DNA of 64,000 nt from Conexibacter sp. SYSU D00693. GTDB taxonomy: Bacteria; Actinomycetota; Thermoleophilia; Solirubrobacterales; Solirubrobacteraceae. The notes under the pieces are model-generated. The model saw nothing but the letters and a program-made list of their open reading frames with translations, did no database searches and was not told where the DNA came from. Numbering within the stretch: position 1 is the stretch's first letter; every line of letters begins with the position of its first letter. Location of the stretch: the NCBI RefSeq assembly GCF_017084525.1, contig NZ_CP070950.1, forward strand, positions 2,542,001 to 2,606,000, written 5' to 3'. A program made the translations under genes and the position numbers. This document shows positions 1-64,000 of this stretch, piece after piece.

Positions 1-846
1 CCAGGCCCACGCGCCGTCGCGGCCGGTGACGACGGTGACCCGGCCGCCGGCGCGGTTGTAGCGCACGGCGTTGTCGACGAGGTTGACCGCCAGGCGCTCG
101 ACGAGCGCGCGGTCGCCGACGGCGGGCGCGGGCGGCGCGTCGATCGTCACGTCCACCTGGCCGGGCGGCACGGCCGCCACCGCGGCGCGCGCCGCCGCGG
201 CGAGGTCCAGCGGCTCGCGCCCGCCCGACGCGGCGTGGGAGCGAGCCAGGACGAGCAGCGCCTCGAGCAGCTCCTCCGTGCGGTCGGCGGCCTCGACGAC
301 GTGGCCGAGCGCCTCGCGCAGCTCCTCAGGCGTGGCGTCGGGGTCGGCGAGGGCGACCTCGGCCTCCGTCCGGATGACGGTGAGCGGGGAGCGCAGCTCG
401 TGGCTGGCGTTGGCGACGAAGCGGCGCTGCGCGCCGAAGGAGCGCTCGAGGCGGTCAAGCATCTCGTCGAGCGTCGCGGCCAGCTCGCGCAGCTCGTCGT
501 CGGGGCCGTCCTCGAGGCCGACGCGCGCGTCGAGGCGCTCGTCGGAGATCCGGCGTGCGGTGGCGGTGATGCGGGCGATGGGTGCGAGCGCGCGGCCGGC
601 GAGCGCCCACCCCAGCGCGACGGCGAGGAGCGTCGCGCCCAGGAGGCCCACGACGTACTGGCCGGCGACGTCGGCCAGCGCGTCGTCGGCCAGCTCGGGC
701 GGCAGCGTGCGGTCCAGCTGCCCGCGCAGCACCACGTAGGAGGCGGCCAGCAGCGCCGCGGTGCTCAGGACGAGCACCCCGGCGTAGAGGGCGGTGAGGC
801 GGACGCGGACCGAGGGCGCCCGCCGCCGGCGGCCGCCCGGCGTCAC
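1..846 (-). CDS. Sensor histidine kinase, cut by the left edge
   Basis: Membrane sensor kinase that should autophosphorylate and pass phosphate to the response regulator just upstream. The frame is open from the GTG at 846 to base 1, giving 282 residues; the reading frame continues outside the window. Visible in order: a short N-terminal cytoplasmic part, one membrane segment, a short extracytoplasmic stretch, a second membrane segment, a HAMP-like linker, the H-box (ASHELRSPLTV) and the N-box of the ATPase domain (NLVDNAVRYN). The G-boxes lie beyond the edge. The start overlaps the regulator's stop by 4 bases (GTGA), so the two are translationally coupled. The signal sensed cannot be told from the sequence. 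Confidence 0.93.
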   Translation of the reverse strand, partial: MTPGGRRRRAPSVRVRLTALYAGVLVLSTAALLAASYVVLRGQLDRTLPPELADDALADVAGQYVVGLLGATLLAVALGWALAGRALAPIARITATARRISDERLDARVGLEDGPDDELRELAATLDEMLDRLERSFGAQRRFVANASHELRSPLTVIRTEAEVALADPDATPEELREALGHVVEAADRTEELLEALLVLARSHAASGGREPLDLAAAARAAVAAVPPGQVDVTIDAPPAPAVGDRALVERLAVNLVDNAVRYNRAGGRVTVVTGRDGAWAW

Positions 847-1496
847 ACGCGGTAGCCGGCGCCGGGGACCGTGTGGATGACGGCCGGGTCGCCGAGCTTG
901 CGCCGCAGCGTCATCACGGTCATGCGGACCGTGTTGGTGAACGGGTCGACGTTCTCGTCCCACACGCGCTCGAGCAGCTGCTCGACGCTGACGATCGCGC
1001 CGCCGGCCTCCATCAGCGCCTGCAGGACGCCGAACTCCTTCGGGCTCAGCGAGATCGGGCGGCCGGCGCGCTCGACGGTGCGCCGGGCCGGGTCCAGGAC
1101 CACGTCGCCGTGCTCGAGCACGGCGGGCAGCGCCTGGCCGGTGCGGCGGGCCAGCGCCCGCAGGCGCGCGACGAGCTCGGCGAAGCGAAACGGCTTGGGG
1201 AGGTAGTCGTCGGCGCCCAGGGACAGGCCGGTGACGAGGTCGTCGGTCGTCCGCGCGGCGGTGAGCATGAGGATCTTCGTCTCGGGCTGCTCGCTGTTGA
1301 GCGCGCGGCAGACGTCGTCGCCGTGCAGCTCGGGCAGGTCGCGGTCGAGGACGACGACGTCGTAGGGGTGCACCCGGGCCTTGGCGAGGGCGCCGGCCCC
1401 GTCGTTGGCGACGTCGACCGCCATGCCCTCACGGCGCAGTCCGCGCGCCACGGCGGCGGCGACCCGGACCTCGTCTTCGGCGATGAGCACGCGCAT
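843..1496 (-). CDS. OmpR/PhoB-family response regulator
   Basis: DNA-binding response regulator of 217 residues. The receiver domain (about 1-115) has the acidic pair E7-D8, phosphoacceptor D51 (VVVLDRDLP) and the conserved Lys in LPKPF. The C-terminal winged helix (about 125-217) ends in the typical GAGYRV. It is the first gene of a two-gene operon with the kinase that follows, and its ATG start is at 1496. Full length for the family. The cognate pair is clear; the regulon is unknown. The divergent MoxR operon begins about 90 bases away and is a plausible target, but no operator is visible. Confidence 0.96.
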   Translation of the reverse strand: MRVLIAEDEVRVAAAVARGLRREGMAVDVANDGAGALAKARVHPYDVVVLDRDLPELHGDDVCRALNSEQPETKILMLTAARTTDDLVTGLSLGADDYLPKPFRFAELVARLRALARRTGQALPAVLEHGDVVLDPARRTVERAGRPISLSPKEFGVLQALMEAGGAIVSVEQLLERVWDENVDPFTNTVRMTVMTLRRKLGDPAVIHTVPGAGYRV

Positions 1497-1584
1497 TGCC
1501 CTGTCGACTGTACGCCCGCGTGCTCAAGGCAGCCTGAACGCCGTCTTACGGGTGGCTGACGGCGGAGCTCGTACCGTGCCGGGG

Positions 1585-2606
<1,022 letters not shown>

Positions 2607-2607
<1 letters not shown>

Positions 2608-3575
2608 TGGCGGCTGCGGCCTCCACGGGGGCTGTCGGCCACCGCATCGGCGCCGGGCTGCAGCGCCCGCCCGGGGCTCAGGGCCCGGGGCCGATCCCCA
2701 GCGCGCTCGTCCAGGGCCTGGCCCTGCGCCTCGAGCAGCGCGTCGGCGGCCTGCTGCCGGGCGAGCACCGCGCGGCGGGCACCGGCTCCGGCACCGAGCT
2801 CGCGCAGATCCGGCCCTACCGGCCGGGCGACGACCCGCGCTCGCTCGACGCGGCGGCCAGCGCGCGCACCGGCGTGCCGCACGTGCGCGAGCACGTCCCC
2901 GAGCGGGTCCTGACCTCGTGGATCGTGGTCGACGTCTCGCCGTCGATGGCGTTCGGGACGGCGCTGCGGCTCAAGAGCGACGTCGCGCAGGGCGCGGCGA
3001 AGGTCCTCGCGCGGCTGGCCGGTCGCGGCGGCGGGCGCGTGGGCGTCGTGCTCGCGGGCGCGCCGGGGATCCCGCTGTCGCCCCCGCGCGGCGGCCGGCG
3101 GGCGGTGCTGGCGGTCGAGGCGGCGCTCGAGGGCGGTGTTGCGCCGGACCCGACGGGCGAGGGCGGCGCCGCCGACGAGCGCTCCGGGCTGGCCGCGGCG
3201 CTGGACCGCGTCGGCCGGGTGACCCAGCGCGCCGGGTTCATCGCCGTCGTCAGCGACTTCCGCGAGCAGGACGGCTGGGAGAAGGTCCTGACCGGCCTCG
3301 GCCAGCGCCACGCGCTGTGCTGCGTCGAGGTCCACGACCCGCGGGAGGCCGAGCTGCCCGCCGTCGGCCGCGTCCTCATGGCCGACCCGGAGACCGGGCG
3401 GCTCGTCGAGGTCGACACGTCCGACGCGGCGCTGCGCCACCGCTACGCGGCGGCCGAGGCGTCCCGGCGGGCCGCGCTCGTGCAGGCCTTCCGCCGCGCG
3501 CGGGCGGCGCACGTCGACCTCTCGACGGGTGAGGACTGGCTGCGCGGCCTCGGCCGGGGGCTCGCCCCGCGATGA
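2607..3575 (+). CDS. DUF58 domain protein
   Basis: 322-residue soluble protein of the DUF58 family, partner of MoxR ATPases. The hallmark YRPGDDPRSLD lies at about 71-81, followed by a degenerate VWA-like fold with DVSPS at 109-113. Its GTG start shares one base with the stop of the ATPase gene (TAGTG), so translation is coupled. The first 35 residues are low-complexity and Pro/Gly rich. Many DUF58 proteins have two N-terminal membrane helices; this one has none and belongs to the short soluble form. Function beyond partnership with MoxR is not established. Confidence 0.92.
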
Positions 3576-4543
3576 GCCTCGCCGTGCCGGTCGCGATCAG
3601 CTTCGCCAGCCCGCTGGCCTTCCTCGCGCTCCTGCTCGTCCCGGCGATCCTGCTGCTGCGCAGCGCCGCCCAGCGCCGGGCCCGGCGCCATGCGGTCCGC
3701 TTCCCGGGCGTCCCCGTGCTCGCGGGCGTCATCGGCCACGAGCCGGCGTGGCGCCGCCACCTGCCGCTGGCGGTCCTGCTCGCGGCGGTCGCCGCCCTGG
3801 TGGTCGCGCTCGCGCGACCGGAGCGCACGGTCGCGGTGCCCGACGAGCGGGCGTCGCTCATGCTCGTGCTCGACGCGTCGCGCTCCATGGAGGCCGAGGA
3901 CGTCGAGCCCAACCGCCTCGAGGCCGCCCGCCGGGCGGCGCTCGCGTTCCTCGACAAGATCCCGGAGCGCGTGCGCGTCGGCGTCGTCGGCTTCTCGGAC
4001 CGGCCCTACACGGTCGTCCGTCCCTCCCCCGACCGCACGCCGACCGAGGGCACCATCCGCTCGCTCGAGCCCGTCGGCGGGACGGCGACCGGCGACGCCC
4101 TGCAGGTCGCGCTCGACGCGCTGCCGCGCCGTCCCGCCGTGGGCTCGCGGCCGCCGACGGCGATCGTCCTGCTCTCCGACGGCCAGGCGACCGACGGCGT
4201 CGACCCGCTCGTCGTCGCCCGCCGCGCCGGCGCCGCGCGCATCCCGGTCTTCACGATCGCCCTCGGCACGCCCGACGGCGTCGTGCCGGGCGGGCCGTTC
4301 GGCGGCTCGCTGCCGGTGCCGCCCGACCCGGAGACGATGCGCGAGATCGCGGCGATCTCCGGCGCCGAGGCCTACGAGGTCGACGACGCCGAGCGGCTCA
4401 AGGAGATCTACGAGCGCCTGGGTGCGCAGCTCTCGACGAAGAGCGAGCAGCGCGAGATCACGGTGATGCCGGCGTTCGCCGGGCTCGTCCTGCTGCTCGG
4501 CGCGGCGGCCCTGGGCGTCCGTCGCCAGGGCCGCCTGCCGTAG
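3572..4543 (+). CDS. BatA-like VWA-domain membrane protein
   Basis: 323-residue protein with the Aerotolerance/BatA arrangement: an N-terminal membrane segment (about 8-30), a second hydrophobic segment (about 65-82), a von Willebrand A domain with the metal-site motif DASRS (D101, S103, S105), a further conserved GGTATGDAL, and a C-terminal membrane helix followed by a few basic residues. The ATG overlaps the DUF58 stop by four bases (ATGA). It probably presents a metal-dependent binding surface outside the membrane that the MoxR ATPase remodels; the ligand is unknown. Confidence 0.92.
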   Translation: MSLAVPVAISFASPLAFLALLLVPAILLLRSAAQRRARRHAVRFPGVPVLAGVIGHEPAWRRHLPLAVLLAAVAALVVALARPERTVAVPDERASLMLVLDASRSMEAEDVEPNRLEAARRAALAFLDKIPERVRVGVVGFSDRPYTVVRPSPDRTPTEGTIRSLEPVGGTATGDALQVALDALPRRPAVGSRPPTAIVLLSDGQATDGVDPLVVARRAGAARIPVFTIALGTPDGVVPGGPFGGSLPVPPDPETMREIAAISGAEAYEVDDAERLKEIYERLGAQLSTKSEQREITVMPAFAGLVLLLGAAALGVRRQGRLP

Positions 4544-4564
4544 GCGCCGCGCTACGCGGGCGCC
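4543..4564. terminator. Hairpin between convergent genes
   Basis: GGCGCCGCG (4543-4551) pairs with CGCGGGCGCC (4555-4564) apart from one bulged base. The three-base loop is the stop codon of the tautomerase on the minus strand, and the left arm starts at the last base of the VWA gene's stop. There is no T-tract, so it is at best a bidirectional GC hairpin terminator. Confidence 0.35.
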
Positions 4565-5004
4565 GCCTCCGCTCCGGCCTCGGCGCGCTGCGCCGCGGCC
4601 ATCTGGCGGATCTGCGCGAACTGGACGACGGTCCCGCCGGCGCCCCAGTTGCCGTCGGGCACCTCGTGCACGAGGACCCAGACGCGCAGGCCGTCGGCCT
4701 CGGCGTCCAGGCCGGCGTGCCGGACGACCGCGGCGGTGGCCTCCTGCACGAAGCCCGCCTTGCGCCGCGCGCTCAGCGCCCCCTCGGGCACCGTCGCGTG
4801 GACGCGGAAGACGGGCGGCGCCTCGGCGTCCCCGCCGACGACGAAGCGCTGCTCGGAGGCCGAGGCCCACATCAGCGAGCGCATGAACGGCGTGTCGGGC
4901 GCGCCCTCCCAGCGCAGGAGCGTGGCGCCGAGCTCGGCGAGCAGCGCGTCGGTGGTCGGCTGGTCGAGGGTCCCGTGGGGCGTGACGACTTCGAGGAGCG
5001 GCAT
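4552..5004 (-). CDS. Tautomerase-superfamily protein
   Basis: 150-residue protein that starts Met-Pro (MPLLEV). In this superfamily Pro2 becomes the N-terminal catalytic base that moves protons in keto-enol tautomerisation or adds water to unsaturated acids. The second half has EVPDGNWGAGG, a conserved 4-oxalocrotonate-tautomerase-type stretch; the length suits two fused 4-OT-like units. It diverges from a TetR gene across a 60-base region holding two palindromes, so it is very likely repressed by that regulator until a ligand arrives. The substrate is unknown. Confidence 0.85.
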   Translation of the reverse strand: MPLLEVVTPHGTLDQPTTDALLAELGATLLRWEGAPDTPFMRSLMWASASEQRFVVGGDAEAPPVFRVHATVPEGALSARRKAGFVQEATAAVVRHAGLDAEADGLRVWVLVHEVPDGNWGAGGTVVQFAQIRQMAAAQRAEAGAEAAPA

Positions 5005-5041
5005 GGCGGTGGATCGGCCTCCTGCGGCGGCTTGACGAGAG

Positions 5042-5057
5042 TATGACGACCGTCATA
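5042..5057. promoter_or_regulatory. TetR operator, site 1
   Basis: Perfect inverted repeat TATGACG-AC-CGTCATA. It lies between the -35-like TTGACG (5032-5037) and the -10-like CATAGT (5054-5059) that would drive the TetR gene, and also in front of the divergent tautomerase gene. Binding would block both promoters. Confidence 0.75.
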
Positions 5058-5063
5058 GTGCCT

Positions 5064-5077
5064 ATGATGGCCGTCAT
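5064..5077. promoter_or_regulatory. TetR operator, site 2
   Basis: ATGATGGCCGTCAT, palindromic except for one mismatch and matching the half-site of site 1. Its centre is 21 bases from that of site 1, two turns of the helix, so two dimers would sit on the same face of the DNA. It covers the probable transcription and translation start of the TetR gene. Confidence 0.7.
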
Positions 5078-5645
5078 GGTCAAGCGCGCCGACACCCGCG
5101 ACGTCATGGTCCGCGGCGCCGCCGACCTGCTGCGCCGCCGCGGCTACAGCGGCACCGGCTTCCGCGAGGTCATCGCCTCGACGGGCGCCCCGCGCGGCTC
5201 GATCTACCACCACTTCCCGCGCGGCAAGGCGCAGCTCGCCGAGGAGGCCGTGCGCTGGGCCGGCGAGGCCTTCGGCGCCGCCGTCGGCGACGCCGACGAC
5301 CCGCGCACCGCGCTGCGCACCTTCGGCCGCTTCTTCGCCGCCGAGCTCGAGCGCAAGGACTTCAACGTGGGCTGCCCGGTCGTCGCGGTCGCCGTCGAGG
5401 ACCACGACGGCGACGACGGCCCGCGCGACGCCGCCGGCGAGGTGTTCGCGACGTGGCAGGGGCGCCTGGCGGCGCTGCTGCAGGACGCGGGTGCCGACGA
5501 GGGCCGCGCGCTGCGCGTGGCCGCGCTCAGCGTCGCCGCGATCGAGGGCGCGGTGGTGCTGTGTCGCGCGCAGCGGTCCGTGGCGCCGCTCGAGGCGACG
5601 CTGGCGGAGCTGGACGCGGTGGTCGTGGGCGCGACGTCGGGCTGA
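5067..5645 (+). CDS. TetR-family repressor, LmrA/YxaF-like
   Basis: 192-residue regulator. The N-terminal helix-turn-helix has the typical recognition stretch GSIYHHFPRGK. The ligand domain has GCPVVAVAVE, resembling the LmrA/YxaF group of TetR proteins. ATG 5067 was chosen because the -10-like CATAGT ends 7 bases upstream and there is no Shine-Dalgarno; in-frame ATGs at 5043, 5064 and 5076 are alternatives, and 5043 would place operator DNA inside the gene. It should repress itself and the divergent tautomerase through the two palindromes at its 5' end. The inducer is unknown. Confidence 0.93.
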   Translation: MAVMVKRADTRDVMVRGAADLLRRRGYSGTGFREVIASTGAPRGSIYHHFPRGKAQLAEEAVRWAGEAFGAAVGDADDPRTALRTFGRFFAAELERKDFNVGCPVVAVAVEDHDGDDGPRDAAGEVFATWQGRLAALLQDAGADEGRALRVAALSVAAIEGAVVLCRAQRSVAPLEATLAELDAVVVGATSG

Positions 5646-5652
5646 ACCGGCC

Positions 5653-6138
5653 CTACGAGTCCCCCGCCTGCGCCGGCGGCAGCTCCAGCCGGGCCGGCCC
5701 CACGTGCAGCACGGTCGCGTCCCCGCGCCACGCCACGGTCAGCGGCTTGGACTGGCCCGGCTCGATCTCGGCGATCTCGCCCAGGCGGCGCTGGTCGTAC
5801 TTCGAGGCGCGCAGGGGCGCGGGCGGGCCGCCGGGGCCGTAGAGGCCGTGGCCGAAGGCCTCGGCGAAGCGGCCGTTGGCGGGCTGGCGCCGCCCGTCGG
5901 CGCCCTCGGCGAAGAGCTGGTCCACGCGGACGGTGATCGCCTCGTCGCCGTCGTTGAGGACGCGGCCGCTGAGGATGCGCTCCTGCTCGCGGCCCTCGGG
6001 CGCGAAGACGACCGGCTGGCTGACCCACTGCAGCTGCGCGCCGGCGGCGGCGTCGCCGTCGTCGCCACAGCCCGCGACGCCGAGGGCGGCGGCCGCGCAG
6101 GCCGCCGCCAGGGCGCCGGTGAGCCGGCGGGCGCGCAT
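5653..6138 (-). CDS. Small lipoprotein of unknown function
   Basis: 161 residues with a lipoprotein signal: basic start MRARR, a hydrophobic Ala-rich stretch and the lipobox GVAGC at about 24-28, followed by Asp/Gly residues. The rest is soluble and probably beta-rich (for example VLNDGDEAITVRVDQLF), as in immunoglobulin-like lipoproteins that bind other surface proteins. Its ATG shares one base with the stop of the beta-helix gene upstream (TGATG), so the two are probably translated together and may act together at the cell surface. I do not recognise a named family. Confidence 0.8.
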   Translation of the reverse strand: MRARRLTGALAAACAAAALGVAGCGDDGDAAAGAQLQWVSQPVVFAPEGREQERILSGRVLNDGDEAITVRVDQLFAEGADGRRQPANGRFAEAFGHGLYGPGGPPAPLRASKYDQRRLGEIAEIEPGQSKPLTVAWRGDATVLHVGPARLELPPAQAGDS

Positions 6139-7727
6139 CAGCGGCGGGTCGGGCGCTTGGGCGTGTCGAACCAGACGCAGCCGACGGGATGCTGGTTCGT
6201 GCGCGGGTTCCAGCTGGCGCACGGGATCTCGGCCGCGGCCTTGATCGCGTTCACCGGCCGCTTGAACAGCGAGCCGGGGCAGCCGGACAGGGTCGCCGGG
6301 TCCGACGTGATGCCGCCGCCGGGCGCGAGGCCGACGTTGCCGTCCCAGCAGTTGCCCATCCCCTGCTCGTCCCAGAAGACGTCGACGCCGTTGGGGGCCG
6401 GCCTGCCGTCGCGGTCCTTGCCGAACGTGTTGGCGATGAACCTGTTGCCGTTGGAGGTGTCGAACTGCGCCTCCGGGCTGGTCTCGCCGCGGATGACGCC
6501 GGGCACCCAGAACAGCCGGACGCCCGAGCGCCAGTTGTCCCAGACCCTGTTGCGCCGGATGATGTTGTCGTTGACGCCGTAGAGGATGAACCCGGCGCCG
6601 ACCGGCACCTGGAACTGCGGGCAGACCTCCTCGCGCTCGAGCTTCTCGAACGGCGTCGCCGCGCAGTGCTGCTGCAGCTCGGTCGTGAAGAAGTTCACGT
6701 TGTTGGAGTAGACCTCGTTGTCCTCCCACTTCGAGCAGTCCTGCGGCATCCCCGGGTGGCCGGAGGCGAACGAGTCGTCGGAGATGCCCGCGGAGTTGTG
6801 GTGGAACTTCGAGTCGTGCACCCAGGTGCCGTTGCCCGCGGTGCCCGAGTAGCCGAGCACGTTGTCGTGGGAGTCGACGTTGCGGATCTCGATGCCGTAG
6901 CTCTGGCAGTGGCGCTCGGGCCCCGAGCCGGGGTAGACGCCGGAGTCGCCGTTGCCGTAGGCCTCGATCGTGTCGTAGAGGCCGTTGTCCGACGTGAAGG
7001 TCAGGACGCCGTAGTTCTGGTTGTAGACCGCCTCGAGGTGCTCGAGCCGGAACCCGTTGGTCTCCACGACGTCGACGCCGTTGAACGCGCCCTGCTCGAC
7101 CGAGACGTTGCGCAGGACGAAGCCGTCGGCGCGGTCGGCGCGGATCACGTCCTCCTTGACGCGGTCGCCGATGATCCGCACGTCGGTCGGCTTCTTGCCC
7201 ATGCCCTCCATCTGCAGGCGGCACTTGGCGTCGCAGGTGCCGTCGTCGTTGGAGTCGCCGCCGATGAAGATGAGGTTGCGCGACGTCGGGCACTTCAGGT
7301 GGAAGGCGTACAGCGCGTAGGCGCCGTGGCCGTCGCCCGGGTCGCGCAGCGCTCCGCACCCTGGGTCGTTGTGGCGGACCTCGCGGCTGGGCTCCTCGCG
7401 GTAGGTGCCCGGGAGGATCTGGATCCGGTCGCCGGTCTTCGCCGCGTCCACCGCCGCCTGGATGTGCTTGAACCTGCACTTCTTCAGCAGGGCGAGCCGC
7501 TGCCTGCGCAGCTTCGTGGTCTTCCGGCCCTTGCCCTTGAAGACCTTCTTGATCGCCGTCCCCGAGCCGGCGTTGCACACGACCAGGACCGGCCCCGACG
7601 TGCGGACCTCGGGCACGGTCGCGCCGTTGGGGTCCGGGAACTTCGTGGGGCGCTCGGGGTGCGCCTGGGCGGTCGCCGTCAGCAGCAGGGCGGCGAGCAG
7701 CGCCAGGGCGCAGACGCGGACGTTCAT
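6138..7727 (-). CDS. Secreted right-handed beta-helix protein
   Basis: 529-residue exported protein with a Sec signal (MNVRVCALALL..., likely cleaved after AQA). Region 80-450 is a parallel beta-helix with many short 'I..N.. / V..N..' rungs, as in NosD, pectate-lyase-like and other carbohydrate-active or adhesin folds. Cysteines are paired in several extracellular loops. An early segment (VQAAVDAAKTGDRIQI in style) matches the usual N-terminal cap. Start: ATG 7727 places the signal peptide at the N-terminus; the frame is open 12 codons further, but that extension would precede the signal. A hairpin separates it from the ABC-F gene. The substrate cannot be deduced. Confidence 0.87.
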   Translation of the reverse strand: MNVRVCALALLAALLLTATAQAHPERPTKFPDPNGATVPEVRTSGPVLVVCNAGSGTAIKKVFKGKGRKTTKLRRQRLALLKKCRFKHIQAAVDAAKTGDRIQILPGTYREEPSREVRHNDPGCGALRDPGDGHGAYALYAFHLKCPTSRNLIFIGGDSNDDGTCDAKCRLQMEGMGKKPTDVRIIGDRVKEDVIRADRADGFVLRNVSVEQGAFNGVDVVETNGFRLEHLEAVYNQNYGVLTFTSDNGLYDTIEAYGNGDSGVYPGSGPERHCQSYGIEIRNVDSHDNVLGYSGTAGNGTWVHDSKFHHNSAGISDDSFASGHPGMPQDCSKWEDNEVYSNNVNFFTTELQQHCAATPFEKLEREEVCPQFQVPVGAGFILYGVNDNIIRRNRVWDNWRSGVRLFWVPGVIRGETSPEAQFDTSNGNRFIANTFGKDRDGRPAPNGVDVFWDEQGMGNCWDGNVGLAPGGGITSDPATLSGCPGSLFKRPVNAIKAAAEIPCASWNPRTNQHPVGCVWFDTPKRPTRR

Positions 7728-7740
7728 GCGACCAAGAGAA

Positions 7741-7770
7741 GCAAAAGCTGAACAGGCGTTCAACCTTTGC
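7741..7770 (-). terminator. Intrinsic terminator after the ABC-F gene
   Basis: A 30-base dyad: GCAAA and TGAAC arms mirror GTTCA and TTTGC around the loop GCCT, giving about 13 pairs with two G-U pairs when read on the minus strand, followed by TTCTCTT. It starts 6 bases after the stop of the ABC-F gene. It stands out as AT-rich in this sequence. It could also be an operator for the beta-helix gene. Confidence 0.6.
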
Positions 7771-7775
7771 AGGAG

Positions 7776-9377
7776 CTAAGCGCCGAGCGCTTCGAGTGCC
7801 GCCCGCGGGTCCGGCAGCGCCCGTACGGGACCGGCGTGCGGGACGAGCAGGAAGCGGTCCAGGCGCTCGAGGAACGCGCGGTCGTGGGAGACGGCGACCA
7901 CCGTCCCCTCGAACTCCTCGAGCGCCGCCTCGAGCGCCTCGCAGCTCTCGACGTCCAGGTTGTCCGTCGGCTCGTCGAGGAGCAGCAGGTTGTGGCCCTC
8001 GATCTCGAGCAGCAGCACCTCGAGCCGCGCGCGCTGGCCGCCCGACAGCGTCCGGTAGGGCCGGTGCGCCGCCGTCTGCAGGTCGTAGCGCGCGAGGCCC
8101 TGCATGGCCTGCTCGCGGTTGCCGGTGCGCTCCTGCACCGCGTCGAGGACGACGCGGTCCATGAGGTCGGGCCGGACGTTGAGCTGCGTGAAGAGCCCCG
8201 GCGAGACGCGCGGGCCGACGAGCAGCTCGCCCTCGTGGGCGACGTCCTCGCCGGCGAGCAGCCGCAGCAGGTGGCTCTTGCCCGAGCCGTTGGGGCCCAC
8301 CAGGCCGACGCGCTCGCCGAAGTGCACCTCGTCGTCGACGGGCGCGACGAGGCCCGGGATCGCGAGGTGGCGCAAGGCGAGCACGCGCCGCGCCGAGTCG
8401 CCGCCGCGCAGGCGGACCTTGATCTGGCGGTCGCCGACCGGCGCCGGCGGCGGGCCGTCGGCGGTGAAGCGCTTCCAGCGCGTCTCCATCGCGTCGGCCT
8501 TCTTGGCCCAGTCCGACGAGTACTTCGCGCGCTCCTTGAACTTGCGCACGAGCTCGCGCAGGCGCCGCTCCTCGTCGCGCCAGCGCTGCAGGGCGTCGCC
8601 GAGCTTGCGCTGGCGGGCCTCGCGCGCCTCGCGGTAGGTCGCGTAGGACCCGGGGTGCGTCCAGGCGCCCCGGCCCTCGAGCGTCACGACGGCGCCCACC
8701 GCCGCGCGCAGGACCGCCCGGTCGTGGCTGATGAGCAGCACGGTCTTCGGCGTCCCCGCCAGCGCGCGCTCGAGCTCGCGCTTGGCCGGGATGTCCAGGA
8801 AGTTGTCGGGCTCGTCGAGGAGCAGGACGTCGGCGTCGGAGGCCAGCAGCGCGGCGAGGACGAGCTGCTTGCGCTCGCCGCCGCTCAGCGTCCCCGCCGG
8901 GCGCGGGCCGACCTCGTCGAGCCCTGCGCGCACGACGCGGCGGCACGCCTCGTCCCAGCGCGCCTCGAGCTCGTAGCCGCCCAGCTCGGACCAGTCGGCG
9001 ATCGCCTCGCCCAGCGCGACGCCCGCGACCTCGGGCGCCTCGCCGGCGGCCAGCGCCTGCTCGGCCCCGGCCATGCGCTCGCCCGCGTCGCGCAGGGACG
9101 ACGGCGCCGCCACGAGCAGCAGCTCGCGGACCGTGCGCGCGTCGTCGCCGGTGCCGACGTCCTGCGGCATCCGCGCCAGGCGACCGCCGACGCCGGACTC
9201 GCCGGCCTCGGCCTGCAGCTCGCCGGCGATGACGCGCAACAGCGTCGACTTGCCGACGCCGTTGACGCCGACCAGGCCGGCGGTCTGGCCGGGCGCGACC
9301 TTGAAGGTGACCTCCTCGAACAGCGGGTCGCCGCCCGGGTGGGCGTAGGCCAGCCCGGTGACGGCGATGTGCCCCAT
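7776..9377 (-). CDS. ABC-F family ATPase
   Basis: 533 residues with two ABC ATPase domains and no membrane segments. Domain 1: Walker A GVNGVGKST at about 37-45 and signature LSGGERKQL. A charged linker follows (about 240-310, KFKERAKYSSDW), and domain 2 has GPNGSGKS and LSGGQRARLE with LLLDEPTDNLD. ABC-F proteins bind the ribosomal E-site and either rescue stalled ribosomes or protect against antibiotics; which applies here is not visible. ATG 9377 is preceded on its strand by CATCCT six bases upstream and has no Shine-Dalgarno. Confidence 0.95.
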   Translation of the reverse strand: MGHIAVTGLAYAHPGGDPLFEEVTFKVAPGQTAGLVGVNGVGKSTLLRVIAGELQAEAGESGVGGRLARMPQDVGTGDDARTVRELLLVAAPSSLRDAGERMAGAEQALAAGEAPEVAGVALGEAIADWSELGGYELEARWDEACRRVVRAGLDEVGPRPAGTLSGGERKQLVLAALLASDADVLLLDEPDNFLDIPAKRELERALAGTPKTVLLISHDRAVLRAAVGAVVTLEGRGAWTHPGSYATYREAREARQRKLGDALQRWRDEERRLRELVRKFKERAKYSSDWAKKADAMETRWKRFTADGPPPAPVGDRQIKVRLRGGDSARRVLALRHLAIPGLVAPVDDEVHFGERVGLVGPNGSGKSHLLRLLAGEDVAHEGELLVGPRVSPGLFTQLNVRPDLMDRVVLDAVQERTGNREQAMQGLARYDLQTAAHRPYRTLSGGQRARLEVLLLEIEGHNLLLLDEPTDNLDVESCEALEAALEEFEGTVVAVSHDRAFLERLDRFLLVPHAGPVRALPDPRAALEALGA

Positions 9378-9425
9378 GCGTCGAGGATGGCATCAGCCGA
9401 GCCGCCGCACGGTGGTGGTACCTGG

Positions 9426-9444
9426 AAGGTGCCAGGCACCTTTC
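9426..9444. repeat. Palindromic element, GGTGCC-A-GGCACC type
   Basis: AAGGTGCC-A-GGCACCTT (9426-9442) followed by TC. Read on the minus strand, the stop codon TGA of the Lrp gene (9445-9443) runs straight into AAAGGTGCCAGGCACC. The same sequence with a T centre is at 17168, again on a stop codon. No transposase is nearby. It resembles REP-type elements mobilised in trans. Confidence 0.85.
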
Positions 9445-9934
9445 ATCCCAGGGCGACGGGGCGGCCGTCGACGGGGGAGGACTGGACGATCGACGTCGTC
9501 GTCTGCCCGAAGGGGGTGAAGCGGTCGATGAGCTCCTCGAGGTGGTCGACGTCGCGGACGTGCGCGCGCAGGACGAAGCAGTCCTCCCCGGTGATGCGAT
9601 GGCACCAGACGACCTCGGACGACGCGGCCGCGGCCTCGGCGACCTTGGGGATCATCCGCGGCGCCGGGCGCACGCGGACCACGACGCTCAGCGGCCAGCC
9701 GACCGCGCGCGGGTCGACGTCGGCGCGGTAGCCGCGGATGACGCCCGTCGCCTCGAGGCGCGCGAGGCGCTCGGCCACCGCGGGGGCGCTGAGGCCGACG
9801 CGGCGGCCCAGCTCGGCCAGTGACAGGCGGGCGTCGCCCTGCAGCTCGGCCACGAGCTGACGGTTCAGCGGGTCGAGCACGGCGCGGACCTCGGCTTCGC
9901 AGGCATCGCGCGCAGCATGCCGTCGATCGGCCAT
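9443..9934 (-). CDS. Lrp/AsnC-family regulator
   Basis: 163-residue transcriptional regulator: N-terminal winged helix (ELGRRVGLSAPAVAERLARL) and a C-terminal RAM domain that binds amino acids (region about 65-155, with ITGEDCFVLRAHVRD). It diverges from an amino-acid exporter of the RhtA type, a classic arrangement in which an Lrp protein senses the exported amino acid. ATG 9934 fits the family's usual length; the intergenic space is then only 36 bases. Its stop codon lies inside a palindromic element. The ligand is not known. Confidence 0.93.
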   Translation of the reverse strand: MADRRHAARDACEAEVRAVLDPLNRQLVAELQGDARLSLAELGRRVGLSAPAVAERLARLEATGVIRGYRADVDPRAVGWPLSVVVRVRPAPRMIPKVAEAAAASSEVVWCHRITGEDCFVLRAHVRDVDHLEELIDRFTPFGQTTTSIVQSSPVDGRPVALG

Positions 9935-9970
9935 TCCGTCGAGCCGCGCCGCCGTCGAGCCTCTCGGACC

Positions 9971-10798
9971 GTGCCTCCGCAGGGCTGGTTCCTCGTCTCG
10001 GCGACCTTCCACTACCTCGGCCCGGCCTTCGCCGTCCTGCTCTTCGCGCGCCTCGACGTGCTGGGCGTCGCGTGGCTGCGCATCGCCGTCGCGGCGGCGC
10101 TGCTCGCGGCGTGGCGCCGGCCGTGGCGCGCGCTCGCCCAGCTCGACCGCGCCGGGCGCCGGCTGCTGGTCGCCTGGGGCGCCGTGCTGGCGGCCATGAA
10201 CTGCTGCTTCTACCTCGCCATCGACCGCCTTCCCCTCGCCACGGTGGCCGCCGTCGAGTTCGCGCCCGTGGTCGTGCTCGCGGCGCTCGGCGTGCGCAGC
10301 GCACGCAACCTCGCCGCGCTCGTGCTCGCGGTCCCGGGCGTCTACGTCCTCACCGGCGTGCACCTCGAGGGCGAGGCGCTGGGCGTCGCGCTGGCCGCCG
10401 CCAACGCGCTGCTCTTCGCCGCCTACATCGCCCTCGCGCACCGCGCGAGCCGGCTCGCGGCGCTCGACGGCGTCGACGGCCTCGCCGCGTCGATGGTCGT
10501 GGCGACGGTCGCGGTCTCCCCCGTCGCGCTCGCCGACGCGCTCCCCGCGTTCACCGACCCCGTCGCGCTCGCCGCGGGGGCGGGCGTGGCGGTCTGCTCG
10601 TCGGTGGTCCCGTACGTCGCCGACCAGCGCGCGATGGCTGCGCTGTCCCGTGCGGGCTACGCGCTGCTCGTCGCGCTCCTGCCCGCCACCGCCACGGTCA
10701 TCGGCCTCGTCGTCCTCGCGCAGGTCCCGTCGGCCACGGACCTCCTGGGCGTCGGCCTGGTCGTCGCCGGCGTCGCCCTGCACCGCGACGGCGGCTAG
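9971..10798 (+). CDS. EamA/RhtA-like amino-acid exporter
   Basis: 275-residue inner-membrane transporter with about ten predicted membrane helices in two EamA repeats. The stretch YLAIDRLPLATVAAVEF resembles RhtA, the threonine/homoserine exporter, more than general drug/metabolite transporters. GTG 9971 was chosen; an in-frame ATG at 9917 would overlap the start of the divergent regulator and add 18 polar residues before the first helix. It overlaps the stop of the convergent LuxR gene by four bases. Probably controlled by the adjacent Lrp protein. Confidence 0.88.
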   Translation: MPPQGWFLVSATFHYLGPAFAVLLFARLDVLGVAWLRIAVAAALLAAWRRPWRALAQLDRAGRRLLVAWGAVLAAMNCCFYLAIDRLPLATVAAVEFAPVVVLAALGVRSARNLAALVLAVPGVYVLTGVHLEGEALGVALAAANALLFAAYIALAHRASRLAALDGVDGLAASMVVATVAVSPVALADALPAFTDPVALAAGAGVAVCSSVVPYVADQRAMAALSRAGYALLVALLPATATVIGLVVLAQVPSATDLLGVGLVVAGVALHRDGG

Positions 10799-11817
10799 AG
10801 GCCGTCCTGCTGGGCGCGCAGCCAGAACGCCGCGGCCTCGACGCGGTTGGCCGCGCCGAGCTTGCGCAGGACGTGCTTGACGTGGCTCTTGGCCGTCTCG
10901 TCGGCGATGAAGAGCCGCTCGGCGATCTGGGCGTTCGACGCACCGCCGGCCAGCAGGGCGAGCACCTCGCGCTCACGCGGGGACAGCGACGCCACGGGCC
11001 CCTCCTCGAGCTCCGGCGTCGGGCCGCCGAGCAGCGCCTCGGCGGTGCGCATCGCGGCGCTGGGCTCGTCGCCGTGGGAGACGAGCTCGACCCCCGCCTC
11101 GCGGTAGTCGCTGACGACCGCCTGCGCGCGGCGCAGCAGCCGCTGGAGCTCCTCGCCCTGGGCCTGCAGCCGCTCGGCGAGGCGGTTGCGCTCGATGGCC
11201 AGGCCCAGGCCCTCGGCGAACGCCCACAGCGCGTCGCGGTCGACCTCGTCCACCCGCCGCGGCTTGTGGCGGTGGTCGGCGTGCACGAAGCCGATGACGC
11301 GGCCCTCGGGGAGGATCGGCGCGGCGACGTAGGAGTGCGTGTCGTAGACCTCGGCCAGCGGCTTGAACGTCCGCGGGTTGTCCATCACGTCTTGCACGGT
11401 CATCGGGATGCGCCGGCGGACCATCTCGCGCTCGAGCACCTGGTCGCGCAGCTGGAGCGGGAAGCGCCGCGAGAAGGCCAGCAGGCGCTCGGCGGTCGCG
11501 GGGTCGCCGTCGACGTGGAAGCTCTCGGCGATGAGCTCGGGACCGCGCACCTGGTAGACGACGCAGCGGTCGAAGCCGCAGGCGCCGCAGACCTCCTGCG
11601 GAGCGCGGGCGATCAGCCCCTCGACCGTGCGCACCCGGCGCAGCCGGGCCAGCGCCTCGTGCACCGCCGCGAGCGTGTCCAGGCGCCGGCGCAGCTCGAG
11701 CTCGACGCCGCCCTCGGCGCCGCCGGACGGCGTGCCGGCGTCGTCGGCGGGCGGCCACGGGGGCAGGCGCGCCATCGCGGCGGCGAGCTCCTCGCGCAGC
11801 GTCGCGGTCTCGACCAC
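10795..11817 (-). CDS. GAF-domain LuxR-type regulator
   Basis: 340 residues: a Pro-rich start, a helical segment, a GAF domain (about 60-210, with VCGACGFDRCVVYQV and APILPEGRVIGFVHADH), a coiled-coil stretch, and a C-terminal LuxR helix-turn-helix with LSPREREVLALLAGG and SHVKHVLRKLGA. It should couple a small ligand or redox signal to transcription; the paired Cys in the GAF domain are possible redox or metal ligands. It starts with GTG (11817) and lies 9 bases after the nitrilase gene on the same strand, so it may be the last gene of that operon. Confidence 0.92.
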   Translation of the reverse strand: MVETATLREELAAAMARLPPWPPADDAGTPSGGAEGGVELELRRRLDTLAAVHEALARLRRVRTVEGLIARAPQEVCGACGFDRCVVYQVRGPELIAESFHVDGDPATAERLLAFSRRFPLQLRDQVLEREMVRRRIPMTVQDVMDNPRTFKPLAEVYDTHSYVAAPILPEGRVIGFVHADHRHKPRRVDEVDRDALWAFAEGLGLAIERNRLAERLQAQGEELQRLLRRAQAVVSDYREAGVELVSHGDEPSAAMRTAEALLGGPTPELEEGPVASLSPREREVLALLAGGASNAQIAERLFIADETAKSHVKHVLRKLGAANRVEAAAFWLRAQQDGL

Positions 11818-11826
11818 GAAGCGACG

Positions 11827-12861
11827 CTAGACCATCGCCGCGCGCTCGTGGGCCGGGTCGTCGGTGAGCGGCGGGGCCTGCGCGGCGGGGACGTGGGCCG
11901 GCAGGTCCGGCCCCGGCCGCCAGGCGTTGCGGCCGAGCCGCGCGCGCAGCGCCCGCTGCGCCCTGCCGTGCGCGTTGCCCACGTGCCAGACGAGGTGCGC
12001 GCTCAGCGGGAACGAGGCGTTCCAGAACGTCCGCGGCGCGGGGTCTCGCGGCGCCGGCTCGGCCAGCTCGACCTCGGCGGCGACGTAGCCCTCGCCGTCG
12101 GCGTAGGCCATCCGCGCCAGCGGCAGGCCGTCGGCGTCGCAGACCTGCGTCTCGCCGAGCATCCGCGTGCGCCACCGAACCCCCGGCGCCATCGGCGTGG
12201 CCATGTCGAGCTCCCCGACGTGCGAGGGCTGGGCGACGGGCACGCCGAGCATCCGCGCGACGCGCCCCGGCAGCTCTCGCGCGTACTGCACGAGGAGCTC
12301 CTCGTCGCGGGCGAACCACGGCCGCGTGAGCGGCCAGCTCGGGTACGAGAGGAAGTGCATCCCGCCGCCGAGCAGGCGGACGCGGCCGCGCAGGCGCTCG
12401 ACGGTCCGGGTCCTGCCCCACTCCCAGCCGCACGCCAGGCCGATCGGCCCGAGCGCGGTCTGCGCGACCCCGTCGTCGCCGGGCACGCCGGGGCTCGAGT
12501 ACGCGTTCTCCCAGAACGACGGCAGGTCCTTGTCGTGCAGGTGGATCGCGCCGTCGGGCTCGCACAGCGCGTAGGTCCCGCGGACCTCGTCGCCACGCAC
12601 CGCCAGGAAGCCGCCGCCGACGAGGCAGCCGTGCTCGCGGGCCAGGCGGCGCAGGACCTCCAGCGGCGCGCCGAGCAGCGGCCGGGCGACGTGGTGCATC
12701 TGCGGGCCGTAGGCGTTGGGGGAGGTCATCGCCTCGGGCAGGAAGACCGCGTCCGGCTGGTGCTCGCGCGCGGCCTGGCGCACGAGGTCCTCGACGCGGC
12801 GCAGGTTGTGCTCGACCTCGCCGAGGCGCAGCCGCGGCTGGATCGCGACGACCCTGGTCAT
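11827..12861 (-). CDS. Nitrilase-superfamily amidohydrolase, catalytic residues intact
   Basis: 344-residue carbon-nitrogen hydrolase. The Glu-Lys-Cys triad is complete: E43 (FLPEAM), K111 (HLHDKDLPS) and C144 (GLACGWEWG). Such enzymes cleave nitriles, amides or carbamates through a thioester on the Cys. The ATG overlaps the stop of the acyl-CoA-dehydrogenase-like gene by four bases (ATGA). A close paralogue lies at 16101 on the other strand, in a mirror-image arrangement with another flavoprotein, and lacks the Cys. The similarity is high over the whole length, so the two arose by duplication. The substrate is unknown. Confidence 0.93.
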   Translation of the reverse strand: MTRVVAIQPRLRLGEVEHNLRRVEDLVRQAAREHQPDAVFLPEAMTSPNAYGPQMHHVARPLLGAPLEVLRRLAREHGCLVGGGFLAVRGDEVRGTYALCEPDGAIHLHDKDLPSFWENAYSSPGVPGDDGVAQTALGPIGLACGWEWGRTRTVERLRGRVRLLGGGMHFLSYPSWPLTRPWFARDEELLVQYARELPGRVARMLGVPVAQPSHVGELDMATPMAPGVRWRTRMLGETQVCDADGLPLARMAYADGEGYVAAEVELAEPAPRDPAPRTFWNASFPLSAHLVWHVGNAHGRAQRALRARLGRNAWRPGPDLPAHVPAAQAPPLTDDPAHERAAMV

Positions 12862-14519
12862 GCCGCCTCCCGCTGCGGCGCGGCGCGGTCGACGATCGCC
12901 TGGACGTCGAGCCCGCGCGGCAGCGCGCCGGCCATGCCGGGGTCGCCGTCACCGAGGCGCGTGGCGCAGAACGCGTCGGCGACGAAGGACGGCGCGTGGC
13001 GCACGAGCTGCGCCGCCTGGAAGCAGCGGGCCAGCCGGCCGGCGACCTCGCGGGCGCGGGCCTCCTCGAGGCCGCCGTCGGTGCGCAGGTCGTCGCGCAG
13101 CGCGTCGACCGCCGCGTCGAGGCGACGGCTGGCGCCGCGGGCGCGGTCGAGCTCGTCGACCACCGCCTGCGCGGACTCCGGCTCGCGCGCCAGCGCGCGG
13201 ACGACGTCGAGCGCCTGGACGTTGCCCGAGCCCTCCCAGACCGACATGAGCGGCGCCTCCCGGTAGGCGCGCGGCAGCCGGGACTCCTCGACGTAGCCGA
13301 AGCCGCCGAGGCACTCGAGCGCCTCGCCGAGGTGGGCCGGGGCGCGCTTGCACACCCAGAGCTTCAGGGCCGGCAGCGCGAGGCGGCGCAGCGCGGCGGC
13401 GGTCGCATCGCCGCGCGCGGCGTCCTCCGCGGCGCGGGCGAGCGCGAGGCCCGACCACGCCGCGGCCTCGCTCTCGAGCGCGAGGTCGGCGAGGACCGCC
13501 GTCATCGCCGGCTGGTCCACCAGCCGGCGGCCGAACGCGCTGCGATGCGTGCACCAGTGGATCGCCTCGGACGTCCCGAGGCGCATCACGGCGGCCGAGC
13601 CGAGCACGCAGTCCAGGCGCGTGCCGGCGATCATCCGCATGATCGCCCGGACGCCGTGGCCGGCCTCGCCGACGAGCTGGGCCTCGGCGTCGCGCAGCTC
13701 GACCTCGGCGGTCGGGTTCGAGCGGTTGCCCAGCTTGTCCTTGAGCCGGTCGATGCGCATCCCGTTGCGCGAGCCGTCCGCCCGCCGTCGCGGGACGAGC
13801 AGGCAGCTCAGCCCCTCGCCGGTCTGGGCCAGCACGAAGAGGGCGTCGGACTGCACCGCCGAGACGAACCACTTCTCGCCGGTGACGCGCCAGGCCCCGT
13901 CGCCCTCGTGGACGGCCGTCGTCGTGCAGCGCCGGACGTCCGAGCCGCCAGCACGCTCGGTCAGCGCCATGCCGACCAGCGCGCCCTCCTTCTCGTGCGC
14001 GGGCAGCGGGCGGGTGTCGTAGCGCCCGCTCGTGACGAGCGGGACCCAGGTCGCCGCGACGTCGTCGTCCAGGCGCAGCGCCGGGACCGAGGCGCACGTC
14101 ATGGCGATCGGGCACGTCACTCCCGCCTCGGCCTGGGCGATGGCGATGAACCCGGCCGCGCGCGCGACGTGCGCGCCGGGTCGCTCGTCGGCCCACACGC
14201 CGCCCGCGACGCCCGCCTCGACGGCGAGGCGCAGCACGCGGTGCCACGACGGGTGGAAGGCGATGTCGTCGACGCGCGCGCCGGAGCGGTCGTAGGGCAC
14301 GTGCCGGGGCGGATGCTCGTTGGCGTCGAAGCCGGCGTCGAGCAGCGCCGTGCTGCCCGCGCGAGCGCCCAGCTCGCGCAGCGCCGGCTCGTGCGCGGCG
14401 GCGCCGTGGGCACGCAGCGCGTCGACGAGGGCGAGGTCCGAGCCGACGAGGTCGAGGCCGGCCAGGCGCGGGACCTGGTCGCCGGCGGCGTCCACAGGCA
14501 GGGGCGCGGTGGCGGTCAT
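12858..14519 (-). CDS. AidB-like acyl-CoA dehydrogenase family flavoprotein
   Basis: 553-residue flavoprotein with the three-domain acyl-CoA dehydrogenase fold. It is longer than ordinary family members and most like AidB: the stretch GFGYVEESRLPRAYREAP and the following WEGSGN are typical, as is the N-terminal region before ALTERAGGSDV. AidB in E. coli belongs to the response to DNA alkylation and binds DNA; that role should not be transferred automatically. The ATG at 14519 leaves TTGGAT six bases upstream, and an upstream in-frame ATG adds 12 basic residues. Coupled to the downstream nitrilase gene. Confidence 0.9.
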   Translation of the reverse strand: MTATAPLPVDAAGDQVPRLAGLDLVGSDLALVDALRAHGAAAHEPALRELGARAGSTALLDAGFDANEHPPRHVPYDRSGARVDDIAFHPSWHRVLRLAVEAGVAGGVWADERPGAHVARAAGFIAIAQAEAGVTCPIAMTCASVPALRLDDDVAATWVPLVTSGRYDTRPLPAHEKEGALVGMALTERAGGSDVRRCTTTAVHEGDGAWRVTGEKWFVSAVQSDALFVLAQTGEGLSCLLVPRRRADGSRNGMRIDRLKDKLGNRSNPTAEVELRDAEAQLVGEAGHGVRAIMRMIAGTRLDCVLGSAAVMRLGTSEAIHWCTHRSAFGRRLVDQPAMTAVLADLALESEAAAWSGLALARAAEDAARGDATAAALRRLALPALKLWVCKRAPAHLGEALECLGGFGYVEESRLPRAYREAPLMSVWEGSGNVQALDVVRALAREPESAQAVVDELDRARGASRRLDAAVDALRDDLRTDGGLEEARAREVAGRLARCFQAAQLVRHAPSFVADAFCATRLGDGDPGMAGALPRGLDVQAIVDRAAPQREAA

Positions 14520-14622
14520 GGAGCGATCCAACCCGCGGCGCGGGCGCCGGGGCAAGGCGGTTCACCACCCCGGGGCACGACTTCCCCCCCGCGGGGTGAT
14601 GCGACGGCGCGCAGGGCGCCCG

Positions 14623-14628
14623 TACGGT
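14623..14628 (+). promoter_or_regulatory. Leaderless -10 element
   Basis: TACGGT, six bases before ATG 14635. No Shine-Dalgarno precedes that ATG. Confidence 0.55.
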
Positions 14629-14634
14629 CGCCCC

Positions 14635-16104
14635 ATGGCCGCCCCGACCGCCCGCCGCGCCGTCCCCGAGACCGTCGACGTCGTCGTCGCCGGCGCCCGC
14701 TGCGCGGGCTCCGCGGCCGCGATCGCCCTGGCCCGCGCGGGCCGGCGCGTCGTCGTCGTGGACCGCGCGCACTTCCCCTCGGACACGCTCTCGACGCACG
14801 TGAACTTCCCGTCCGCCGTCGCCGAGATCGACAAGCTCGGCGCGCTGGACCGCGTGCTGGCGTGCGACCCGCCGCGGGCGCACCACGGCATGGTCGAGGC
14901 GGCGGGCGTGCGCTGCCTCGAGCGCTTCGCGACGGTCGACGGGATCGACTTCGGCATCTGCGTGCCGCGCCCGCACTTCGACCACGCGCTGGTGCAGACG
15001 GCGCGCGAGGCGGGCGCGGAGGTGCGCGAGCGCACGAGCCTCGAGGAGGTCCTGTGGCGCGACGGCCGCGTCGCCGGCGTCGTCGTGCGCGACGCCGAGG
15101 GCGAGCGGCGGGAGATCCGTTGCAAGCTCCTCGTCGGCGCCGACGGCCGGCGCTCGACCGTCGCGCGGCTCGTCGGGGCGGCGCGGCCCTACCGCGGCTC
15201 GCGCAACGGGCGCGGCTGCGCGTTCTTCACCATGGACGACCCGCAGCTCGGCACGGCGTGGCGCGACCGGCTCGTGCAGTTCCGGGCCGAGGAGACCCAC
15301 GCCCTGGTCTTCCCGTGCCCGGACGACCGGGTCCTGTGCCTCTTCATGGGCCCGGCGGCCGACGTCGCGCGGTTCCGCAAGGACCCCGACGGGATGTGGG
15401 AGCGGATGCTCGACGAGCTGCCCGCGGTGCGCGAGCGCCTGGGTGGCGCGACGAACCGCTCCAAGCTGCGCTCGACGGCCGACACGGTCGCGTTCTTCCG
15501 CCGCTCGAGCGGCCCGGGATGGGCGCTGGCGGGCGACGCCGGCCACTTCAAGGACCCGATCATCGGCCAGGGGATGCGCGACGCGATGCGCTTCGGCCGG
15601 CTGCTCGGCGAGGGCGTGGCGCCCGTGCTCGACGACGCCCGGGCGCTCGACGCCGCGGCGGTCGCCGTCGAGGCGCGGCGCGACCGCGAGTGCCTGCCGA
15701 CCTACCACTGGGGCAACCGCGAGTCGCGCGTCTTCTCCGTGTCGCCCCTCGTGCAGGAGGTGCTGCGCGGCTGGGACGGCGCCGACCCGCCGCGGCTGCT
15801 CGAGATGTTCGACCGCGTCACCGAGCCGCACCGGGCGCTGAACCCGCTCGTCGGGGCTCGCGCGATGGCCCGTGCCGCGCTGCGCCCCGGCGTCGACCGG
15901 CGCGCGCTCGCCGCGGAGGTCCTCGAGGAGCTGCGCCTCGACCTCGACGTCTGGCGCGAGCAGCGCCGCGGAGGGTTCCGGGTGGCGAAGCCCACGCGCG
16001 ACGAGCGCCGCGACTGGGTCTGGCCGCCGGCGGAGCGCTCGGCGCCCCGGCCGCAGCCGGCCGCCGCGGACGAGGCCGCGCCCGCCGAGGTGGTGGCGGC
16101 GTGA
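14635..16104 (+). CDS. FAD-dependent monooxygenase/reductase
   Basis: 489-residue flavoprotein of the p-hydroxybenzoate hydroxylase/geranylgeranyl-reductase superfamily. FAD motifs: N-terminal GARCAG within VVVAGARCAGSAAAIAL, the DG motif LLVGADGRRSTVARL (about 165-180), and GDAGHFKDPIIGQGM (about 302-316), which binds the FAD pyrophosphate. The substrate pocket is not recognisable. The gene is divergent from the AidB-like gene and coupled to the inactive-looking nitrilase by a GTGA overlap. The C-terminal 25 residues are a disordered Pro/Ala tail. It probably oxidises a small organic substrate with NAD(P)H and oxygen. Confidence 0.92.
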   Translation: MAAPTARRAVPETVDVVVAGARCAGSAAAIALARAGRRVVVVDRAHFPSDTLSTHVNFPSAVAEIDKLGALDRVLACDPPRAHHGMVEAAGVRCLERFATVDGIDFGICVPRPHFDHALVQTAREAGAEVRERTSLEEVLWRDGRVAGVVVRDAEGERREIRCKLLVGADGRRSTVARLVGAARPYRGSRNGRGCAFFTMDDPQLGTAWRDRLVQFRAEETHALVFPCPDDRVLCLFMGPAADVARFRKDPDGMWERMLDELPAVRERLGGATNRSKLRSTADTVAFFRRSSGPGWALAGDAGHFKDPIIGQGMRDAMRFGRLLGEGVAPVLDDARALDAAAVAVEARRDRECLPTYHWGNRESRVFSVSPLVQEVLRGWDGADPPRLLEMFDRVTEPHRALNPLVGARAMARAALRPGVDRRALAAEVLEELRLDLDVWREQRRGGFRVAKPTRDERRDWVWPPAERSAPRPQPAAADEAAPAEVVAA

Positions 16105-17165
16105 GCAGCGGGCCGCAGACGCGCCGCGTCGTCGCCGTCCAGCTCGCGGTGGAGCTCGGCGAGGTCGAGCGCAACCTGCGCCACGTCCGCGACGTCGTCG
16201 GCCAGGCGGTGCGCGAGCACGCGCCGGACATGGTCTTCCTGCCCGAGAGCGCGAACACGCCGAACGTCCACCACCCGGCGATGCGCCGCACGACCGAGGC
16301 GGTGGCGGGCGAGACGCTCGCGACGCTGCGGCGCCTCGCGCGCGACCACGGCTGCGTCGTCGGCGGCGGGTTCCTGGCGGTGCGCGGCGGCGACGCGTAC
16401 GGGACCTACGCGGTCTGCGAGCCCGACGGAGCCGTCCACCTGCACGACAAGGACCAGCCGTCGATGTGGGAGAACCACAGCTCCCGCGGCGGCGACGACC
16501 CCGGCATCGCCGACACCGCGCACGGGCCGATCGGCGTGGCCAACGGCTTCGAGTGGCTGCGCAGCCGGACGGCTGCACGGGTTCGCGGGCGGGTCCGGCT
16601 CATGGCCGGCGGCATGTGCTTCCCGTCGTTCCCGAAGTGGGCGGTCACCGCGCCGTGGTTCTGGCGGCGCGAGCACGCGACGATGGTCGAGCTCGCCCGC
16701 GAGACGCCGCCGCGGATGGCCAGGGTCCTCGGCGTCCCGTGCGTGCATCCCTCGCACGTCGGCGAGGTGACGATGCGGACGCCCTTCGCGCCGGGGGTCC
16801 CGTGGCCGACGGAGATGCTCGGCGAGACCCAGGTCTGCGACGCGTCGGGACAGACGCTGGGGCGGCTGTCGTTCGCCGACGGCGAGGGCTGGGTCTGCGC
16901 CGACGTCGACTGGGTCGAGCCGTCCGCGGCGCGGCCCGAGAACCCGGTGCCCGAGCACTTCTGGATGCCGGTCCTCCCCTGGACCGTGCACGCCGTCTGG
17001 TACGCGACGAACGCCGCCGGGCGCGCGGGCTACGCGCTGCGCAAGCGCCGCGGGGACTTCCCGTGGCAGGCCTGGCCGCCGGAGGTCCGGGAGGCCGACC
17101 TCCCGGACTGCGTCCCGGCCGGGATGCTCGCCCTGGACGGCGAGGTGCCCCAGCCCGTGGCGTGA
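16101..17165 (+). CDS. Nitrilase-superfamily protein with Asn in place of the catalytic Cys
   Basis: 354 residues, strongly similar over the full length to the gene at 11827. Glu (E49 in FLPESAN) and Lys (K117 in HLHDKDQPS) of the triad are conserved, but the nucleophile position reads Asn: GVANGFEWL, N148, codon AAC at 16542-16544, where the paralogue has GLACGWEWG. Without Cys the usual thioester chemistry is impossible, so this is either a pseudoenzyme that binds the same ligand, a subunit of a mixed oligomer, or an enzyme with altered chemistry. Frame and codon use are intact. It starts with GTG inside the stop of the FAD gene. Confidence 0.93.
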   Translation: MSSGPQTRRVVAVQLAVELGEVERNLRHVRDVVGQAVREHAPDMVFLPESANTPNVHHPAMRRTTEAVAGETLATLRRLARDHGCVVGGGFLAVRGGDAYGTYAVCEPDGAVHLHDKDQPSMWENHSSRGGDDPGIADTAHGPIGVANGFEWLRSRTAARVRGRVRLMAGGMCFPSFPKWAVTAPWFWRREHATMVELARETPPRMARVLGVPCVHPSHVGEVTMRTPFAPGVPWPTEMLGETQVCDASGQTLGRLSFADGEGWVCADVDWVEPSAARPENPVPEHFWMPVLPWTVHAVWYATNAAGRAGYALRKRRGDFPWQAWPPEVREADLPDCVPAGMLALDGEVPQPVA

Positions 17166-17167
17166 AC

Positions 17168-17184
17168 GGTGCCTGGCACCTTTC
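17168..17184. repeat. Palindromic element, GGTGCC-T-GGCACC type
   Basis: GGTGCC-T-GGCACC followed by TTTC. On the minus strand the stop codon TGA of the purine permease (17185-17183) continues into AAAGGTGCCAGGCACC, exactly as at 9426. It also lies three bases after the stop of the nitrilase-like gene on the plus strand, so it separates two convergent genes and could act as a terminator hairpin. Confidence 0.85.
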
Positions 17185-18577
17185 AGAAGACGTTCACCGA
17201 CAGCCAGTCCTCGGCGAAGAAGGCGAGGAACATCGGCACCAGGACCCACATGATCGGGTGGACCTGGCGGGCGCGTCCGGCCGCCGTCATGGCGACGACG
17301 TGGCCGAGGACGCCGAGGCCGATGCCGGCGGCGATCGAGAAGGTCAGCGGGATGCCGGCGATGATGAGGAACGCCGGGACCGCGTCCTGGACGTCGCCCC
17401 AGTCGATCGCCTGGACCAGGCGCGTCATGAGGAAGCCGACCATGACGAGCGCCGGCGCGATGGCCGGCACGACCGTGGTGTCGCCGACGTAGGGCACCGA
17501 CTGGCCGATGACCGTGATGAGCGGGACGAACGGGATGGCCAGGAGGAACAGGCCGGCGGTCACCAGCGACGCCAGGCCCGTGCGCGCGCCCTCCGAGACG
17601 CCGGCGCCCGACTCGACGTAGGTCGTGACGCTCGACGCGCCGGCCGCGCCGCCGAGCACCGCGGCGCCCGAGTCGACGAGCAGCACGCGGCGCATCTCGG
17701 GCAGCTCGCCCTGCGCGTCGTCGAGCTTGCCGGCGCGCCCGAGCGAGACGGCCGTCCCGATCGTGTCGAAGAAGTCCGTCATGAACAGCGCGAAGATCAC
17801 GGGGACCAGCGCCCAGGTCAGCGCGTCGGCGAGGTTGTCGGGGTCCAGCGCGTCGCCGATGGTCGAGAACTGGTCGCTGCCGGGCCAGTCGGCGACGGCG
17901 TCCGGGCCGTCGAGCACGCCGAAGACGAGGCCGAGCACGGTGCTGGTCGCGATGCCGGCGAGGATCGAGCCGCGGATGCCGCGCACCGTCATGGCGGTCG
18001 CGACGAAGATCCCGGCCAGCGCGATGAGCGGCGGGCCCGCGGTGAGGTCGCCGAGGCCGACGCCGGTCGCCGGGTTGTTCACGACGATGCCGCCGTCGCG
18101 CAGGCCGACGAAGCAGATGAAGAGGCCGATGCCGACGCCGATCGCGAGCTTCATCGAGGTCGGGACCGCGCGGACGACCGCCTCGCGCAGCCCGGCCAGG
18201 ACGAGCGCCACGGCGATGAGGCCCTCGATGACGACGCACGCCATCCCGACCTCCCAGGGCACCTGGCGCCCGAGGATGATGTCGAACGCGACGACGGCGT
18301 TGATGCCCAGGCCGCTGGCCAGCGCGAAGGGGTACGTGCTGAGCAGGCCCATCGCGGCGGTCGCGACGGCGGCGGCGAGCGCGGTCGCCACGACCACGGC
18401 GCCGAAGGGCAGCCCTGCCTGCGAGAGGATCGCCGGGTTGACGACGAGGATGTAGCTCATCGTCAGGAAGGTCGCGACGCCGCCGAGGACCTCGGTCCTG
18501 ACGGTGCTGCCCCGCTCGCGGATCGGGAACATCCGCTCGAAGATGCCCGGCTCACCCGGGGTCACGCTGGCGCTCAC
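17183..18577 (-). CDS. AzgA/PbuG-like purine permease
   Basis: 464-residue transporter of the NCS2 family, subgroup for adenine, guanine and hypoxanthine. Thirteen or so membrane helices; typical stretches include [16 protein letters not shown] near the N-terminus, [16 protein letters not shown] and the signature [17 protein letters not shown]. It diverges from a hypoxanthine phosphoribosyltransferase gene 44 bases away, forming an uptake-plus-salvage pair. The start is GTG 18577. Confidence 0.94.
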
Positions 18578-18608
18578 GCGCGGGAACGCTAGGGCACGGC
18601 GCGGGCTC

Positions 18609-18614
18609 TAGGCT
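18609..18614 (+). promoter_or_regulatory. Leaderless -10 element
   Basis: TAGGCT, seven bases before the ATG of the hypoxanthine phosphoribosyltransferase gene. Confidence 0.55.
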
Positions 18615-18621
18615 CGTCCCG

Positions 18622-19152
18622 ATGGTCCATCCGGACGAGCACCAGGGCGAGGTCCTCATCACCAGCGAGGAGCTCCAGGCCAAGGTCCGCGAGCTCGCGG
18701 CGCAGATCAACGCCGACTACGCCGGGCGCGACGTCCTGCTGGTCTGCGTGCTCAAGGGCGCGGTCCTCTTCCTCGCCGACCTCCTGCGCTGCCTCGAGGT
18801 GCCCGCCGAGGTCGAGTTCATGGCCGTCTCGAGCTACGGCGCGGCGACCGAGACCAGCGGCGTCGTGCGGGTCCTGAAGGACCTCGACCGGTCGATCGAC
18901 GGCCGCCACGTGCTGGTCGTCGAGGACATCGTCGACTCCGGCCTGACCCTGGACTACCTGCTGCGGATGCTCGAGGAGCGCCGCCCCGCGTCGCTCGAGG
19001 TCTGCGCGCTGCTGACCAAGCCCGAGCGTCGCCAGGTCCAGCTCGAGGCCCGCTACGTCGGCTTCGAGATCCCGGACCGCTTCGTCGTCGGCTACGGCCT
19101 CGACCACGACGAGCGCCTGCGCGGGCTGCCGCACATCGCGGCCCTGTCGTAG
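18622..19152 (+). CDS. hpt: Hypoxanthine-guanine phosphoribosyltransferase
   Basis: 176-residue cytoplasmic enzyme that transfers phosphoribosyl from PRPP to hypoxanthine or guanine. The PRPP-binding motif [12 protein letters not shown] is at 99-110 (E101-D102), the pyrophosphate loop LKG at about 44-46, and the base-binding C-terminal stretch is [17 protein letters not shown]. Full length for the bacterial family. It lies head to head with the purine permease; together they recover purines from the surroundings. Confidence 0.96.
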
Positions 19153-19159
19153 GGACCGC

Positions 19160-19906
19160 TCAGGCGGCGCGGGCCGCACGCCGCGCGGCCTGGCGCTCGC
19201 GCGCCACCTGCGTCGGGCAGTCCGGGCAGAGCTCCGCGCCCGCGCAGCGGTGCGTGAGGCAGCAGCCGGTGCGCCGGCGGAACGGCGCGCCGTCGACGAC
19301 CTCGAAGCCCGCCGGCCCGCGGAACGGCGTGTCTGCGTCGAGCACGGCGCCGCCGAGCGCCCAGGCGCGGTCGTGGCCGTAGGCGCCCGCGCACCAGTTG
19401 GCCGCCTGGCCGATGCGGTCGCCGACCGAGCGCCACAGCGGCCTGCGCGCGCGGTGCTCGCTCAGCGCCTCCACCAGCGGCTCCAGGTGGAGGTGCAGCG
19501 CCTGGGCGAGTGCCGCGGGGTCCGCCGGGCAGGTCCAGCCGTCGCACGGCAGCGCGACGCCGTCGACGTAGCCGAACGCGCTGTCGTGGACCTCCAGGCG
19601 GTCCAGCGGCGGCAGCGCCCCGTGCACGAGCAGCGCGCTCATCGCGGCCGCGGTGACGTACCACGTGTGGCTCTCGACCAGCCCGGTGACGCTCATCGCG
19701 ACCGGCGCCCCGGCGGCGACCTGCGCGGCGCGGCCTAGGAGCTCCTCGCGCAGCGCGGCGTCGCGTGCGCAGGCGTCGCCGGGACGCCAGCCCGCGGCCT
19801 CGTCGGTGTGCGGCAGCGCCCGGAGCGGTAGGGCGAAGTCGTTGTGGCGCGCGACGGTGAGCGGCGCGACGGGGTCCGCGGGCAGGGCGGACGGCGCGAT
19901 CGCCAT
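19160..19906 (-). CDS. FhuF-like siderophore-iron reductase
   Basis: 248-residue protein whose C-terminal part has CC-x10-C-x2-C (CCLTHRCAGAELCPDC), the iron-sulphur cluster motif of FhuF, which reduces ferric iron in hydroxamate siderophores after import. The middle of the protein has RRPLWRSVGDRIGQAANW, a conserved FhuF-like stretch. The C-terminus is a short basic Ala/Arg tail. A palindrome with iron-box character overlaps the start codon, suggesting iron-dependent repression. No siderophore transporter lies nearby. Confidence 0.88.
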   Translation of the reverse strand: MAIAPSALPADPVAPLTVARHNDFALPLRALPHTDEAAGWRPGDACARDAALREELLGRAAQVAAGAPVAMSVTGLVESHTWYVTAAAMSALLVHGALPPLDRLEVHDSAFGYVDGVALPCDGWTCPADPAALAQALHLHLEPLVEALSEHRARRPLWRSVGDRIGQAANWCAGAYGHDRAWALGGAVLDADTPFRGPAGFEVVDGAPFRRRTGCCLTHRCAGAELCPDCPTQVARERQAARRAARAA

Positions 19907-19919
19907 TAGGACATCCTAA
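19906..19919. promoter_or_regulatory. Iron-box-like operator at the FhuF start
   Basis: TTAGGA-CA-TCCTAA, a perfect 14-base palindrome whose first base is part of the ATG. The half-site TTAGG/CCTAA is that of DtxR/IdeR-type iron repressors, but the classical 19-base box has 9 bases between the half-sites and this has 4. An AT-rich palindrome in such GC-rich DNA is unlikely to be chance. Confidence 0.55.
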
Positions 19920-20057
19920 CGGGGGCGTGGCCCGCGCTCCCCGCGGGGCCGAGCGACGTCCGCGCACCGACGGACCGGATGGAGGGGGTTCGATGGACCG
20001 GTGGCTCGGCCCCTAGCGTCGGCGCGCTCGACCACGACGATCGGAAGGTGCTGTCCC

Positions 20058-20807
20058 GTGCCCTCGACCACCTCGTCCACGTCCACCCTCGACCGCCGCG
20101 GCGTGCTGCGCGGCGCGGCGGCGGTCGCCGGCCTGGGCGCCGCCGGAGCGCTGACGCGCGGCGCCGGCGCCGAGGCCGCGCCGCCCGACGTGCGCGTGCC
20201 GCTGCCGCCCACGCGCGTGAAGCTCTCGCTCCAGGTCGTCGACGAGGGCCGCCGGCAGCGCTTCCTGCTCACGTCGACCAAGCCGCCGGTCCACGTGCAG
20301 GGCCGCACGTTCCCCGCGGAGGCGCGGCAGGGCCCCGACGACGGCAGCTACTTCATCTTCAACGACGAGGACCAGTCCGAGAAGGGCGGCATCACCGTGT
20401 CGCGCGACGTCGCGCAGATCGCCTTCGACTACCCGACCGCGCAGGGCTTGACGTTGAACACCGTCAACGCGGGCGCGCTGGGCGCGGCGCAGCTGCACAT
20501 GGAGCAGATGCCCGACCCGGCGATCCCGATCGAGGAGCTGCGCCCGGAGGACACCCCGACCCGCGTCCTGCTCGCCACCTCCAACGCCGGCGACGGAGCC
20601 TTGCTGTTCCTCTACGACTCGGCCGGGCGCCCGCGCATCACGCTGCACGTCGACGGCGACGACGTGCCGCGCATCTCGATCCTCGACGCCGACGGCGAGG
20701 TCGTCGCGCAGCTGCCCGAGACGGCGCCGGCGAGGACGCAGGCCGCGGGCCGTCGTCCGTCGCTCAGCGCGCTGCTGGGCCGCCGGCGAGCGCGAGGAGC
20801 TTGGTGA
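20058..20807 (+). CDS. Tat-exported protein of unknown function
   Basis: 249 residues with a twin-arginine signal (LDRRGVLRGAAAVAGLG), so it is exported folded, often with a cofactor. The mature part is mostly beta-strand with two similar halves, each containing 'L.F.YD..G.P' or 'F.FDYPTAQG', and I do not recognise a family. GTG 20058 was chosen because GGAAGG lies nine bases upstream and the twin Arg then falls near residue 12; a longer frame from 20001 has no ribosome site. The last 44 bases overlap the convergent DUF1697 gene. Confidence 0.75.
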   Translation: MPSTTSSTSTLDRRGVLRGAAAVAGLGAAGALTRGAGAEAAPPDVRVPLPPTRVKLSLQVVDEGRRQRFLLTSTKPPVHVQGRTFPAEARQGPDDGSYFIFNDEDQSEKGGITVSRDVAQIAFDYPTAQGLTLNTVNAGALGAAQLHMEQMPDPAIPIEELRPEDTPTRVLLATSNAGDGALLFLYDSAGRPRITLHVDGDDVPRISILDADGEVVAQLPETAPARTQAAGRRPSLSALLGRRRARGAW

Positions 20808-21300
20808 CCGTCGCCCAGTTGCGCCCCGTCACGGTGTCCTGCGCCGCCCGCTCGACCGCGGGCGGGAGCTTCGCGTTGCGGATGCCGTCCGGGAGGTGGA
20901 CGTAGGCGGCGCGCGAGCCGACCGCCAAGCGCTCGGTCCCCCAGTCGCGCTCCTGGAGGGCCTGGACGCGCGCCGCGTCGCGCGGGTCGGCGAGGACCTG
21001 GACGAGCGGCTGCTTGGGGTCGTCGAGGTCGCCGAACGGGTTCTCGTCGACGACCGTCTGCAGCTCGGCGGCCTCGAGCAGCACGACGGGCGCGTCCGTG
21101 CCCGTCCGCTCGAGGATGGCGGCGCGGAGCTTCGCGGCCGTCGGCCGGCCGCCGGAGAAGACGGCGTTGCCGGACTGCAGCAGCGTCCGGACGTCGCGGT
21201 GGCCGAGCTCCTCGAGCAGCGCCCGCAGGTCGGCCATCGCGACGCGGTTGCGGGGCCCGAGGTTGACCGCGCGCAGGAGGGCGACCCACGTCGTGGCCAC
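20764..21300 (-). CDS. DUF1697 family protein
   Basis: 178 residues matching the DUF1697 pattern throughout: WVALLRAVNLGPRN at the start, LGHRDVRTLLQSGNAVFS, and NWATVTKLLAL near the end. The family is widespread in bacteria and of unknown function. Complete length. Its 3' end overlaps that of the Tat-exported protein on the other strand. Confidence 0.92.
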   Translation of the reverse strand: MATTWVALLRAVNLGPRNRVAMADLRALLEELGHRDVRTLLQSGNAVFSGGRPTAAKLRAAILERTGTDAPVVLLEAAELQTVVDENPFGDLDDPKQPLVQVLADPRDAARVQALQERDWGTERLAVGSRAAYVHLPDGIRNAKLPPAVERAAQDTVTGRNWATVTKLLALAGGPAAR

Positions 21301-21316
21301 GGCGCCGCGCGGATGC

Positions 21317-21787
21317 CTAGGCGGCGGCCATCTCGCCGAGCGCCTTGAGCACCTGCTCGTCGTGCTCGGCCGGCTTGACCTTCGGGATGACGTGGCGGAC
21401 GACGCCCTCCTCGTCGATGACGAACGTCGCGCGCTTGGCGCCCCAGTAGGTCTTGCCGTACATCGACTTCTCGACCCACACGCCGTAGGCCTCGCAGACC
21501 TCGTGGTGCTCGTCGGCCAGCAGCGTGAACTGCAGGTCGTGCTTCTCGCGGAACTTGTGGACGGCCTTGACCGGGTCGGGCGAGACCCCGAGGACGACGG
21601 CGCCGGCGTGGTCGTAGTCGCGCAGGTGGTCGCGCACGCCGCAGGCCTGCGTCGTGCAGCCCGGGGTGTCGGCCTTCGGGTAGAAGTAGAGGACGACCTT
21701 CTTGCCGCGCAGGCCCGACAGCGACACGTCGTTGCCGTCCTGGTCGGGGAGCGTGAAGTCGGGGGCCTGCTCGCCGGCGTGCACCAT
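21317..21787 (-). CDS. bcp: Thiol peroxidase of the Bcp/PrxQ type
   Basis: 156-residue peroxiredoxin that reduces hydrogen and alkyl peroxides. The peroxidatic C44 and resolving C49 are in PKADTPGCTTQACG, five residues apart, as in atypical two-Cys PrxQ. The N-terminal APDFTLPDQDG and the following VVLYFYPKAD are typical. Electrons come from thioredoxin in known members. ATG 21787 is preceded by TACGCT at six bases, a leaderless arrangement; a longer in-frame reading upstream has no conserved content. Confidence 0.96.
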   Translation of the reverse strand: MVHAGEQAPDFTLPDQDGNDVSLSGLRGKKVVLYFYPKADTPGCTTQACGVRDHLRDYDHAGAVVLGVSPDPVKAVHKFREKHDLQFTLLADEHHEVCEAYGVWVEKSMYGKTYWGAKRATFVIDEEGVVRHVIPKVKPAEHDEQVLKALGEMAAA

Positions 21788-21793
21788 GCTCCG

Positions 21794-21799
21794 AGCGTA
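21794..21799 (-). promoter_or_regulatory. Leaderless -10 element
   Basis: TACGCT on the minus strand, six bases before the ATG of the peroxiredoxin gene. Confidence 0.55.
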
Positions 21800-21817
21800 G
21801 CTCGCCGGTGCAGGACC

Positions 21818-21823
21818 TAGCAT
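21818..21823 (+). promoter_or_regulatory. Leaderless -10 element
   Basis: TAGCAT, six bases before the GTG at 21830 of the cupin gene. Confidence 0.6.
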
Positions 21824-21829
21824 CGGCGC

Positions 21830-22285
21830 GTGTCCTCCCCGCGCTTTGCCACCCTCGCGATCGACGACGCCGAGCGCCACAGCGTGGTCGGCGGGACGTT
21901 GCAGTGGATCCCGGTGCGCGAGCCGCTGGGGATCGGGGCGTTCGGCTGCAACGCCTACCACGCGGCCAAGGCGGGCGAGGACGTGGTGGAGCGCCACGAC
22001 GAGCAGGGCGCGCCGGAGGAGGGCGGCGGCCAGCAGGAGCTGTACCTCGTCGTGCGCGGAGCGGCGCGGTTCGAGCTCGACGGCGAGGAGGTCGAGGCGC
22101 GCGCGCCGTTCGTCGTCTTCCTCCCCGACCCGTCGGTGGAGCGCTACGCCGTCGCGCTGGAGGACGACACGCTGGTCTTCACGGTCGGGGGCTGGAGCGA
22201 CCGGCCGTACGTCAAGGCCGAGTGGGAGGAGCGCTTCTTCGCCGAGGCGGCCAAGCGCCGCGAGCAGGACGGCGGCGCCGCGTAG
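21830..22285 (+). CDS. Cupin-domain protein
   Basis: 151-residue single-domain cupin. The barrel region has LYLVVRGAARFELDGEEV and APFVVFLPDPSVERYAV, the two conserved cupin boxes, though the usual metal-binding His of box 1 is not obvious. It begins with GTG 21830 six bases after TAGCAT. Its stop shares a base with the start of the pentapeptide-repeat gene (TAGTG). The ligand or reaction is unknown. Confidence 0.87.
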   Translation: MSSPRFATLAIDDAERHSVVGGTLQWIPVREPLGIGAFGCNAYHAAKAGEDVVERHDEQGAPEEGGGQQELYLVVRGAARFELDGEEVEARAPFVVFLPDPSVERYAVALEDDTLVFTVGGWSDRPYVKAEWEERFFAEAAKRREQDGGAA

Positions 22286-22878
22286 TGCCGCCCGCCGTCT
22301 CGCCGCACGCGCCCCGGCTCGGGCGCGACGCACCGGTGCTCGACGCGTTCCCGGTCGACCCCTACGGCGTCGAGCTCGAGGACACCCTCGTGCGCGGCGC
22401 GGTGCTCCAGCACGAGCAGCTGGCGACGCTCACGCTCACCGACGTCGTCCTCGACGGCTGCGACCTCGCGGGCACGGTGGCGCGGCGGGTGACGCTGCGC
22501 CGCGTCGAGCTGCGCGGCTGCCGGCTCACGGGCACGCTGCTGTCGCAGGCGACGCTGGAGGACGTGCTCGTCGACGGCGCGTCCGCCGAGCTCGTCGGCC
22601 TCGCCGGCGCCCGGCTCTCCCGGGTGGCGGTGTCCTCGAGCCGGCTGACCGAGGCCTCGCTGCAGGAGGCCGAGCTGCGCCACGTCCTGCTGCGCGACGT
22701 CGACCTGACGGGCGCCGACCTCAGCGAGGCGACGCTCTCGGCCTGCGAGCTGCGGGGCTGCACGATCGAGGAGCTGCGGGGCGCGGCGGCGCTGCGCGGC
22801 GTGGCCATGCCGTGGCAGGACGCGGTCGCCGCGGCGCCGGTGCTCGCCCAGGCGCTGGGCATCGAGCTGCTCGACTAG
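22285..22878 (+). CDS. Pentapeptide-repeat protein
   Basis: 197 residues with a run of loose pentapeptide repeats (A-D/N-L-x-x type) from about 45 to 175, for example VVLDGCDLAG, VELRGCRLTG and VDLTGADLSEATL. Such repeats fold as a square right-handed beta-helix; some members mimic DNA and protect gyrase, but most are uncharacterised. The first 35 residues are Pro-rich and unlike the repeats. Coupled to the cupin gene by a TAGTG overlap. Confidence 0.83.
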   Translation: MPPAVSPHAPRLGRDAPVLDAFPVDPYGVELEDTLVRGAVLQHEQLATLTLTDVVLDGCDLAGTVARRVTLRRVELRGCRLTGTLLSQATLEDVLVDGASAELVGLAGARLSRVAVSSSRLTEASLQEAELRHVLLRDVDLTGADLSEATLSACELRGCTIEELRGAAALRGVAMPWQDAVAAAPVLAQALGIELLD

Positions 22879-22883
22879 GCGGG

Positions 22884-23741
22884 CTACTTCAGCAGGCGCG
22901 ACAGCCGGCGGTCCTTGAGGACGCGCCCGCCCGTCTGCTCCTGCGGGCAGTAGCAGAGGACCTGCTCCTCGTAGTGGACGGCCTCGATGGTCGTCCCGCA
23001 CCGCGGGCAGGGCTCGCCGTGGTGACGATGGACCTTGAGCGGGATGGGCATCTTGTCCGGGATGGGCAGCCGGACCGTCTGCTCGTAGTGGTCGATCGCG
23101 CCGCCCAGGCAGCCGACGATCGCCTCGCGCAGCGCGCCCGCCTCCTCCTCGGACAGGTCGTCGCCGCGCTTGAACGGCGACAGGCGCGCCTCCCACAGCA
23201 CCTCGTCGACCCACGAGCGGCCGATGCCGGCGATGACGCGCTGGTCGCGCAGCACGGCCTGCAGCGGGCGCGCGCCGTGGGGCTCGAGCAGCGCGGCGAG
23301 GTCCTGCGGCGGATCGGGCCACGCCTCCGGTCCGAGGGTCGCGACCGCGTCGTCGGCGGCGAGCGCCTCGTCGCCGCGCAGGACCTTCACCCACGCCGCC
23401 TGCTTCGTGCCGAACTCGCGCAGGCGCAGCTCGCGGCCGTCGTCGAGGCGCACGAGCAGCCGGGACGTGCGGTCGCGAAGCCCGGCGCGCTTGTCCCACA
23501 GCTGCAGGCGCCCCGCGCTCATGAGGTGCACGAGGACGTGGAGCTCGTCGCCGACGTCGACCACGAGGTGCTTGCCGATGCGCCGGACACCGGCGATCGC
23601 CTGGCCGTCGAGCGCGTGCAGGGGCGGGTCGAAGGTCTTCAGGGCGTTGATGCCGGGCGCGAGCGTCGACTCGATCGTCGCGCCCGCGAGCGCCTCGGAC
23701 AGCCGGCGCGCGGTGATCTCGACCTCGGGCAGCTCGGGCAT
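22884..23741 (-). CDS. MutM/Fpg-type DNA glycosylase
   Basis: 285-residue DNA glycosylase/AP-lyase. After Met removal the catalytic Pro begins PELPEVE with the next Glu; Lys and the H2TH region follow (VLRDQRVIAGIGRSWVDEVLWEA). The C-terminal zinc finger is unusual: the first pair is CPRC, but where most Fpg proteins have YCxxC this one has LCYCPQEQ, so the fourth ligand is shifted or replaced by Glu. The C-terminus ends GGRVLKDRRLSRLLK. The enzyme removes oxidised purines in known members. It follows the NHLRC2-like gene by three bases, so it is probably in an operon with it and SixA. Confidence 0.93.
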   Translation of the reverse strand: MPELPEVEITARRLSEALAGATIESTLAPGINALKTFDPPLHALDGQAIAGVRRIGKHLVVDVGDELHVLVHLMSAGRLQLWDKRAGLRDRTSRLLVRLDDGRELRLREFGTKQAAWVKVLRGDEALAADDAVATLGPEAWPDPPQDLAALLEPHGARPLQAVLRDQRVIAGIGRSWVDEVLWEARLSPFKRGDDLSEEEAGALREAIVGCLGGAIDHYEQTVRLPIPDKMPIPLKVHRHHGEPCPRCGTTIEAVHYEEQVLCYCPQEQTGGRVLKDRRLSRLLK

Positions 23742-23744
23742 GGG

Positions 23745-25499
23745 CTAGCCCACTATGACGTCCAGCGCGTGGTGCGCCCGGCGCAGGCGGCACGCGTCGG
23801 GCGTGCAGGTGGCGAGCTCGACGTCGAGGTCGACGCGGCCCGCGCCCGGCGCGAGGTCGAGCTCGAGGGCCTCCGGCAGGCGGTCGAGCGCGAGGTGCAC
23901 CGGCTCGGCGAGGAGCGCCGACCGAGCGGTGAGGCGGACCGGCGCGTCCATCGCCGTGTCGAGGTCGTCGTCGGGCAGGACCAGGCCGGTGAGCGGGACC
24001 GGCGCGCCGGGCGCGAGGACGACCGGATCCGCGACGGTGCGTCCGACGTCGAGTGCGAGGGCGAGCGCCGGGTCGGCGGCGGGGTCGACGACGACGATCC
24101 GGTGCGCGCCGGTGTCGGCGACGACGAGCCGGCCGCCGGGCAGGAGGTCGAGGCCGCCGGGCTCGGTGAAGCCCTCTACCGGGACTGTCCACAGGTGGCG
24201 CCCGCGCCAGACGCGCAGCAGCCCGTTGAAGGTGTCGGCGACGTAGAGCGCGCCGTCGGGCGCGGCCGCGACGCCGAGCGGGTGCTGCAGCCGCGCGCGG
24301 TCGCGGTCGCCGTCGGCGTCGCCGAAGACGAACAGGCCCTGGCCGACGAGCGTCTCGACGTCGAGCGTCGCGCGGCGCAGGAGGCGCAGCGCGCTCGTCT
24401 CGCTGTCGACGAACGCGAGGTCGCCGTCCGGCGTGACGGCGAGGCCGCTGGGCTGGGCCAGGAGCGCCCGGTAGGCGGGCCCGTCCACGATGTTCTCCCC
24501 CGCCGTGCCGGCGATGACCTGCGGCTCGCCGTCGGCGTCGATCCCGATGAGCCGGTGGCGTCCGGCCTCGGCGACCACGAGGTGGCCGTGCCAGCGCACG
24601 ACGTCCCACGGCGACGTCACCGCGTCGGTGACCAGCTCGCGCTCCCCGCCGCCAGCCGGGATCCGCCACACCAGGTCGGCCGCCGTCTCGCAGACCAGCA
24701 GCGACCCGTCGTCGTCGAAGCGCACGCCCTGGGGCATGTAGAGCCCGCCGTGCTCGGCCAGCACCTCGCCGTCGAGCGCCAGCTCCAGCACCCGGTCGTG
24801 CCCCGTGTCGGCCACCGCCAGCCGGGCCCCCTCCGGGCTCGCGCAGACCTTGCCGGGGAACAGCAGCTCCGATGCGACGGGGTCTGACCCCGAGCGTGCG
24901 ACGGGGTCTGACCCCGATGCGACATGCCCTGGCACCGATGCGACGGGGTCTGACCCCGAGCGCGCGACGGGCTCTGACCCCGATGCGACATGCCCTGGCA
25001 CCGATGCGACGGGGTCTGACCCCGAGCGTGCGACGGGGTCTGACCCCGAGCGTTCCTGGAGGAGCTGCTCGATGCCCGCGGCGAGGCGGGGCGCGTTGCC
25101 CTCGCCGGAGACGGTGAGCGCGACGCGGCCGGTGGCGTCGATGAGCACGAGGGTCGGCCAGGCGCGCACGCCGTAGGCGTCCCAGAGCGTGCGGTCGGCG
25201 TCGTCGAGGACGGGGTGCTCGATGCGGTGGCGGGCGATGGCGGCCCGGACGGCCTCGTGGTCGTGCTCGTGGGTGAACTTCGGCGAGTGGACGCCGACGA
25301 CCACGAGCTCGTCCGGGCCGAAGCGCCGCTCGAGCCCGCGCAGCTCCTCCAGCGCGTGCAGGCAGTTGATGCACGCCAGCGTCCAGAAGTCGAGCAGGAC
25401 GACCCGGCCGCGCAGCGCCTCGAGCGAGAGCCCGTCCGTGCCCAGCCAGCCGCCGCTGCCGCGGAGCTCGGGGGCGCGGACGCGGGCGCGGTCGAGCAC
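23745..25499 (-). CDS. NHLRC2-like thioredoxin and beta-propeller protein with an inserted repeat
   Basis: 584 residues in the order of the NHLRC2 family: a thioredoxin-like domain with the active site ACINC (about 40-44, within LDFWTLACINCLHALEEL), a six-bladed NHL beta-propeller (for example GVAAAPDGALYVADTFNGLL), and a C-terminal beta domain. Unusually, the linker between the thioredoxin and propeller domains (about residues 150-210) is built from a 22-residue repeat containing RSGSDPVA and SVPGHVA, encoded by a tandem palindromic DNA repeat. The frame stays open through it. GTG 25499 was chosen, four bases after the SixA stop; the upstream extension is only a shadow of SixA. Role in bacteria unknown; human NHLRC2 is linked to redox and lung disease. 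Confidence 0.9.
   Translation of the reverse strand: MLDRARVRAPELRGSGGWLGTDGLSLEALRGRVVLLDFWTLACINCLHALEELRGLERRFGPDELVVVGVHSPKFTHEHDHEAVRAAIARHRIEHPVLDDADRTLWDAYGVRAWPTLVLIDATGRVALTVSGEGNAPRLAAGIEQLLQERSGSDPVARSGSDPVASVPGHVASGSEPVARSGSDPVASVPGHVASGSDPVARSGSDPVASELLFPGKVCASPEGARLAVADTGHDRVLELALDGEVLAEHGGLYMPQGVRFDDDGSLLVCETAADLVWRIPAGGGERELVTDAVTSPWDVVRWHGHLVVAEAGRHRLIGIDADGEPQVIAGTAGENIVDGPAYRALLAQPSGLAVTPDGDLAFVDSETSALRLLRRATLDVETLVGQGLFVFGDADGDRDRARLQHPLGVAAAPDGALYVADTFNGLLRVWRGRHLWTVPVEGFTEPGGLDLLPGGRLVVADTGAHRIVVVDPAADPALALALDVGRTVADPVVLAPGAPVPLTGLVLPDDDLDTAMDAPVRLTARSALLAEPVHLALDRLPEALELDLAPGAGRVDLDVELATCTPDACRLRRAHHALDVIVG
24871..25050. repeat. 66-bp tandem repeat of palindromes inside a gene
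   Basis: Two full 66-base units (24871-24936, 24937-25002) and a partial third. Each unit holds two copies of GGGGTCTGACCCC and one GACATGCCCTGGCACC. Palindrome copies are at 24879, 24903, 24945, 24969 (one mismatch), 25011 and 25035. The unit length is 22 codons, so copy number can change without frameshift. Unit 2 differs from unit 1 at two bases only, which suggests recent expansion. Confidence 0.95.
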
Positions 25500-25503
25500 G
25501 GCG

Positions 25504-25974
25504 CTAGCCGATGCGGTCCAGCTCGCGGGGGCGCAGGAGGGCGATGAGCTCGCCCGACGGGCCGTGCAGGCGCACGCCGGCGGCGCCGCCCTTCTTGAGC
25601 TCGATGCGCCCGCCGGTGAGGTCGGCGACGACCTGCGGCAGGTCCGGGTTGTGGCCGACGAGCAGCAGCCGGTCGTCCTGCGCGGTCTCGCGCACGAGGC
25701 CCAGCGCGTCACCGCCGCCGAAGCCGCCCGCGAGCGCCCCGTGCTCCTCGGGCTCCACGCCCAGCGCCTCGCACGCCAGCCGCGCGGTCTCCCACGCCCG
25801 GACCTTCGGCGACGCGAAGACCCGCTGGAACGTCAGCCCGAGCGCCGCGAACGAGCGGCCGGCGGCCCGCGCCTGGTCCTCCCCGCGCGGCGTCAGCCGC
25901 CGCGCGGCGTCGGAGGCCTGAGCATCGTGGGGCTCGGCCTCCCCGTGGCGCAGGACCCAGAGCTGACGGGGCAC
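25504..25974 (-). CDS. sixA: SixA-type phosphohistidine phosphatase
   Basis: 156-residue histidine phosphatase. The catalytic motif is LRHGEAEP near the N-terminus, and the second His lies in LLVGHNPDLPQVV. SixA removes phosphate from histidine, for example from the phosphotransfer domain of ArcB or from NPr in E. coli; the partner here is unknown. GTG 25974 was chosen because it begins PRQLWVLRHG directly; upstream sequence is not conserved. First gene of a probable operon with the NHLRC2-like protein and MutM. Confidence 0.93.
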   Translation of the reverse strand: MPRQLWVLRHGEAEPHDAQASDAARRLTPRGEDQARAAGRSFAALGLTFQRVFASPKVRAWETARLACEALGVEPEEHGALAGGFGGGDALGLVRETAQDDRLLLVGHNPDLPQVVADLTGGRIELKKGGAAGVRLHGPSGELIALLRPRELDRIG

Positions 25975-25984
25975 GGCGCCCAGG

Positions 25985-27382
25985 CTACGGCTTCGCGTAG
26001 GCGCGGGTCGGCGCGCCGTAGCGCGTCGCCCCGCCACCGGCCTCCTGCCACCGCACACGCCACTGCCGGCCCTTGGCGTAGCGGGTGCCGAAGGAGAAGT
26101 AGCCCCGCGCGTTCGACGTCACCGTCGCCAGGCGCCGCCACGAGCCCGAGCCGCTGCGGACCTGCAGCTCGACCGTCCGCGTGCCCTCGCCCGGACGGAC
26201 GAGGCCCCAGAGGCGCACCTTCGACGAGCGCTTGGACGCGCGCGAGGCCACCAGCGGCAGGCGGAAGCCGTCGAGCGCCGGCTTGGCCTTGCCCGACGAG
26301 CTGCGCAGGCCCGACTCGAAGCCGCCGTAGCGCGCGAGCCTCGACGCCCCCGCCACCGGCGCGTCGTCGCGCAGCAGGTACTGCGAGAACGACCGCACCC
26401 GCGGGTTGTCGTAGGCGATCTGCTCGGAGATCGAGCGGTACTCGGCCTGGCGCTGGAACGACACGCCCGCGAACGGGTCGGGCTCGGACTGGATGCCGAA
26501 CTCCGTGAGGTGGATCGGCAGGCCCTTCTTGACGACGCCGGCGTTCGCCGCGCGGTCCAGCGCCTTCGTGAGCCGGCCGAGCACGCCGATCGTCACGTCG
26601 TTGGGCCCGTCGGGGACGAAGTACGGGCCCGCCTTGCGCGTGTAGGCGTGGTGCGACCAGCCGTCGATGCGCAGCCGGCCGCAGCCCCCGGTCTTCCGGT
26701 ACTTCGCGTTCAGGCACAGCACCCCGCGCAGGAACGTCAGCGGCGCCACGTCCTTGCCCGTGCCGATCGGCGCGGTCTCGGCGATGAGCACCGGCTTGGC
26801 GTCGCCCGCGTCGTCGAGCCCGCGCAGCGCCGCGGCGTACAGCCCGCGGTAGACCTTCGGCGACAGCGGCCGCTTCTTGCTGTCGTACTGCGGCTGCAGG
26901 AACTGCGGGTGGTTGGGCTCGTTCCAGATCGACCACTGGGCGACGCGGTCGCCGAAGCGCGCCGCGACCGCCGTCATGAACATGCGGAACTCGTTGGGCG
27001 ACGGGCGCGTCGTGGTGTCCTTCGCGCCGTTGGTGGCCCAGCGCGGCACCGGGCCGCTGACCGTCAGCAGCACCGACCAGCCACGGTCCTTGGCCGCGGT
27101 CAGCAGCTCGTCGTACTGGCCCCAGCTGTACGAGCTCGGGTCGAGCTCGTCGAAGTCGGGCTTGACGCGCGCGTCGGGCGAGGGCGCCACGTTCTTCCAG
27201 TAGAGGACGACGCGGAGGTGCTTGACCCCGAGCGACTCGAGCTCGTCCAGGGCCTTGGGCCGCTGGGAGGCGTCGAGGAGGTCGCGGGGCGCCTCGAAGG
27301 TCGTGATCTGGCTCTTGGCGGCCTGGGCACCTGCGGGGAGGGCCGCCAGGAGGGCGAGGGCGAGGAGGAGGGACTTGCGCAT
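25985..27382 (-). CDS. Secreted glycoside hydrolase, clan A
   Basis: 465-residue exported enzyme. Signal peptide MRKSLLLALALLAALPAGAQA, then a TIM-barrel region with the two expected catalytic Glu: E155 in WSIWNEPNHPQ (acid/base) and E294 in HLTEFGIQS (nucleophile), as in GH5/GH39-type enzymes. The last 110 residues are a beta-sandwich accessory domain (TVELQVRSGSGSWRRLATV). ATG 27382 is chosen for the signal peptide; an in-frame ATG 11 codons upstream precedes a Pro/Ala-rich stretch without signal character. The polysaccharide attacked is not known. Confidence 0.9.
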   Translation of the reverse strand: MRKSLLLALALLAALPAGAQAAKSQITTFEAPRDLLDASQRPKALDELESLGVKHLRVVLYWKNVAPSPDARVKPDFDELDPSSYSWGQYDELLTAAKDRGWSVLLTVSGPVPRWATNGAKDTTTRPSPNEFRMFMTAVAARFGDRVAQWSIWNEPNHPQFLQPQYDSKKRPLSPKVYRGLYAAALRGLDDAGDAKPVLIAETAPIGTGKDVAPLTFLRGVLCLNAKYRKTGGCGRLRIDGWSHHAYTRKAGPYFVPDGPNDVTIGVLGRLTKALDRAANAGVVKKGLPIHLTEFGIQSEPDPFAGVSFQRQAEYRSISEQIAYDNPRVRSFSQYLLRDDAPVAGASRLARYGGFESGLRSSSGKAKPALDGFRLPLVASRASKRSSKVRLWGLVRPGEGTRTVELQVRSGSGSWRRLATVTSNARGYFSFGTRYAKGRQWRVRWQEAGGGATRYGAPTRAYAKP

Positions 27383-27465
27383 GGGGAGGAGGGCCGCCGG
27401 CTTGGCGACGGCCAAGGGTACGAACGCCCGAACGGCGCTCAGGTTGCGGCTCCTCCCCAGATTCG

Positions 27466-27481
27466 CATACCCTCGGGTATG
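27466..27481. promoter_or_regulatory. Palindromic operator of the TetR gene
   Basis: CATACCC-TC-GGGTATG, perfect 7-base arms. It contains the leaderless -10 TACCCT (27468-27473) and ends on the first base of the GTG start, so a bound repressor would directly cover the promoter. Confidence 0.7.
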
Positions 27482-28068
27482 TGGTGACGACGCGCGCCGC
27501 CGCGGCGGAGGAGACCCGGGCCCGGCTCATCGAGGCCGCGATCGCCCGCTTCGCGCAGGACGGCCTCGGGGCGAGCTTCGAGGCCGTGGGCGCCGACGTC
27601 GGCGTCACGAAGGGCGCGCTGTACCACCACTTCGGGTCGAAGGACGGCCTCGTCGAGGCCGTCTACAAGGAGGCGATCAACCGGCACGCCGAGCGCGCCA
27701 TGGCCGCCTCCGCCCAGGGCACGGGACGCCAGCGGCTGCTGGCGCTCATCGACGCCTCGGGCGAGCTCTACGGCTCCCGCACCCCGTTCTACCGGCTGCT
27801 CACGACCCTGCACCTGGCGGCGACGACGTCGCTGCCCCAGCTCGCGCCGATCGCGCGCCGCGTCCAGCAGCGCCAGCGCGACCACATGGTCGCCCTGGTC
27901 CAGCAGGGCCAGCGCGACGGCTCCATCGACCCTCGCCGCGACGCGGAGGCCCTCGGCCTCACGATCAACGCCGCGCTCGAGGGCTTCCTCGTCCAGCAGC
28001 TCGAGCCGGCCGCCACCCAGGCGCGCTGGATCGCCCGCTTCCGCCACCTCATGGAGGACGTCCTGTGA
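27481..28068 (+). CDS. TetR-family regulator of the ACAD operon
   Basis: 195 residues: N-terminal helix-turn-helix with the recognition stretch GALYHHFGSKDGLVEAV and an all-helical ligand domain. GTG 27481 has TACCCT seven bases upstream; a second GTG (27484) is in frame. Its last bases overlap the start of the acyl-CoA dehydrogenase gene (GTGA), so regulator and enzymes form one operon, and the palindrome at its own start would let it repress the whole unit until a fatty-acyl or hydroxyacyl ligand appears. The ligand is an inference. Confidence 0.94.
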   Translation: MVTTRAAAAEETRARLIEAAIARFAQDGLGASFEAVGADVGVTKGALYHHFGSKDGLVEAVYKEAINRHAERAMAASAQGTGRQRLLALIDASGELYGSRTPFYRLLTTLHLAATTSLPQLAPIARRVQQRQRDHMVALVQQGQRDGSIDPRRDAEALGLTINAALEGFLVQQLEPAATQARWIARFRHLMEDVL

Positions 28069-29324
28069 CCTCGCCCACCGCCGCGCCCCCGGGCGCCGGC
28101 ACGATCGACTTCACCATCCCGGCGGAGCTCCAGGAGCTCCTGGGCCGCATCCGTGCCTACATCGAGGAGGACGTCCTCCCCGCCGAGCAGGAGATCGCCG
28201 ACCCGGCCGACGTCCTCGGCTCGTGGCACGTGGTCGAGCGCCTGCGCGACCGCGCCCGCGAGCTGGGCATCTTCACCCCGCACCTGCCCGAGGCGTGGGG
28301 CGGCCTCGGGGTCGGCGTGCTCGGGATGGCACTCATCTCGCAGGAGTGCGGGGTGAGCGGCCTCGCCTCGCTGGGCCTCAACGCCATGGCGCCCGACGAG
28401 GGCAACATGCACACGCTGCTCATCGCGGGCCGGCCCGACCAGCTCGAGACCTACCTGCGACCGCTCGCCGAGGGCAAGGTCCGCTCCTGCTTCGCGATGA
28501 CCGAGCCCGACGTCGCCTCGTCGGACCCCACGAACCTCGAGACGACCGCCGTGCGCGACGGCGACGAGTGGGTCATCAACGGGACGAAGTGGTGCATCAC
28601 CGGCGCCGAGGGCGCCGCCTTCGCGATCGTCGTGGCCAAGACCGGCGTGGACCCCGCCGCGGGGCACCGCAACTACTCGCTCATCCTCGTCCCGACCGAC
28701 ACGCCCGGCTGGGAGGTCGTGCGCCACCCGCAGTTCATGGGCTCGCACTCCCCCGGCGGCCACCCGGTGATCGAGCTGCGCGACGTCCGCGTGCCGCTGG
28801 ACAACCTCCTCGGCGAGGAGGGCGCCGGCTTCAAGATCGCCCAGCAGCGCCTCGCCGGCGGGCGCCTCGCGCACGCCATGCGCTGGATCGGCGTCTCCCA
28901 GCGCGCGCTGGACCTCGTCTCGACCCGGCTCATGGAGCGCAAGGCGTTCGGCAAGGAGCTGGCGCGCCACCAGGCGATGCAGTTCGCCGTCGCCGACAGC
29001 GCGATCGACCTCTACGCGTCGCGGCTGATGGTCCTGCACTGCGCCTGGAAGGTCGAGCACGGCCTCCCGCACCGCCAGGAGGTGGCGATGGTCAAGACGT
29101 TCGTCTCGGAGGCCTTCGGCCGCATCGCCGACCGCGCCGTCCAGGCCTTCGGCGCGGCGGGCATCACCTACGACCTGCCGATCGCCCGCATCTACGAGGA
29201 CGCCCGCGCCGCGCGCATCTACGACGGCGCCTCGGAGGTCCACCGGATGGTCATCGCCCGCGAGTGCTTCAAGCTCGCGCTGCAGGGCGAGTCGACCAAG
29301 GCCGCGACGGGGGACCTCGTCTGA
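28065..29324 (+). CDS. ACAD10/11-like acyl-CoA dehydrogenase
   Basis: 419-residue flavoprotein with the acyl-CoA dehydrogenase fold: FAD and substrate stretch CFAMTEPDVASSDPTN and KWCITGAEGAAF, and the C-terminal helix bundle. At the position where classical members have the base Glu (YEGT), it has Asp in YDGASEVHRM (D387), as in mammalian ACAD10/ACAD11. In those proteins the fused kinase phosphorylates the 4-hydroxyacyl-CoA and the dehydrogenase-type domain eliminates the phosphate. The kinase gene follows directly (TGATG overlap of one base). GTG start 28065 overlaps the TetR stop. Confidence 0.93.
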   Translation: MTSPTAAPPGAGTIDFTIPAELQELLGRIRAYIEEDVLPAEQEIADPADVLGSWHVVERLRDRARELGIFTPHLPEAWGGLGVGVLGMALISQECGVSGLASLGLNAMAPDEGNMHTLLIAGRPDQLETYLRPLAEGKVRSCFAMTEPDVASSDPTNLETTAVRDGDEWVINGTKWCITGAEGAAFAIVVAKTGVDPAAGHRNYSLILVPTDTPGWEVVRHPQFMGSHSPGGHPVIELRDVRVPLDNLLGEEGAGFKIAQQRLAGGRLAHAMRWIGVSQRALDLVSTRLMERKAFGKELARHQAMQFAVADSAIDLYASRLMVLHCAWKVEHGLPHRQEVAMVKTFVSEAFGRIADRAVQAFGAAGITYDLPIARIYEDARAARIYDGASEVHRMVIARECFKLALQGESTKAATGDLV

Positions 29325-30403
29325 TGGCGTGGCTGCACCAGATCGCCGCGGACGACGTCGTGCGCACCCACGACGAGGGGCAGGCCAACGAGCGCGAGCC
29401 CCTGCTGGTCCTCGACCCGCTGCTGGCGTTCCTCGACGCGCACGGCCTGGGCAGCGGCGAGCCCGACGTGCGCCCCGTCGGCGAGGGCCACTCGAACGTC
29501 ACCTACGCCATCACCCGCGGCCACCGCGAGTTCGTGCTGCGCCGCCCGCCGCGCGGCCCGCTGCCGCCCAGCGCGCACGACGTCCTGCGCGAGGCGCGGG
29601 TCATCGGCGCGCTCCAGGGCAAGGCGCGCGTGCCCGAGGTCCTGGCGGTGTGCGACGACGACGCCGTCGTGGGCGCGCCGTTCTACGTCATGGAGCTCGT
29701 CGCCGGCCACGCCATCACCGGCGACCTGCCGGCCGAGCTGGACTCCCCGGAGGACCGCCGGCGCATCGGCGAGGAGCTGGTGGACGGGCTGGTGGAGGTC
29801 CACGCCGCCGACTGGCAGGCCGCCGGCCTCGAGGGCTTCGGCAAGCCCACGGGCTACCTCGAGCGCCAGCTGCGGCGCTTCCTCGGCCTCTGGGACCACA
29901 ACAAGACGCGCGAGATCCCGGCCGTCGAGTCGGTCGCCGAGTGGCTCAAGGCCAACCTCCCGGAGTCGGGTCCGGCCACGGTCGTCCACGGCGACTACCG
30001 CCTGGGCAACGTCCTCATGGCCGCCGGCCCGCCGCGCCTCACGGCGATCCTCGACTGGGAGATGTCGACGATCGGCGACCCGCTGGCCGACGTCGGCTAC
30101 CTCTGCACCCTGTGGGTCGACCGCGACGACCCCCCGCTGGGGATGTTCGAGCTCAGCGGCGTGACCCGGCAGGAGGGCTTCCCGACGCGGGCCGAGCTCG
30201 TCGCCCGCTACGAGGAGCGCTCGGGCCGGTCGATGACCGACATCCGCTGGTACCAGACGCTGGCGCTGTGGAAGTCGATCGTCTTCATGGAGGGCAACTA
30301 CAAGCGCGCGGTGTCGGGCTCGACGGACGACCCGTTCCTGAAGTCCTTCGGCGAGGGCGTCGTCGAGCTGGCCAACCGCGCCGAGGAGCTGGCCCGTGGC
30401 TGA
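29324..30403 (+). CDS. APH-like kinase, probable 4-hydroxyacyl-CoA kinase
   Basis: 359 residues of the aminoglycoside-phosphotransferase fold. Catalytic loop VVHGDYRLGNVL has D224 and N229; the metal-binding Asp is D244 in ILDWEMSTIGDPLADVGYL. The stretch PVGEGHSNVTYAI is the ATP loop. These features match the kinase domain of ACAD10/ACAD11 and LvaA of Pseudomonas putida, which phosphorylates 4-hydroxyvaleryl-CoA. In the operon it sits between an ACAD-type enzyme and a HAD protein. Confidence is high in the family and operon and lower in the exact substrate. Confidence 0.92.
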   Translation: MAWLHQIAADDVVRTHDEGQANEREPLLVLDPLLAFLDAHGLGSGEPDVRPVGEGHSNVTYAITRGHREFVLRRPPRGPLPPSAHDVLREARVIGALQGKARVPEVLAVCDDDAVVGAPFYVMELVAGHAITGDLPAELDSPEDRRRIGEELVDGLVEVHAADWQAAGLEGFGKPTGYLERQLRRFLGLWDHNKTREIPAVESVAEWLKANLPESGPATVVHGDYRLGNVLMAAGPPRLTAILDWEMSTIGDPLADVGYLCTLWVDRDDPPLGMFELSGVTRQEGFPTRAELVARYEERSGRSMTDIRWYQTLALWKSIVFMEGNYKRAVSGSTDDPFLKSFGEGVVELANRAEELARG

Positions 30404-31061
30404 GGCGCGTCGCGGCCTGCTCATGGACTGGGGCGGCGTGATGACGACGAACCTGTTCGCCGCCTTCCAGCGCTTCTGCGAGGCCGAGTCGCTGGCGCCC
30501 GAGGCGGTCCGCAAGGCGTTCCTCGAGGACCCGCGGGGCCGCGAGCTGCTCGTCGAGTTCGAGTCGGGCCGGATGGAGCTCGACCCGTTCCAGCAGGGCC
30601 TGGCCGAGGTCCTCGGCCTCGCCGCGGACCGCGCCCCGGGCCTGGTGGAGCGCCTCTTCTCCGGCATGGCGATCGACGACGCGATGGTCGCCGCCGTGCA
30701 GCGCTTCCGGGCGGCGGGGATCCGCACCGGGATCCTCTCGAACTCGTGGGGCCCGGCCGGCGCGTCCTACGACCTCGCGCTGTTCGACGAGCTCTTCGAC
30801 GTGCGCGTCATCAGCGGCGAGGAGGGCGTGCGCAAGCCCGAGCAGCGCATCTACGACCTCGCCGTCGAGCGCATGGGGATGCCGGCGTCCGAGCTCGTCT
30901 TCGTCGACGACCTCCCCGGCAACCTCAAGCCGGCGCGGGCGATGGGGGTGCACACGATCGCCCACCGCGAGGCGGCGGCGACCATCGCCGAGCTCGAGCA
31001 GGTGCTGGGCGTCAGCGCTGGGGCGCCCGCCGGCGCGGACGCGCCGCCGGCTTCGCCGTAG
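30396..31061 (+). CDS. HAD-superfamily protein, ACAD10 N-terminal-like
   Basis: 221 residues with the HAD fold: motif I is MDWGGVM with nucleophile D11, motif II ILSNS (S115), motif III K147 in VRKPEQRIY, and motif IV VDDLPGN (D171-D172). The second Asp of the usual DxD is Gly here (DWGG), as in the HAD domains of soluble epoxide hydrolase and ACAD10, so phosphatase activity is uncertain. GTG 30396 overlaps the kinase gene by eight bases. Together the three enzymes reproduce the domains of ACAD10 (HAD, kinase, dehydrogenase) as separate genes. The C-terminal Pro/Ala tail overlaps the small convergent gene. Confidence 0.9.
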   Translation: MAEARRGLLMDWGGVMTTNLFAAFQRFCEAESLAPEAVRKAFLEDPRGRELLVEFESGRMELDPFQQGLAEVLGLAADRAPGLVERLFSGMAIDDAMVAAVQRFRAAGIRTGILSNSWGPAGASYDLALFDELFDVRVISGEEGVRKPEQRIYDLAVERMGMPASELVFVDDLPGNLKPARAMGVHTIAHREAAATIAELEQVLGVSAGAPAGADAPPASP

Positions 31062-31215
31062 CGACGACCTGCGCGCGCAGCTCCTCGAGGCGCTGCTTCT
31101 GCAGCGGGTCGCGCGCCAGGCGCAGCGCCTCGTCGAGCACCTTCCTGCCCTGCGGCGTGCGCAGGACGCTGTCGAGCTGGCTGCGGAACCCCATCGTCGG
31201 ACCTGATCGTGTCAT
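31012..31215 (-). CDS. Small basic protein coupled to CtaG
   Basis: 67 residues, basic and mostly helical (FRSQLDSVLRTPQGRKVLDE) with an Arg/Pro-rich tail; no membrane segment. It is too short for family recognition, but its ATG overlaps the ctaG stop by exactly four bases (ATGA), the arrangement of true operon partners here. Its 3' end overlaps the HAD gene by 50 bases on the other strand. An internal ATG at 31194 would drop the first seven residues. Function unknown. Confidence 0.6.
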   Translation of the reverse strand: MTRSGPTMGFRSQLDSVLRTPQGRKVLDEALRLARDPLQKQRLEELRAQVVATAKPAARPRRRAPQR

Positions 31216-32096
31216 GCCCTCGTGGCAGACGTCTCATGCTCGTCCTCGAGCCGCCGGCGCAGCTCGGCGCCGCGCCCCGCGGCGACCGCCCGCGCGGCGC
31301 GCTGGTCGGTGAGCTCGACGCCGCGCGCCCGGGCGAGGTCGAGCAGCTCCTGGCGCTCCTCGCCCTCCCGCGCGGCCTTGAGGAACAGCCAGCAGAAGAG
31401 GCAGATCGTCAGGACCGACTCCTCGACCATCATGATCCCGGCGGCGATCGCCTGGTCGTCCTGCGGGTCGAGGCCGTGCGAGGCCTCGCCGGCGGCGTAG
31501 ACGTCGTAGAACGGGCCGCCGCCGAAGAGCAGGACGTTGGCCAGCACCGCGCCCGCGAGGCGCACGCCGACGATGTAGCCCAGCCGCCAGCCGTTGCCGA
31601 ACCACGCCGGCTTGGGCAGCGGGCCGAGCAGCGCGAGCCACACCGCACCGCCCGTCGCGAGGAAGAGCAGGTGCTGCAGGGCGTGGACGGCGTCGTGCTC
31701 GACAGCCGCCTCGTGGAGCACGGGCACGTGCCACAGCCCGAGGTTGACCGCCCAGAGCGGCAGCGCCACGAGCGGGTGGCCGAGCACGCGCAGCGGCGCG
31801 AGCGCCGGCACCCGCAGGACCGGCGCGAGCACCGGCCCGGTGAGCCCGAGGACGAGCAGGAGCGCCCCGAGGTCGACGATCACCAGGTGCTCGACCATGT
31901 GCGCCCAGAAGAGCTCGTCGGCCAGCGCGCCCAGCGGCGAGCTCAGCGTCAGGGCGACGACGAGCGCGCCGCCGTGGAAGCACCACTGCCGCCACGACGG
32001 CACCGCCCGCGGCGTGCCGCGCAGCGTCTGGGCCCGCCGCGCGTAGAGCGCCATGGACAGCAGCGCCGGCAGGAGCTGGAGCGGCTCGACCTCCAC
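31212..32096 (-). CDS. ctaG: Cytochrome c oxidase assembly protein, CtaG of the caa3 type
   Basis: 294-residue membrane protein with about seven helices and conserved His in HMVEHLVIVDLGALLL, WHVPVLHEAAVEHDAVH and QHLLFLATGG, the pattern of the CtaG_Cox family that helps insert copper into caa3-type oxidase. It starts with GTG 32096; the first 15 residues are not hydrophobic. No cytochrome oxidase genes are in the window. The C-terminal 50 residues are charged and cytoplasmic. Confidence 0.92.
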   Translation of the reverse strand: MEVEPLQLLPALLSMALYARRAQTLRGTPRAVPSWRQWCFHGGALVVALTLSSPLGALADELFWAHMVEHLVIVDLGALLLVLGLTGPVLAPVLRVPALAPLRVLGHPLVALPLWAVNLGLWHVPVLHEAAVEHDAVHALQHLLFLATGGAVWLALLGPLPKPAWFGNGWRLGYIVGVRLAGAVLANVLLFGGGPFYDVYAAGEASHGLDPQDDQAIAAGIMMVEESVLTICLFCWLFLKAAREGEERQELLDLARARGVELTDQRAARAVAAGRGAELRRRLEDEHETSATRA

Positions 32097-32124
32097 CGGC
32101 GCGCATCCTCGCGCACCGGCCGCG

Positions 32125-32997
32125 CTACGTGCGCCCGTGGGCGAGCAGCACGCGAACCGCGTCGACGGTCACGACGCCGCGCCACTCGGCCTCGGCGACC
32201 GGCGACCACGCGGGCCAGCTGAACGTCCAGCCGCCGTCCTCGCGCTGGGCCGCGGCGAGGTGGTCGACGTGGTCGTCCCAGACGGCCTGCGCGAGGCGAT
32301 CGCGCAGCCGGCCGCCGGGGACCGGCGCGAGGTCGAGCGGGCGCTGGACCTCGCCGGTCGCGGCCGGGTCGACGGCGAGGAGGCCGGCGCGGACCCCCTG
32401 CTCCCACACGCGGTCGAGCGCCGCCTGGGCGCGGGCCTCGTCGGGCACGCGGTCCAGGAAGCACAGCAGGCCGCGCAGCTCGTAGCCCCCGCCGATGCCC
32501 TCGAGCTCCTCGACCCGGTCGACCTGCGTCCACAGCCACTCGAGCGCCCCGTCGAGCCACGGGTGCTCGACGCCGCGGGCCAGCAGCGGCCGCACGACCT
32601 GGCCGGTCGTCGTCAGCGACGGCGGCAGGCCGGGCTCGGGCACCCACCACGGGGCGTGCGGCCAGCCCTCGATCGCCGGGTCGACGAAGGGCGTGCCGCC
32701 CGCGTCGGGCGCGGTGGCCTGCAGCCAGTCGCAGGCGCCCCGGACCAGCGCCTCGTCCCAGGCGTCGCACTCGTCCAGCGTGCGCAGGGCGAGCTCGACG
32801 CTGGCGGGCTGGCTGGCCGGCCCGCGGCCGTCCATCTCCAGTCCGTGGCCGAAGCCGCCGTCGGCGTTGCGGTAGGCCGCGACGGCGTCGCGCACGGGCG
32901 TCGGGTCGGCCCCGTGCAGGAGGACGTCGAGGCGGCGGCGGTCCAGGACGCGCCCGGTGCCGTGGACGAACTGCTCGGCGGCGTGGAGGTCGGCCAT
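32125..32997 (-). CDS. Alpha/alpha-toroid protein, prenyltransferase-like
   Basis: 290-residue soluble protein with repeats of the squalene-cyclase/prenyltransferase type: YRNADGGFGHGLEMDGRG near residue 45 and REDGGWTFSWPAW near 260. The catalytic DxDD motif of terpene cyclases is not present, so it is probably a toroid scaffold or lyase of unknown substrate rather than a cyclase. ATG 32997 chosen. It diverges from an AraC-type regulator 72 bases away, which may control it. Confidence 0.75.
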   Translation of the reverse strand: MADLHAAEQFVHGTGRVLDRRRLDVLLHGADPTPVRDAVAAYRNADGGFGHGLEMDGRGPASQPASVELALRTLDECDAWDEALVRGACDWLQATAPDAGGTPFVDPAIEGWPHAPWWVPEPGLPPSLTTTGQVVRPLLARGVEHPWLDGALEWLWTQVDRVEELEGIGGGYELRGLLCFLDRVPDEARAQAALDRVWEQGVRAGLLAVDPAATGEVQRPLDLAPVPGGRLRDRLAQAVWDDHVDHLAAAQREDGGWTFSWPAWSPVAEAEWRGVVTVDAVRVLLAHGRT

Positions 32998-33069
32998 GGC
33001 CGGCAGTCGACCAGACCGCGCGGCGCGAGGTCTTGGAGGAAACGGCCGCGGGTGGCACCCTGGGGCGGC

Positions 33070-33762
33070 GTGTACCGCGAGCTCGCACCCCCGCCGGCGC
33101 TGCGCGACCGTGTCGCGTGCCTGTGGGTGCGCCGCGGCGCCGGGGCCGAGACGGTCCGCGTCCTGCCCGACGCGTGCGTCGACGTCGTCTGGCGCGCGGG
33201 CGCCGGCGCGCAGGTCGCGGGGCCCGACACCGGCCCGGTCCTCGTGGACGTCGCGCCCGGCACCGTCATCGCCGGTCTGCGGCTGCGACCCGGCGCGGGC
33301 GGCGCGGCGCTCGGGCTGCCGCTGGCCGAGGTGCGCGACCAGCGCGTCGCGCTCGGGCACGTCCTCCCCCGGGCCGACGCCGCCCTGCCCGGCGACCTCG
33401 ACCCGCGCGACGCGCTGCGTGCCCTGGCCGCCCTCGCCCACGGGGTGGCGGACGGGCCTGACGCCGCGGTGCAGGCCGCTGCGGTGCAGCTCGCCGTGCC
33501 GGGCGCCCGCGTCGGCGACGTCGCCGCGCGCCTGGGGCTCAGCGACCGCCAGCTGCGCCGCCGCTGCGACGCCGCGGTGGGCTACGGCCCGAAGGTCCTC
33601 CAGCGCGTCCTGCGGCTGCGACGCCTGCGCGCCCTGGCCCAGCGCTCAGCCGACCGCGACCTCGCCCGCCTGGCGCTCGACGCCGGCTACGCCGACCAGC
33701 CGCACCTGAGCAACGACGTCAAGCGGCTCACGGGGCTGACGCCGGCGCAGCTGCTGGGCTGA
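33070..33762 (+). CDS. AraC-family regulator
   Basis: 230 residues: an N-terminal domain found in many actinobacterial AraC proteins (ELAPPPALRDRVACLWVRR) and a C-terminal double helix-turn-helix (VAARLGLSDRQLRRRCDAAVGYGPKVLQRVLRL is the first unit in outline; YADQPHLSNDVKRLTG the second). GTG 33070 starts where the conserved domain begins. Its 3' end overlaps the membrane protein gene on the other strand by 35 bases. The ligand is unknown; the divergent toroid protein is the nearest candidate target. Confidence 0.92.
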   Translation: MYRELAPPPALRDRVACLWVRRGAGAETVRVLPDACVDVVWRAGAGAQVAGPDTGPVLVDVAPGTVIAGLRLRPGAGGAALGLPLAEVRDQRVALGHVLPRADAALPGDLDPRDALRALAALAHGVADGPDAAVQAAAVQLAVPGARVGDVAARLGLSDRQLRRRCDAAVGYGPKVLQRVLRLRRLRALAQRSADRDLARLALDAGYADQPHLSNDVKRLTGLTPAQLLG

Positions 33763-34411
33763 CCGGCTCCGGCGGGGCCGGTGCGGCCGGGACGCTGCGC
33801 TGCGCCGCGCCGCCGGCCCGGGGCGGCGGGGCGACGAGGTCGACGACGGTCTGGACGACGTCGGCGGCGGGCTGGCCGGCGAGCGGCACCTGGCGGACGG
33901 TCTCGGCGAGCGCCGTCCCGACCTCGCGGACCGGGCCCTCGTCGGGGTCGTCCGGGATGGTGGGCGTCGTCGGCGTGGGCGCCGGCGGGGGCGTCGTGGT
34001 GGTCGTCGTGGGCCGCCGGCGCGTCGGCGGGACCGTCGTGGGCGAGCGGTCGCCGCGCCCGACGGCCGACGGCGCGCCCGGGGAGCGGCGTGGGGTCGTG
34101 CCCGGCGACGTGTCCGTGGTGGCGCCGCCCGCGGCACGCCGGCGTGCGGCGGCCCGCCGCTGGGCGGCCGACCGCGACCGGGCGCGGGGCACCGCCGGCA
34201 CCGTGTCGCGCGTGCGGGTGCGCTCCTGGTCGGCGCTGCGTGACGCCGCCGGCACCGCCGGTCCACCGAAGATCTGACCGATGCCCTCGATGCCGCTGCT
34301 GCCGCCGAGGCCCGCCGTCACCGCCAGGGCGGCGAGCAGGGCGAGGGGCACGGCGAGCGCGGCACCCGAGGCACCGACCAGCGCGCGGACCCAGGCGCGG
34401 ACGAGCGACAC
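33728..34411 (-). CDS. Membrane-anchored Thr/Pro-rich protein
   Basis: 227 residues: one N-terminal membrane helix (VPLALLAALAVTAGLG), then a long low-complexity outside region rich in Arg, Thr and Pro with PTTTTTTPPPAPTPTTPT, and a last segment of amphipathic helix (LVDLVAPPPRAGG). Such regions are often O-glycosylated or span the wall. GTG 34411 was chosen because it gives the signal anchor directly; upstream sequence is basic and out of character. Function unknown. Adjacent to the hybrid kinase gene on the other strand. Confidence 0.78.
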   Translation of the reverse strand: MSLVRAWVRALVGASGAALAVPLALLAALAVTAGLGGSSGIEGIGQIFGGPAVPAASRSADQERTRTRDTVPAVPRARSRSAAQRRAAARRRAAGGATTDTSPGTTPRRSPGAPSAVGRGDRSPTTVPPTRRRPTTTTTTPPPAPTPTTPTIPDDPDEGPVREVGTALAETVRQVPLAGQPAADVVQTVVDLVAPPPRAGGAAQRSVPAAPAPPEPVSPAAAPASAP

Positions 34412-34466
34412 GGTGTCAAGCCTAGCCCTGTCAGAAGGGCTGGATGGTCGGTAGCGTCGCACCCAA

Positions 34467-36893
34467 GTGCGCCGTCTCTCGCTCGCCCGCACCCTGCGGC
34501 TCGCCCTGCTCGGGCTCACGCTCGTCCTCACGACGATCGCGGGTCTCGGCGTGGCCTCGCTGTACGACACGCGCCAGGACTACGAGGAGCGCCTGGCGGA
34601 GGCGCTCGAGCTCCAGGCCGCCGCGGCCCGGCTGCTCGCGGCCGGCGTGGTCGAGGAGGCGACCCTGCGCACGGCCACCGCGCCGCAGGACGCGCCGCTG
34701 CGCCGCCGTGCGCGCCGCGCCTTCGCGGCCGCGCTGGCCGACACCCGCTCCCGCGCGCAGGGCGACGTCCCCAGCGCGGGGCTCGTCGCCGACGCGGCCC
34801 AGGCCCAGGCGGCGCTGCGCCGGGTGGGCGCCGGGACCGACGAGGCGCTCGCCGCCCGCCGCCCGGTCACCGAGCTCGCCGATCGCCAGCGCGTGCGCAT
34901 CGCCGTCGCCCGCGACGACGCCAGCGACGGCCAGCGCCGCGCGATCATCGCCATCCTCGTGGGCGGCGGTCTCGCCGTCCTCGCGGCGGGCGCGCTGGTG
35001 ACCGTGCTGCTGTCCGCCGTGCGCCGGCCGGTCGAGGGGCTCGTGCGCGCCAGCGGCCGCCTGGCCAGCGGCGACCTCGACGCCCGCGTGCAGGAGCGCG
35101 GGCCGACCGAGCTGCGCGAGGTCGCCCGCTCGTTCAACGCGATGGCCGAGGAGCTCGCCGGCGCCCGGGACCGCCTCGAGACCCAGAGCCGCCGCCTGGC
35201 CACGATGGTCGCCTCGCTCGGCGACGGCCTCATCGTCACGCGCCCGGACGGCACCGTCGGCTTCACCAACCCGCGGGCGTGCGCGATGGTCGACGGCCTC
35301 ACGGTCGGCAAGCCGGTGAGCGACGCCGGGCTCGACCTGCCAGACCCCGAGGACGCCCGCAGGGACGAGGTGCTCGTCGAGCACGGCGACCGCACCCTCG
35401 CCCTGACCGCCGCGGTGCTCGAGGACGGCCCGCCCGGCGTGGTGTGGACGCTGCGCGACGCCACCGAGCGCGCCCGGCTCGAGGCGCTCAAGTCGGAGTT
35501 CATCGCCACCGCCAGCCACGAGCTGCGCAGCCCGCTCACGTCGATCAAGGGCTTCATCGAGCTCCTGGCCGCGGCGCCCGGGCTCAGCGACCGCCACCGC
35601 GAGTTCGTCGAGATCGTCGAGCTCTCCACGCAGCGCCTGGTCGACCTCGTCAACGACCTGCTCGACGTCGCGCGCCTCGAGGCCGGCTTCGTCGAGGTCC
35701 ACCGCCGGCCGACGGACCTCTCCGACGTGGTCCGCGAGGTCACGATGCTCCTGCGGGGGCGCATCGAGGAGAAGGGCCAGCTGCTCGACGTGCGCATCGA
35801 GGACGGGGTCCCGCGGGCGATGGCCGACGCGGCGCGCATGCGCCAGGTCCTCACGAACCTCCTGACCAACGCCCACCAGTACACGCCCGAGGGCGGCCGG
35901 GTCGGCGTCGCGCTCGCCCACGGGCCCCACGGCGTCGAGCTCACCGTGTCCGACACCGGGCGCGGGATGGACGAGGACGAGCTCGAGCACGTCTTCGACC
36001 GCTTCTCCCGCGCGTCGTCGTCGGCCGACTCGCGCGGCACCGGCCTCGGCCTGGCCATCGTCCGGTCGCTCGTGGACCTCCACGAGGGCCGCATCGACAT
36101 CACCTCCCAGCCCGGCCACGGCACGACGTTCACCGTCGTCCTGCCCTTCGCGCCGCTGGCCGTCGACGGCGACCCGGCGCGGGAGGCGCTGCGGGGGCGC
36201 CGCGTGCTCGTCGTCGACGACGAGCCGGAGATCGCCGAGCTCATCGCCCACCGCCTCGAGCCCTACGGCGTGGAGGCGACCGTCGCCCACAGCGGCGCCG
36301 ACGCCCTCGACCTCCTCGCCCGCGAGCACTTCGACGCGCTCACGGTCGACGTCCTCATGCCGGGGATGAGCGGCTTCGAGGTCCTGCGCGCGCTGCGCGA
36401 GGACCCGGACCTCGCCCACCTCCCGGCCGTCGTCGTCTCCGTGTTCTCCGGCCGTGAGGCGCTCTCGGGCGAGTGGCACGTCGCCAAGCCGATCGACCCG
36501 GAGGAGCTCGCCGACGCCCTCGGCGCCGCCGTCCTGGCCGGCCGCGTCCGCGTCCTGGCGTGCGGGCGCGCGACGGTGCGCGACGAGCTGCAGGGGATGC
36601 TCGCCGGCCTGGGCATCCACCACGAGTGGGCGCAGACCCCCGAGGAGGTCGAGCGCCTCTGCCGCCGCCACCGCTTCGAGGTCGCCCTGCTCGACGCGGG
36701 GCTGCCCGCCGCCGACGAGGTGCTCGCCGCGCTGGACCTGCGCGGGCGCCGGCTGCGCCGCGCGGTGGTGGTCGTGAGCGCCGGCGACGGCGCCCCGGGC
36801 TACGCCCGCCTCGACGCCGACCCCGTCCCGCTGGCCGACGCCGGGGAGACCGTGCTCGGCCTCCTGGGCGCGACGGCCCCGCGATCGGGGTAG
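34467..36893 (+). CDS. Hybrid sensor histidine kinase with two receiver-like domains
   Basis: 808-residue membrane kinase. Order: membrane helix (about 9-32), extracytoplasmic helical sensor, second helix (about 160-185), HAMP, PAS-like domain, H-box with H351 (ATASHELRSPLTSIK), ATPase domain (N-box LTNLLTNAHQYTPEG; G-box DTGRGMDEDE and GTGLGLAIV), a receiver domain (VLVVDDEPEIAE with DVLMPGMSGFE), and a final degenerate receiver-like domain that keeps one Asp (LLDAGLP) but little else. First of a four-gene run with HD-GYP, receiver protein and sortase. Signal unknown. Confidence 0.95.
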   Translation: MRRLSLARTLRLALLGLTLVLTTIAGLGVASLYDTRQDYEERLAEALELQAAAARLLAAGVVEEATLRTATAPQDAPLRRRARRAFAAALADTRSRAQGDVPSAGLVADAAQAQAALRRVGAGTDEALAARRPVTELADRQRVRIAVARDDASDGQRRAIIAILVGGGLAVLAAGALVTVLLSAVRRPVEGLVRASGRLASGDLDARVQERGPTELREVARSFNAMAEELAGARDRLETQSRRLATMVASLGDGLIVTRPDGTVGFTNPRACAMVDGLTVGKPVSDAGLDLPDPEDARRDEVLVEHGDRTLALTAAVLEDGPPGVVWTLRDATERARLEALKSEFIATASHELRSPLTSIKGFIELLAAAPGLSDRHREFVEIVELSTQRLVDLVNDLLDVARLEAGFVEVHRRPTDLSDVVREVTMLLRGRIEEKGQLLDVRIEDGVPRAMADAARMRQVLTNLLTNAHQYTPEGGRVGVALAHGPHGVELTVSDTGRGMDEDELEHVFDRFSRASSSADSRGTGLGLAIVRSLVDLHEGRIDITSQPGHGTTFTVVLPFAPLAVDGDPAREALRGRRVLVVDDEPEIAELIAHRLEPYGVEATVAHSGADALDLLAREHFDALTVDVLMPGMSGFEVLRALREDPDLAHLPAVVVSVFSGREALSGEWHVAKPIDPEELADALGAAVLAGRVRVLACGRATVRDELQGMLAGLGIHHEWAQTPEEVERLCRRHRFEVALLDAGLPAADEVLAALDLRGRRLRRAVVVVSAGDGAPGYARLDADPVPLADAGETVLGLLGATAPRSG

Positions 36894-36905
36894 GTTGAGC
36901 ACCGG

Positions 36906-37640
36906 ATGGCCGAAGGGTCTCTGCACGAGGCGCTCGAGGACCGCCTGGCCCAGGTCGAGCGCGAGGCGGCCGCGAAGGAGCGTCAGCTCGAGCGCTACGC
37001 CGCCGACCTGCGCGAGACCTTCAAGCAGGAGCGCGCCGCGGCCCAGCGCCTGCGCGAGTCCTACATGGCCACCGTGCGCGCGCTGTGCAACGCGGTCGAG
37101 GCGCGTGATGCCTACACCGGCAAGCACGCCGAGCGCGTCGCCGCCTACGGCCTGGCCATCGCGCGCGAGACCGGCACGCGGCTGGCCGAGGACCCCGAGA
37201 TCGAGTTCGGCTTCCTCCTGCACGACGTGGGCAAGGTCGCGGTGCCCGACGCGATCCTCTGGAAGCCCGAGCCCTTGACCGCGGAGGAGCGCCTGCTCAT
37301 GGAGCGCCACCCCGTCGTGGGCTGGGAGATCGTGCAGGGGATCGACTTCCTGGGCGACGCGAAGCTCGTCGTCCGCCACCACCACGAGCGCTGGGACGGC
37401 ACGGGCTACCCGGACCGCCTCGCGGGCGACGAGATCCCGCTCGCCGCCCGCGTCTTCGCCGTGGCCGACGTGCTCGACGCGGTCACCACCGAGCGCCCGT
37501 ACCGGCCGCCGTCGTCGCTGGCCGAGGCGCGGTCGATCATCGGCGCGGGCGCCGGCAGCCACTTCGACCCGGCCGTGGTCGAGGCGTTCAAGCGCGTCAC
37601 CGACAGCGAGCTCGAGACGATCCGGAGGACGATCGGATGA
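36906..37640 (+). CDS. HD-GYP domain phosphodiesterase
   Basis: 244 residues: an N-terminal coiled coil (about 5-50) and an HD-GYP domain. Metal-binding residues: H74, H106-D107 in LLHDVGK, and H158-H160 in RHHHERWDGTGYP, which holds the GYP signature at 167-169. HD-GYP enzymes hydrolyse cyclic di-GMP. The domain stands alone with a coiled coil, so input probably comes through partner proteins such as the kinase before it and the receiver protein after it, whose gene overlaps by four bases. All expected residues are present. Confidence 0.94.
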   Translation: MAEGSLHEALEDRLAQVEREAAAKERQLERYAADLRETFKQERAAAQRLRESYMATVRALCNAVEARDAYTGKHAERVAAYGLAIARETGTRLAEDPEIEFGFLLHDVGKVAVPDAILWKPEPLTAEERLLMERHPVVGWEIVQGIDFLGDAKLVVRHHHERWDGTGYPDRLAGDEIPLAARVFAVADVLDAVTTERPYRPPSSLAEARSIIGAGAGSHFDPAVVEAFKRVTDSELETIRRTIG

Positions 37641-38014
37641 CCGCCACCCGGACGGTGCTGATCGTCGACGACGACCCGTTCATCCGCAAGCTCGTCGCCA
37701 CGACCCTCGAGGACGTGGCGGGCTTCGAGCTGCGGGAGGCCGGCGACGGCGTCGAGGCGTTGGACGCCGCGGCCGACAGCCCGCCGGCGATCGTCTTCCT
37801 GGACATCGACATGCCGCGGATGGACGGCATCTCGGCCTGCCGGGAGCTGCGCGCCCGCGACGACGGCCGCGGCGCGACCATCGTCATGCTCACCGCCGCG
37901 GGCGGCGGCGACCTCGAGGACGAGGCGCGCTCCGCGGGGGCCGACCTCTTCCTCACCAAGCCGTTCAGCCCGCTCGACCTGCTGCGGCTCGTCGACGACC
38001 TCGGGGGGCGCTGA
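37637..38014 (+). CDS. Single-domain response regulator
   Basis: 125-residue receiver domain without an output domain. Acidic residues DDD at 11-13, phosphoacceptor D56 (VFLDIDMPRMDG), the conserved Thr (MLTAAGG) and Lys (LTKPFSP) are all present. It follows the HD-GYP gene with an ATGA overlap and would be phosphorylated by the hybrid kinase upstream, passing the signal by protein contact, most likely to the phosphodiesterase. Confidence 0.95.
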   Translation: MTATRTVLIVDDDPFIRKLVATTLEDVAGFELREAGDGVEALDAAADSPPAIVFLDIDMPRMDGISACRELRARDDGRGATIVMLTAAGGGDLEDEARSAGADLFLTKPFSPLDLLRLVDDLGGR

Positions 38015-38025
38015 GCACGATCGCG

Positions 38026-38871
38026 GTGCGCGCCCGGCTCGTCGCTGCGTGGACGCTCCTGCTCGCCGGCGGCGCCCTCCTGGCCGACGGCGTGCTGACG
38101 GTCGTCTGGCAGGAGCCGGTGAGCGCGGTCCGCGAGGCCCGCGCGCAGGACCGCCTGCGCGACGAGCTGGCGGCGACCGAGCGGCTGTGGCGCCCGCTGG
38201 CGGCCCGCCCCGCCCGCGTGGAGCCGCTGCAGATGGGCTCGCCGCTCGCGGCGGTGCGCACGGCCGCCCTGCCCGGCCTGGCGACGCGCCCCCGTGGCCT
38301 CGCCCTGCCCGCGGTCAGCGCCCGCGCGCTGCCGGCCCTCACCGGCGAGCCCGAGCGCGCGCGGGACGTCACCCTGCCCGTGACCGGGACCGACGCCCTG
38401 CCGCCGCTGCTGCGCGGCACCCCGGCACAGGCCGGCCTCCGCGCGCTGGCCCAGCGCTTCGGCGCGACGCTCGCGGAGGGTGCCGCGGCCGGCCGGCTGC
38501 GCATCGACCGCCTCGACCTCGACGTCGTGGTGGTGCAGGGCGTCGCCGAGGACGACCTCCGGCGCGGCCCGGGCCACTACGCCCAGACGGCCCTGCCCGG
38601 CCAGGGCGGCACCGTCGCCATCGCCGGCCACCGCACGACCTACGGCGCGCCGCTGCGCCACGCCGACCGCCTGCGCCGCGGGGACCGCATCGATCTGCAC
38701 ATGCCCTACGGGACCTTCCGCTACCGCGTCGAGGGCACGCGGATCGTGCGGCCCGACGACGCGACGGTCCTGCGCCGGCGCCCGGGCGCCGAGCGCCTCG
38801 TGCTCACGACGTGCCACCCGCTGCACAGCGCCGCGCAGCGGCTGGTCGTGGTCGCACGACGGGCCGGCTAG
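38026..38871 (+). CDS. Class E-like sortase
   Basis: 281-residue membrane-anchored transpeptidase. One N-terminal membrane helix (about 5-28), a long Ala/Pro/Arg-rich linker (about 35-135) that is longer than in usual sortases, and the sortase barrel. Catalytic residues: H202 (IAGHRTTYG), C263 (LTTCHPLHS) and R272 (SAAQRLVVV). Sortases cleave a C-terminal sorting signal and join the protein to cell wall or pilin. No substrate with an LPxTG- or LAxTG-like tail is in the window. It begins with GTG 12 bases after the receiver gene. Confidence 0.9.
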   Translation: MRARLVAAWTLLLAGGALLADGVLTVVWQEPVSAVREARAQDRLRDELAATERLWRPLAARPARVEPLQMGSPLAAVRTAALPGLATRPRGLALPAVSARALPALTGEPERARDVTLPVTGTDALPPLLRGTPAQAGLRALAQRFGATLAEGAAAGRLRIDRLDLDVVVVQGVAEDDLRRGPGHYAQTALPGQGGTVAIAGHRTTYGAPLRHADRLRRGDRIDLHMPYGTFRYRVEGTRIVRPDDATVLRRRPGAERLVLTTCHPLHSAAQRLVVVARRAG

Positions 38872-38910
38872 CGCCGGCCCGTCGGGTCCCTCGTCAGGTG
38901 TCCTCGGCGG

Positions 38911-40446
38911 CTAGGCCTTGCCGCGCCCGTACAGGAAGCGCAGCGCCTTGCCCAGGAGCTTCGTGGCCCGCGTGTTGTACGGGTACATGTAGAGCTCCTT
39001 CTTCATGGCGAACCGCGTGACGAGCAGCGACTGCTGCTGGCAGTACTTGCGGATGCCGCCCGCGCCGTGGCGGGTGCCCAGGCCGGAGGTCTTCGCGCCG
39101 CCCATGGGCAGCTCGAGCGCGGTGTAGTTCACCAGCGCGTCGTTCACGCAGACCGCGCCGGCCTCGATGCGCCGCGCCACGCGCTCGCCGCGCGTGACGT
39201 CCTTGCTGAACACCGAAGCGCCCAGGCCGTACGGCGAGTCGTTGGCCAGGCGGATGGCCTCCTCCTCGTCGCGGACCTTCATGATCGGCAGCGTCGGGCC
39301 GAAGGTCTCCTCGGTCATGCACTCCATCGAGTGGTCGACGTCGACGAGGACGGTCGGCTCGAACCAGTAGCCCTGGCCCTTGCCGCGCTCGCCGCCGACC
39401 AGGACCTTGGCGCCCTTGGCCTTGGCGTCCTCGACGTGGCGCTCGACGATGTCGACCTGCGGCGGGAAGGTCATCGACCCGACGTCGGCCGAGCCCGACT
39501 CGCCGAAGCCCTGGCGCAGCGCCCGGGCCTTCTCGACGACCTTCGAGACGAACTCGTCGTAGATCGGCTCCTCGACGTACAGGCGCTCGAGCGAGATGCA
39601 GGTCTGCCCGGCGTTGAACATGCCCCAGTAGACGGCGGAGTTCGCGGCGCGCTCCACGTCGGCGTCGCTGAGGACGATCATCGGGTCCTTGCCGCCGAGC
39701 TCGAGCGAGACCGGCGTGAGCGTCTCGGCCGCCTTGGCCATGACCTTCTTGCCGGTCGCCGTCGACCCGGTGAACATGATCATGTCGACGTGGTCGATGA
39801 GCGCCGCGCCGGTGGCGCCGCGGCCCGTGGCGATCTGGAAGACGCCCTCGGGGATGCCGCACTCCTTGAGGCCCTCCTCGAGCTTGAGGCTCGTGAGCGG
39901 CGTGACCTCGGACGGCTTGAGGATGACGCTGTTGCCCGCGGCCAGGGCCGGGATGCAGTCCCCGAACGAGTTGGTCAGCGGGTAGTTCCACGGCCCGATG
40001 ACGCCGACGAGGCCGAGCGGGCGGTAGCGCGTGACGAGCTTCTTGCCCTTCACGAGGACGTTGGCCGACTTGACCTTCTCGTCGGCCAGGTAGCCCTCGG
40101 CGTTCTGCGCCCAGAAGTTGAAGGCCGCGGCGCCGTAGGAGATCTCGGCGAGCTGCGCGTCCTCGTAGGTCTTGCCGGTCTCCGAGCGGATGACGTCGAT
40201 GACCTCGTCCTGGTGCTCGAGCAGCCAGCGGGCCATCCGGCGCAGGACGCGGCCGCGGCCGTCGAAGCCGAGCGCCTCCCAGGCGGGCTGGGCGGCGCGG
40301 CCGCGCTCCACCAGCGGGACGAGGTCCTCCGGGGACAGGTCGGGGACGTGGGCGATGACCTGGCCCGTGGCCGGGTTCTCGACCGGGATCTGGTCCTGCG
40401 CGACGTGGCCGTTGGCGACGGTCACATCGGCGACTTCGGTTGCCAT
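38911..40446 (-). CDS. Aldehyde dehydrogenase family protein
   Basis: 511 residues with the full aldehyde dehydrogenase fold. Catalytic C283 (NAGQTCISLER), general base E249 (LELGGKDP) and N154 (GPWNYPL) are present. The C-terminal 40 residues (MKKELYMYPYNTRATKLL...) extend beyond most family members and are basic, suggesting a membrane or oligomer contact. It oxidises an aldehyde to the acid with NAD(P)+; the substrate cannot be told. ATG 40446 has GGAGGG nine bases upstream. No pathway partner lies beside it. Confidence 0.93.
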   Translation of the reverse strand: MATEVADVTVANGHVAQDQIPVENPATGQVIAHVPDLSPEDLVPLVERGRAAQPAWEALGFDGRGRVLRRMARWLLEHQDEVIDVIRSETGKTYEDAQLAEISYGAAAFNFWAQNAEGYLADEKVKSANVLVKGKKLVTRYRPLGLVGVIGPWNYPLTNSFGDCIPALAAGNSVILKPSEVTPLTSLKLEEGLKECGIPEGVFQIATGRGATGAALIDHVDMIMFTGSTATGKKVMAKAAETLTPVSLELGGKDPMIVLSDADVERAANSAVYWGMFNAGQTCISLERLYVEEPIYDEFVSKVVEKARALRQGFGESGSADVGSMTFPPQVDIVERHVEDAKAKGAKVLVGGERGKGQGYWFEPTVLVDVDHSMECMTEETFGPTLPIMKVRDEEEAIRLANDSPYGLGASVFSKDVTRGERVARRIEAGAVCVNDALVNYTALELPMGGAKTSGLGTRHGAGGIRKYCQQQSLLVTRFAMKKELYMYPYNTRATKLLGKALRFLYGRGKA

Positions 40447-40530
40447 TGCTCGGAGCCCTCCGCAAGTAGAGCAGTTCGACAGTCCGTCAACTCTACAGCG
40501 TCACCACCGGCGCGCTACAAGCGTTGTGCG

Positions 40531-40974
40531 ATGGCGATGCGCCGCAACCTGCTGGCCTTCTTCACGGGCGCCGTCCTGGCGCTCGCGGGCGTGCTCGCCG
40601 CCCGTGCGGGCGACGACGACGCCGCGCCCCCACCGCCCGCGACGACCGCCGCGCAGACGCTGCCGGCCGCCGTGCCGGCATCCCAGCGCCCCGGGCCGCG
40701 CGCACGGCGGCGTGCCCGCCGCCAGCGCGACACGCAGGGCTCCGGCGCGCGGACGGCACGGGAGACGGCGCCTGCGGCGCGCGCGCCGCAGGCGCCCGCG
40801 CAGCGCGAGCCCGCGCCGCCGGGGGCGACCCCCACGACGACGACGCCGGCCGAGACCGTCCCGCCCGTGGACGTGGCGCCCGAGACCCAGCCCGAGCCCG
40901 CGCCCGCCGAGCCCGTCGACCCGGCGCCCGCCGCGCCCCAGGGGCTCGACGGGCCGCCGGTGCCCTCGGGCTAG
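40531..40974 (+). CDS. Exported Pro/Thr-rich protein
   Basis: 147 residues: short basic start, one hydrophobic segment ([19 protein letters not shown]), then a low-complexity tail rich in Pro, Ala, Thr and Arg to the end. No domain is recognisable. Its style resembles the membrane proteins at 33728 and 41453, all with outside disordered Pro/Thr tails. It is convergent with the cyclophilin gene and overlaps it by four bases at the stop codons. Confidence 0.72.
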
Positions 40975-41429
40975 CCGTCGACGGCGACCGACTCGATGCG
41001 CATGTCGGTCGTCGGGCGGTCGCGCCCGTCGGTGTCGGCGGCCTCGATCTTGTCGACGACGTCCATCCCGTCCACGACGCGGCCGAAGACGGTGTGCTTG
41101 CCGTCGAGCCACGGGGCGGCGTCGGTCGTGACGATGAAGAACTGCGAGCCGTTGGTGTTCGGGCCGGCGTTGGCCATCGCGAGCGCGCCGCGGACGACCT
41201 TGTTGTCGTTGATCTCGTCCTCGAACGTGTAGCCCGGACCGCCGGTGCCGGTGCCCTGCGGGCAGCCGCCCTGGATCATGAAGTCCTTGATGACGCGGTG
41301 GAACACCAGCCCGTCGTAGAAGCCCTGGCCTGCGAGCTTGGTGAAGTTCGCGACGGTCTTCGGGGCCGCGTCGTCGAAGAGCTCGAGGGTGATCGCACCC
41401 TCGCTCGTGGTCATGGTCGCCTGGGACAT
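40971..41429 (-). CDS. Peptidyl-prolyl cis-trans isomerase, cyclophilin type
   Basis: 152-residue cytoplasmic isomerase that speeds proline rotation during folding. The active-site stretch [22 protein letters not shown] (shown in outline: the Arg, Phe and Gln of the cyclophilin pocket are present), then [16 protein letters not shown] and [11 protein letters not shown]. It has no signal peptide. ATG 41429; the gene follows the zinc-ribbon membrane protein gene by 23 bases on the same strand. Confidence 0.95.
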
Positions 41430-41452
41430 GGCGCCCAGGGTAGGCGCTCGGG

Positions 41453-42553
<1,101 letters not shown>

Positions 42554-42606
42554 GGTCTCAGCTTGCCACAACCCCCGGGGCCACCCGGAGGTTCGGTCCC
42601 GCGCCC

Positions 42607-44028
42607 TTACGCCGCGGCGACCTGCGCGCGCAACGTCGCGCCGCGCACCTTCGCACCGTCGAGCTGGGCCACGACGCGGGTCGCCTCGTCGGCCGGCACG
42701 GACACGAGCGAGAAGCGCCGCAGGACGCGCACGTCGCGCACCGCCTCGCCGTCGAGGCCCGCCTCGTGGGTCACCGCGGAGACGACGTCGCCCGGCTCCA
42801 GGCCGTCGTCCTCGCCGCCCGCGAGCAGCAGCGTCGTGTACGGCTCGTCGCCGTTGCGCGAGATCCGCGGCTTGTCGTGGCGCTTGGGCTCCTCGCGCAC
42901 CTCGGCGGGCTTGGTCTTCGCCCCGGGCTCCCAGGGCGTCAGGCCCGTCTTGATGTGCTCCTCGATCGCCTCGAGCTCCTTGCGCTGGCGCGGCTCGACG
43001 AAGGTCACCGCGCGGCCGGAGCGCCCGACGCGGCCCGTGCGGCCGATGCGGTGCACGTAGACGTCCGGCGAGGTCGGGACGTCGAAGTTCACGACGTGGG
43101 TGACGGTCGAGATGTCCAGGCCGCGGGCGGCGACGTCCGTGGCCACGAGGATGGGCACGCGGCCGCCCTTGAAGCCGAGCATGACGCCGTCGCGCTGGCC
43201 CTGGCTCATGTCGCCGTGCAGCGCCTTGACGTTCATCCCCTGGTCGCGCAGCTTGCGGTAGAGCTGGTCGCAGCGGATCTTCGTGCGCACGAAGACGATC
43301 GCCTGGTCGGGCTTCTCGCTCGCGAGGACCTCGACGAGCTTCTCCGCCTTGTCGGCGGTCTTCACCTCGACCTGGAACTGCTCGACGGTGTCGACGGTCA
43401 GCGTGGCCGCCTGGACCTTCACGTGAACCGGGTCGTAGAGGTAGTCGTCGGCCAGCGCGCGGATCGGCGGGGCCATCGTCGCGCTGAACAGCGCGGTCTG
43501 GCGGCCGTTGGGGCAGCGGCGCAGGATGCGCTCGACGTCCTCCAGGAAGCCCAGGTCGAGCATCTCGTCGGCCTCGTCGAGGACGACGAAGCGACAGCCG
43601 CTCAGGTGCAGCGAGCCGCGCGAGATGAGGTCGAGCACGCGCCCGACGGTGCCGACGACGACCTGGCCGCCGGCGCGCAGCTGGGCCTGCTGGGAGCGGA
43701 TCGGCGCCCCGCCGAAGACGGCGACGACGTCGATGCCCTTGCGGGTGCCGTACGAGCGCAGCGCCTGGGTGACCTGGATGCACAGCTCGCGCGTGGGGGT
43801 GAGCACGAGCGCCTGGACGTCGGAGTCGTCCGGATCGACGTGCTCGACGATCGGCAGGCCGAAGGCGGCGGTCTTGCCCGAGCCGGTCTGGGCCTGGCCG
43901 ATCACGTCCCGTCCCTCGAGCATGGGCGGGATCCCCTGCGCCTGGATCGGGCTCGGCTGCTCGTAGCCCACGTCCTGCAGCGCTTGGAGGGTCGACTCGG
44001 AGAGCCCGAGGTCGGCGAAGGTCGTCAC
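42607..44028 (-). CDS. DEAD-box RNA helicase
   Basis: 473 residues: Q motif and Walker A (AQTGSGKT), DEAD box in LDEADEMLDLGF, SAT (LFSATMAPP), and motif VI HRIGRTGRVGR. The C-terminal 80 residues (GDVVSAVTHEAGLDGEAV and RFSLVSVP) form the DbpA-type RNA-binding domain, as in CsdA/DeaD helicases that help ribosome assembly and cold adaptation. GTG 44028 was chosen because TACATT is seven bases upstream; TTG 44037 is an alternative. Confidence 0.95.
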   Translation of the reverse strand: MTTFADLGLSESTLQALQDVGYEQPSPIQAQGIPPMLEGRDVIGQAQTGSGKTAAFGLPIVEHVDPDDSDVQALVLTPTRELCIQVTQALRSYGTRKGIDVVAVFGGAPIRSQQAQLRAGGQVVVGTVGRVLDLISRGSLHLSGCRFVVLDEADEMLDLGFLEDVERILRRCPNGRQTALFSATMAPPIRALADDYLYDPVHVKVQAATLTVDTVEQFQVEVKTADKAEKLVEVLASEKPDQAIVFVRTKIRCDQLYRKLRDQGMNVKALHGDMSQGQRDGVMLGFKGGRVPILVATDVAARGLDISTVTHVVNFDVPTSPDVYVHRIGRTGRVGRSGRAVTFVEPRQRKELEAIEEHIKTGLTPWEPGAKTKPAEVREEPKRHDKPRISRNGDEPYTTLLLAGGEDDGLEPGDVVSAVTHEAGLDGEAVRDVRVLRRFSLVSVPADEATRVVAQLDGAKVRGATLRAQVAAA

Positions 44029-44035
44029 GCAGACC

Positions 44036-44041
44036 AATGTA
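44036..44041 (-). promoter_or_regulatory. Leaderless -10 element
   Basis: TACATT on the minus strand, seven bases before GTG 44028 of the helicase gene. Confidence 0.55.
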
Positions 44042-44114
44042 GAGCCCGCCGCTCGCCGGAGGGGGGCTGGCCGTACCTCGTGCCCAGGGCGGTCGGAGCA
44101 CTCTGTCGGTCCTC

Positions 44115-46943
44115 GTGCACCTCGTCGGCCTTCAGGGGGAACGCGAGCGGGTGGGGCGCCTGCTCGCCGGAGCGCGCGACGGCCAGGGCGCCGCGCTCCT
44201 GGTGCGCGGGGAGGCGGGGATCGGGAAGTCGGCGCTGCTGGGGGCAGCAGCTGAGCAGGCCGCCGGCCTCCCGGTCCTCGCCCTCCGGGCCCGCGGGCAC
44301 GAGGCGGAGGCGGGCATCCCGTCCGGTGGGCTCGCCGACCTCCTGGAGCCCGTGCTGGGGCTCCGTGACCGGCTGCCGGCGGTCCAGGCCCGCGCGCTGG
44401 GGGGCGCGCTGGGCCTGGAGCCGCCGGCGCCCGCTGACCGCGAGGCGCTGCCGCTGGCCGTCCTGACGCTCCTGCGCGAGGCCGCGCGCGAGCAGCCCGT
44501 CGTCGTGCTGGTCGACGACGTGCAGTGGCTCGGGCGCCACGCCCGCCTCGCGCTGGGCTACGCGGCCCGGCGGCTGAGCGGCCCGGGCATCGTGCTGCTG
44601 CTGGCGGCGCGGGCCGGCCACGGCGTGGAGGACGACCTCGCGGGCGTCGAGGTCCTCGACCTGCGGCCGCTCGCGCGCGACGACGCGTTCGCGCTCGTGC
44701 GCCAGGCGACGTCCGACGGCCCGCTCGTCGACGCCGTCGCCCGCCGCGTGGTCGACGCCGCCGCCGGCAACCCGCGAGCGCTGCTCGAGCTGCCCGGGCT
44801 GCTCGATCCCGAGCAGCGCGCGGGGCGCGAGCCGCTGCCGTGGCTGCTGCCCGCCCCGCCGGCGCTCCACGAGCAGCACGCCGTGGCGCTCGCGGCCCTG
44901 GCACCGGCGACGCGGACCGCGCTGCTGTGCGCCGCCGCGATGGCCTCCGGACGCACGGACGTCCTCGACGCGGGGCTCGCCGAGCTCGGCCTCGACGCGG
45001 GCGCGCTCGCCCCGGCGGAGCGCGCCGGGCTGCTCACCGTCGGCAGCCGGGCCACGTTCCGCCACCCCCTGCTGCGCGCCGTCGTCTACCACGCCGCCCC
45101 GGCCGCCGAGCGCCGTCGCGTCCACGCCGCGCTGTCGGTCGTCTCGCCCGACCGCGGCCGGCGGGCCTGGCACGCCGCGCTCGCGGCCGTCGCACCCGAC
45201 GAGGCGCTCGCCACCGCCATGGAGGCGGCGGCGCAGGACCCCGAGACGCGCGGCGAGCAGGCCGTCGTCGCCCAGGGCCTGGCCCGCGCCGCCCAGCTCT
45301 CGCAGGACCCCGACGCGAAGGTCCGCCGCCGTCTCGCCGCGGCGGCCGCATGGATCCGCGCCGGCTTCCCCGTCCAGGCCCTCGCCACGCTCGAGGCGAC
45401 GGAGCGCGCCGGCGTGGCGGAGGGCGTGCCCGCCGCGCGGCTGCGGGGCCTGCGCGGCCGCGCGGAGCTCCAGCTCGGCGCCACGGCCACCGCGCTGGCC
45501 GACCTCGTGGGCGCCGCCCGGGCCGCGGAGGCCGCCGGCGACCCCGGCCTCGCCGCGCGGCTCGTGCTCGAGGCCGGCGGCGCCCAGGCGCTGGCCGGCG
45601 AGGCCGGGGCGCGCGTGCGCCTGGCCACCACCGCCGCGGCGCTCGCGCGCACCGCGCGCGACCCGCTGGCGTGCGCGCTCGCCGACGGCCTGCGGGCGCA
45701 CGCCCACGCGATCATCGGTGAGGAGGAGGCCGCGGCGCCGCTGCTGGACCGCGCGCTCCCGGTCCTGCTCGACGCCGGTCGCGCGCTCCTCGACGTCCCG
45801 GCGGAGGTGCCGGTCGCCGCCGCGCTGGCCGCCGCCTGGCTCGAGCGGCCCGAGCCGGCCGCCGCCCTGCTCGACCGTCTGGTGCTCGCCGCGCGCGAGG
45901 CCCGCGCGCCGGCGCAGCTCGTCGCGCCGCTGTGGGCGCGCGCGCTGCTCGACGTCCGCCGCGGGCGCTGGAGCGCCGCGCTGGCCGACGCCCGGGAGGC
46001 CCACGACGTCGCGCTGACCGGCGGGCTCGACGGTCCTCGCGCCGTGGCCGCCGCGACCGTCGCGCTCGCCGAGGCCCTGCGCGGCGACGGCGACGCCGCG
46101 CGCGAGCACGCCAAGGCCGCCCTGGCGCTGACCGAGGCGGAGGCCGGCTCGGCCACCGCCGTGCTGGCCCACCACGCGCTCGGCCTCGATGCGCTGGGCC
46201 GGGGCGACGCCGAGCTGGCCGGCGAGTGGCTGGACCGCGCCGCGCGCATCGCCGGCGCCGCCCGCCTCGGCCGCTCGATCATCGCCTTCGGCGCCGACCG
46301 CGTCGAGGCCCACGCCCGTGCGGGGCGCAGCGCCGCCGCCCACGAGGCGCTCGAGGCGTTCGCCGACGGCGCCGGCGGCGGGCGCTGGGCGCTCGCGGCC
46401 CTCGCGCGCTGCCGCGGCCTGCTGGCCACGGGCGCCGACCACGAGGACCACTTCGAGACCGCACTGGCCGACCACGAGCGCGAGCGCCAGCCGTGGGAGC
46501 GGGCGCGGACCCTGCTGGCCTACGGCGAGCGGCTGCGCCGCGAGCGCCGCCGGGCCGACGCGCGCGAGATGCTGGTCGGCGCGCTGGCGAGCTTCGAGCG
46601 GCTGGGCAGCGACGCGTGGGCCGAGCGCACGCGCATCGAGCTGCGGGCGACGGGCCAGGGCGCGGTGCGCACCGCGCCGGCCACGACGGCGCCCGAGCCC
46701 ACGCCGGAGGCGCTGGCCGCCGCGGGCCTCGACGAGCTGACGCCGCACGAGCTGCAGATCGCGCGGCTCGTGAGCTACGGCATGACCAACCGCGAGGTCG
46801 CCGGCAAGCTCTTCCTCTCGCCGAAGACCATCGAGTACCACCTGAGCTCGATCTACCGCAAGCTCGGCCTGCGCTCGCGCACGCAGCTGGCCAAGCTCGT
46901 GGCCAGCGAGGTGCCCGGCCTGGCCGGGCAGGCCGCCGCCTAG
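44115..46943 (+). CDS. Large ATP-binding LuxR-family (LAL) regulator
   Basis: 942 residues: N-terminal AAA/STAND-type ATPase with Walker A GEAGIGKSALL and Walker B VVVLVDDVQWLG, a long all-helical TPR-like region (about 350-860), and a C-terminal LuxR helix-turn-helix (LTPHELQIARLVSYGMTNREV, KTIEYHLSSIYRKLG). These regulators bind an inducer through the helical repeats, assemble with ATP and activate transcription. It is one of many such proteins in actinobacteria; the target genes cannot be told. GTG 44115; convergent with the PfkB gene. Confidence 0.95.
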   Translation: MHLVGLQGERERVGRLLAGARDGQGAALLVRGEAGIGKSALLGAAAEQAAGLPVLALRARGHEAEAGIPSGGLADLLEPVLGLRDRLPAVQARALGGALGLEPPAPADREALPLAVLTLLREAAREQPVVVLVDDVQWLGRHARLALGYAARRLSGPGIVLLLAARAGHGVEDDLAGVEVLDLRPLARDDAFALVRQATSDGPLVDAVARRVVDAAAGNPRALLELPGLLDPEQRAGREPLPWLLPAPPALHEQHAVALAALAPATRTALLCAAAMASGRTDVLDAGLAELGLDAGALAPAERAGLLTVGSRATFRHPLLRAVVYHAAPAAERRRVHAALSVVSPDRGRRAWHAALAAVAPDEALATAMEAAAQDPETRGEQAVVAQGLARAAQLSQDPDAKVRRRLAAAAAWIRAGFPVQALATLEATERAGVAEGVPAARLRGLRGRAELQLGATATALADLVGAARAAEAAGDPGLAARLVLEAGGAQALAGEAGARVRLATTAAALARTARDPLACALADGLRAHAHAIIGEEEAAAPLLDRALPVLLDAGRALLDVPAEVPVAAALAAAWLERPEPAAALLDRLVLAAREARAPAQLVAPLWARALLDVRRGRWSAALADAREAHDVALTGGLDGPRAVAAATVALAEALRGDGDAAREHAKAALALTEAEAGSATAVLAHHALGLDALGRGDAELAGEWLDRAARIAGAARLGRSIIAFGADRVEAHARAGRSAAAHEALEAFADGAGGGRWALAALARCRGLLATGADHEDHFETALADHERERQPWERARTLLAYGERLRRERRRADAREMLVGALASFERLGSDAWAERTRIELRATGQGAVRTAPATTAPEPTPEALAAAGLDELTPHELQIARLVSYGMTNREVAGKLFLSPKTIEYHLSSIYRKLGLRSRTQLAKLVASEVPGLAGQAAA

Positions 46944-47851
46944 ACGCTGAAGGACGTCATCCGCTGGAGGTCGGCCACGCGGGCGTCGACCTCGTCGCGG
47001 GTGAGGCGCGCCACGCGCTCGGTGCCGAACTCCTCGACGTTGTACGAGGCCACCGCGGTGCCGTGGACCATCGCGCGGACGAGGTCGTCGTGGGTGACCT
47101 CGCCGCCCTTCGAGGCGATGTAGCCGACGAAGCCGCCGGCGAACGAGTCGCCCGCGCCGGTCGGGTCGGCGACCTCGCGCAGCGGGTACGCGGGCAGCGC
47201 GAAGAAGCCGTCCTTCGTGTAGAGCGCGGCGCCGTACTTGCCCTGCTTGGCCACGACCGCCGTCGGGCCCATCTCGAGCACGGCGTGCGCGGCCTGGAAG
47301 AGGTTCGGCGCGCCCGTGAGCATCTCGAGCTCCTCGTCGTTGAGGATCACGCAGTCGACGGCCTGGATGACCTTCACGAGGGACTCGTGGGCGATGTTGA
47401 TCCACAGGTCCATCGAGTCCATGGCGACGAACTTCGCGCCCTGGCACTGCTCGCGGACGCCGAGCTGGAGGTCCGGCTGGATGTTCGCGAGGAACAGGAC
47501 GTCGCAGTCCCTGGAGGCCTGCGAGAGCTTGGGCTCGAAGGTCTCGAAGACGTTGAGGTCCGTCACCAGCGTCTCGCGCTGGTTGAGGTTCTCGGAGTAG
47601 ACGCCCTTCCAGAAGAACGTCTTGCCGCCGGCGACCTGCTCGACGTCGTCGGTGACGGTGCCGCGGGTGCGCAGCGTGGCGAACTCCGCGTCGCCGAAGT
47701 CGTCGCCGACCGGGCCCACGACGTGCACGGTGTCGAAGAACGACGCGGCCAGCGCGAAGTGGGTGGCGGCGCCGCCGAGCATCCGCTCGCGCTCCCCGAA
47801 CGGGGTCTTGACGGCGTCGAAGGCGATGGATCCCACGCAGGTCAGGCTCAT
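46940..47851 (-). CDS. PfkB-family sugar or nucleoside kinase
   Basis: 303 residues with the ribokinase fold. The glycine-rich MLGGAATHFALAASFF stretch binds the substrate, and the C-terminal DPTGAGDSFAGGFVGY provides the anion hole and catalytic Asp. It is near the length of adenosine-kinase and fructokinase members; the substrate is undetermined. ATG 47851 chosen because the conserved start MSLTCVGSIAFD begins there. Overlaps the convergent LuxR gene by four bases. Confidence 0.92.
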   Translation of the reverse strand: MSLTCVGSIAFDAVKTPFGERERMLGGAATHFALAASFFDTVHVVGPVGDDFGDAEFATLRTRGTVTDDVEQVAGGKTFFWKGVYSENLNQRETLVTDLNVFETFEPKLSQASRDCDVLFLANIQPDLQLGVREQCQGAKFVAMDSMDLWINIAHESLVKVIQAVDCVILNDEELEMLTGAPNLFQAAHAVLEMGPTAVVAKQGKYGAALYTKDGFFALPAYPLREVADPTGAGDSFAGGFVGYIASKGGEVTHDDLVRAMVHGTAVASYNVEEFGTERVARLTRDEVDARVADLQRMTSFSV

Positions 47852-47912
47852 GCGGCGCCGGACCTTAGCGGGGGCCGCCCGCGCGGACGGCGCTCGCATA
47901 GCCTGCCGCGCC

Positions 47913-48866
47913 ATGCGCGCGATCCAGCAGACGGAGTTCGGCGGACCCGAGGTCCTGCAGCTCGTCGACGTCCCCACCCCCGAGCCGGCCGACGGCGAGG
48001 TCCTCATCAAGGTCACCACCGCCGGGCTGAACTTCGCCGACACCCACGCGCGCGAGGACTCCTACCTGGCCAAGCAGACCCTCCCGCTCATCCCGGGCTC
48101 CGAGGTCGTCGGCGTGCGCGAGGACACCGGCCAGCGGGTCGTCGCGCTCTGCGGCACCGGCGGCTACGCCGAGTACGCCACCGCCCCCGAGTCGCTCACC
48201 TTCCCGGTCGCCGACGGCGTCGACGACGCCACGGCCCTGGCGATGGTCATCCAGGGCCTGACCGCCTGGCACCTGCACGCCACCTGCGCGCGCGTTCGCC
48301 CGGGCGAGTCGGTCGTCGTCGTCTCCGGCGCGGGGGGCACCGGGTCGCTGGCGATCCAGCTCGGCAGGGCCTTCGGCGCCGGGCGCGTCATCGCCACCGC
48401 CTCGACCCCCGAGAAGCGCGAGCTCTGCCTCGAGCTGGGCGCCGACGCCGCGGTCGACGCGCACCCCGAGGGCCTCGGCGAGCGCCTCGTCGAGGCGAAC
48501 CTCGGCGAGCGCGTCGACGTCGTCCTCGAGATGGCCGGCGGCAAGGTCTTCGAGGAGTGCCTGACCGCGCTGGCCCCCTTCGGCCGGATGGTCGCCTACG
48601 GCATCGCCTCGCGCGAGCAGAACGAGCTGCGCACCGGCGCCCTCATGCGCCGCTCGCACGCCGTCGTGGGCTTCTGGCTCAACCACACCCTCGACCGGCC
48701 GGCGATGGTGGACGAGGCCCTGCACGGCCTCTTCGAGAAGGTCCGCTCCGGCGAGCTCAAGCCGCTGCGCGGCGCCTCCTACCCGCTCGAGGAGGCGCGC
48801 CAGGCGCAGATCGACCTGGGTGGGCGCAGGACGACGGGGAAGGTCGTGCTGCGCGTCGCGGACTGA
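47913..48866 (+). CDS. Quinone oxidoreductase, zinc-free MDR family
   Basis: 317-residue NADPH-dependent reductase of the medium-chain family. GroES-like N-terminal half, then the nucleotide-binding VVVVSGAGGTGSLAIQLGRAFG. The structural and catalytic zinc ligands are absent, as in quinone oxidoreductases and enoyl reductases. The last segment AQIDLGGRRTTGKVVLRV is typical. ATG 47913 lies 8 bases after TAGCCT. It faces the PfkB gene across 61 bases. Substrate not known. Confidence 0.93.
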   Translation: MRAIQQTEFGGPEVLQLVDVPTPEPADGEVLIKVTTAGLNFADTHAREDSYLAKQTLPLIPGSEVVGVREDTGQRVVALCGTGGYAEYATAPESLTFPVADGVDDATALAMVIQGLTAWHLHATCARVRPGESVVVVSGAGGTGSLAIQLGRAFGAGRVIATASTPEKRELCLELGADAAVDAHPEGLGERLVEANLGERVDVVLEMAGGKVFEECLTALAPFGRMVAYGIASREQNELRTGALMRRSHAVVGFWLNHTLDRPAMVDEALHGLFEKVRSGELKPLRGASYPLEEARQAQIDLGGRRTTGKVVLRVAD

Positions 48867-48907
48867 GCGCCGCTCGGCCGCTCGCGCGCTGCGCCCGCGC
48901 AACGGCC

Positions 48908-50323
48908 CTACGGCGCCACCTCCCGCAGCCGCGGGAACGCCGCCGTCTGGCCGCCGAAGGCCCAGGGCGCCTGGACCTTGCACGGCGGCGCCGTGCCCAG
49001 CGCGGGCAGCGCGGGCGGGTTGGAGGTGTGCGAGCAGGAGAAGGACTCGAGGCCGCCCTGACCGAGCTTGGCCAGCGCGCCGGGGGCGAGGTACGCGTTG
49101 TGGCGGTTGGTGGGCAGGCGCTTGGCCTGGTTGACCAGCGCCTCGGTCCAGATCGGGATGAGCACCCGCAGGTAGTGCAGCCGGCCCTGCGCGCCCGCCG
49201 GCTTGAAGGTCGCCTGGGTCGAGGCGGCGACGTTCATCCACGACTGCATGAGCTCGCGCTGGTAGCGCCCGACGTAGTCGGCGACCGGCCGCAGGTCCCG
49301 GGCGAGCGGGTCGAGGACGCCCACGAGCGGCCGGGCGGCGTCGACCGTGCGTCGCAGCGCCGGCAGGCCCGCGGCCGACGCGCGCACGACCGGGTCGACG
49401 TCGGCGAAGAGGCGCTCGAGCTCGGGCGCCAGCGCGGTGCCGTCGCGCAGCACCGGCCGGACGTCGGGCGCCGCGCGGCGCAGCTGGGCCAGGACGGGCC
49501 GGGCGTCGGCGAGCAGGCGGTCGGCCTCCTCGAGCGTCGGGCGCAGCTCGTCCTGGAAGGTGGGCAGCCGGCGGAGGAGGGCGCGGACGTCGGGGTCGCG
49601 GCGCGCGGTCGTGCGCAGGACGCGGTCGGCGGACGTGACGAGCCGGCGCACCGCGCCGTCGTCGCGGCCCAGCGCGGCGAAGACCCGGCCGGTGTCGCGC
49701 ACCCCGTGGGACAGCGCGTCCTCCTGCGCGTGCAGGACCGCGAGCAGCCCGGCGCCGCGCTGCGCCGTCCCCGCCAGGCCGCCGAGGGCGTCGTTGAGGT
49801 CGGGCCCGCGGTCGCGCAGGATCGCCGCCGCGCCCTGGAGGCCGCGCTTGAACGCCCGCCGCGTCGGCGCGTCGAACGCGCGCAGGACCTCGTCGAGCTC
49901 GACCGTGCCCTGGACCTGCGAGCGCGGCAGCCGCGCGCCCTCGGGCAGCAGCGGCGCATCCGGCGTCCCGCGCGTGAGCTCGACGAACGTCTCGCCGAGC
50001 AGCGTCTTGAGGCGCAGCGTGGCCCGCGCGTCGCGGTGCACCGGGGCGTAGCGGGCGCGCAGCTCGAGCGTGGCGAGCGTGCGGCCCTGGCCGTCGGTGT
50101 CCAGCGCGACGACCTTGCCGATCGGCACGCCCGAGACGCGGACGTCCGCGTTCTGCGTGAGCTGCGTGGCCTCGTCGAACGGGACCTCGAGCCGGTAGCC
50201 CTTGGGCTTGAGCGGCGCGGGCCCGCCGAAGGACGTCCACAGGAACAGCAGCAGGCCGAAGCACGACAGAGCGAAGAGCACCATCGCCAGCAGGCGGCCG
50301 AGGGTCGGGGCCTGCTTGCTCAC
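48908..50323 (-). CDS. MCE family protein, sixth of cluster
   Basis: 471 residues: N-terminal membrane helix (MVLFALSCFGLLLFLW), MlaD/MCE domain (about 40-120, with ADVRVSGVPIGKVV and GETFVELTRGTP), a long helical region of repeated 'V.P.L...' turns (about 140-360), and a C-terminal part with Cys in FSCSHTSNPP and APPCKVQ. MCE proteins form tubes that carry lipids across the envelope. GTG 50323 overlaps the preceding stop by four bases. Last gene of the cluster. Confidence 0.93.
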   Translation of the reverse strand: MSKQAPTLGRLLAMVLFALSCFGLLLFLWTSFGGPAPLKPKGYRLEVPFDEATQLTQNADVRVSGVPIGKVVALDTDGQGRTLATLELRARYAPVHRDARATLRLKTLLGETFVELTRGTPDAPLLPEGARLPRSQVQGTVELDEVLRAFDAPTRRAFKRGLQGAAAILRDRGPDLNDALGGLAGTAQRGAGLLAVLHAQEDALSHGVRDTGRVFAALGRDDGAVRRLVTSADRVLRTTARRDPDVRALLRRLPTFQDELRPTLEEADRLLADARPVLAQLRRAAPDVRPVLRDGTALAPELERLFADVDPVVRASAAGLPALRRTVDAARPLVGVLDPLARDLRPVADYVGRYQRELMQSWMNVAASTQATFKPAGAQGRLHYLRVLIPIWTEALVNQAKRLPTNRHNAYLAPGALAKLGQGGLESFSCSHTSNPPALPALGTAPPCKVQAPWAFGGQTAAFPRLREVAP

Positions 50324-51633
50324 CGCCCGGCCCTCCGCGCGGGGGTCTGGCCGCTCGCGTCCGCCGGGCAGGCCGGCAGCTGGGTGATGACCCGCAGGAC
50401 GGCGTGCAGCTCCTCGGGCAGGCCGCCGAGCGTGGAGCACGAGACGATGAGCCCGCCGCGCCACACCGCCCCCTGCGCGTCGTCGATCGAGAGGATCGAG
50501 CCGGCGTTGTGCAGGAACCACGCGGTCCAGAAGAGGTAGCCCTCCTCCGGACCCTCCGGGTTGTGGCCCAGCTCGTTGGTGACGTAGCGCAGGACGTCGA
50601 ACGACGAGCTCAGGTCGGGGGTCTGGGCGAGCAGGTCGCGGACCGCCGGGCGGGCGCTGCGCAGCACCGGCCGCGCCTGCACCGCCAGGCCGCGGATCCG
50701 CCGCGCCGCCGGCCGTGCGTCGCGCAGGAGCGGGTCGACGCGCGGCAGCGCCGGCTCGAGGTCCGCGAGCGCCGGGCGCAGCGCCGCGACCGCCTGCGGC
50801 AGCCGGCGCGACAGCGGCCGGCTGGCGCTCAGCGCGTCCGTCGTCGCGCGCAGCGTCCCGGGCAGCCGCTCCAGGGCGCCCCGCACCGCGTCGTCCTGGC
50901 GGGCGATCGCGCCGAACGTGCGGTGCGCGCCGGTGACGAGCGCGCGCACGTCGTCGTCGCGCGCGGCGGCCGCGTCGGTCAGCCGCCGCAGCGACCCGAC
51001 CAGGCGCCGCAGCTCGCCGCGCCGCGCGGTGATCGCCTCGGTGACCTTCGCCGTGCGCTCGAGCGACGGCGCCGCCGTGCGCAGGATCGCGCGGACGTCG
51101 CGCGCCCGGCCCTGCAGGCCGCGCCCGGTGGCCTGGGCGATCGTGCGCAGCCACAGCCGCGTGTCCTGGTCGAGGCCGGCGAGGACCTCGTCGAGGTTCA
51201 CGTTTGGCAGCGTGCGCGACACCGGCAGGACGTCGTCCTGGCCGAGCAGCGGCGAGCCCTCGGTGCCGGGGTCGAGCTGCACGCTCATGTCCTGCAGCCC
51301 GGTCTTGGGGCGCAGGAGCATCGTCGCGTCGCGGTGGATCCTCGGGAGCTTCGTGCGGTCGACCTCGAAGGTCACCAGCGCCCGGCCGTCGACGAGGCGC
51401 ACCTCGCGGACCTCGCCGACGTCGACGCCCGCGACCGCGATCGTCTGCCCCTGGCCGGGGGTGACCGCCTGGGCGGTCGAGAACGCCGCCGTGACCTCGT
51501 AGACGTCCTCCCAGGGGAAGCGCAGCCGCTGGTTGCTGAGGATGTAGCCGCCGACGGCGAGGGCCACGAGCACCATGCCGACGACCGCCGCCATCTCGAC
51601 CGCGTAGCGGCGGACCTGCCCGAGCAGCGTCAT
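50320..51633 (-). CDS. MCE family protein, fifth of cluster
   Basis: 437 residues: membrane helix (AAVVGMVLVALAVGGYIL), MCE domain (about 40-125; QTIAVAGVDVGEVREV and LQDMSVQLDPGT), then a helical tail. Cys near the C-terminus in IVSCSTLGG and LPACPADASG may form disulphides outside the cell. The ATG overlaps the upstream stop (ATGA) and its stop overlaps the next GTG, so this stretch is translated as a chain. No lipoprotein signal is present, unlike the usual fifth (E) member of actinobacterial clusters. Confidence 0.93.
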   Translation of the reverse strand: MTLLGQVRRYAVEMAAVVGMVLVALAVGGYILSNQRLRFPWEDVYEVTAAFSTAQAVTPGQGQTIAVAGVDVGEVREVRLVDGRALVTFEVDRTKLPRIHRDATMLLRPKTGLQDMSVQLDPGTEGSPLLGQDDVLPVSRTLPNVNLDEVLAGLDQDTRLWLRTIAQATGRGLQGRARDVRAILRTAAPSLERTAKVTEAITARRGELRRLVGSLRRLTDAAAARDDDVRALVTGAHRTFGAIARQDDAVRGALERLPGTLRATTDALSASRPLSRRLPQAVAALRPALADLEPALPRVDPLLRDARPAARRIRGLAVQARPVLRSARPAVRDLLAQTPDLSSSFDVLRYVTNELGHNPEGPEEGYLFWTAWFLHNAGSILSIDDAQGAVWRGGLIVSCSTLGGLPEELHAVLRVITQLPACPADASGQTPARRAGR

Positions 51634-53105
51634 CGGCCCACCCTCCGGGCCGTCGCGCGCAGCTCGCGCAGGAGCGCGCGGACCTCCGTCAGCGACGGCG
51701 CAGCCGCGGCGCGGACCTCCGTCGTCGGCGCCGGCGGCGCGGTCCGCGCCCGCAGGTCCACGGGCGGCTGGGTCGCGCACTCCACGTCGGGCCGGAAGGG
51801 CGGCGCCTGCGCGGTCTTGGCCGGGCGCGATCCGACGAGCGGGACGGCCTGCTGGGAGACCAGCCGGGTGAGGCTGGGCAGCTGGCCGCTCGAGACGAGG
51901 CTCTCGCCGAACGTCGCGAGGTAGCGGACCGCCGGGCCGTTGGCGTCGAAGCTCTGCGACGCGCTGGCCAGGCCCACCAGCCCGGTCATGAGCTCGCGCC
52001 ACGCCGGCAGGCCGGTCGACAGCTCGCCGTCGTCGAGCTTGGCGACGAGGACCGGCAGCGCCTGGTCGTGCACGCAGCTGGCCACCGGCTCGACCTTGCG
52101 CAGCAGCTCCTGGAGCTCGGGGCGCAGCCGCTCGAGGTCGCGGACCGCGGGCCGGCCGTCACGCACGAGGCCCGGCAGGACGTCGTCGGCGAGCAGCCGG
52201 CCGGCCTCGCGCAGCAGCGGCGTGCCGAGGTCGAGCGTCGTCGAGGCGCGGCGCAGGACCGGCCGCAGGTCGCCCGCCAGCCGGCGCACCGACGGGATCG
52301 CCCGGTTGAGGTCGGCCAGCGCAGCGGGCGCCTGCTCGAGCAGGCCGTCGAGGCCCCGCACCGTCGCGGTCAGCGCACCGCGACGGTCGGCCAGGGCGTC
52401 GGTCGTGCGGCGCAGCCCCGTGACGAGCCCGGCGAGGTCGCGGCGGCGCTCGGCGAAGGCGCGCACGACGCGCTCGCCCCGGACCACGAGCGCGGCGAGG
52501 TCGTCGGGGCGCTGGCCGCGTGCCTCCTCGGCGAGCACCGCGGCGCCGGCCATCGCGCCGCGCAGCGGCCCGAACGTCGCGCGCAGCGCCTGCGCCCCGC
52601 CGTCGTCCAGCGCGCCGCCGAGGCCGTCGAGCGTCTGGCGCAGCGACGTGCGCGTGTCCGAGCGCAGCGCGCTGAGGACCTGGTCGAGCTGGACCGGGAT
52701 GGCCGTCTGGCCCAGCGGGATCCGCCCGCCGTCCTCGAGCTCGGGCGCCTGCGGCGTCCCGGGATGCAGGTCGACGAAGAAGTTGCCCTCGAGGAACAGC
52801 CGCGGGCGCACCTTGAGCGTCGCGTCACGGTGCAGCGGCCGCCCGCCGTCGTCGATGCGCATCCGCACCACGCCCGTCGCGCCCTCGCCGCGGCGGACCT
52901 CGACGACCTCCCCCACCTGGACGCCGGCCACGCGCACCGGCGAGTCGGCGCGCAGCTCGGTGACCGACGAGACGACGGCCTCGACCTCGTAGCCGCCGCG
53001 GAACGGCAGCGGGCCGCCGAAGGCGAGGTAGAACGCGCCGACCCACACGGCGACGGTCAGCAGGCCGAAGCGCACCCGCGCCCCCACGCTGTCCAGCCGC
53101 CTCAC
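51630..53105 (-). CDS. MCE family protein, fourth of cluster
   Basis: 491 residues: membrane helix (FGLLTVAVWVGAFYLAF), MCE domain (about 35-120; SPVRVAGVQVGEVVEV and LEGNFFVDLHPGT), a long helical region (about 150-400) and a Pro-rich end. One Cys in EPVASCVHDQAL and one in DVECATQPP. GTG 53105 overlaps the previous stop (GTGA). Same orientation and coupling as its neighbours. Confidence 0.93.
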   Translation of the reverse strand: MRRLDSVGARVRFGLLTVAVWVGAFYLAFGGPLPFRGGYEVEAVVSSVTELRADSPVRVAGVQVGEVVEVRRGEGATGVVRMRIDDGGRPLHRDATLKVRPRLFLEGNFFVDLHPGTPQAPELEDGGRIPLGQTAIPVQLDQVLSALRSDTRTSLRQTLDGLGGALDDGGAQALRATFGPLRGAMAGAAVLAEEARGQRPDDLAALVVRGERVVRAFAERRRDLAGLVTGLRRTTDALADRRGALTATVRGLDGLLEQAPAALADLNRAIPSVRRLAGDLRPVLRRASTTLDLGTPLLREAGRLLADDVLPGLVRDGRPAVRDLERLRPELQELLRKVEPVASCVHDQALPVLVAKLDDGELSTGLPAWRELMTGLVGLASASQSFDANGPAVRYLATFGESLVSSGQLPSLTRLVSQQAVPLVGSRPAKTAQAPPFRPDVECATQPPVDLRARTAPPAPTTEVRAAAAPSLTEVRALLRELRATARRVGR

Positions 53106-54502
53106 CGCGGGCCGCCCTCCATGCCGGGGCCCGGAGGCGTGCCCTTCGGCGGCGCGGTCAGCTCGGTCGAGAACGGCTCGCGCTCGGGCGTCGAGCCGAT
53201 GCGCTGCTGTCCGGTCCAGCGCTCGTTGCCGGTCTCGCACTCGCCGTCGACCGAGCCGTAGGGCGTCGCGTGCAGGCGCGGGCTCGGCGTCGCCGACTGG
53301 AGGACCTCGGGCAGCTCGAGGACCGGCGTGAACGAGAACCAGTTGCCGGTCTCGTCGCCCTCGCTGATCGTCGACGACGCGTTGCGCGTCCACAGCCCGA
53401 GGTAGTTGCAGGTGACCTGGAACGGGTTGGTCCTGCGCAGTGTCGGCTCGAGCGACGCGACGGCGGCGGTGAGGCCGGTCACGGAGTCGGGGGTGGCCGG
53501 GTCCTGCGACAGGCGCTGCAGCGCGCGCAGCGTGCGTTCCAGGTCCGGGCCGAGCGGGATCGCCCGGCGCAGGACCGGCGTTCCGCGGCGCACCGCGCGG
53601 TCGAGGCTGCGCGCGGCCGCGGGCAGCGCGCGCGTGCCCGGCCGCAGCTCGCGTGCCAGCGCCGCGGCGTCCGCGACGACGGGCCGGGCGCGGCCCAGCA
53701 CCCGCGTGGCGACCGCCTCGGTCTGCGGCGCGCGGTCGAGCGTCGCGCCGAGGGCGTCGCGCTCGGCGTCCAGCGAGCCCAGCGTGGCCGCGGCGCCCTC
53801 GGTCAGCGACCCCAGCTGGGCGGCGACCGGCGCCGCCGCGCCGGCGGCCGCCTCCAGCCCGCGGATCCAGCCCCGCAGGTCCGTGCGCCGCGCGCGCAGC
53901 GTCCGGGCGACGGGGCGCAGCAGGCGCGTCGCCGGGCGCAGGGCCTCGATGCTCGCGCTGACGTCCTGCCCGCGCGACGCCAGCGCGTCGGCCGCCGGCT
54001 CGACCGCGCCGCGGAACGCCCGCCGCGACTCGGCGTCGAAGGCGTTGAAGACCTCGTCGAGCTCGACGATCCCGCCGGCCTGCGAGACCGGCAGCGTCCC
54101 GCCCGCCCGCACGCCGCGCCGGCTGCGCCCGCGCTGGAGCTCGAGGTACTTCAGCCCGAGCGTCGAGCGCGGGCGGACGGTCACCACGCTGTCGGTGGGC
54201 AGCGGCCGCTGGGGCTCCTCCAGCTTCAGCGCCAGCCGTGCGGCCACCGTGCCGTCGCGCTGCTCCTCGGCGGTGATCGCGTCGACCACGCCGACGCGCT
54301 CGCCGCCGACCCGGACGTCGTTGCCCGGCACGAGCGACGCCGCGTCCGGGACGAGCACCTCCACCTCGTAGGTGGGCACGAACGGCAGCCCGTCGTTGGC
54401 GTTGTAGGAGAGGAACATCGCCACGAGCGTCACCAGCACCGTGGCGGCGCCGATGAGCACCGGGTTGGCGGCGATGCTCGACTCGTTGGGGCGGCGGATC
54501 AT
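53102..54502 (-). CDS. MCE family protein, third of cluster
   Basis: 466 residues: short basic start, membrane helix (AATVLVTLVAMFLSY), MCE domain (about 40-130; NDVRVGGERVGVVDAI and LGLKYLELQRGRS), helical region and C-terminal part with paired Cys (VTCNYLGLW and GECETGN) and a Pro/Gly-rich tail. The C-terminal FQVTCNYLGLW stretch recurs in MCE proteins of this group. ATG 54502 overlaps the upstream stop by four bases. Confidence 0.93.
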   Translation of the reverse strand: MIRRPNESSIAANPVLIGAATVLVTLVAMFLSYNANDGLPFVPTYEVEVLVPDAASLVPGNDVRVGGERVGVVDAITAEEQRDGTVAARLALKLEEPQRPLPTDSVVTVRPRSTLGLKYLELQRGRSRRGVRAGGTLPVSQAGGIVELDEVFNAFDAESRRAFRGAVEPAADALASRGQDVSASIEALRPATRLLRPVARTLRARRTDLRGWIRGLEAAAGAAAPVAAQLGSLTEGAAATLGSLDAERDALGATLDRAPQTEAVATRVLGRARPVVADAAALARELRPGTRALPAAARSLDRAVRRGTPVLRRAIPLGPDLERTLRALQRLSQDPATPDSVTGLTAAVASLEPTLRRTNPFQVTCNYLGLWTRNASSTISEGDETGNWFSFTPVLELPEVLQSATPSPRLHATPYGSVDGECETGNERWTGQQRIGSTPEREPFSTELTAPPKGTPPGPGMEGGPR

Positions 54503-56007
54503 CCGAGCAGGAGGTCGAGCAACGGGCCGACCGGGTCGGAGGACGGGGGCGACTGCCGCGGCCGGTCCCTGCCGCCGCCGAGCAGGCCGTCCAGCAGCTC
54601 GCGCGTGTCGTCGAGGAGCTGGGGGATCGCGCCCTTCGGCGCCTCGGGCGCGGCGGGCGACGTCGGGGCGGGCGCCGGCTCGGTCCTGGCCGGCGCGGGC
54701 GTCGTGGACGCCGGCGGCACGGGCGCGGGCGTCACGGGCCGCCGCGGGCGCTCGCGCTCGGCGCGGGCCGTCCCGCGCCGGGGCCTCGCCGTCGCCCGCA
54801 CGCCACGCCCCGCCGCGAAGTGCGCGTCGCACGCCGGCACCGTCGTCGTCGCGTAGAGCGCGCACGCCGAGCCGATGAGGTGCGCGGGGATCGTGTGGGA
54901 GTAGCGGTCGAACCGCGACGTGGTCAGGGCGGCGTTGCGCGCGAAGGTCTGCAGGCCCTCGACGACCCCGCGGGCGCGCAGCGAGACGAGCAGCTCGTCG
55001 AGCAGGTCGGCCGTCGGCCGGGCCGCCGCGGCGAAGCGCCGCAGCCGGCGGACCACCGGCGCCGCCGCCCGCAGCGCGCGCTCCCCGGTGACCGAGGCGG
55101 TGCCCAGCCGGTCGAGCGCGGGGCGCGCCTCGTCGGCCAGCGGCCCCGCCGCGCGAGCCAGGCGGCGCAGCGCCGGAGCCGCCTGCTGGGCGTCGGCCAG
55201 GACCGGCTCGACGTCGCGCGCCGCGGAGGCCAGGTCGCGCATCGTCGGCTCGGCCTCGCGCAGCAGCGGCGGCAGCCCCGCGACCGTCCGCTCGAGCTGG
55301 GCGCGGCGCCGCGCCGTCACGTCCGCCACACGCGCGCCGCGCTCGAGCACGTCGCCCACCGCGCCGCGGTGCTCGGCCAGCGCCCCGACGACCCGGTCGG
55401 CCTCGTGGGTCAGGGCACGGATGCGCGCGCGGTCGCGCTCGACGATCCGCAGGACGCGGTCGGCCTCCTGCAGCGCCGGGTTGGCGCGGCGGATGACGGC
55501 GTTGAGGTCGTCGCCGCGCGCGGCGAGGCCGGTGCCGAGCTCGTTGAGGACGATCGCCACGCGCGTGGTGACCGGCTGGCGGAACGTCGCGGCGAGGAGG
55601 TCGGGGTCGACCGGCGCGTGGGTGTTCGTCACCGGGACGGTCGGGACCGTGTCCCCGCGACCGGCGAGCGGCCGCCCGCGCGGGGAGCCCGGCGCGCACT
55701 GCACGAACTTCTCCCCGATGAGCGACTGCGGCTGGATCGTGCAGTCCGCGTCGGAGCGAAACGGCGCGAAGTCGTCGTCGACCTCCATCTGCACCCGCGC
55801 GCGCCGGCCGTCCACGACGACGTCGACCACCTTGCCCGCCTTCGCGCCGGCCACCTTCACGTCCTGGCCCGGGATGAGGAACCCGGCGTTGTCGAAGAGC
55901 GCGTCGACGCGGAAGGTCCCGCCGCTGCTGCCGCCCGCACCGGACAGCACGGTCCAGCCCGCGGCGAGCGCGACGACGACCAGCGTGGCGGCGAGGACAC
56001 GCCTCAT
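54499..56007 (-). CDS. MCE family protein, second of cluster
   Basis: 502 residues: membrane helix (LAATLVVVALAAGWTVL), MCE domain (about 30-115; QDVKVAGAKAGKVVDV and GEKFVQCAPGSP), helical region, and a long Thr/Pro/Arg-rich tail (about 410-470) ending in a short helix (DDTRELLDGLLGG). The tail is like that of wall-spanning proteins. ATG 56007 overlaps the stop of the first MCE gene (ATGA); a longer frame upstream is a shadow of that gene. Confidence 0.93.
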   Translation of the reverse strand: MRRVLAATLVVVALAAGWTVLSGAGGSSGGTFRVDALFDNAGFLIPGQDVKVAGAKAGKVVDVVVDGRRARVQMEVDDDFAPFRSDADCTIQPQSLIGEKFVQCAPGSPRGRPLAGRGDTVPTVPVTNTHAPVDPDLLAATFRQPVTTRVAIVLNELGTGLAARGDDLNAVIRRANPALQEADRVLRIVERDRARIRALTHEADRVVGALAEHRGAVGDVLERGARVADVTARRRAQLERTVAGLPPLLREAEPTMRDLASAARDVEPVLADAQQAAPALRRLARAAGPLADEARPALDRLGTASVTGERALRAAAPVVRRLRRFAAAARPTADLLDELLVSLRARGVVEGLQTFARNAALTTSRFDRYSHTIPAHLIGSACALYATTTVPACDAHFAAGRGVRATARPRRGTARAERERPRRPVTPAPVPPASTTPAPARTEPAPAPTSPAAPEAPKGAIPQLLDDTRELLDGLLGGGRDRPRQSPPSSDPVGPLLDLLLG

Positions 56008-57332
56008 CGGAGGCTGTCGGCCTCCTTGCACGGCGTCGCCGTCAACCACGGGTTCGACGCGTCGGGCGCCGCCTGCGTCGCCGCGCCGGGGCAGCGCTCG
56101 ACGACGCCGCGGCGGAAGCGCAGGAGCGGGTTGTCGGCCGGCTGCGCGTCGCCGAGCGAGAGCAGGCCCGAGCCCGAGAACGGGTTGCCCTGCAGCCCGA
56201 TGCGCGTGTAGTGGCCGTTGGCGTCGTAGGAGGCGCCGGTCGTCCCGCCGAACCCGTTGAGCAGGCCCGCGACGAGGTCGGGCGTGTAGGCGCGGACGCC
56301 GTCGACGACCCCCTCGTCCTGCAGCCCCCCGACCGCCTCGGTCGCCGCGGCGAACGCCGGGCGCGCGCGGTCCTCGAGCGCCGGGGCGCCGCGCAGCAGC
56401 GCGCCCGCGTCGGGCAGCAGCCGGCGCACGTCGCCGACGACCGGCCGGGCGGCGCGCAGCACGGGCCGGGCCGCCGCGAGGAACGCCCGCAGGCGGGGCG
56501 CGACCGGCACCGCGTCGCGCACGGCGGGGCGCAGGTCGCCCGCCGCGGCGCGGAGGTTGGCCAGCGTCGTGTTCGCGCGGCGCAGCGTGCCGGGCGCGGC
56601 GCGCAGCGCGCCGTCGAGCTCGTCCGCCGCGGCGGCCACGGCGTCCGCCGTCCCCGCCGCCGACACGACGCCCGCCGCCAGGTCGTCCTCGCGGGCGGCG
56701 ACGGCGTCGACGACCGTGGCGCCCTCGACGAGGAAGCGCTCGAACGCCGGCTGGTCGGCGAGGAGCTGGTCGAGCGTCCGCGAGGTCTGGGTGAGCGCCG
56801 GGCTCAGCGCCTCGAGCCCACGGTTGGCCGCGGCCCGGTCGCCGCCGAACGCCGTCGCGGTGCCGTGGACGAGGTCCTGCAGCGCCGAGCGCGTCCCCGC
56901 GTCGAGCGTGTTGATGACGGCGTCGAGGTCGACGATCGGCTCGGTCGACTCCGCGCCGATGCGCCCGCCGTCGGGGATCGCCCGCGCGGAGTCGGGCCCC
57001 GGATGCAGGGCCACGAGCCGGCCCGCCACCGACGAGAGCGACGGCGAGCGGATCGACGCGCGCGTGCCCTCGTGCAGCGGCGTGAGGTCCTCGTCGGTGA
57101 TGCGCAGCCGCAGCTGCGCCCGGTTGTCCGGCGTGAGCTCGATCGACTGCACCGTCCCGACCTCGGCGCCGCCGACCTCCACGAGGTTGCCCTCCACGAG
57201 CTGGCCGGCGTCCTGCGCCGTGACGACCACCTCGTAGCTGCCCGCCCGGCCGCCGACGAGCACCACGGCGACGACGGCCGCGGCGACCACCATCACGACG
57301 ACGGCAAGCGCCCGCGCAGGGCTGGACGACAC
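56004..57332 (-). CDS. MCE family protein, first of cluster
   Basis: 442 residues: membrane helix (LAVVVMVVAAAVVAVVLV), MCE domain (about 30-115; GNLVEVGGAEVGTVQSI and VAGRLVALHPGPD), then a helical region to about 390. GTG 57332 is preceded by GGAGGAGG six bases upstream, the best ribosome site in the cluster, so this is the first gene of the operon. In other actinobacteria two YrbE permease genes precede this position; here a TetR gene does. Confidence 0.93.
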   Translation of the reverse strand: MSSSPARALAVVVMVVAAAVVAVVLVGGRAGSYEVVVTAQDAGQLVEGNLVEVGGAEVGTVQSIELTPDNRAQLRLRITDEDLTPLHEGTRASIRSPSLSSVAGRLVALHPGPDSARAIPDGGRIGAESTEPIVDLDAVINTLDAGTRSALQDLVHGTATAFGGDRAAANRGLEALSPALTQTSRTLDQLLADQPAFERFLVEGATVVDAVAAREDDLAAGVVSAAGTADAVAAAADELDGALRAAPGTLRRANTTLANLRAAAGDLRPAVRDAVPVAPRLRAFLAAARPVLRAARPVVGDVRRLLPDAGALLRGAPALEDRARPAFAAATEAVGGLQDEGVVDGVRAYTPDLVAGLLNGFGGTTGASYDANGHYTRIGLQGNPFSGSGLLSLGDAQPADNPLLRFRRGVVERCPGAATQAAPDASNPWLTATPCKEADSLR

Positions 57333-57366
57333 CTCGGCCCTCCTCCTCTCCCCGAGGTCGCTGCCG

Positions 57367-57396
57367 ACCCTAACCGCGCGCCGAGCGCGCGGGCAA
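57367..57396 (-). promoter_or_regulatory. Promoter and operator of the MCE cluster
   Basis: On the minus strand TTGCCC (57396-57391) and TAGGGT (57372-57367) are 18 bases apart. The spacer is filled by the perfect palindrome CCGCGCGC-CGA-GCGCGCGG (57374-57392). A repressor bound there would shut the promoter; the TetR gene just upstream is the obvious candidate. It could instead be a terminator hairpin for the TetR transcript. Confidence 0.5.
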
Positions 57397-57407
57397 CCGC
57401 CGGAGCC

Positions 57408-57977
57408 CTAGGGCGTGGAGAGCATCCGCCGGACCACCGCGCCGGCCTGCTCGGGTGAGAGCACGCGGCGGCGGATCAGCGGCAGCATGCCGACGATGAG
57501 CCCGCCCCAGGCCGCCGCCAGGAGCAGCGGCGGGAGGTCGCCGCGCAGCGCGCCGCTCTCGCGGCCGCGCGTCATCAGGGCCACCAGCGGCTCGCGCATC
57601 TCGACGTCGCGCTCCTCGCTGATCTCGTCGTGCACCGGCGTCATCCGCCAGGACGGGTTGGTCTCGCCGATGCGCAGGACCGCGGCGCTGAGGCGCTCGA
57701 CCGCCGCGCCGGGCTCGCCGTCGGTGAGCTCGCGGTCGCGCAGCAGGGCGATCGTGTCGTCGAGCGACCGGCGGCGCAGCGCCATCAGGAGGTCGTCGCG
57801 CGAGGGGAAGTGCCGATGGACGGTCGCGCGATGGACGCCGGCGGCCTCGGCGATGTCCTGCATGGAGGCCCGTGGCTGGTCAGCGAGCAGGAGGGACGCG
57901 GCCTGCAGGATCGCGTCGATGTTGCGCAGCGCATCGCTGCGGCGTGCTCGGCCGGAGGACGGTTCCAGCTCCTTCAC
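57408..57977 (-). CDS. TetR-family regulator upstream of the MCE cluster
   Basis: 189 residues: helix-turn-helix with GVHRATVHRHFPSRDDLLMAL and a helical ligand domain. GTG 57977 was chosen (KELEPSSGRARRSDALR then the HTH), with TACGCT eight bases upstream; a longer in-frame version to 58085 is possible but its extra 36 residues look non-coding. It is on the same strand as the MCE genes, 75 bases ahead, and may regulate them through the palindrome in between. Ligand unknown, perhaps a lipid. Confidence 0.9.
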   Translation of the reverse strand: MKELEPSSGRARRSDALRNIDAILQAASLLLADQPRASMQDIAEAAGVHRATVHRHFPSRDDLLMALRRRSLDDTIALLRDRELTDGEPGAAVERLSAAVLRIGETNPSWRMTPVHDEISEERDVEMREPLVALMTRGRESGALRGDLPPLLLAAAWGGLIVGMLPLIRRRVLSPEQAGAVVRRMLSTP

Positions 57978-58039
57978 AAGCTCCGAGCGTAGACCTGCGA
58001 CGCGCGACGCGCGGTCTTCTGCGGCGAACGGCAGGACAA

Positions 58040-58064
58040 GAATGCGGTGCACATCCCCGCATTC
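58040..58064. promoter_or_regulatory. Inverted repeat between TetR and subtilase genes
   Basis: GAATGCGG (58040-58047) and CCGCATTC (58057-58064) separated by nine bases, in the 178-base divergent region. A second, smaller hairpin GGGTTG/CAACCC follows at about 58072-58088. The size suits a regulator dimer, possibly the adjacent TetR protein. Confidence 0.45.
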
Positions 58065-58155
58065 CGCCGGGGGGTTGTGTCCCAACCCTCGACGGAAGGC
58101 CGATCATCCGGCCAGATCGGTGCACGAGCGATGAGCCGCGGTCGACCACTGGGCC

Positions 58156-59406
58156 GTGCGACGTCTTCTCCCGGTCCTCACGGCGGCCCTCCTGCTGCCG
58201 GCGGTGCCCGCGTCCGCCGCTCGGATGTCGGCGCCGGACGGCACCGCCGCCACCCCCGCCGCGCAGCCCGCGCCCGCCAAGGCGCGCACCGCCGCCTTCC
58301 GCGCGGTGGCCCGCGCCTCCCAGGCGCCGAGCACCGACCCGCTGCTGCCCGACCAGTGGCCCCTGGCCGCCGACCAGTCCCTCCACGCGCCGGCCGCGTG
58401 GGCGCGCAGCGCCGGCGAGGGCGTGACGATCGCCGTCCTCGACACGGGCGTCGACCTCGGGCACCCGGACCTCCAGGGCGCGCTGTGGACCAACCCGGAC
58501 GAGGTCGCCGGCAACGGCCGCGACGACGACCGCAACGGCTACGTCGACGACGTGCACGGCGCGGACGTGGTCGACGGCGACGGCGACCCCGCCGACCGCA
58601 ACGGCCACGGCACCCACGTCGCCGGGATCATCGCGGCGCGCGCCGGCAACGGCGTCGGCGTCTCCGGCCTGGCCGGCCGTTCGCAGCTCATGGTCGTCCG
58701 CGTGCTCGACGCGCGCGCCGGCGGCGACACCGGCAAGGTCGCCGCGGGCATCCGCTACGCGATCGCCGAGGGCGCCAAGGTCATCAACCTCTCCCTCTCG
58801 GGCCCGGCCTCCAGCGGCGAGCTCGACGAGGCCGTCGACGAGGCCGAGCGCGCGGGCGTGCTCATCGTGAGCGCCGCCGGCAACACCGGCAAGGACCTCG
58901 GCCTCGTCCCGTCCTACCCCGCCTCGCTGCCCGACCCCAACGTCGTCGCCGTCGCGGCGAGCGACTCGGGCGGCGCGCTGGCCCGCCTCTCGGCCTTCGG
59001 CCGCGGCGTCGACGTCGCCGCCCCCGGCCAGGAGGTCCTCTCGACCGCCATGGGCGGCGGCTACGAGTGGCGCACGGGCACGTCGATGGCCTCGCCCCAC
59101 GTCGCCGCGACCCTCGCGCTCCTGCTCGCGGCGCGCCCCGACCTCAGCGCCGACGCCCTGCGCACCGCCGTCGTCGGCACGGCCCAGCGCACCGGCCTGC
59201 CGGTCGAGGCCGGCTCGGTCGACGCCGCAGGCGCCCTGAGCTCCGTCCTCGGCCCGGCCCCCGCCTCGGCGCCCGCCACGAAGAAGGCCAAGCCGAAGAA
59301 GAAGGCCAAGAAGAAGAAGAAGAAGGCCAAGGCCTCCAAGAAGAAGAGCTCGAAGAAGAAGAAGGCGAGGAAGAGCTCCAGGTCCAAGCGGCGCACGAAG
59401 CGCTAG
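58156..59406 (+). CDS. Secreted subtilisin-like protease with a polylysine tail
   Basis: 416-residue S8 serine protease. Signal peptide (about 1-21, VPASA cleavage), a short propeptide, then the catalytic triad D96 (AVLDTGVDLGHP), H151 (RNGHGTHVAG) and S310 (GTSMASPHVA), with oxyanion N243. The last 40 residues are nearly all Lys, Ala and Ser (KKKAKKKKKKAKASKKK and similar), encoded by runs of AAG; this would bind acidic wall polymers or nucleic acid and anchor the enzyme. GTG 58156. The tail is clearly in frame and not an artefact. Confidence 0.95.
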   Translation: MRRLLPVLTAALLLPAVPASAARMSAPDGTAATPAAQPAPAKARTAAFRAVARASQAPSTDPLLPDQWPLAADQSLHAPAAWARSAGEGVTIAVLDTGVDLGHPDLQGALWTNPDEVAGNGRDDDRNGYVDDVHGADVVDGDGDPADRNGHGTHVAGIIAARAGNGVGVSGLAGRSQLMVVRVLDARAGGDTGKVAAGIRYAIAEGAKVINLSLSGPASSGELDEAVDEAERAGVLIVSAAGNTGKDLGLVPSYPASLPDPNVVAVAASDSGGALARLSAFGRGVDVAAPGQEVLSTAMGGGYEWRTGTSMASPHVAATLALLLAARPDLSADALRTAVVGTAQRTGLPVEAGSVDAAGALSSVLGPAPASAPATKKAKPKKKAKKKKKKAKASKKKSSKKKKARKSSRSKRRTKR

Positions 59407-59469
59407 GTCGTCGGCGGGCGCCCGTCGGCGCCAGGAGGACAAGGCGCACTTCGGCTTGCGCACCGCGGG

Positions 59470-59475
59470 TAGCAT
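59470..59475 (+). promoter_or_regulatory. Leaderless -10 element
   Basis: TAGCAT, six bases before ATG 59482. Confidence 0.6.
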
Positions 59476-59481
59476 CCCGCC

Positions 59482-59772
59482 ATGGACTGGGGCTTCATCT
59501 GGATCATGCTCGTCCTGAAGATCCCCGTCTTCGCGCTGCTCTGGCTCGTCTGGTGGTCGGTGCGCCAGACGGACGACGAGCCCGGCGAGGAGGAGTCCGG
59601 CGGCGACGGCGGCACGAAGCGCCCCCGCCACCCGCGCCCCAAGCGCCCCTCGCCACCCCGGACCCGCGGCCCGCACGACGGCCGCCGCGCACCGGCTCCC
59701 GCGCGCGTGCGCACGAGCGCGTGCGCACGCGACCGGGTGAGCGTCCCGCGCCGCCCGCTGCGCACGCCCTAG
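59482..59772 (+). CDS. Small membrane protein with basic tail
   Basis: 96 residues: an N-terminal membrane helix (FIWIMLVLKIPVFALLWLVW), a short acidic segment (TDDEPGEEESG) and a long Arg/Pro-rich cytoplasmic or wall-facing tail. No family recognised. The leaderless promoter pattern and GC-rich codon use support a real gene. It lies between the subtilase gene and a run of small genes leading to dCTP deaminase. Confidence 0.72.
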   Translation: MDWGFIWIMLVLKIPVFALLWLVWWSVRQTDDEPGEEESGGDGGTKRPRHPRPKRPSPPRTRGPHDGRRAPAPARVRTSACARDRVSVPRRPLRTP

Positions 59773-59811
59773 CCACGTGTCGCCCCGGCGGGCGCCGGGG
59801 AGCACGAGGCC

Positions 59812-60024
59812 ATGGAGCACGACGGTCCCGGCCGCGCCACCCCCGGTGGCGAGTCCCCCTCCGCCGACCGCCCGCTGGCACCGGGCGAGGGCGACCGCTC
59901 CCCCTCGCCCCGGGACCCGGGCGACAGCGGCGAGCTGGGCTTCTTCACCGCCGACGAGGAGGCCACGCACGACGAGCGCACCGCGCAGGAGGGCGCCCGG
60001 CGCGACGAGGCCGGCCAGCCCTAG
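59812..60024 (+). CDS. Small hydrophilic protein
   Basis: 70 residues, rich in Asp, Glu, Gly, Pro and Ser with no hydrophobic segment and little predicted order; LGFFTADEEATHDERT is the only distinctive part. GGGGAG lies about 12 bases ahead of the ATG. Codon use follows the genome. No function can be offered. Confidence 0.58.
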   Translation: MEHDGPGRATPGGESPSADRPLAPGEGDRSPSPRDPGDSGELGFFTADEEATHDERTAQEGARRDEAGQP

Positions 60025-60053
60025 ACGGCCACCGCATCTGATGGGATGGAGGC

Positions 60054-60653
60054 ATGGACACGGCCTCCGTCCTCTCCGACGGCACGATCCGCCGCCTCGT
60101 CGAGGAGGGCCGGCTGCGCATCGAGCCGTGGGACGCGCAGATGGTCCAGCCCGCGAGCGTGGACCTGAAGCTCGGCCCGTCCTTCCGGGTCTTCCACAAC
60201 CACCGCATCCAGGCGATCGACCTGGCCGACCCGCCCGGCGGGCTGACCGAGCACGTCGCCATCGAGGACGACGGCACGTTCGTCATCCACCCCGGCGAGT
60301 TCGTGCTCGGCCGCACGGTGGAGCACGTGACGATGCCCGACGACCTCGTCGCCCGCATCGAGGGCAAGAGCTCGCTGGGCCGCCTCGGGCTCATCGTCCA
60401 CGCCACGGCCGGCTTCGTGGACCCGGGGTTCACGGGGACGCTCACGCTCGAGATCACGAACTTCAACAGCGTCCCCATCGTCCTGCGGCCGGGCCTGCCG
60501 ATCGCGCAGCTCAGCCTCATGACGCTCGACAGGCCGGCGGAGCGCCCGTACGGCCATCCGGAGCTCGGCAGCCACTACCACGGCCAGGTCGAGGCGACCG
60601 AGTCGCGCTACGAGGGTGGTCCTGGCGAGCCCCGCCGGGATAGGGTCGGCTGA
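60054..60653 (+). CDS. dcd: dCTP deaminase
   Basis: 199-residue enzyme that converts dCTP to dUTP (or, in bifunctional members, to dUMP) in pyrimidine nucleotide supply. Typical stretches: QMVQPASVDLKLGPSFRVF, IEGKSSLGRLGL with the catalytic Ser and Arg, and TLTLEITNFNSVP with the catalytic Glu. The C-terminal YHGQVEATESRYEG closes the active site in the trimer. ATG 60054 follows GGAGG five bases upstream. The gene may be cotranscribed with the small membrane protein two bases downstream. Confidence 0.95.
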   Translation: MDTASVLSDGTIRRLVEEGRLRIEPWDAQMVQPASVDLKLGPSFRVFHNHRIQAIDLADPPGGLTEHVAIEDDGTFVIHPGEFVLGRTVEHVTMPDDLVARIEGKSSLGRLGLIVHATAGFVDPGFTGTLTLEITNFNSVPIVLRPGLPIAQLSLMTLDRPAERPYGHPELGSHYHGQVEATESRYEGGPGEPRRDRVG

Positions 60654-60655
60654 CC

Positions 60656-60883
60656 ATGCTCGACACGCTCTTCCTGCTGGCGGCGGAGGTCCACGAGGAG
60701 GAGCCCTCCAAGACCGCGTTCTACGTCCTCGGCGGGATCCTCGCGGTCTGGGCGGTGTTGCTGTCGGCCTACGGGCTGCGCCGGGCGGACTGGCCCACCA
60801 CGGGCGGTCCCGCCAAGGCGGTCATGGGCGTGACCGCGCTGCTGGTCGTCGGCACGATGGCAGCCTCCATCGCCACGGGCTAG
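60656..60883 (+). CDS. Small two-helix membrane protein
   Basis: 75 residues with two membrane helices (AFYVLGGILAVWAVLLSAYG and VMGVTALLVVGTMAASIATG) joined by a short loop. It begins two bases after the dcd stop, so it is probably translated from the same message. No family recognised. Confidence 0.75.
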   Translation: MLDTLFLLAAEVHEEEPSKTAFYVLGGILAVWAVLLSAYGLRRADWPTTGGPAKAVMGVTALLVVGTMAASIATG

Positions 60884-60965
60884 CGCTGCTTGTCCGCCGC
60901 TCGGAGCGGGCAGAGACGGGCGAAGTAGAGTCCGCCGCGATCCGCGAACCGAGAGGGAGACAGCC

Positions 60966-62321
60966 TTGAGCACCGACACCGAGACGCAGCAGGGCAACGG
61001 CGCCGCGACCGGCGATCAGACCCTGACCGTCACGGACAACCGGACGGGCAAGACCTACGAGGTCCCGATCACGGACGGGACCGTGCGGGCGATGGACTTC
61101 CGCCAGATGAAGGTCGACGAGGACGACTTCGGCCTCATGACCTACGACCCCGCGTTCACCAACACGGCGTCCACGCGGTCGGCGATCACCTACATCGACG
61201 GCGACAAGGGGATCCTCGAGTACCGCGGCTACCCCATCGAGCAGCTGGCCGAGAAGAGCAGCTACCTCGAGGTCGCCTACCTGCTGATCTTCGGCGAGCT
61301 GCCGACCCGCGAGCAGCTCGACTGGTGGACGAACCAGATCACCGTGCACACGTTCGTGCACGAGAACATCAAGTCGTTCATGCAGGGCTTCCGGCACGAC
61401 GCGCACCCGATGGGGATGCTGCTCGGGTCGGTCGGCGCGCTCTCGACGTTCTACCCGGGCGCGAAGGACATCAAGGACCCGGAGTGTCGCCTGATCCAGA
61501 CGATCCGGCTCCTGGCGAAGATGCCGACCCTCGCGGCGTTCTCCTTCCGCCACATCATGGGCCAGCCGTACGTCTATCCCGACAACGACCTGGCCTACCC
61601 CGGCAACTTCCTGTCGATGATGTACAAGATGACGGAGGTCCGCTACGAGCCGGACCCCCGGCTCGAGCGCGCGCTCGACATCCTCTTCATCCTCCACGCC
61701 GACCACGAGCAGAACTGCTCGACGAACGCGGTCCGGGCGGTCGGCTCCTCGCAGGTCGACCCGTACTCCGCGGTGGCGGCCGGCATCGCGGCGCTCTACG
61801 GGCCGCTGCACGGCGGCGCCAACCAGGCGGTCCTGGAGATGCTCCGCCGGGTCGGCAAGAAGGAGAACATCGCCGACTTCATGCAGGGCGTGAAGGACGG
61901 CAACGAGCGCCTGATGGGCTTCGGCCATCGCGTCTACAAGAACTACGACCCGCGGGCGCGGATCATCAAGGCGGCGGCTGAGGACGTCTTCGAGGTCACG
62001 GGCAAGAACCCGCTGCTCGAGATCGCGACGGAGATGGAGAAGATCGCGCTGGAGGACGACTACTTCGTCCAGCGCAAGCTCTACCCGAACGTCGACTTCT
62101 ACTCGGGCCTCATCTACGAGGCGCTCGGCCTGCCGGTCGAGATGTTCACGGTGATGTTCGCCATCCCGCGCACCTCGGGCTGGATCGCCCAGTGGCTCGA
62201 GATGGTCACCGACAAGGAGCAGAAGATCGCCCGTCCGCGGCAGATCTACACCGGCGACCGCACGCGCGACTACGTGGACATGGGGTCGCGCTCGGGCGGC
62301 GAGATCCCGAGCGGCGCCTAG
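60966..62321 (+). CDS. gltA: Citrate synthase
   Basis: 451-residue enzyme that condenses oxaloacetate and acetyl-CoA to citrate. All main motifs are present: an acidic-free N-terminal extension, FRHDAHPMGML in the middle, catalytic His in LHGGANQAVLEML (about 282) and GFGHRVYKNYDPR (about 320), and the Asp-containing end segment RTSGWIAQWLEM. It starts with TTG 60966 after GAGGGAGA; the length and the ~40-residue N-terminal extension fit the type II hexameric form. A strong hairpin follows 28 bases after the stop. Confidence 0.96.
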   Translation: MSTDTETQQGNGAATGDQTLTVTDNRTGKTYEVPITDGTVRAMDFRQMKVDEDDFGLMTYDPAFTNTASTRSAITYIDGDKGILEYRGYPIEQLAEKSSYLEVAYLLIFGELPTREQLDWWTNQITVHTFVHENIKSFMQGFRHDAHPMGMLLGSVGALSTFYPGAKDIKDPECRLIQTIRLLAKMPTLAAFSFRHIMGQPYVYPDNDLAYPGNFLSMMYKMTEVRYEPDPRLERALDILFILHADHEQNCSTNAVRAVGSSQVDPYSAVAAGIAALYGPLHGGANQAVLEMLRRVGKKENIADFMQGVKDGNERLMGFGHRVYKNYDPRARIIKAAAEDVFEVTGKNPLLEIATEMEKIALEDDYFVQRKLYPNVDFYSGLIYEALGLPVEMFTVMFAIPRTSGWIAQWLEMVTDKEQKIARPRQIYTGDRTRDYVDMGSRSGGEIPSGA

Positions 62322-62348
62322 CGCCCGGGCACATCCGCAGGGCCTGGG

Positions 62349-62376
62349 ACGGGGGTGCGGGGGACCGCACCCCCGT
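62349..62376 (+). terminator. Hairpin after citrate synthase
   Basis: ACGGGGGTGCGG (62349-62360), loop GGGA, CCGCACCCCCGT (62365-62376): a perfect 12-bp stem. Only a weak T-run (TTCTGT) follows, so termination may rely on the stem alone. Confidence 0.8.
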
Positions 62377-62414
62377 TCTGTGACCGCCATCACCACACGA
62401 TAGTTGCATTTCAG

Positions 62415-62420
62415 TACTTT
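62415..62420 (+). promoter_or_regulatory. Leaderless -10 element in an AT-rich patch
   Basis: TACTTT, six bases before GTG 62427 of the acetyltransferase gene. The region 62399-62420 is unusually AT-rich for this genome. Confidence 0.55.
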
Positions 62421-62426
62421 GTGCCT

Positions 62427-62945
62427 GTGCGGGTCGTCCTCCCCACAGGTCTGCAGCTCCGCGTCCGGCCGATCCGCTCGGCCGACAAGCTCCTCATCGC
62501 CGACGGGCTGGCCCGGCTGAGCCCGGAGTCCCAGCACCGGCGCTTCCTCGGCCCCAAGCCGCGGCTGTCCGCCAAGGAGCTGCGCTACCTCACCGAGGTC
62601 GACCACGTGGACCACGTCGCGCTCGTCGCCGTGCGCGAGGACCGGCCGGACGTCGTCGTCGGCGTCGGCCGCTGGGTCCGCGACCGCGAGCGCCCCGACC
62701 AGGCCGAGATCGCCGTCGTCATCGCCGACGACCTCCACGGCCTGGGCCTCGGCTCGCGGCTGGGCGAGGCGCTGGCCCGCGCCGCCGCCGCGCGCGGCGT
62801 TCGCCGGTTCACCGCGACGATGCTCGCCGACAACACCGCCGCGCACCGGCTCATGGCGCGCATCGACGAGGCGCTGGCCCGCGAGCTCGCGACCGCCGAC
62901 CTACCCCGCGTGGCGCCGGCCTTCTCGCCGCCCGTCGCGGCGTAG
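62427..62945 (+). CDS. GNAT-family acetyltransferase
   Basis: 172 residues with the N-acetyltransferase fold. The stretch SPESQHRRFLGPKPRLSAKELRYL near the start (given in outline) and AEIAVVIADDLHGLGLGSRL with the acetyl-CoA loop (GLGLGSRLGEA) are typical of the group fused to protein acetyltransferases. GTG 62427 chosen by the -10 spacing; GTG 62421 would add two residues. Target protein or small molecule unknown. Confidence 0.85.
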   Translation: MRVVLPTGLQLRVRPIRSADKLLIADGLARLSPESQHRRFLGPKPRLSAKELRYLTEVDHVDHVALVAVREDRPDVVVGVGRWVRDRERPDQAEIAVVIADDLHGLGLGSRLGEALARAAAARGVRRFTATMLADNTAAHRLMARIDEALARELATADLPRVAPAFSPPVAA

Positions 62946-62957
62946 CCCTACCCGCCG

Positions 62958-62963
62958 TAGGCT
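62958..62963 (+). promoter_or_regulatory. Leaderless -10 element before an ATC codon
   Basis: TAGGCT, six bases before ATC 62970, the same layout as the other leaderless genes of the window, where an ATG or GTG would be expected. Confidence 0.5.
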
Positions 62964-62969
62964 CGGGCG

Positions 62970-63305
62970 ATCAGCGCCTGGACCCTGACCCTCCGCCGCC
63001 GCGGGAAGACCGAGAAGGCGCGCTTCGACGACGCCGGCACGGCCTTCCTCGCCCTGGAACGCCGCCTCGACGAGCTCGCCGCCACCGAGCGCCGCGGCAC
63101 CGAGAAGGCCTTCGTGCGCGAGGTGGAGCCGGTCCAGCAGGTCGCCGCCCGCGCGGAGCTCACCGGCCCGGACCGCCGCCGCGGCGGCGTCGACCTGCGC
63201 GGCGACGGCTCCCGCGAGGCCTTCACCGGCCGCTGGCGCAAGGAGGTCGTCGAGCAGCACCCCGGCGAGGACGCCGTCGCCGCCCTGCGCCGCGCCCTGG
63301 CGTGA
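62970..63305 (+). CDS. Small protein whose start codon appears to be ATC
   Basis: The frame from 62970 to the TGA at 63303-63305 encodes 111 residues (ISAWTLTLRRRGKTEKARF...) with very GC-rich third positions throughout. An in-frame stop lies at 62958, and the only other codons between are GCT CGG GCG, so no ATG, GTG or TTG can start the full protein; the first ordinary start in frame is GTG 63114, which would cut it by half. The protein is charged, with helical FLALERRLDELAATER in the middle, and no family is recognised. The TGA is the first part of a palindromic element. Either AUC initiates translation, or the base is a sequence error or mutation. Confidence 0.65.
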   Translation: MSAWTLTLRRRGKTEKARFDDAGTAFLALERRLDELAATERRGTEKAFVREVEPVQQVAARAELTGPDRRRGGVDLRGDGSREAFTGRWRKEVVEQHPGEDAVAALRRALA

Positions 63306-63334
63306 GAAGCAGGGGCCTGTCCCCTTCTTCGCAC
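63302..63334. repeat. Palindromic element, GGGG-CCTGT-CCCC type
   Basis: Begins GTGAGAAGCAGGGG and continues CCTGTCCCCTTCTTCGCAC. The GTGA includes the stop codon of the gene at 62970. Arms GAAG and CTTC extend the central palindrome. A second copy in the same orientation is at 63424, and a decayed relative (GCCC-N7-GGGC beside GAAGAAG) at about 63377-63397. Confidence 0.85.
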
Positions 63335-63423
63335 GGCATGCCCGCGCCCCGCAGCCCCGCCGCGCGCCCACGCCGCGAAGAAGCCCTGCTCCTGGGCGGT
63401 TTCTGAGGCGGTGGACGCGACCC

Positions 63424-63456
63424 GTGAGAAGCAGGGGACTGTCCCTTTGTCCTCAC
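63424..63456. repeat. Palindromic element, GGGACTGTCCC type
   Basis: GTGAGAAGCAGGGGACTGTCCC then TTTGTCCTCAC; ends pair as GTGAG/CTCAC and the centre as GGGAC-T-GTCCC. Its right end contains the stop codon TGA of the minus-strand PfkB gene (63455-63453). Convergent genes end on both copies. Confidence 0.85.
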
Positions 63457-64000
63457 GCGACGCGGAGGGGGGCGCCGTCGAGGAGGGTCGCCGCGGAGGC
63501 GACGTCCGGCGCCGGCAGGCAGAGCGTCGCCGCGCCGCAGCGGGCGCCGAGGGCGCAGGCGTCGGGGAGGGGCAGGCCGGCACCGAGGGCGTAGGTGAGC
63601 CCGGCCGCGAAGGTGTCGCCGCACCCGTAGCTGTCGTGCGGCGTCCCGGGCAGCGGTGCGGCGCTCCAGCGGCCGGCGCCGGCGGCGTCGCACAGCCGCG
63701 CCTCGGCCAGGTCGTCGCTCGCGCCACCCGGTCGCCAGTGGCCGCCGGCCGCGCCCTCGGTCTGCACGACGGTGCGGGCGAGCGCGGCGAGGGTCTCGTC
63801 GACGCGCTCGCCGCCGTCGCTCGCGCTGCCCACGACGACGTCCAGCACGATGCCCGCCTCGACGAGGGCGTCGCGGGCGCGCGGCGTGGCGACGACGACC
63901 TTGGCCGCCCGGGCGGCCCGGACCGCCGCCGCGTCGCCGCCGGTGACGTAGACCGCGTCCCACGTCGCCGCGTCGTCCCAGCCGAGGTCGTCCGAGCCCC
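63453..64000 (-). CDS. PfkB-family kinase, cut by the right edge
   Basis: C-terminal 181 residues of a ribokinase-type sugar kinase; the start lies beyond the window. The visible part includes AVYVTGGDAAAVRAARAAKV, a strand-helix of the core, and the catalytic stretch DSYGCGDTFAAGLTYALGAG, in which the usual GAGD is GCGD. The C-terminus ends LLDGAPLRVA. The stop codon lies in a palindromic element. The substrate cannot be told. Confidence 0.88.
   Translation of the reverse strand, partial: GSDDLGWDDAATWDAVYVTGGDAAAVRAARAAKVVVATPRARDALVEAGIVLDVVVGSASDGGERVDETLAALARTVVQTEGAAGGHWRPGGASDDLAEARLCDAAGAGRWSAAPLPGTPHDSYGCGDTFAAGLTYALGAGLPLPDACALGARCGAATLCLPAPDVASAATLLDGAPLRVA

What the first reader, a model, noticed from the sequence alone, without database searches (positions are those of the whole stretch)
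24871..25050. Mobile-type palindromes expanded in frame as a protein linker
A 66-base unit made of two GGGGTCTGACCCC palindromes and one GACATGCCCTGGCACC is repeated 2.7 times inside the NHLRC2-like gene. 66 is 22 codons, all six frames of choice avoid stops in the coding frame, and the insert lies just between the thioredoxin and propeller domains, where a linker can vary. Near identity of units suggests recent growth. It appears that an otherwise intergenic repeat family has been turned into coding sequence (RSGSDPVA, SVPGHVA).
Basis: seen in the sequence. Interest (0 to 1): 0.78.

Follow-up and report, generated by a model that had tools for sequence, protein, structure and literature searches.

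The report
Mobile DNA repeat became protein linker
A short mobile-type DNA repeat that usually sits between genes lies in the flexible joint of a bacterial two-domain protein and has grown there without breaking the reading frame; this is a clear and apparently recent example of something already reported in other bacteria.

Summary
Confirmed: window 24869-25049 is a 66-bp unit repeated 2.7 times, in frame inside a 584-residue thioredoxin-NHL gene (23745-25499, minus). The core occurs 88 times exactly in this one-contig genome; the 22-base unit 79 times here and in 0 of 145 other genomes of the family. Arrays flank an IS200-like (RAYT/TIRYT) transposase gene on both sides; its stop codon lies in a core. 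None of 8 orthologues in relatives has the repeat in the linker; a second array-bearing gene shows the same against one orthologue. The insert is predicted disordered (residues 155-209) between folded domains. By my gene calls, 15 of 21 arrays are intergenic and 6 intragenic, all in frame, in two peptide frames. Best reading: a transposase-linked palindromic repeat entered a variable linker, grew by tandem duplication, and was tolerated because frame was kept. In-frame repeats of this general kind are published (PMC3733652), so this is a new member of a known kind. Transposition, neutrality and any linker function are untested.

The parts
24869..25049 (-). In-frame tandem array, 66-bp unit (A-A-B) x 2.7, encoding residues ~151-211 (SGSDPVARSGSDPVASVPGHVA...)
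   Evidence: TRF; translation; unit order
24879..24891 (+). A core 1, GGGGTCTGACCCC exact
24903..24915 (+). A core 2, exact
24922..24936 (+). B element 1, ACATGCCCTGGCACC exact
24945..24957 (+). A core 3, exact
24969..24981 (+). A core 4, one mismatch (GGGCTCTGACCCC; gives SGSEPVA instead of SGSDPVA)
24988..25002 (+). B element 2, exact
25011..25023 (+). A core 5, exact
25035..25047 (+). A core 6, exact
23745..25499 (-). Host gene: thioredoxin-like + NHL-repeat protein (584 aa), NHLRC2/SOQ1-like; GTG start chosen by me
   Evidence: PF13905, PF00578, PF01436; PDB 6gc1 human NHLRC2, 7djj SOQ1; model

Best explanation
The array is a REP-like mobile palindromic repeat of the RAYT/TIRYT kind (cognate to an IS200-like HUH tyrosine transposase). 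It inserted into the naturally variable linker of a thioredoxin-NHL protein gene and then grew in place by head-to-tail duplication of an A-A-B unit whose lengths (24 + 21 + 21 = 66) are multiples of three. The gene stayed open because the insertion and each duplication kept the frame, the coding orientation has no stops, and the encoded Gly/Ser/Asp/Pro/Val/Ala-rich segment is predicted disordered between two separately folded domains. Shown here: the array, its frame, its absence from orthologues, the many copies found in this genome and in no other genome of the family that was searched, the flanked transposase gene, and (by prediction) the disorder. Inferred: mobilisation by that transposase, growth in place by slippage or unequal recombination, and near-neutrality for the protein.
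For: Array verified. 88 exact cores in one 4.43-Mb contig, reversed-pattern control 0. The 22-base unit (up to 2 mismatches): 79 here, 0 in the 145 other family genomes, control 0. RAYT gene #1 (genome 286115-286909, 264 aa, start chosen by me) has arrays at 285983-286065 and 286901-287000, and its stop TGA lies in a core. It has HIH, a tyrosine in RYIPLNPVRGG, and YHVT, as RAYT hallmarks in PMC2817692. Of 13 RAYT loci of this family read by eye, 11 have palindromes beside them; of 21 Y1_Tnp loci scanned, 5 have this core. Orthologues: 8 of 8 without the repeat in the linker; the 6 other rows of alignment A1 have a short linker (one, L105, covers the same DNA as one of the 8). A second in-frame array (alanine-racemase-like gene, L040) is missing from its one orthologue, 70% identical. 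Linker pLDDT below 50 at 155-209; thioredoxin part 62-92 and propeller 83-97 in ten-residue means. 15 of 21 arrays intergenic, whereas the same gene caller puts 92% of the window in genes (binomial P about 1e-12). All 17 in-gene spacings are multiples of 3, against 37 of 48 intergenic (Fisher P 0.05).
Against: Mobilisation is not shown. In the small RAYT tree the five genes beside this core fall in three separate places (several rows poorly trimmed), so RAYT-core co-evolution is not supported here. Two genomes with many cores (G004, 10; G020, 42) show no Y1_Tnp match, though both are only 64-68% complete. Most own-genome arrays are head-to-tail, not the inverted pairs typical of REPINs. Only the idealised A unit folds far better than shuffles (z -5.0); the unit as written in this array gives z -2.0 (7 of 200 shuffles as good) and the B element z +0.4. 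No reads were available. The insertion point cannot be fixed to the base because the orthologues are only 54-61% identical. For 4 of the 6 in-gene arrays the orthologue test was ambiguous, inconclusive, failed or not tried. Gene calls are from my own script.
Confidence: 0.8

Rival explanations
1. Functional domestication: the repeat peptide was selected as a linker that improves spacing or flexibility between the thioredoxin and propeller domains, and array growth was adaptive.
For: It sits in the inter-domain linker and is predicted disordered. The two differences of the second unit are one conservative D-to-E change and one silent change. Several other in-frame arrays also lie in segments that look flexible: kinase-membrane linker, C-terminal tail of a sigma factor, middle loop of an MFS protein (positions inferred).
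Against: The six intragenic arrays use two different peptide frames, so no one peptide is favoured. Relatives do without it. The family is depleted from genes.
Confidence: 0.1
2. The array matters as nucleic acid: the mRNA hairpin or DNA cruciform slows translation between the domains or acts on transcription, and the peptide is incidental.
For: The coding strand folds as RNA at -115 kcal/mol, z -8.2 against dinucleotide shuffles. REPs in general are proposed to act as RNA elements (PMC3733652, passages and section 15).
Against: Any tandem palindromic repeat would fold like this; the insert is missing from the orthologues, so no conserved hairpin is kept here.
Confidence: 0.06
3. Assembly artefact: the array or its copy number in this gene was created by misassembly of a dispersed repeat.
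For: The family is dispersed and repetitive, and no reads could be checked.
Against: The genome is one contig of 4.43 Mb. The array is in frame with both domains and no frameshift. The exact 66-bp unit has no close match in the 23 other own-genome loci compared (best 11 of 66 mismatches), although an A-A-B order with other spacings does occur elsewhere (for example L044, L052).
Confidence: 0.03

Closest known systems
Intragenic REPs (GTAG and CGTC families), for example in O. terrae, Thauera and R. conorii, including the Rickettsia elements RPE-4 and RPE-6 (Di Nocera et al. 2013, PMC3733652; abstract, sections 6, 15, 16 and passages read)
   Same: Palindromic mobile-type repeats, mostly intergenic, some read in frame within genes; clusters there encode up to 43-82 residues; the authors suggest that insertions may be neutral in flexible linkers or loops.
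   Different: Here there is no consistent GTAG tag, and the stem and loop differ from the CGTC families; the array is head-to-tail and built from two element types (A and B); the host is an actinomycete.
TIRYT / TIRtron repeats with motif GGGGWSAS (same paper, section 16; discussed as TnpA_REP subclass 2.1 in PMC6006769, passages read)
   Same: The strand reading GGGGTCAG fits GGGGWSAS; the repeats flank an IS200-like tyrosine transposase with HUH and Tyr motifs; there is a weak C-terminal helix-turn-helix match (below its curated cut-off).
   Different: TIRYT repeats inside proteins were not mentioned in what I read; here most arrays are in direct orientation.
REPIN/RAYT systems of Pseudomonas (PMC3116915; search listing and start of abstract only)
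   Same: Short palindromes spread through a genome that also holds a RAYT gene.
   Different: REPINs are inverted pairs (recalled); most arrays here are direct tandem arrays.

Membership tests
REP / REPtron (RAYT with flanking cognate REPs) | Short palindrome in many dispersed, mostly intergenic copies | tested here: met
   88 exact cores in 29 clusters, 23 of 29 intergenic (one of the 23 overlaps the last 9 bases of RAYT #1)
REP / REPtron (RAYT with flanking cognate REPs) | The repeat forms a stem-loop | tested here: met
   7-bp GC stem around a one-base centre in each A-type 15-mer; idealised A unit z -5.0, unit as in this array z -2.0, B element z +0.4: met for A, not for B
REP / REPtron (RAYT with flanking cognate REPs) | RAYT gene flanked by the same repeat on both sides | tested here: met
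   RAYT #1 with an array whose last core ends 49 bases before its ATG and one overlapping its stop codon; the two arrays are in opposite orientation
REP / REPtron (RAYT with flanking cognate REPs) | RAYT protein hallmarks: HUH, catalytic Tyr, N-terminal Thr, NP(L/V)(R/K)xG | tested here: met
   HIH, RYIPLNPVRGG, YHVT in RAYT #1; list from PMC2817692 passages. Y1_Tnp scores 27.8 bits in the genome search but 22.3, just under its cut-off of 23, for the shorter start first given
REP / REPtron (RAYT with flanking cognate REPs) | GTAG (or GTGG) unpaired tag at one end | tested here: not met
   GTAG or GTGG lies within 12 bases of only 10 of 80 A-type 15-mers
CGTC-tagged REP | Terminal unpaired CGTC; 8-9 bp stem starting with A-T pairs; 4-5 base loop; no transposase association | tested here: not met
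   The letters CGTC do lie within or up to 12 bases beside 78 of 80 A-type 15-mers, but they overlap the G-C end of the stem, the stem is GC-rich with a one-base centre, and the family flanks a transposase (features)
TIRYT / TIRtron | Flanking repeats with GGGGWSAS motif | tested here: met
   GGGGTCAG on one strand of every exact core; motif
TIRYT / TIRtron | C-terminal HTH and placement in TnpA_REP subclass 2.1 | tested here: inconclusive
   HTH_38 at 18.5 bits, cut-off 27; no tree against named subclasses was made
REPIN | Two REPs in inverted orientation as the mobile unit | tested here: inconclusive
   Own-genome arrays are nearly all direct; inverted neighbours in L033 (first pair) and L042; +/- pairs 33 bp apart in relative G020
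NHLRC2 / SOQ1-like thioredoxin-NHL protein | Thioredoxin-like domain followed by NHL propeller | tested here: met
   (6gc1, 7djj)

The most novel reading that the evidence does not exclude
This repeat family is shaped to be safe inside genes: five of six frames are open and most unit lengths are multiples of three even in intergenic arrays (18 of 26 per-array distinct spacings). The transposase-repeat system would then act as a genome-wide donor of in-frame disordered segments, with six proteins already altered in one species.
Probability: 0.08. Interest if true: 0.7.

Novelty: new member of a known kind. Interest (0 to 1): 0.36.

Why it matters
It is a clean case of mobile-type non-coding DNA becoming protein sequence: a repeat found in only one of the genomes searched, its likely transposase gene and repeat-free orthologues can all be compared. 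It adds an actinomycete case of transposase-linked repeats read in frame. It also warns annotators that the same low-complexity peptides in unrelated proteins of one genome can be mobile DNA rather than a shared motif.

Tried and rejected
Considered and rejected: (1) an old protein feature, because 8 of 8 orthologues and 6 of 6 other aligned rows have a short linker; (2) one selected peptide, because the six in-frame arrays use two frames; (3) plain GTAG- or CGTC-type REP membership; (4) a ready-made 66-bp cassette copied from elsewhere: no close copy in the 23 own-genome loci compared (best 11 of 66 mismatches).

Led nowhere: orthologue checks for four of the six in-gene arrays. MFS protein: 1 of 8 genomes gave a homologue at E 1e-20 or better (35% identity), which aligns through the array region with small gaps, so presence or absence cannot be judged. 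Sigma factor: 8 of 8 genomes have homologues, but which is the orthologue is unclear; I compared 7 of the 9 fetched loci, printed only one alignment at length (L115; it ends at residue 243, before the array) and cut the other six to their headers. Kinase: both searches failed at the machine. Coiled-coil protein: not tried. Paper searches: the core sequence gave 0 papers; RAYT with Solirubrobacter gave 3, judged irrelevant from title and start of abstract; palindromic repeats with Thermoleophilia taxa gave nothing relevant among the 10 listed of 210. The RAYT tree used roughly trimmed proteins and is weak. Gene calls come from my own codon-usage script trained on the window. Six arrays that it puts between genes could lie in an N-terminal extension of a neighbour if translation began at a start codon further upstream (first array of L032, second of L033, L034, L037, first of L042, L052). 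The spacing lists were typed by hand; I left out one spacing of 72 in L036 (also a multiple of 3), whose last copy is a degenerate core of the other kind, and the eight clusters of the related A2 type.

Full report
WHAT IS THERE. Window 24869-25049 holds a 66-bp unit in 2.7 copies with 96% matches and no indels. It contains six A cores (five exact GGGGTCTGACCCC, one with a single mismatch) and two B elements (ACATGCCCTGGCACC) in the order AABAABAA, spacings 24, 21, 21, 24, 21, 21, 24. It lies inside a gene on the minus strand, 23745-25499, and is read as SGSDPVARSGSDPVASVPGHVA.... Five of six frames through the array are open; the sixth has 6 TGA, one per core. The second unit differs from the first, and from what there is of the third, at the same two positions.

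THE HOST PROTEIN. The 584-residue product has a thioredoxin-like domain (PF13905, PF00578) and NHL repeats (PF01436). Its best solved relatives by profile are plant SOQ1 (7djj, 7djk) and human NHLRC2 (6gc1). An AlphaFold model from a 7-row alignment has mean pLDDT 79.8 and pTM 0.71. Residues 155-209 (the array encodes about 151-211) are below 50. Ten-residue means are 62-92 in the thioredoxin part, 83-97 in the propeller and 52-83 in the C-terminal part. The array is thus predicted to be the disordered joint between two folded domains.

ORTHOLOGUES. Six congeners and two other members of the family have the gene, and none of the 8 has the repeat in the linker, which is short and variable there. 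In G002 the gene is split between frames, and in G005 the contig ends at the linker; neither shows a core in the linker. A scan of these loci finds no core with up to one mismatch except one at the far 3' end of the G002 gene, at its stop codon. In alignment A1, named relatives (Solirubrobacterales MAG RYN_252, Conexibacter sp. RYN_258, Paraconexibacter antarcticus) and homologues from other phyla (Brocadia, Planctomycetia, Omnitrophota) have a short linker, 6 of 6 rows. The Conexibacter row covers the same DNA as the G004 locus, so it is not independent. The organism itself is unnamed; its relatives place it near Conexibacter and Paraconexibacter (inference).

THE REPEAT FAMILY. The core occurs 88 times exactly in the 4.43-Mb single contig, with 0 for the reversed-pattern control, in 29 clusters when one mismatch is allowed. 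Twenty-one clusters are of the A type (C-GGGGTC-N-GACCCC-G, arrays or single copies). Eight are of a related type (A-GGGGTC-N-GACCCC-T within a longer palindrome; seven single, one double) and all eight are intergenic. The 22-base A unit with up to 2 mismatches is found 79 times in this genome and in 0 of the 145 other family genomes searched, so among the species held this form is confined to this one. The bare core is patchy: 12 of 61 genomes searched have it, the window's own included.

IN GENES AND BETWEEN GENES. With a simple codon-usage gene caller trained on the window (60 genes, 92% of bases), 15 of 21 A-type clusters are intergenic (one of them overlaps the last 9 bases of RAYT #1) and 6 intragenic. 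If placement ignored genes, 6 or fewer in 21 would have P about 1e-12 (this takes the window's coding share for the whole genome). The six hosts are the thioredoxin-NHL protein, a Ser/Thr kinase (between the kinase domain and an apparent membrane segment), an alanine-racemase-N-domain protein, an ECF sigma factor (C-terminal tail, nine copies), an MFS transporter (middle of the protein) and a coiled-coil-like protein without a Pfam match over its cut-off. All 17 spacings inside genes are multiples of 3, against 37 of 48 in intergenic arrays (Fisher P 0.05). Three use the GSDP frame and three the RGQTP/RGLTP frame. For the alanine-racemase-like gene, 1 of 8 genomes has an orthologue (G034, 70% identity); it has a shorter loop without the repeat. 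The other four could not be judged: MFS ambiguous, sigma factor inconclusive, kinase search failed twice, coiled-coil protein not tried. The sigma-factor ORF has a low coding score (0.11 per codon), so that case is less sure. Six arrays counted as intergenic could lie in an N-terminal extension if a further start codon were used.

THE TRANSPOSASE. The genome has three Y1_Tnp (PF01797) genes. RAYT #1, 286115-286909 (264 aa), has A arrays at 285983-286065 and 286901-287000; its stop TGA is inside the first downstream core. It carries HIH, a tyrosine in RYIPLNPVRGG and YHVT, the hallmarks named in PMC2817692 (passages). RAYT #2 lies between imperfect palindromes around GTGCCAGGCAC, and #3 between GGGGACTGTCCCC palindromes. 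Among 13 RAYT loci of the family read by eye, 11 have palindromes beside them (all but G006 and G001). Of 21 Y1_Tnp loci scanned, 5 have the GGGGTCNGACCCC core. In relative G028 the RAYT stop codon is likewise inside the core. Of 7 genomes with ten or more cores, 5 have a Y1_Tnp match, against 10 of 54 others (Fisher P 0.008; not corrected for relatedness). Against: RAYTs with this core fall in three places of the small tree.

MECHANISM. Best supported: the repeat is mobile DNA of the RAYT/TIRYT kind; one copy or a small composite entered a linker that varies in length anyway; the A-A-B unit then duplicated head to tail in place. Arrays differ in their core spacings (24, 29, 33, 40, 42, 45, 54 and others; some are shared between arrays), and the window's 66-bp unit has no close match in the 23 other own-genome loci compared. 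Both point to growth in place rather than copying of a finished array. Staying open needed frame keeping, which holds; tolerance is inferred from the predicted disorder. Transposition by RAYT #1 and the growth process are inferred, not shown. As RNA, the coding strand of the array folds at -115 kcal/mol, z -8.2, so an effect on the message is possible.

COMPARISON WITH THE LITERATURE. In-frame intragenic REPs, with clusters encoding 43-82 residues and the suggestion that linkers or loops tolerate them, are described in PMC3733652 (abstract, passages and sections 6, 15 and 16). Its TIRYT repeats share GGGGWSAS, which GGGGTCAG fits. PMC6006769 (passages) says that most published TIRYTs fall in TnpA_REP subclass 2.1 and that Actinobacteridae in its sample carry only subclass 1.1. 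REP-like sequences have been counted in three Actinomycetota genomes by RepRanger (PMC12306157, passages), so REPs in this phylum are not new as such. I found no paper on this core or on RAYT repeats in this taxon in the listings; these cover open-licence full texts only.

UNEXPLAINED. Multiples of three are in excess in the intergenic arrays too: 18 of 26 per-array distinct spacings (P 0.0002 if independent) or 8 of 13 distinct values (P 0.03). Shared ancestry of the 24- and 21-bp units may explain most of it. A form fitted for in-frame safety, or past translation of some of these arrays, is not excluded.

VERDICT. A known kind of event in a further host group, with several independent lines of evidence. 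Interest moderate.

Noticed in passing
window 9428-9440 and 17168-17180: Single palindromes GGTGCCAGGCACC and GGTGCCTGGCACC, each followed by TTTCA, resembling the flanks of the genome's second RAYT gene (L091): a second repeat family in the window.
   Followed up: partly
window 63302-63334 and 63424-63457: GTGAGAAGCAGGGG... palindromes resembling the flanks of the third RAYT gene (L101, GGGGACTGTCCCC). That core occurs at 38 places in the genome, in two of four regions read in 45- or 66-bp tandem arrays (L137, L136), with no gene overlap of an array called in those two.
   Followed up: partly
L032 3067-3115 and the same place in L101, L088, L102, L089, L087, L100, L090, L086: A similar leader of about 40 nt (GGGGCGA ...) directly upstream of many RAYT start codons of this bacterial family, between the palindromes and the gene; not part of the repeat (by eye only).
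   Followed up: no
L041 2945-4471 (own genome 1870244-1871770): ECF sigma-factor gene whose C-terminal tail holds nine A copies in the RGQTPSHA frame, over 100 residues; the largest in-gene array found.
   Followed up: partly
L043 (second copy), L045, L047, L048: In 4 of the 8 clusters of the related A2 type the gene's stop TGA lies in the outer arm of the palindrome (TGAG...).
   Followed up: partly
L057 2716-2728 (relative G002): A one-mismatch core (GGGGCCTGACCCC) at the stop codon of the same thioredoxin-NHL gene in a relative, not in the linker.
   Followed up: partly
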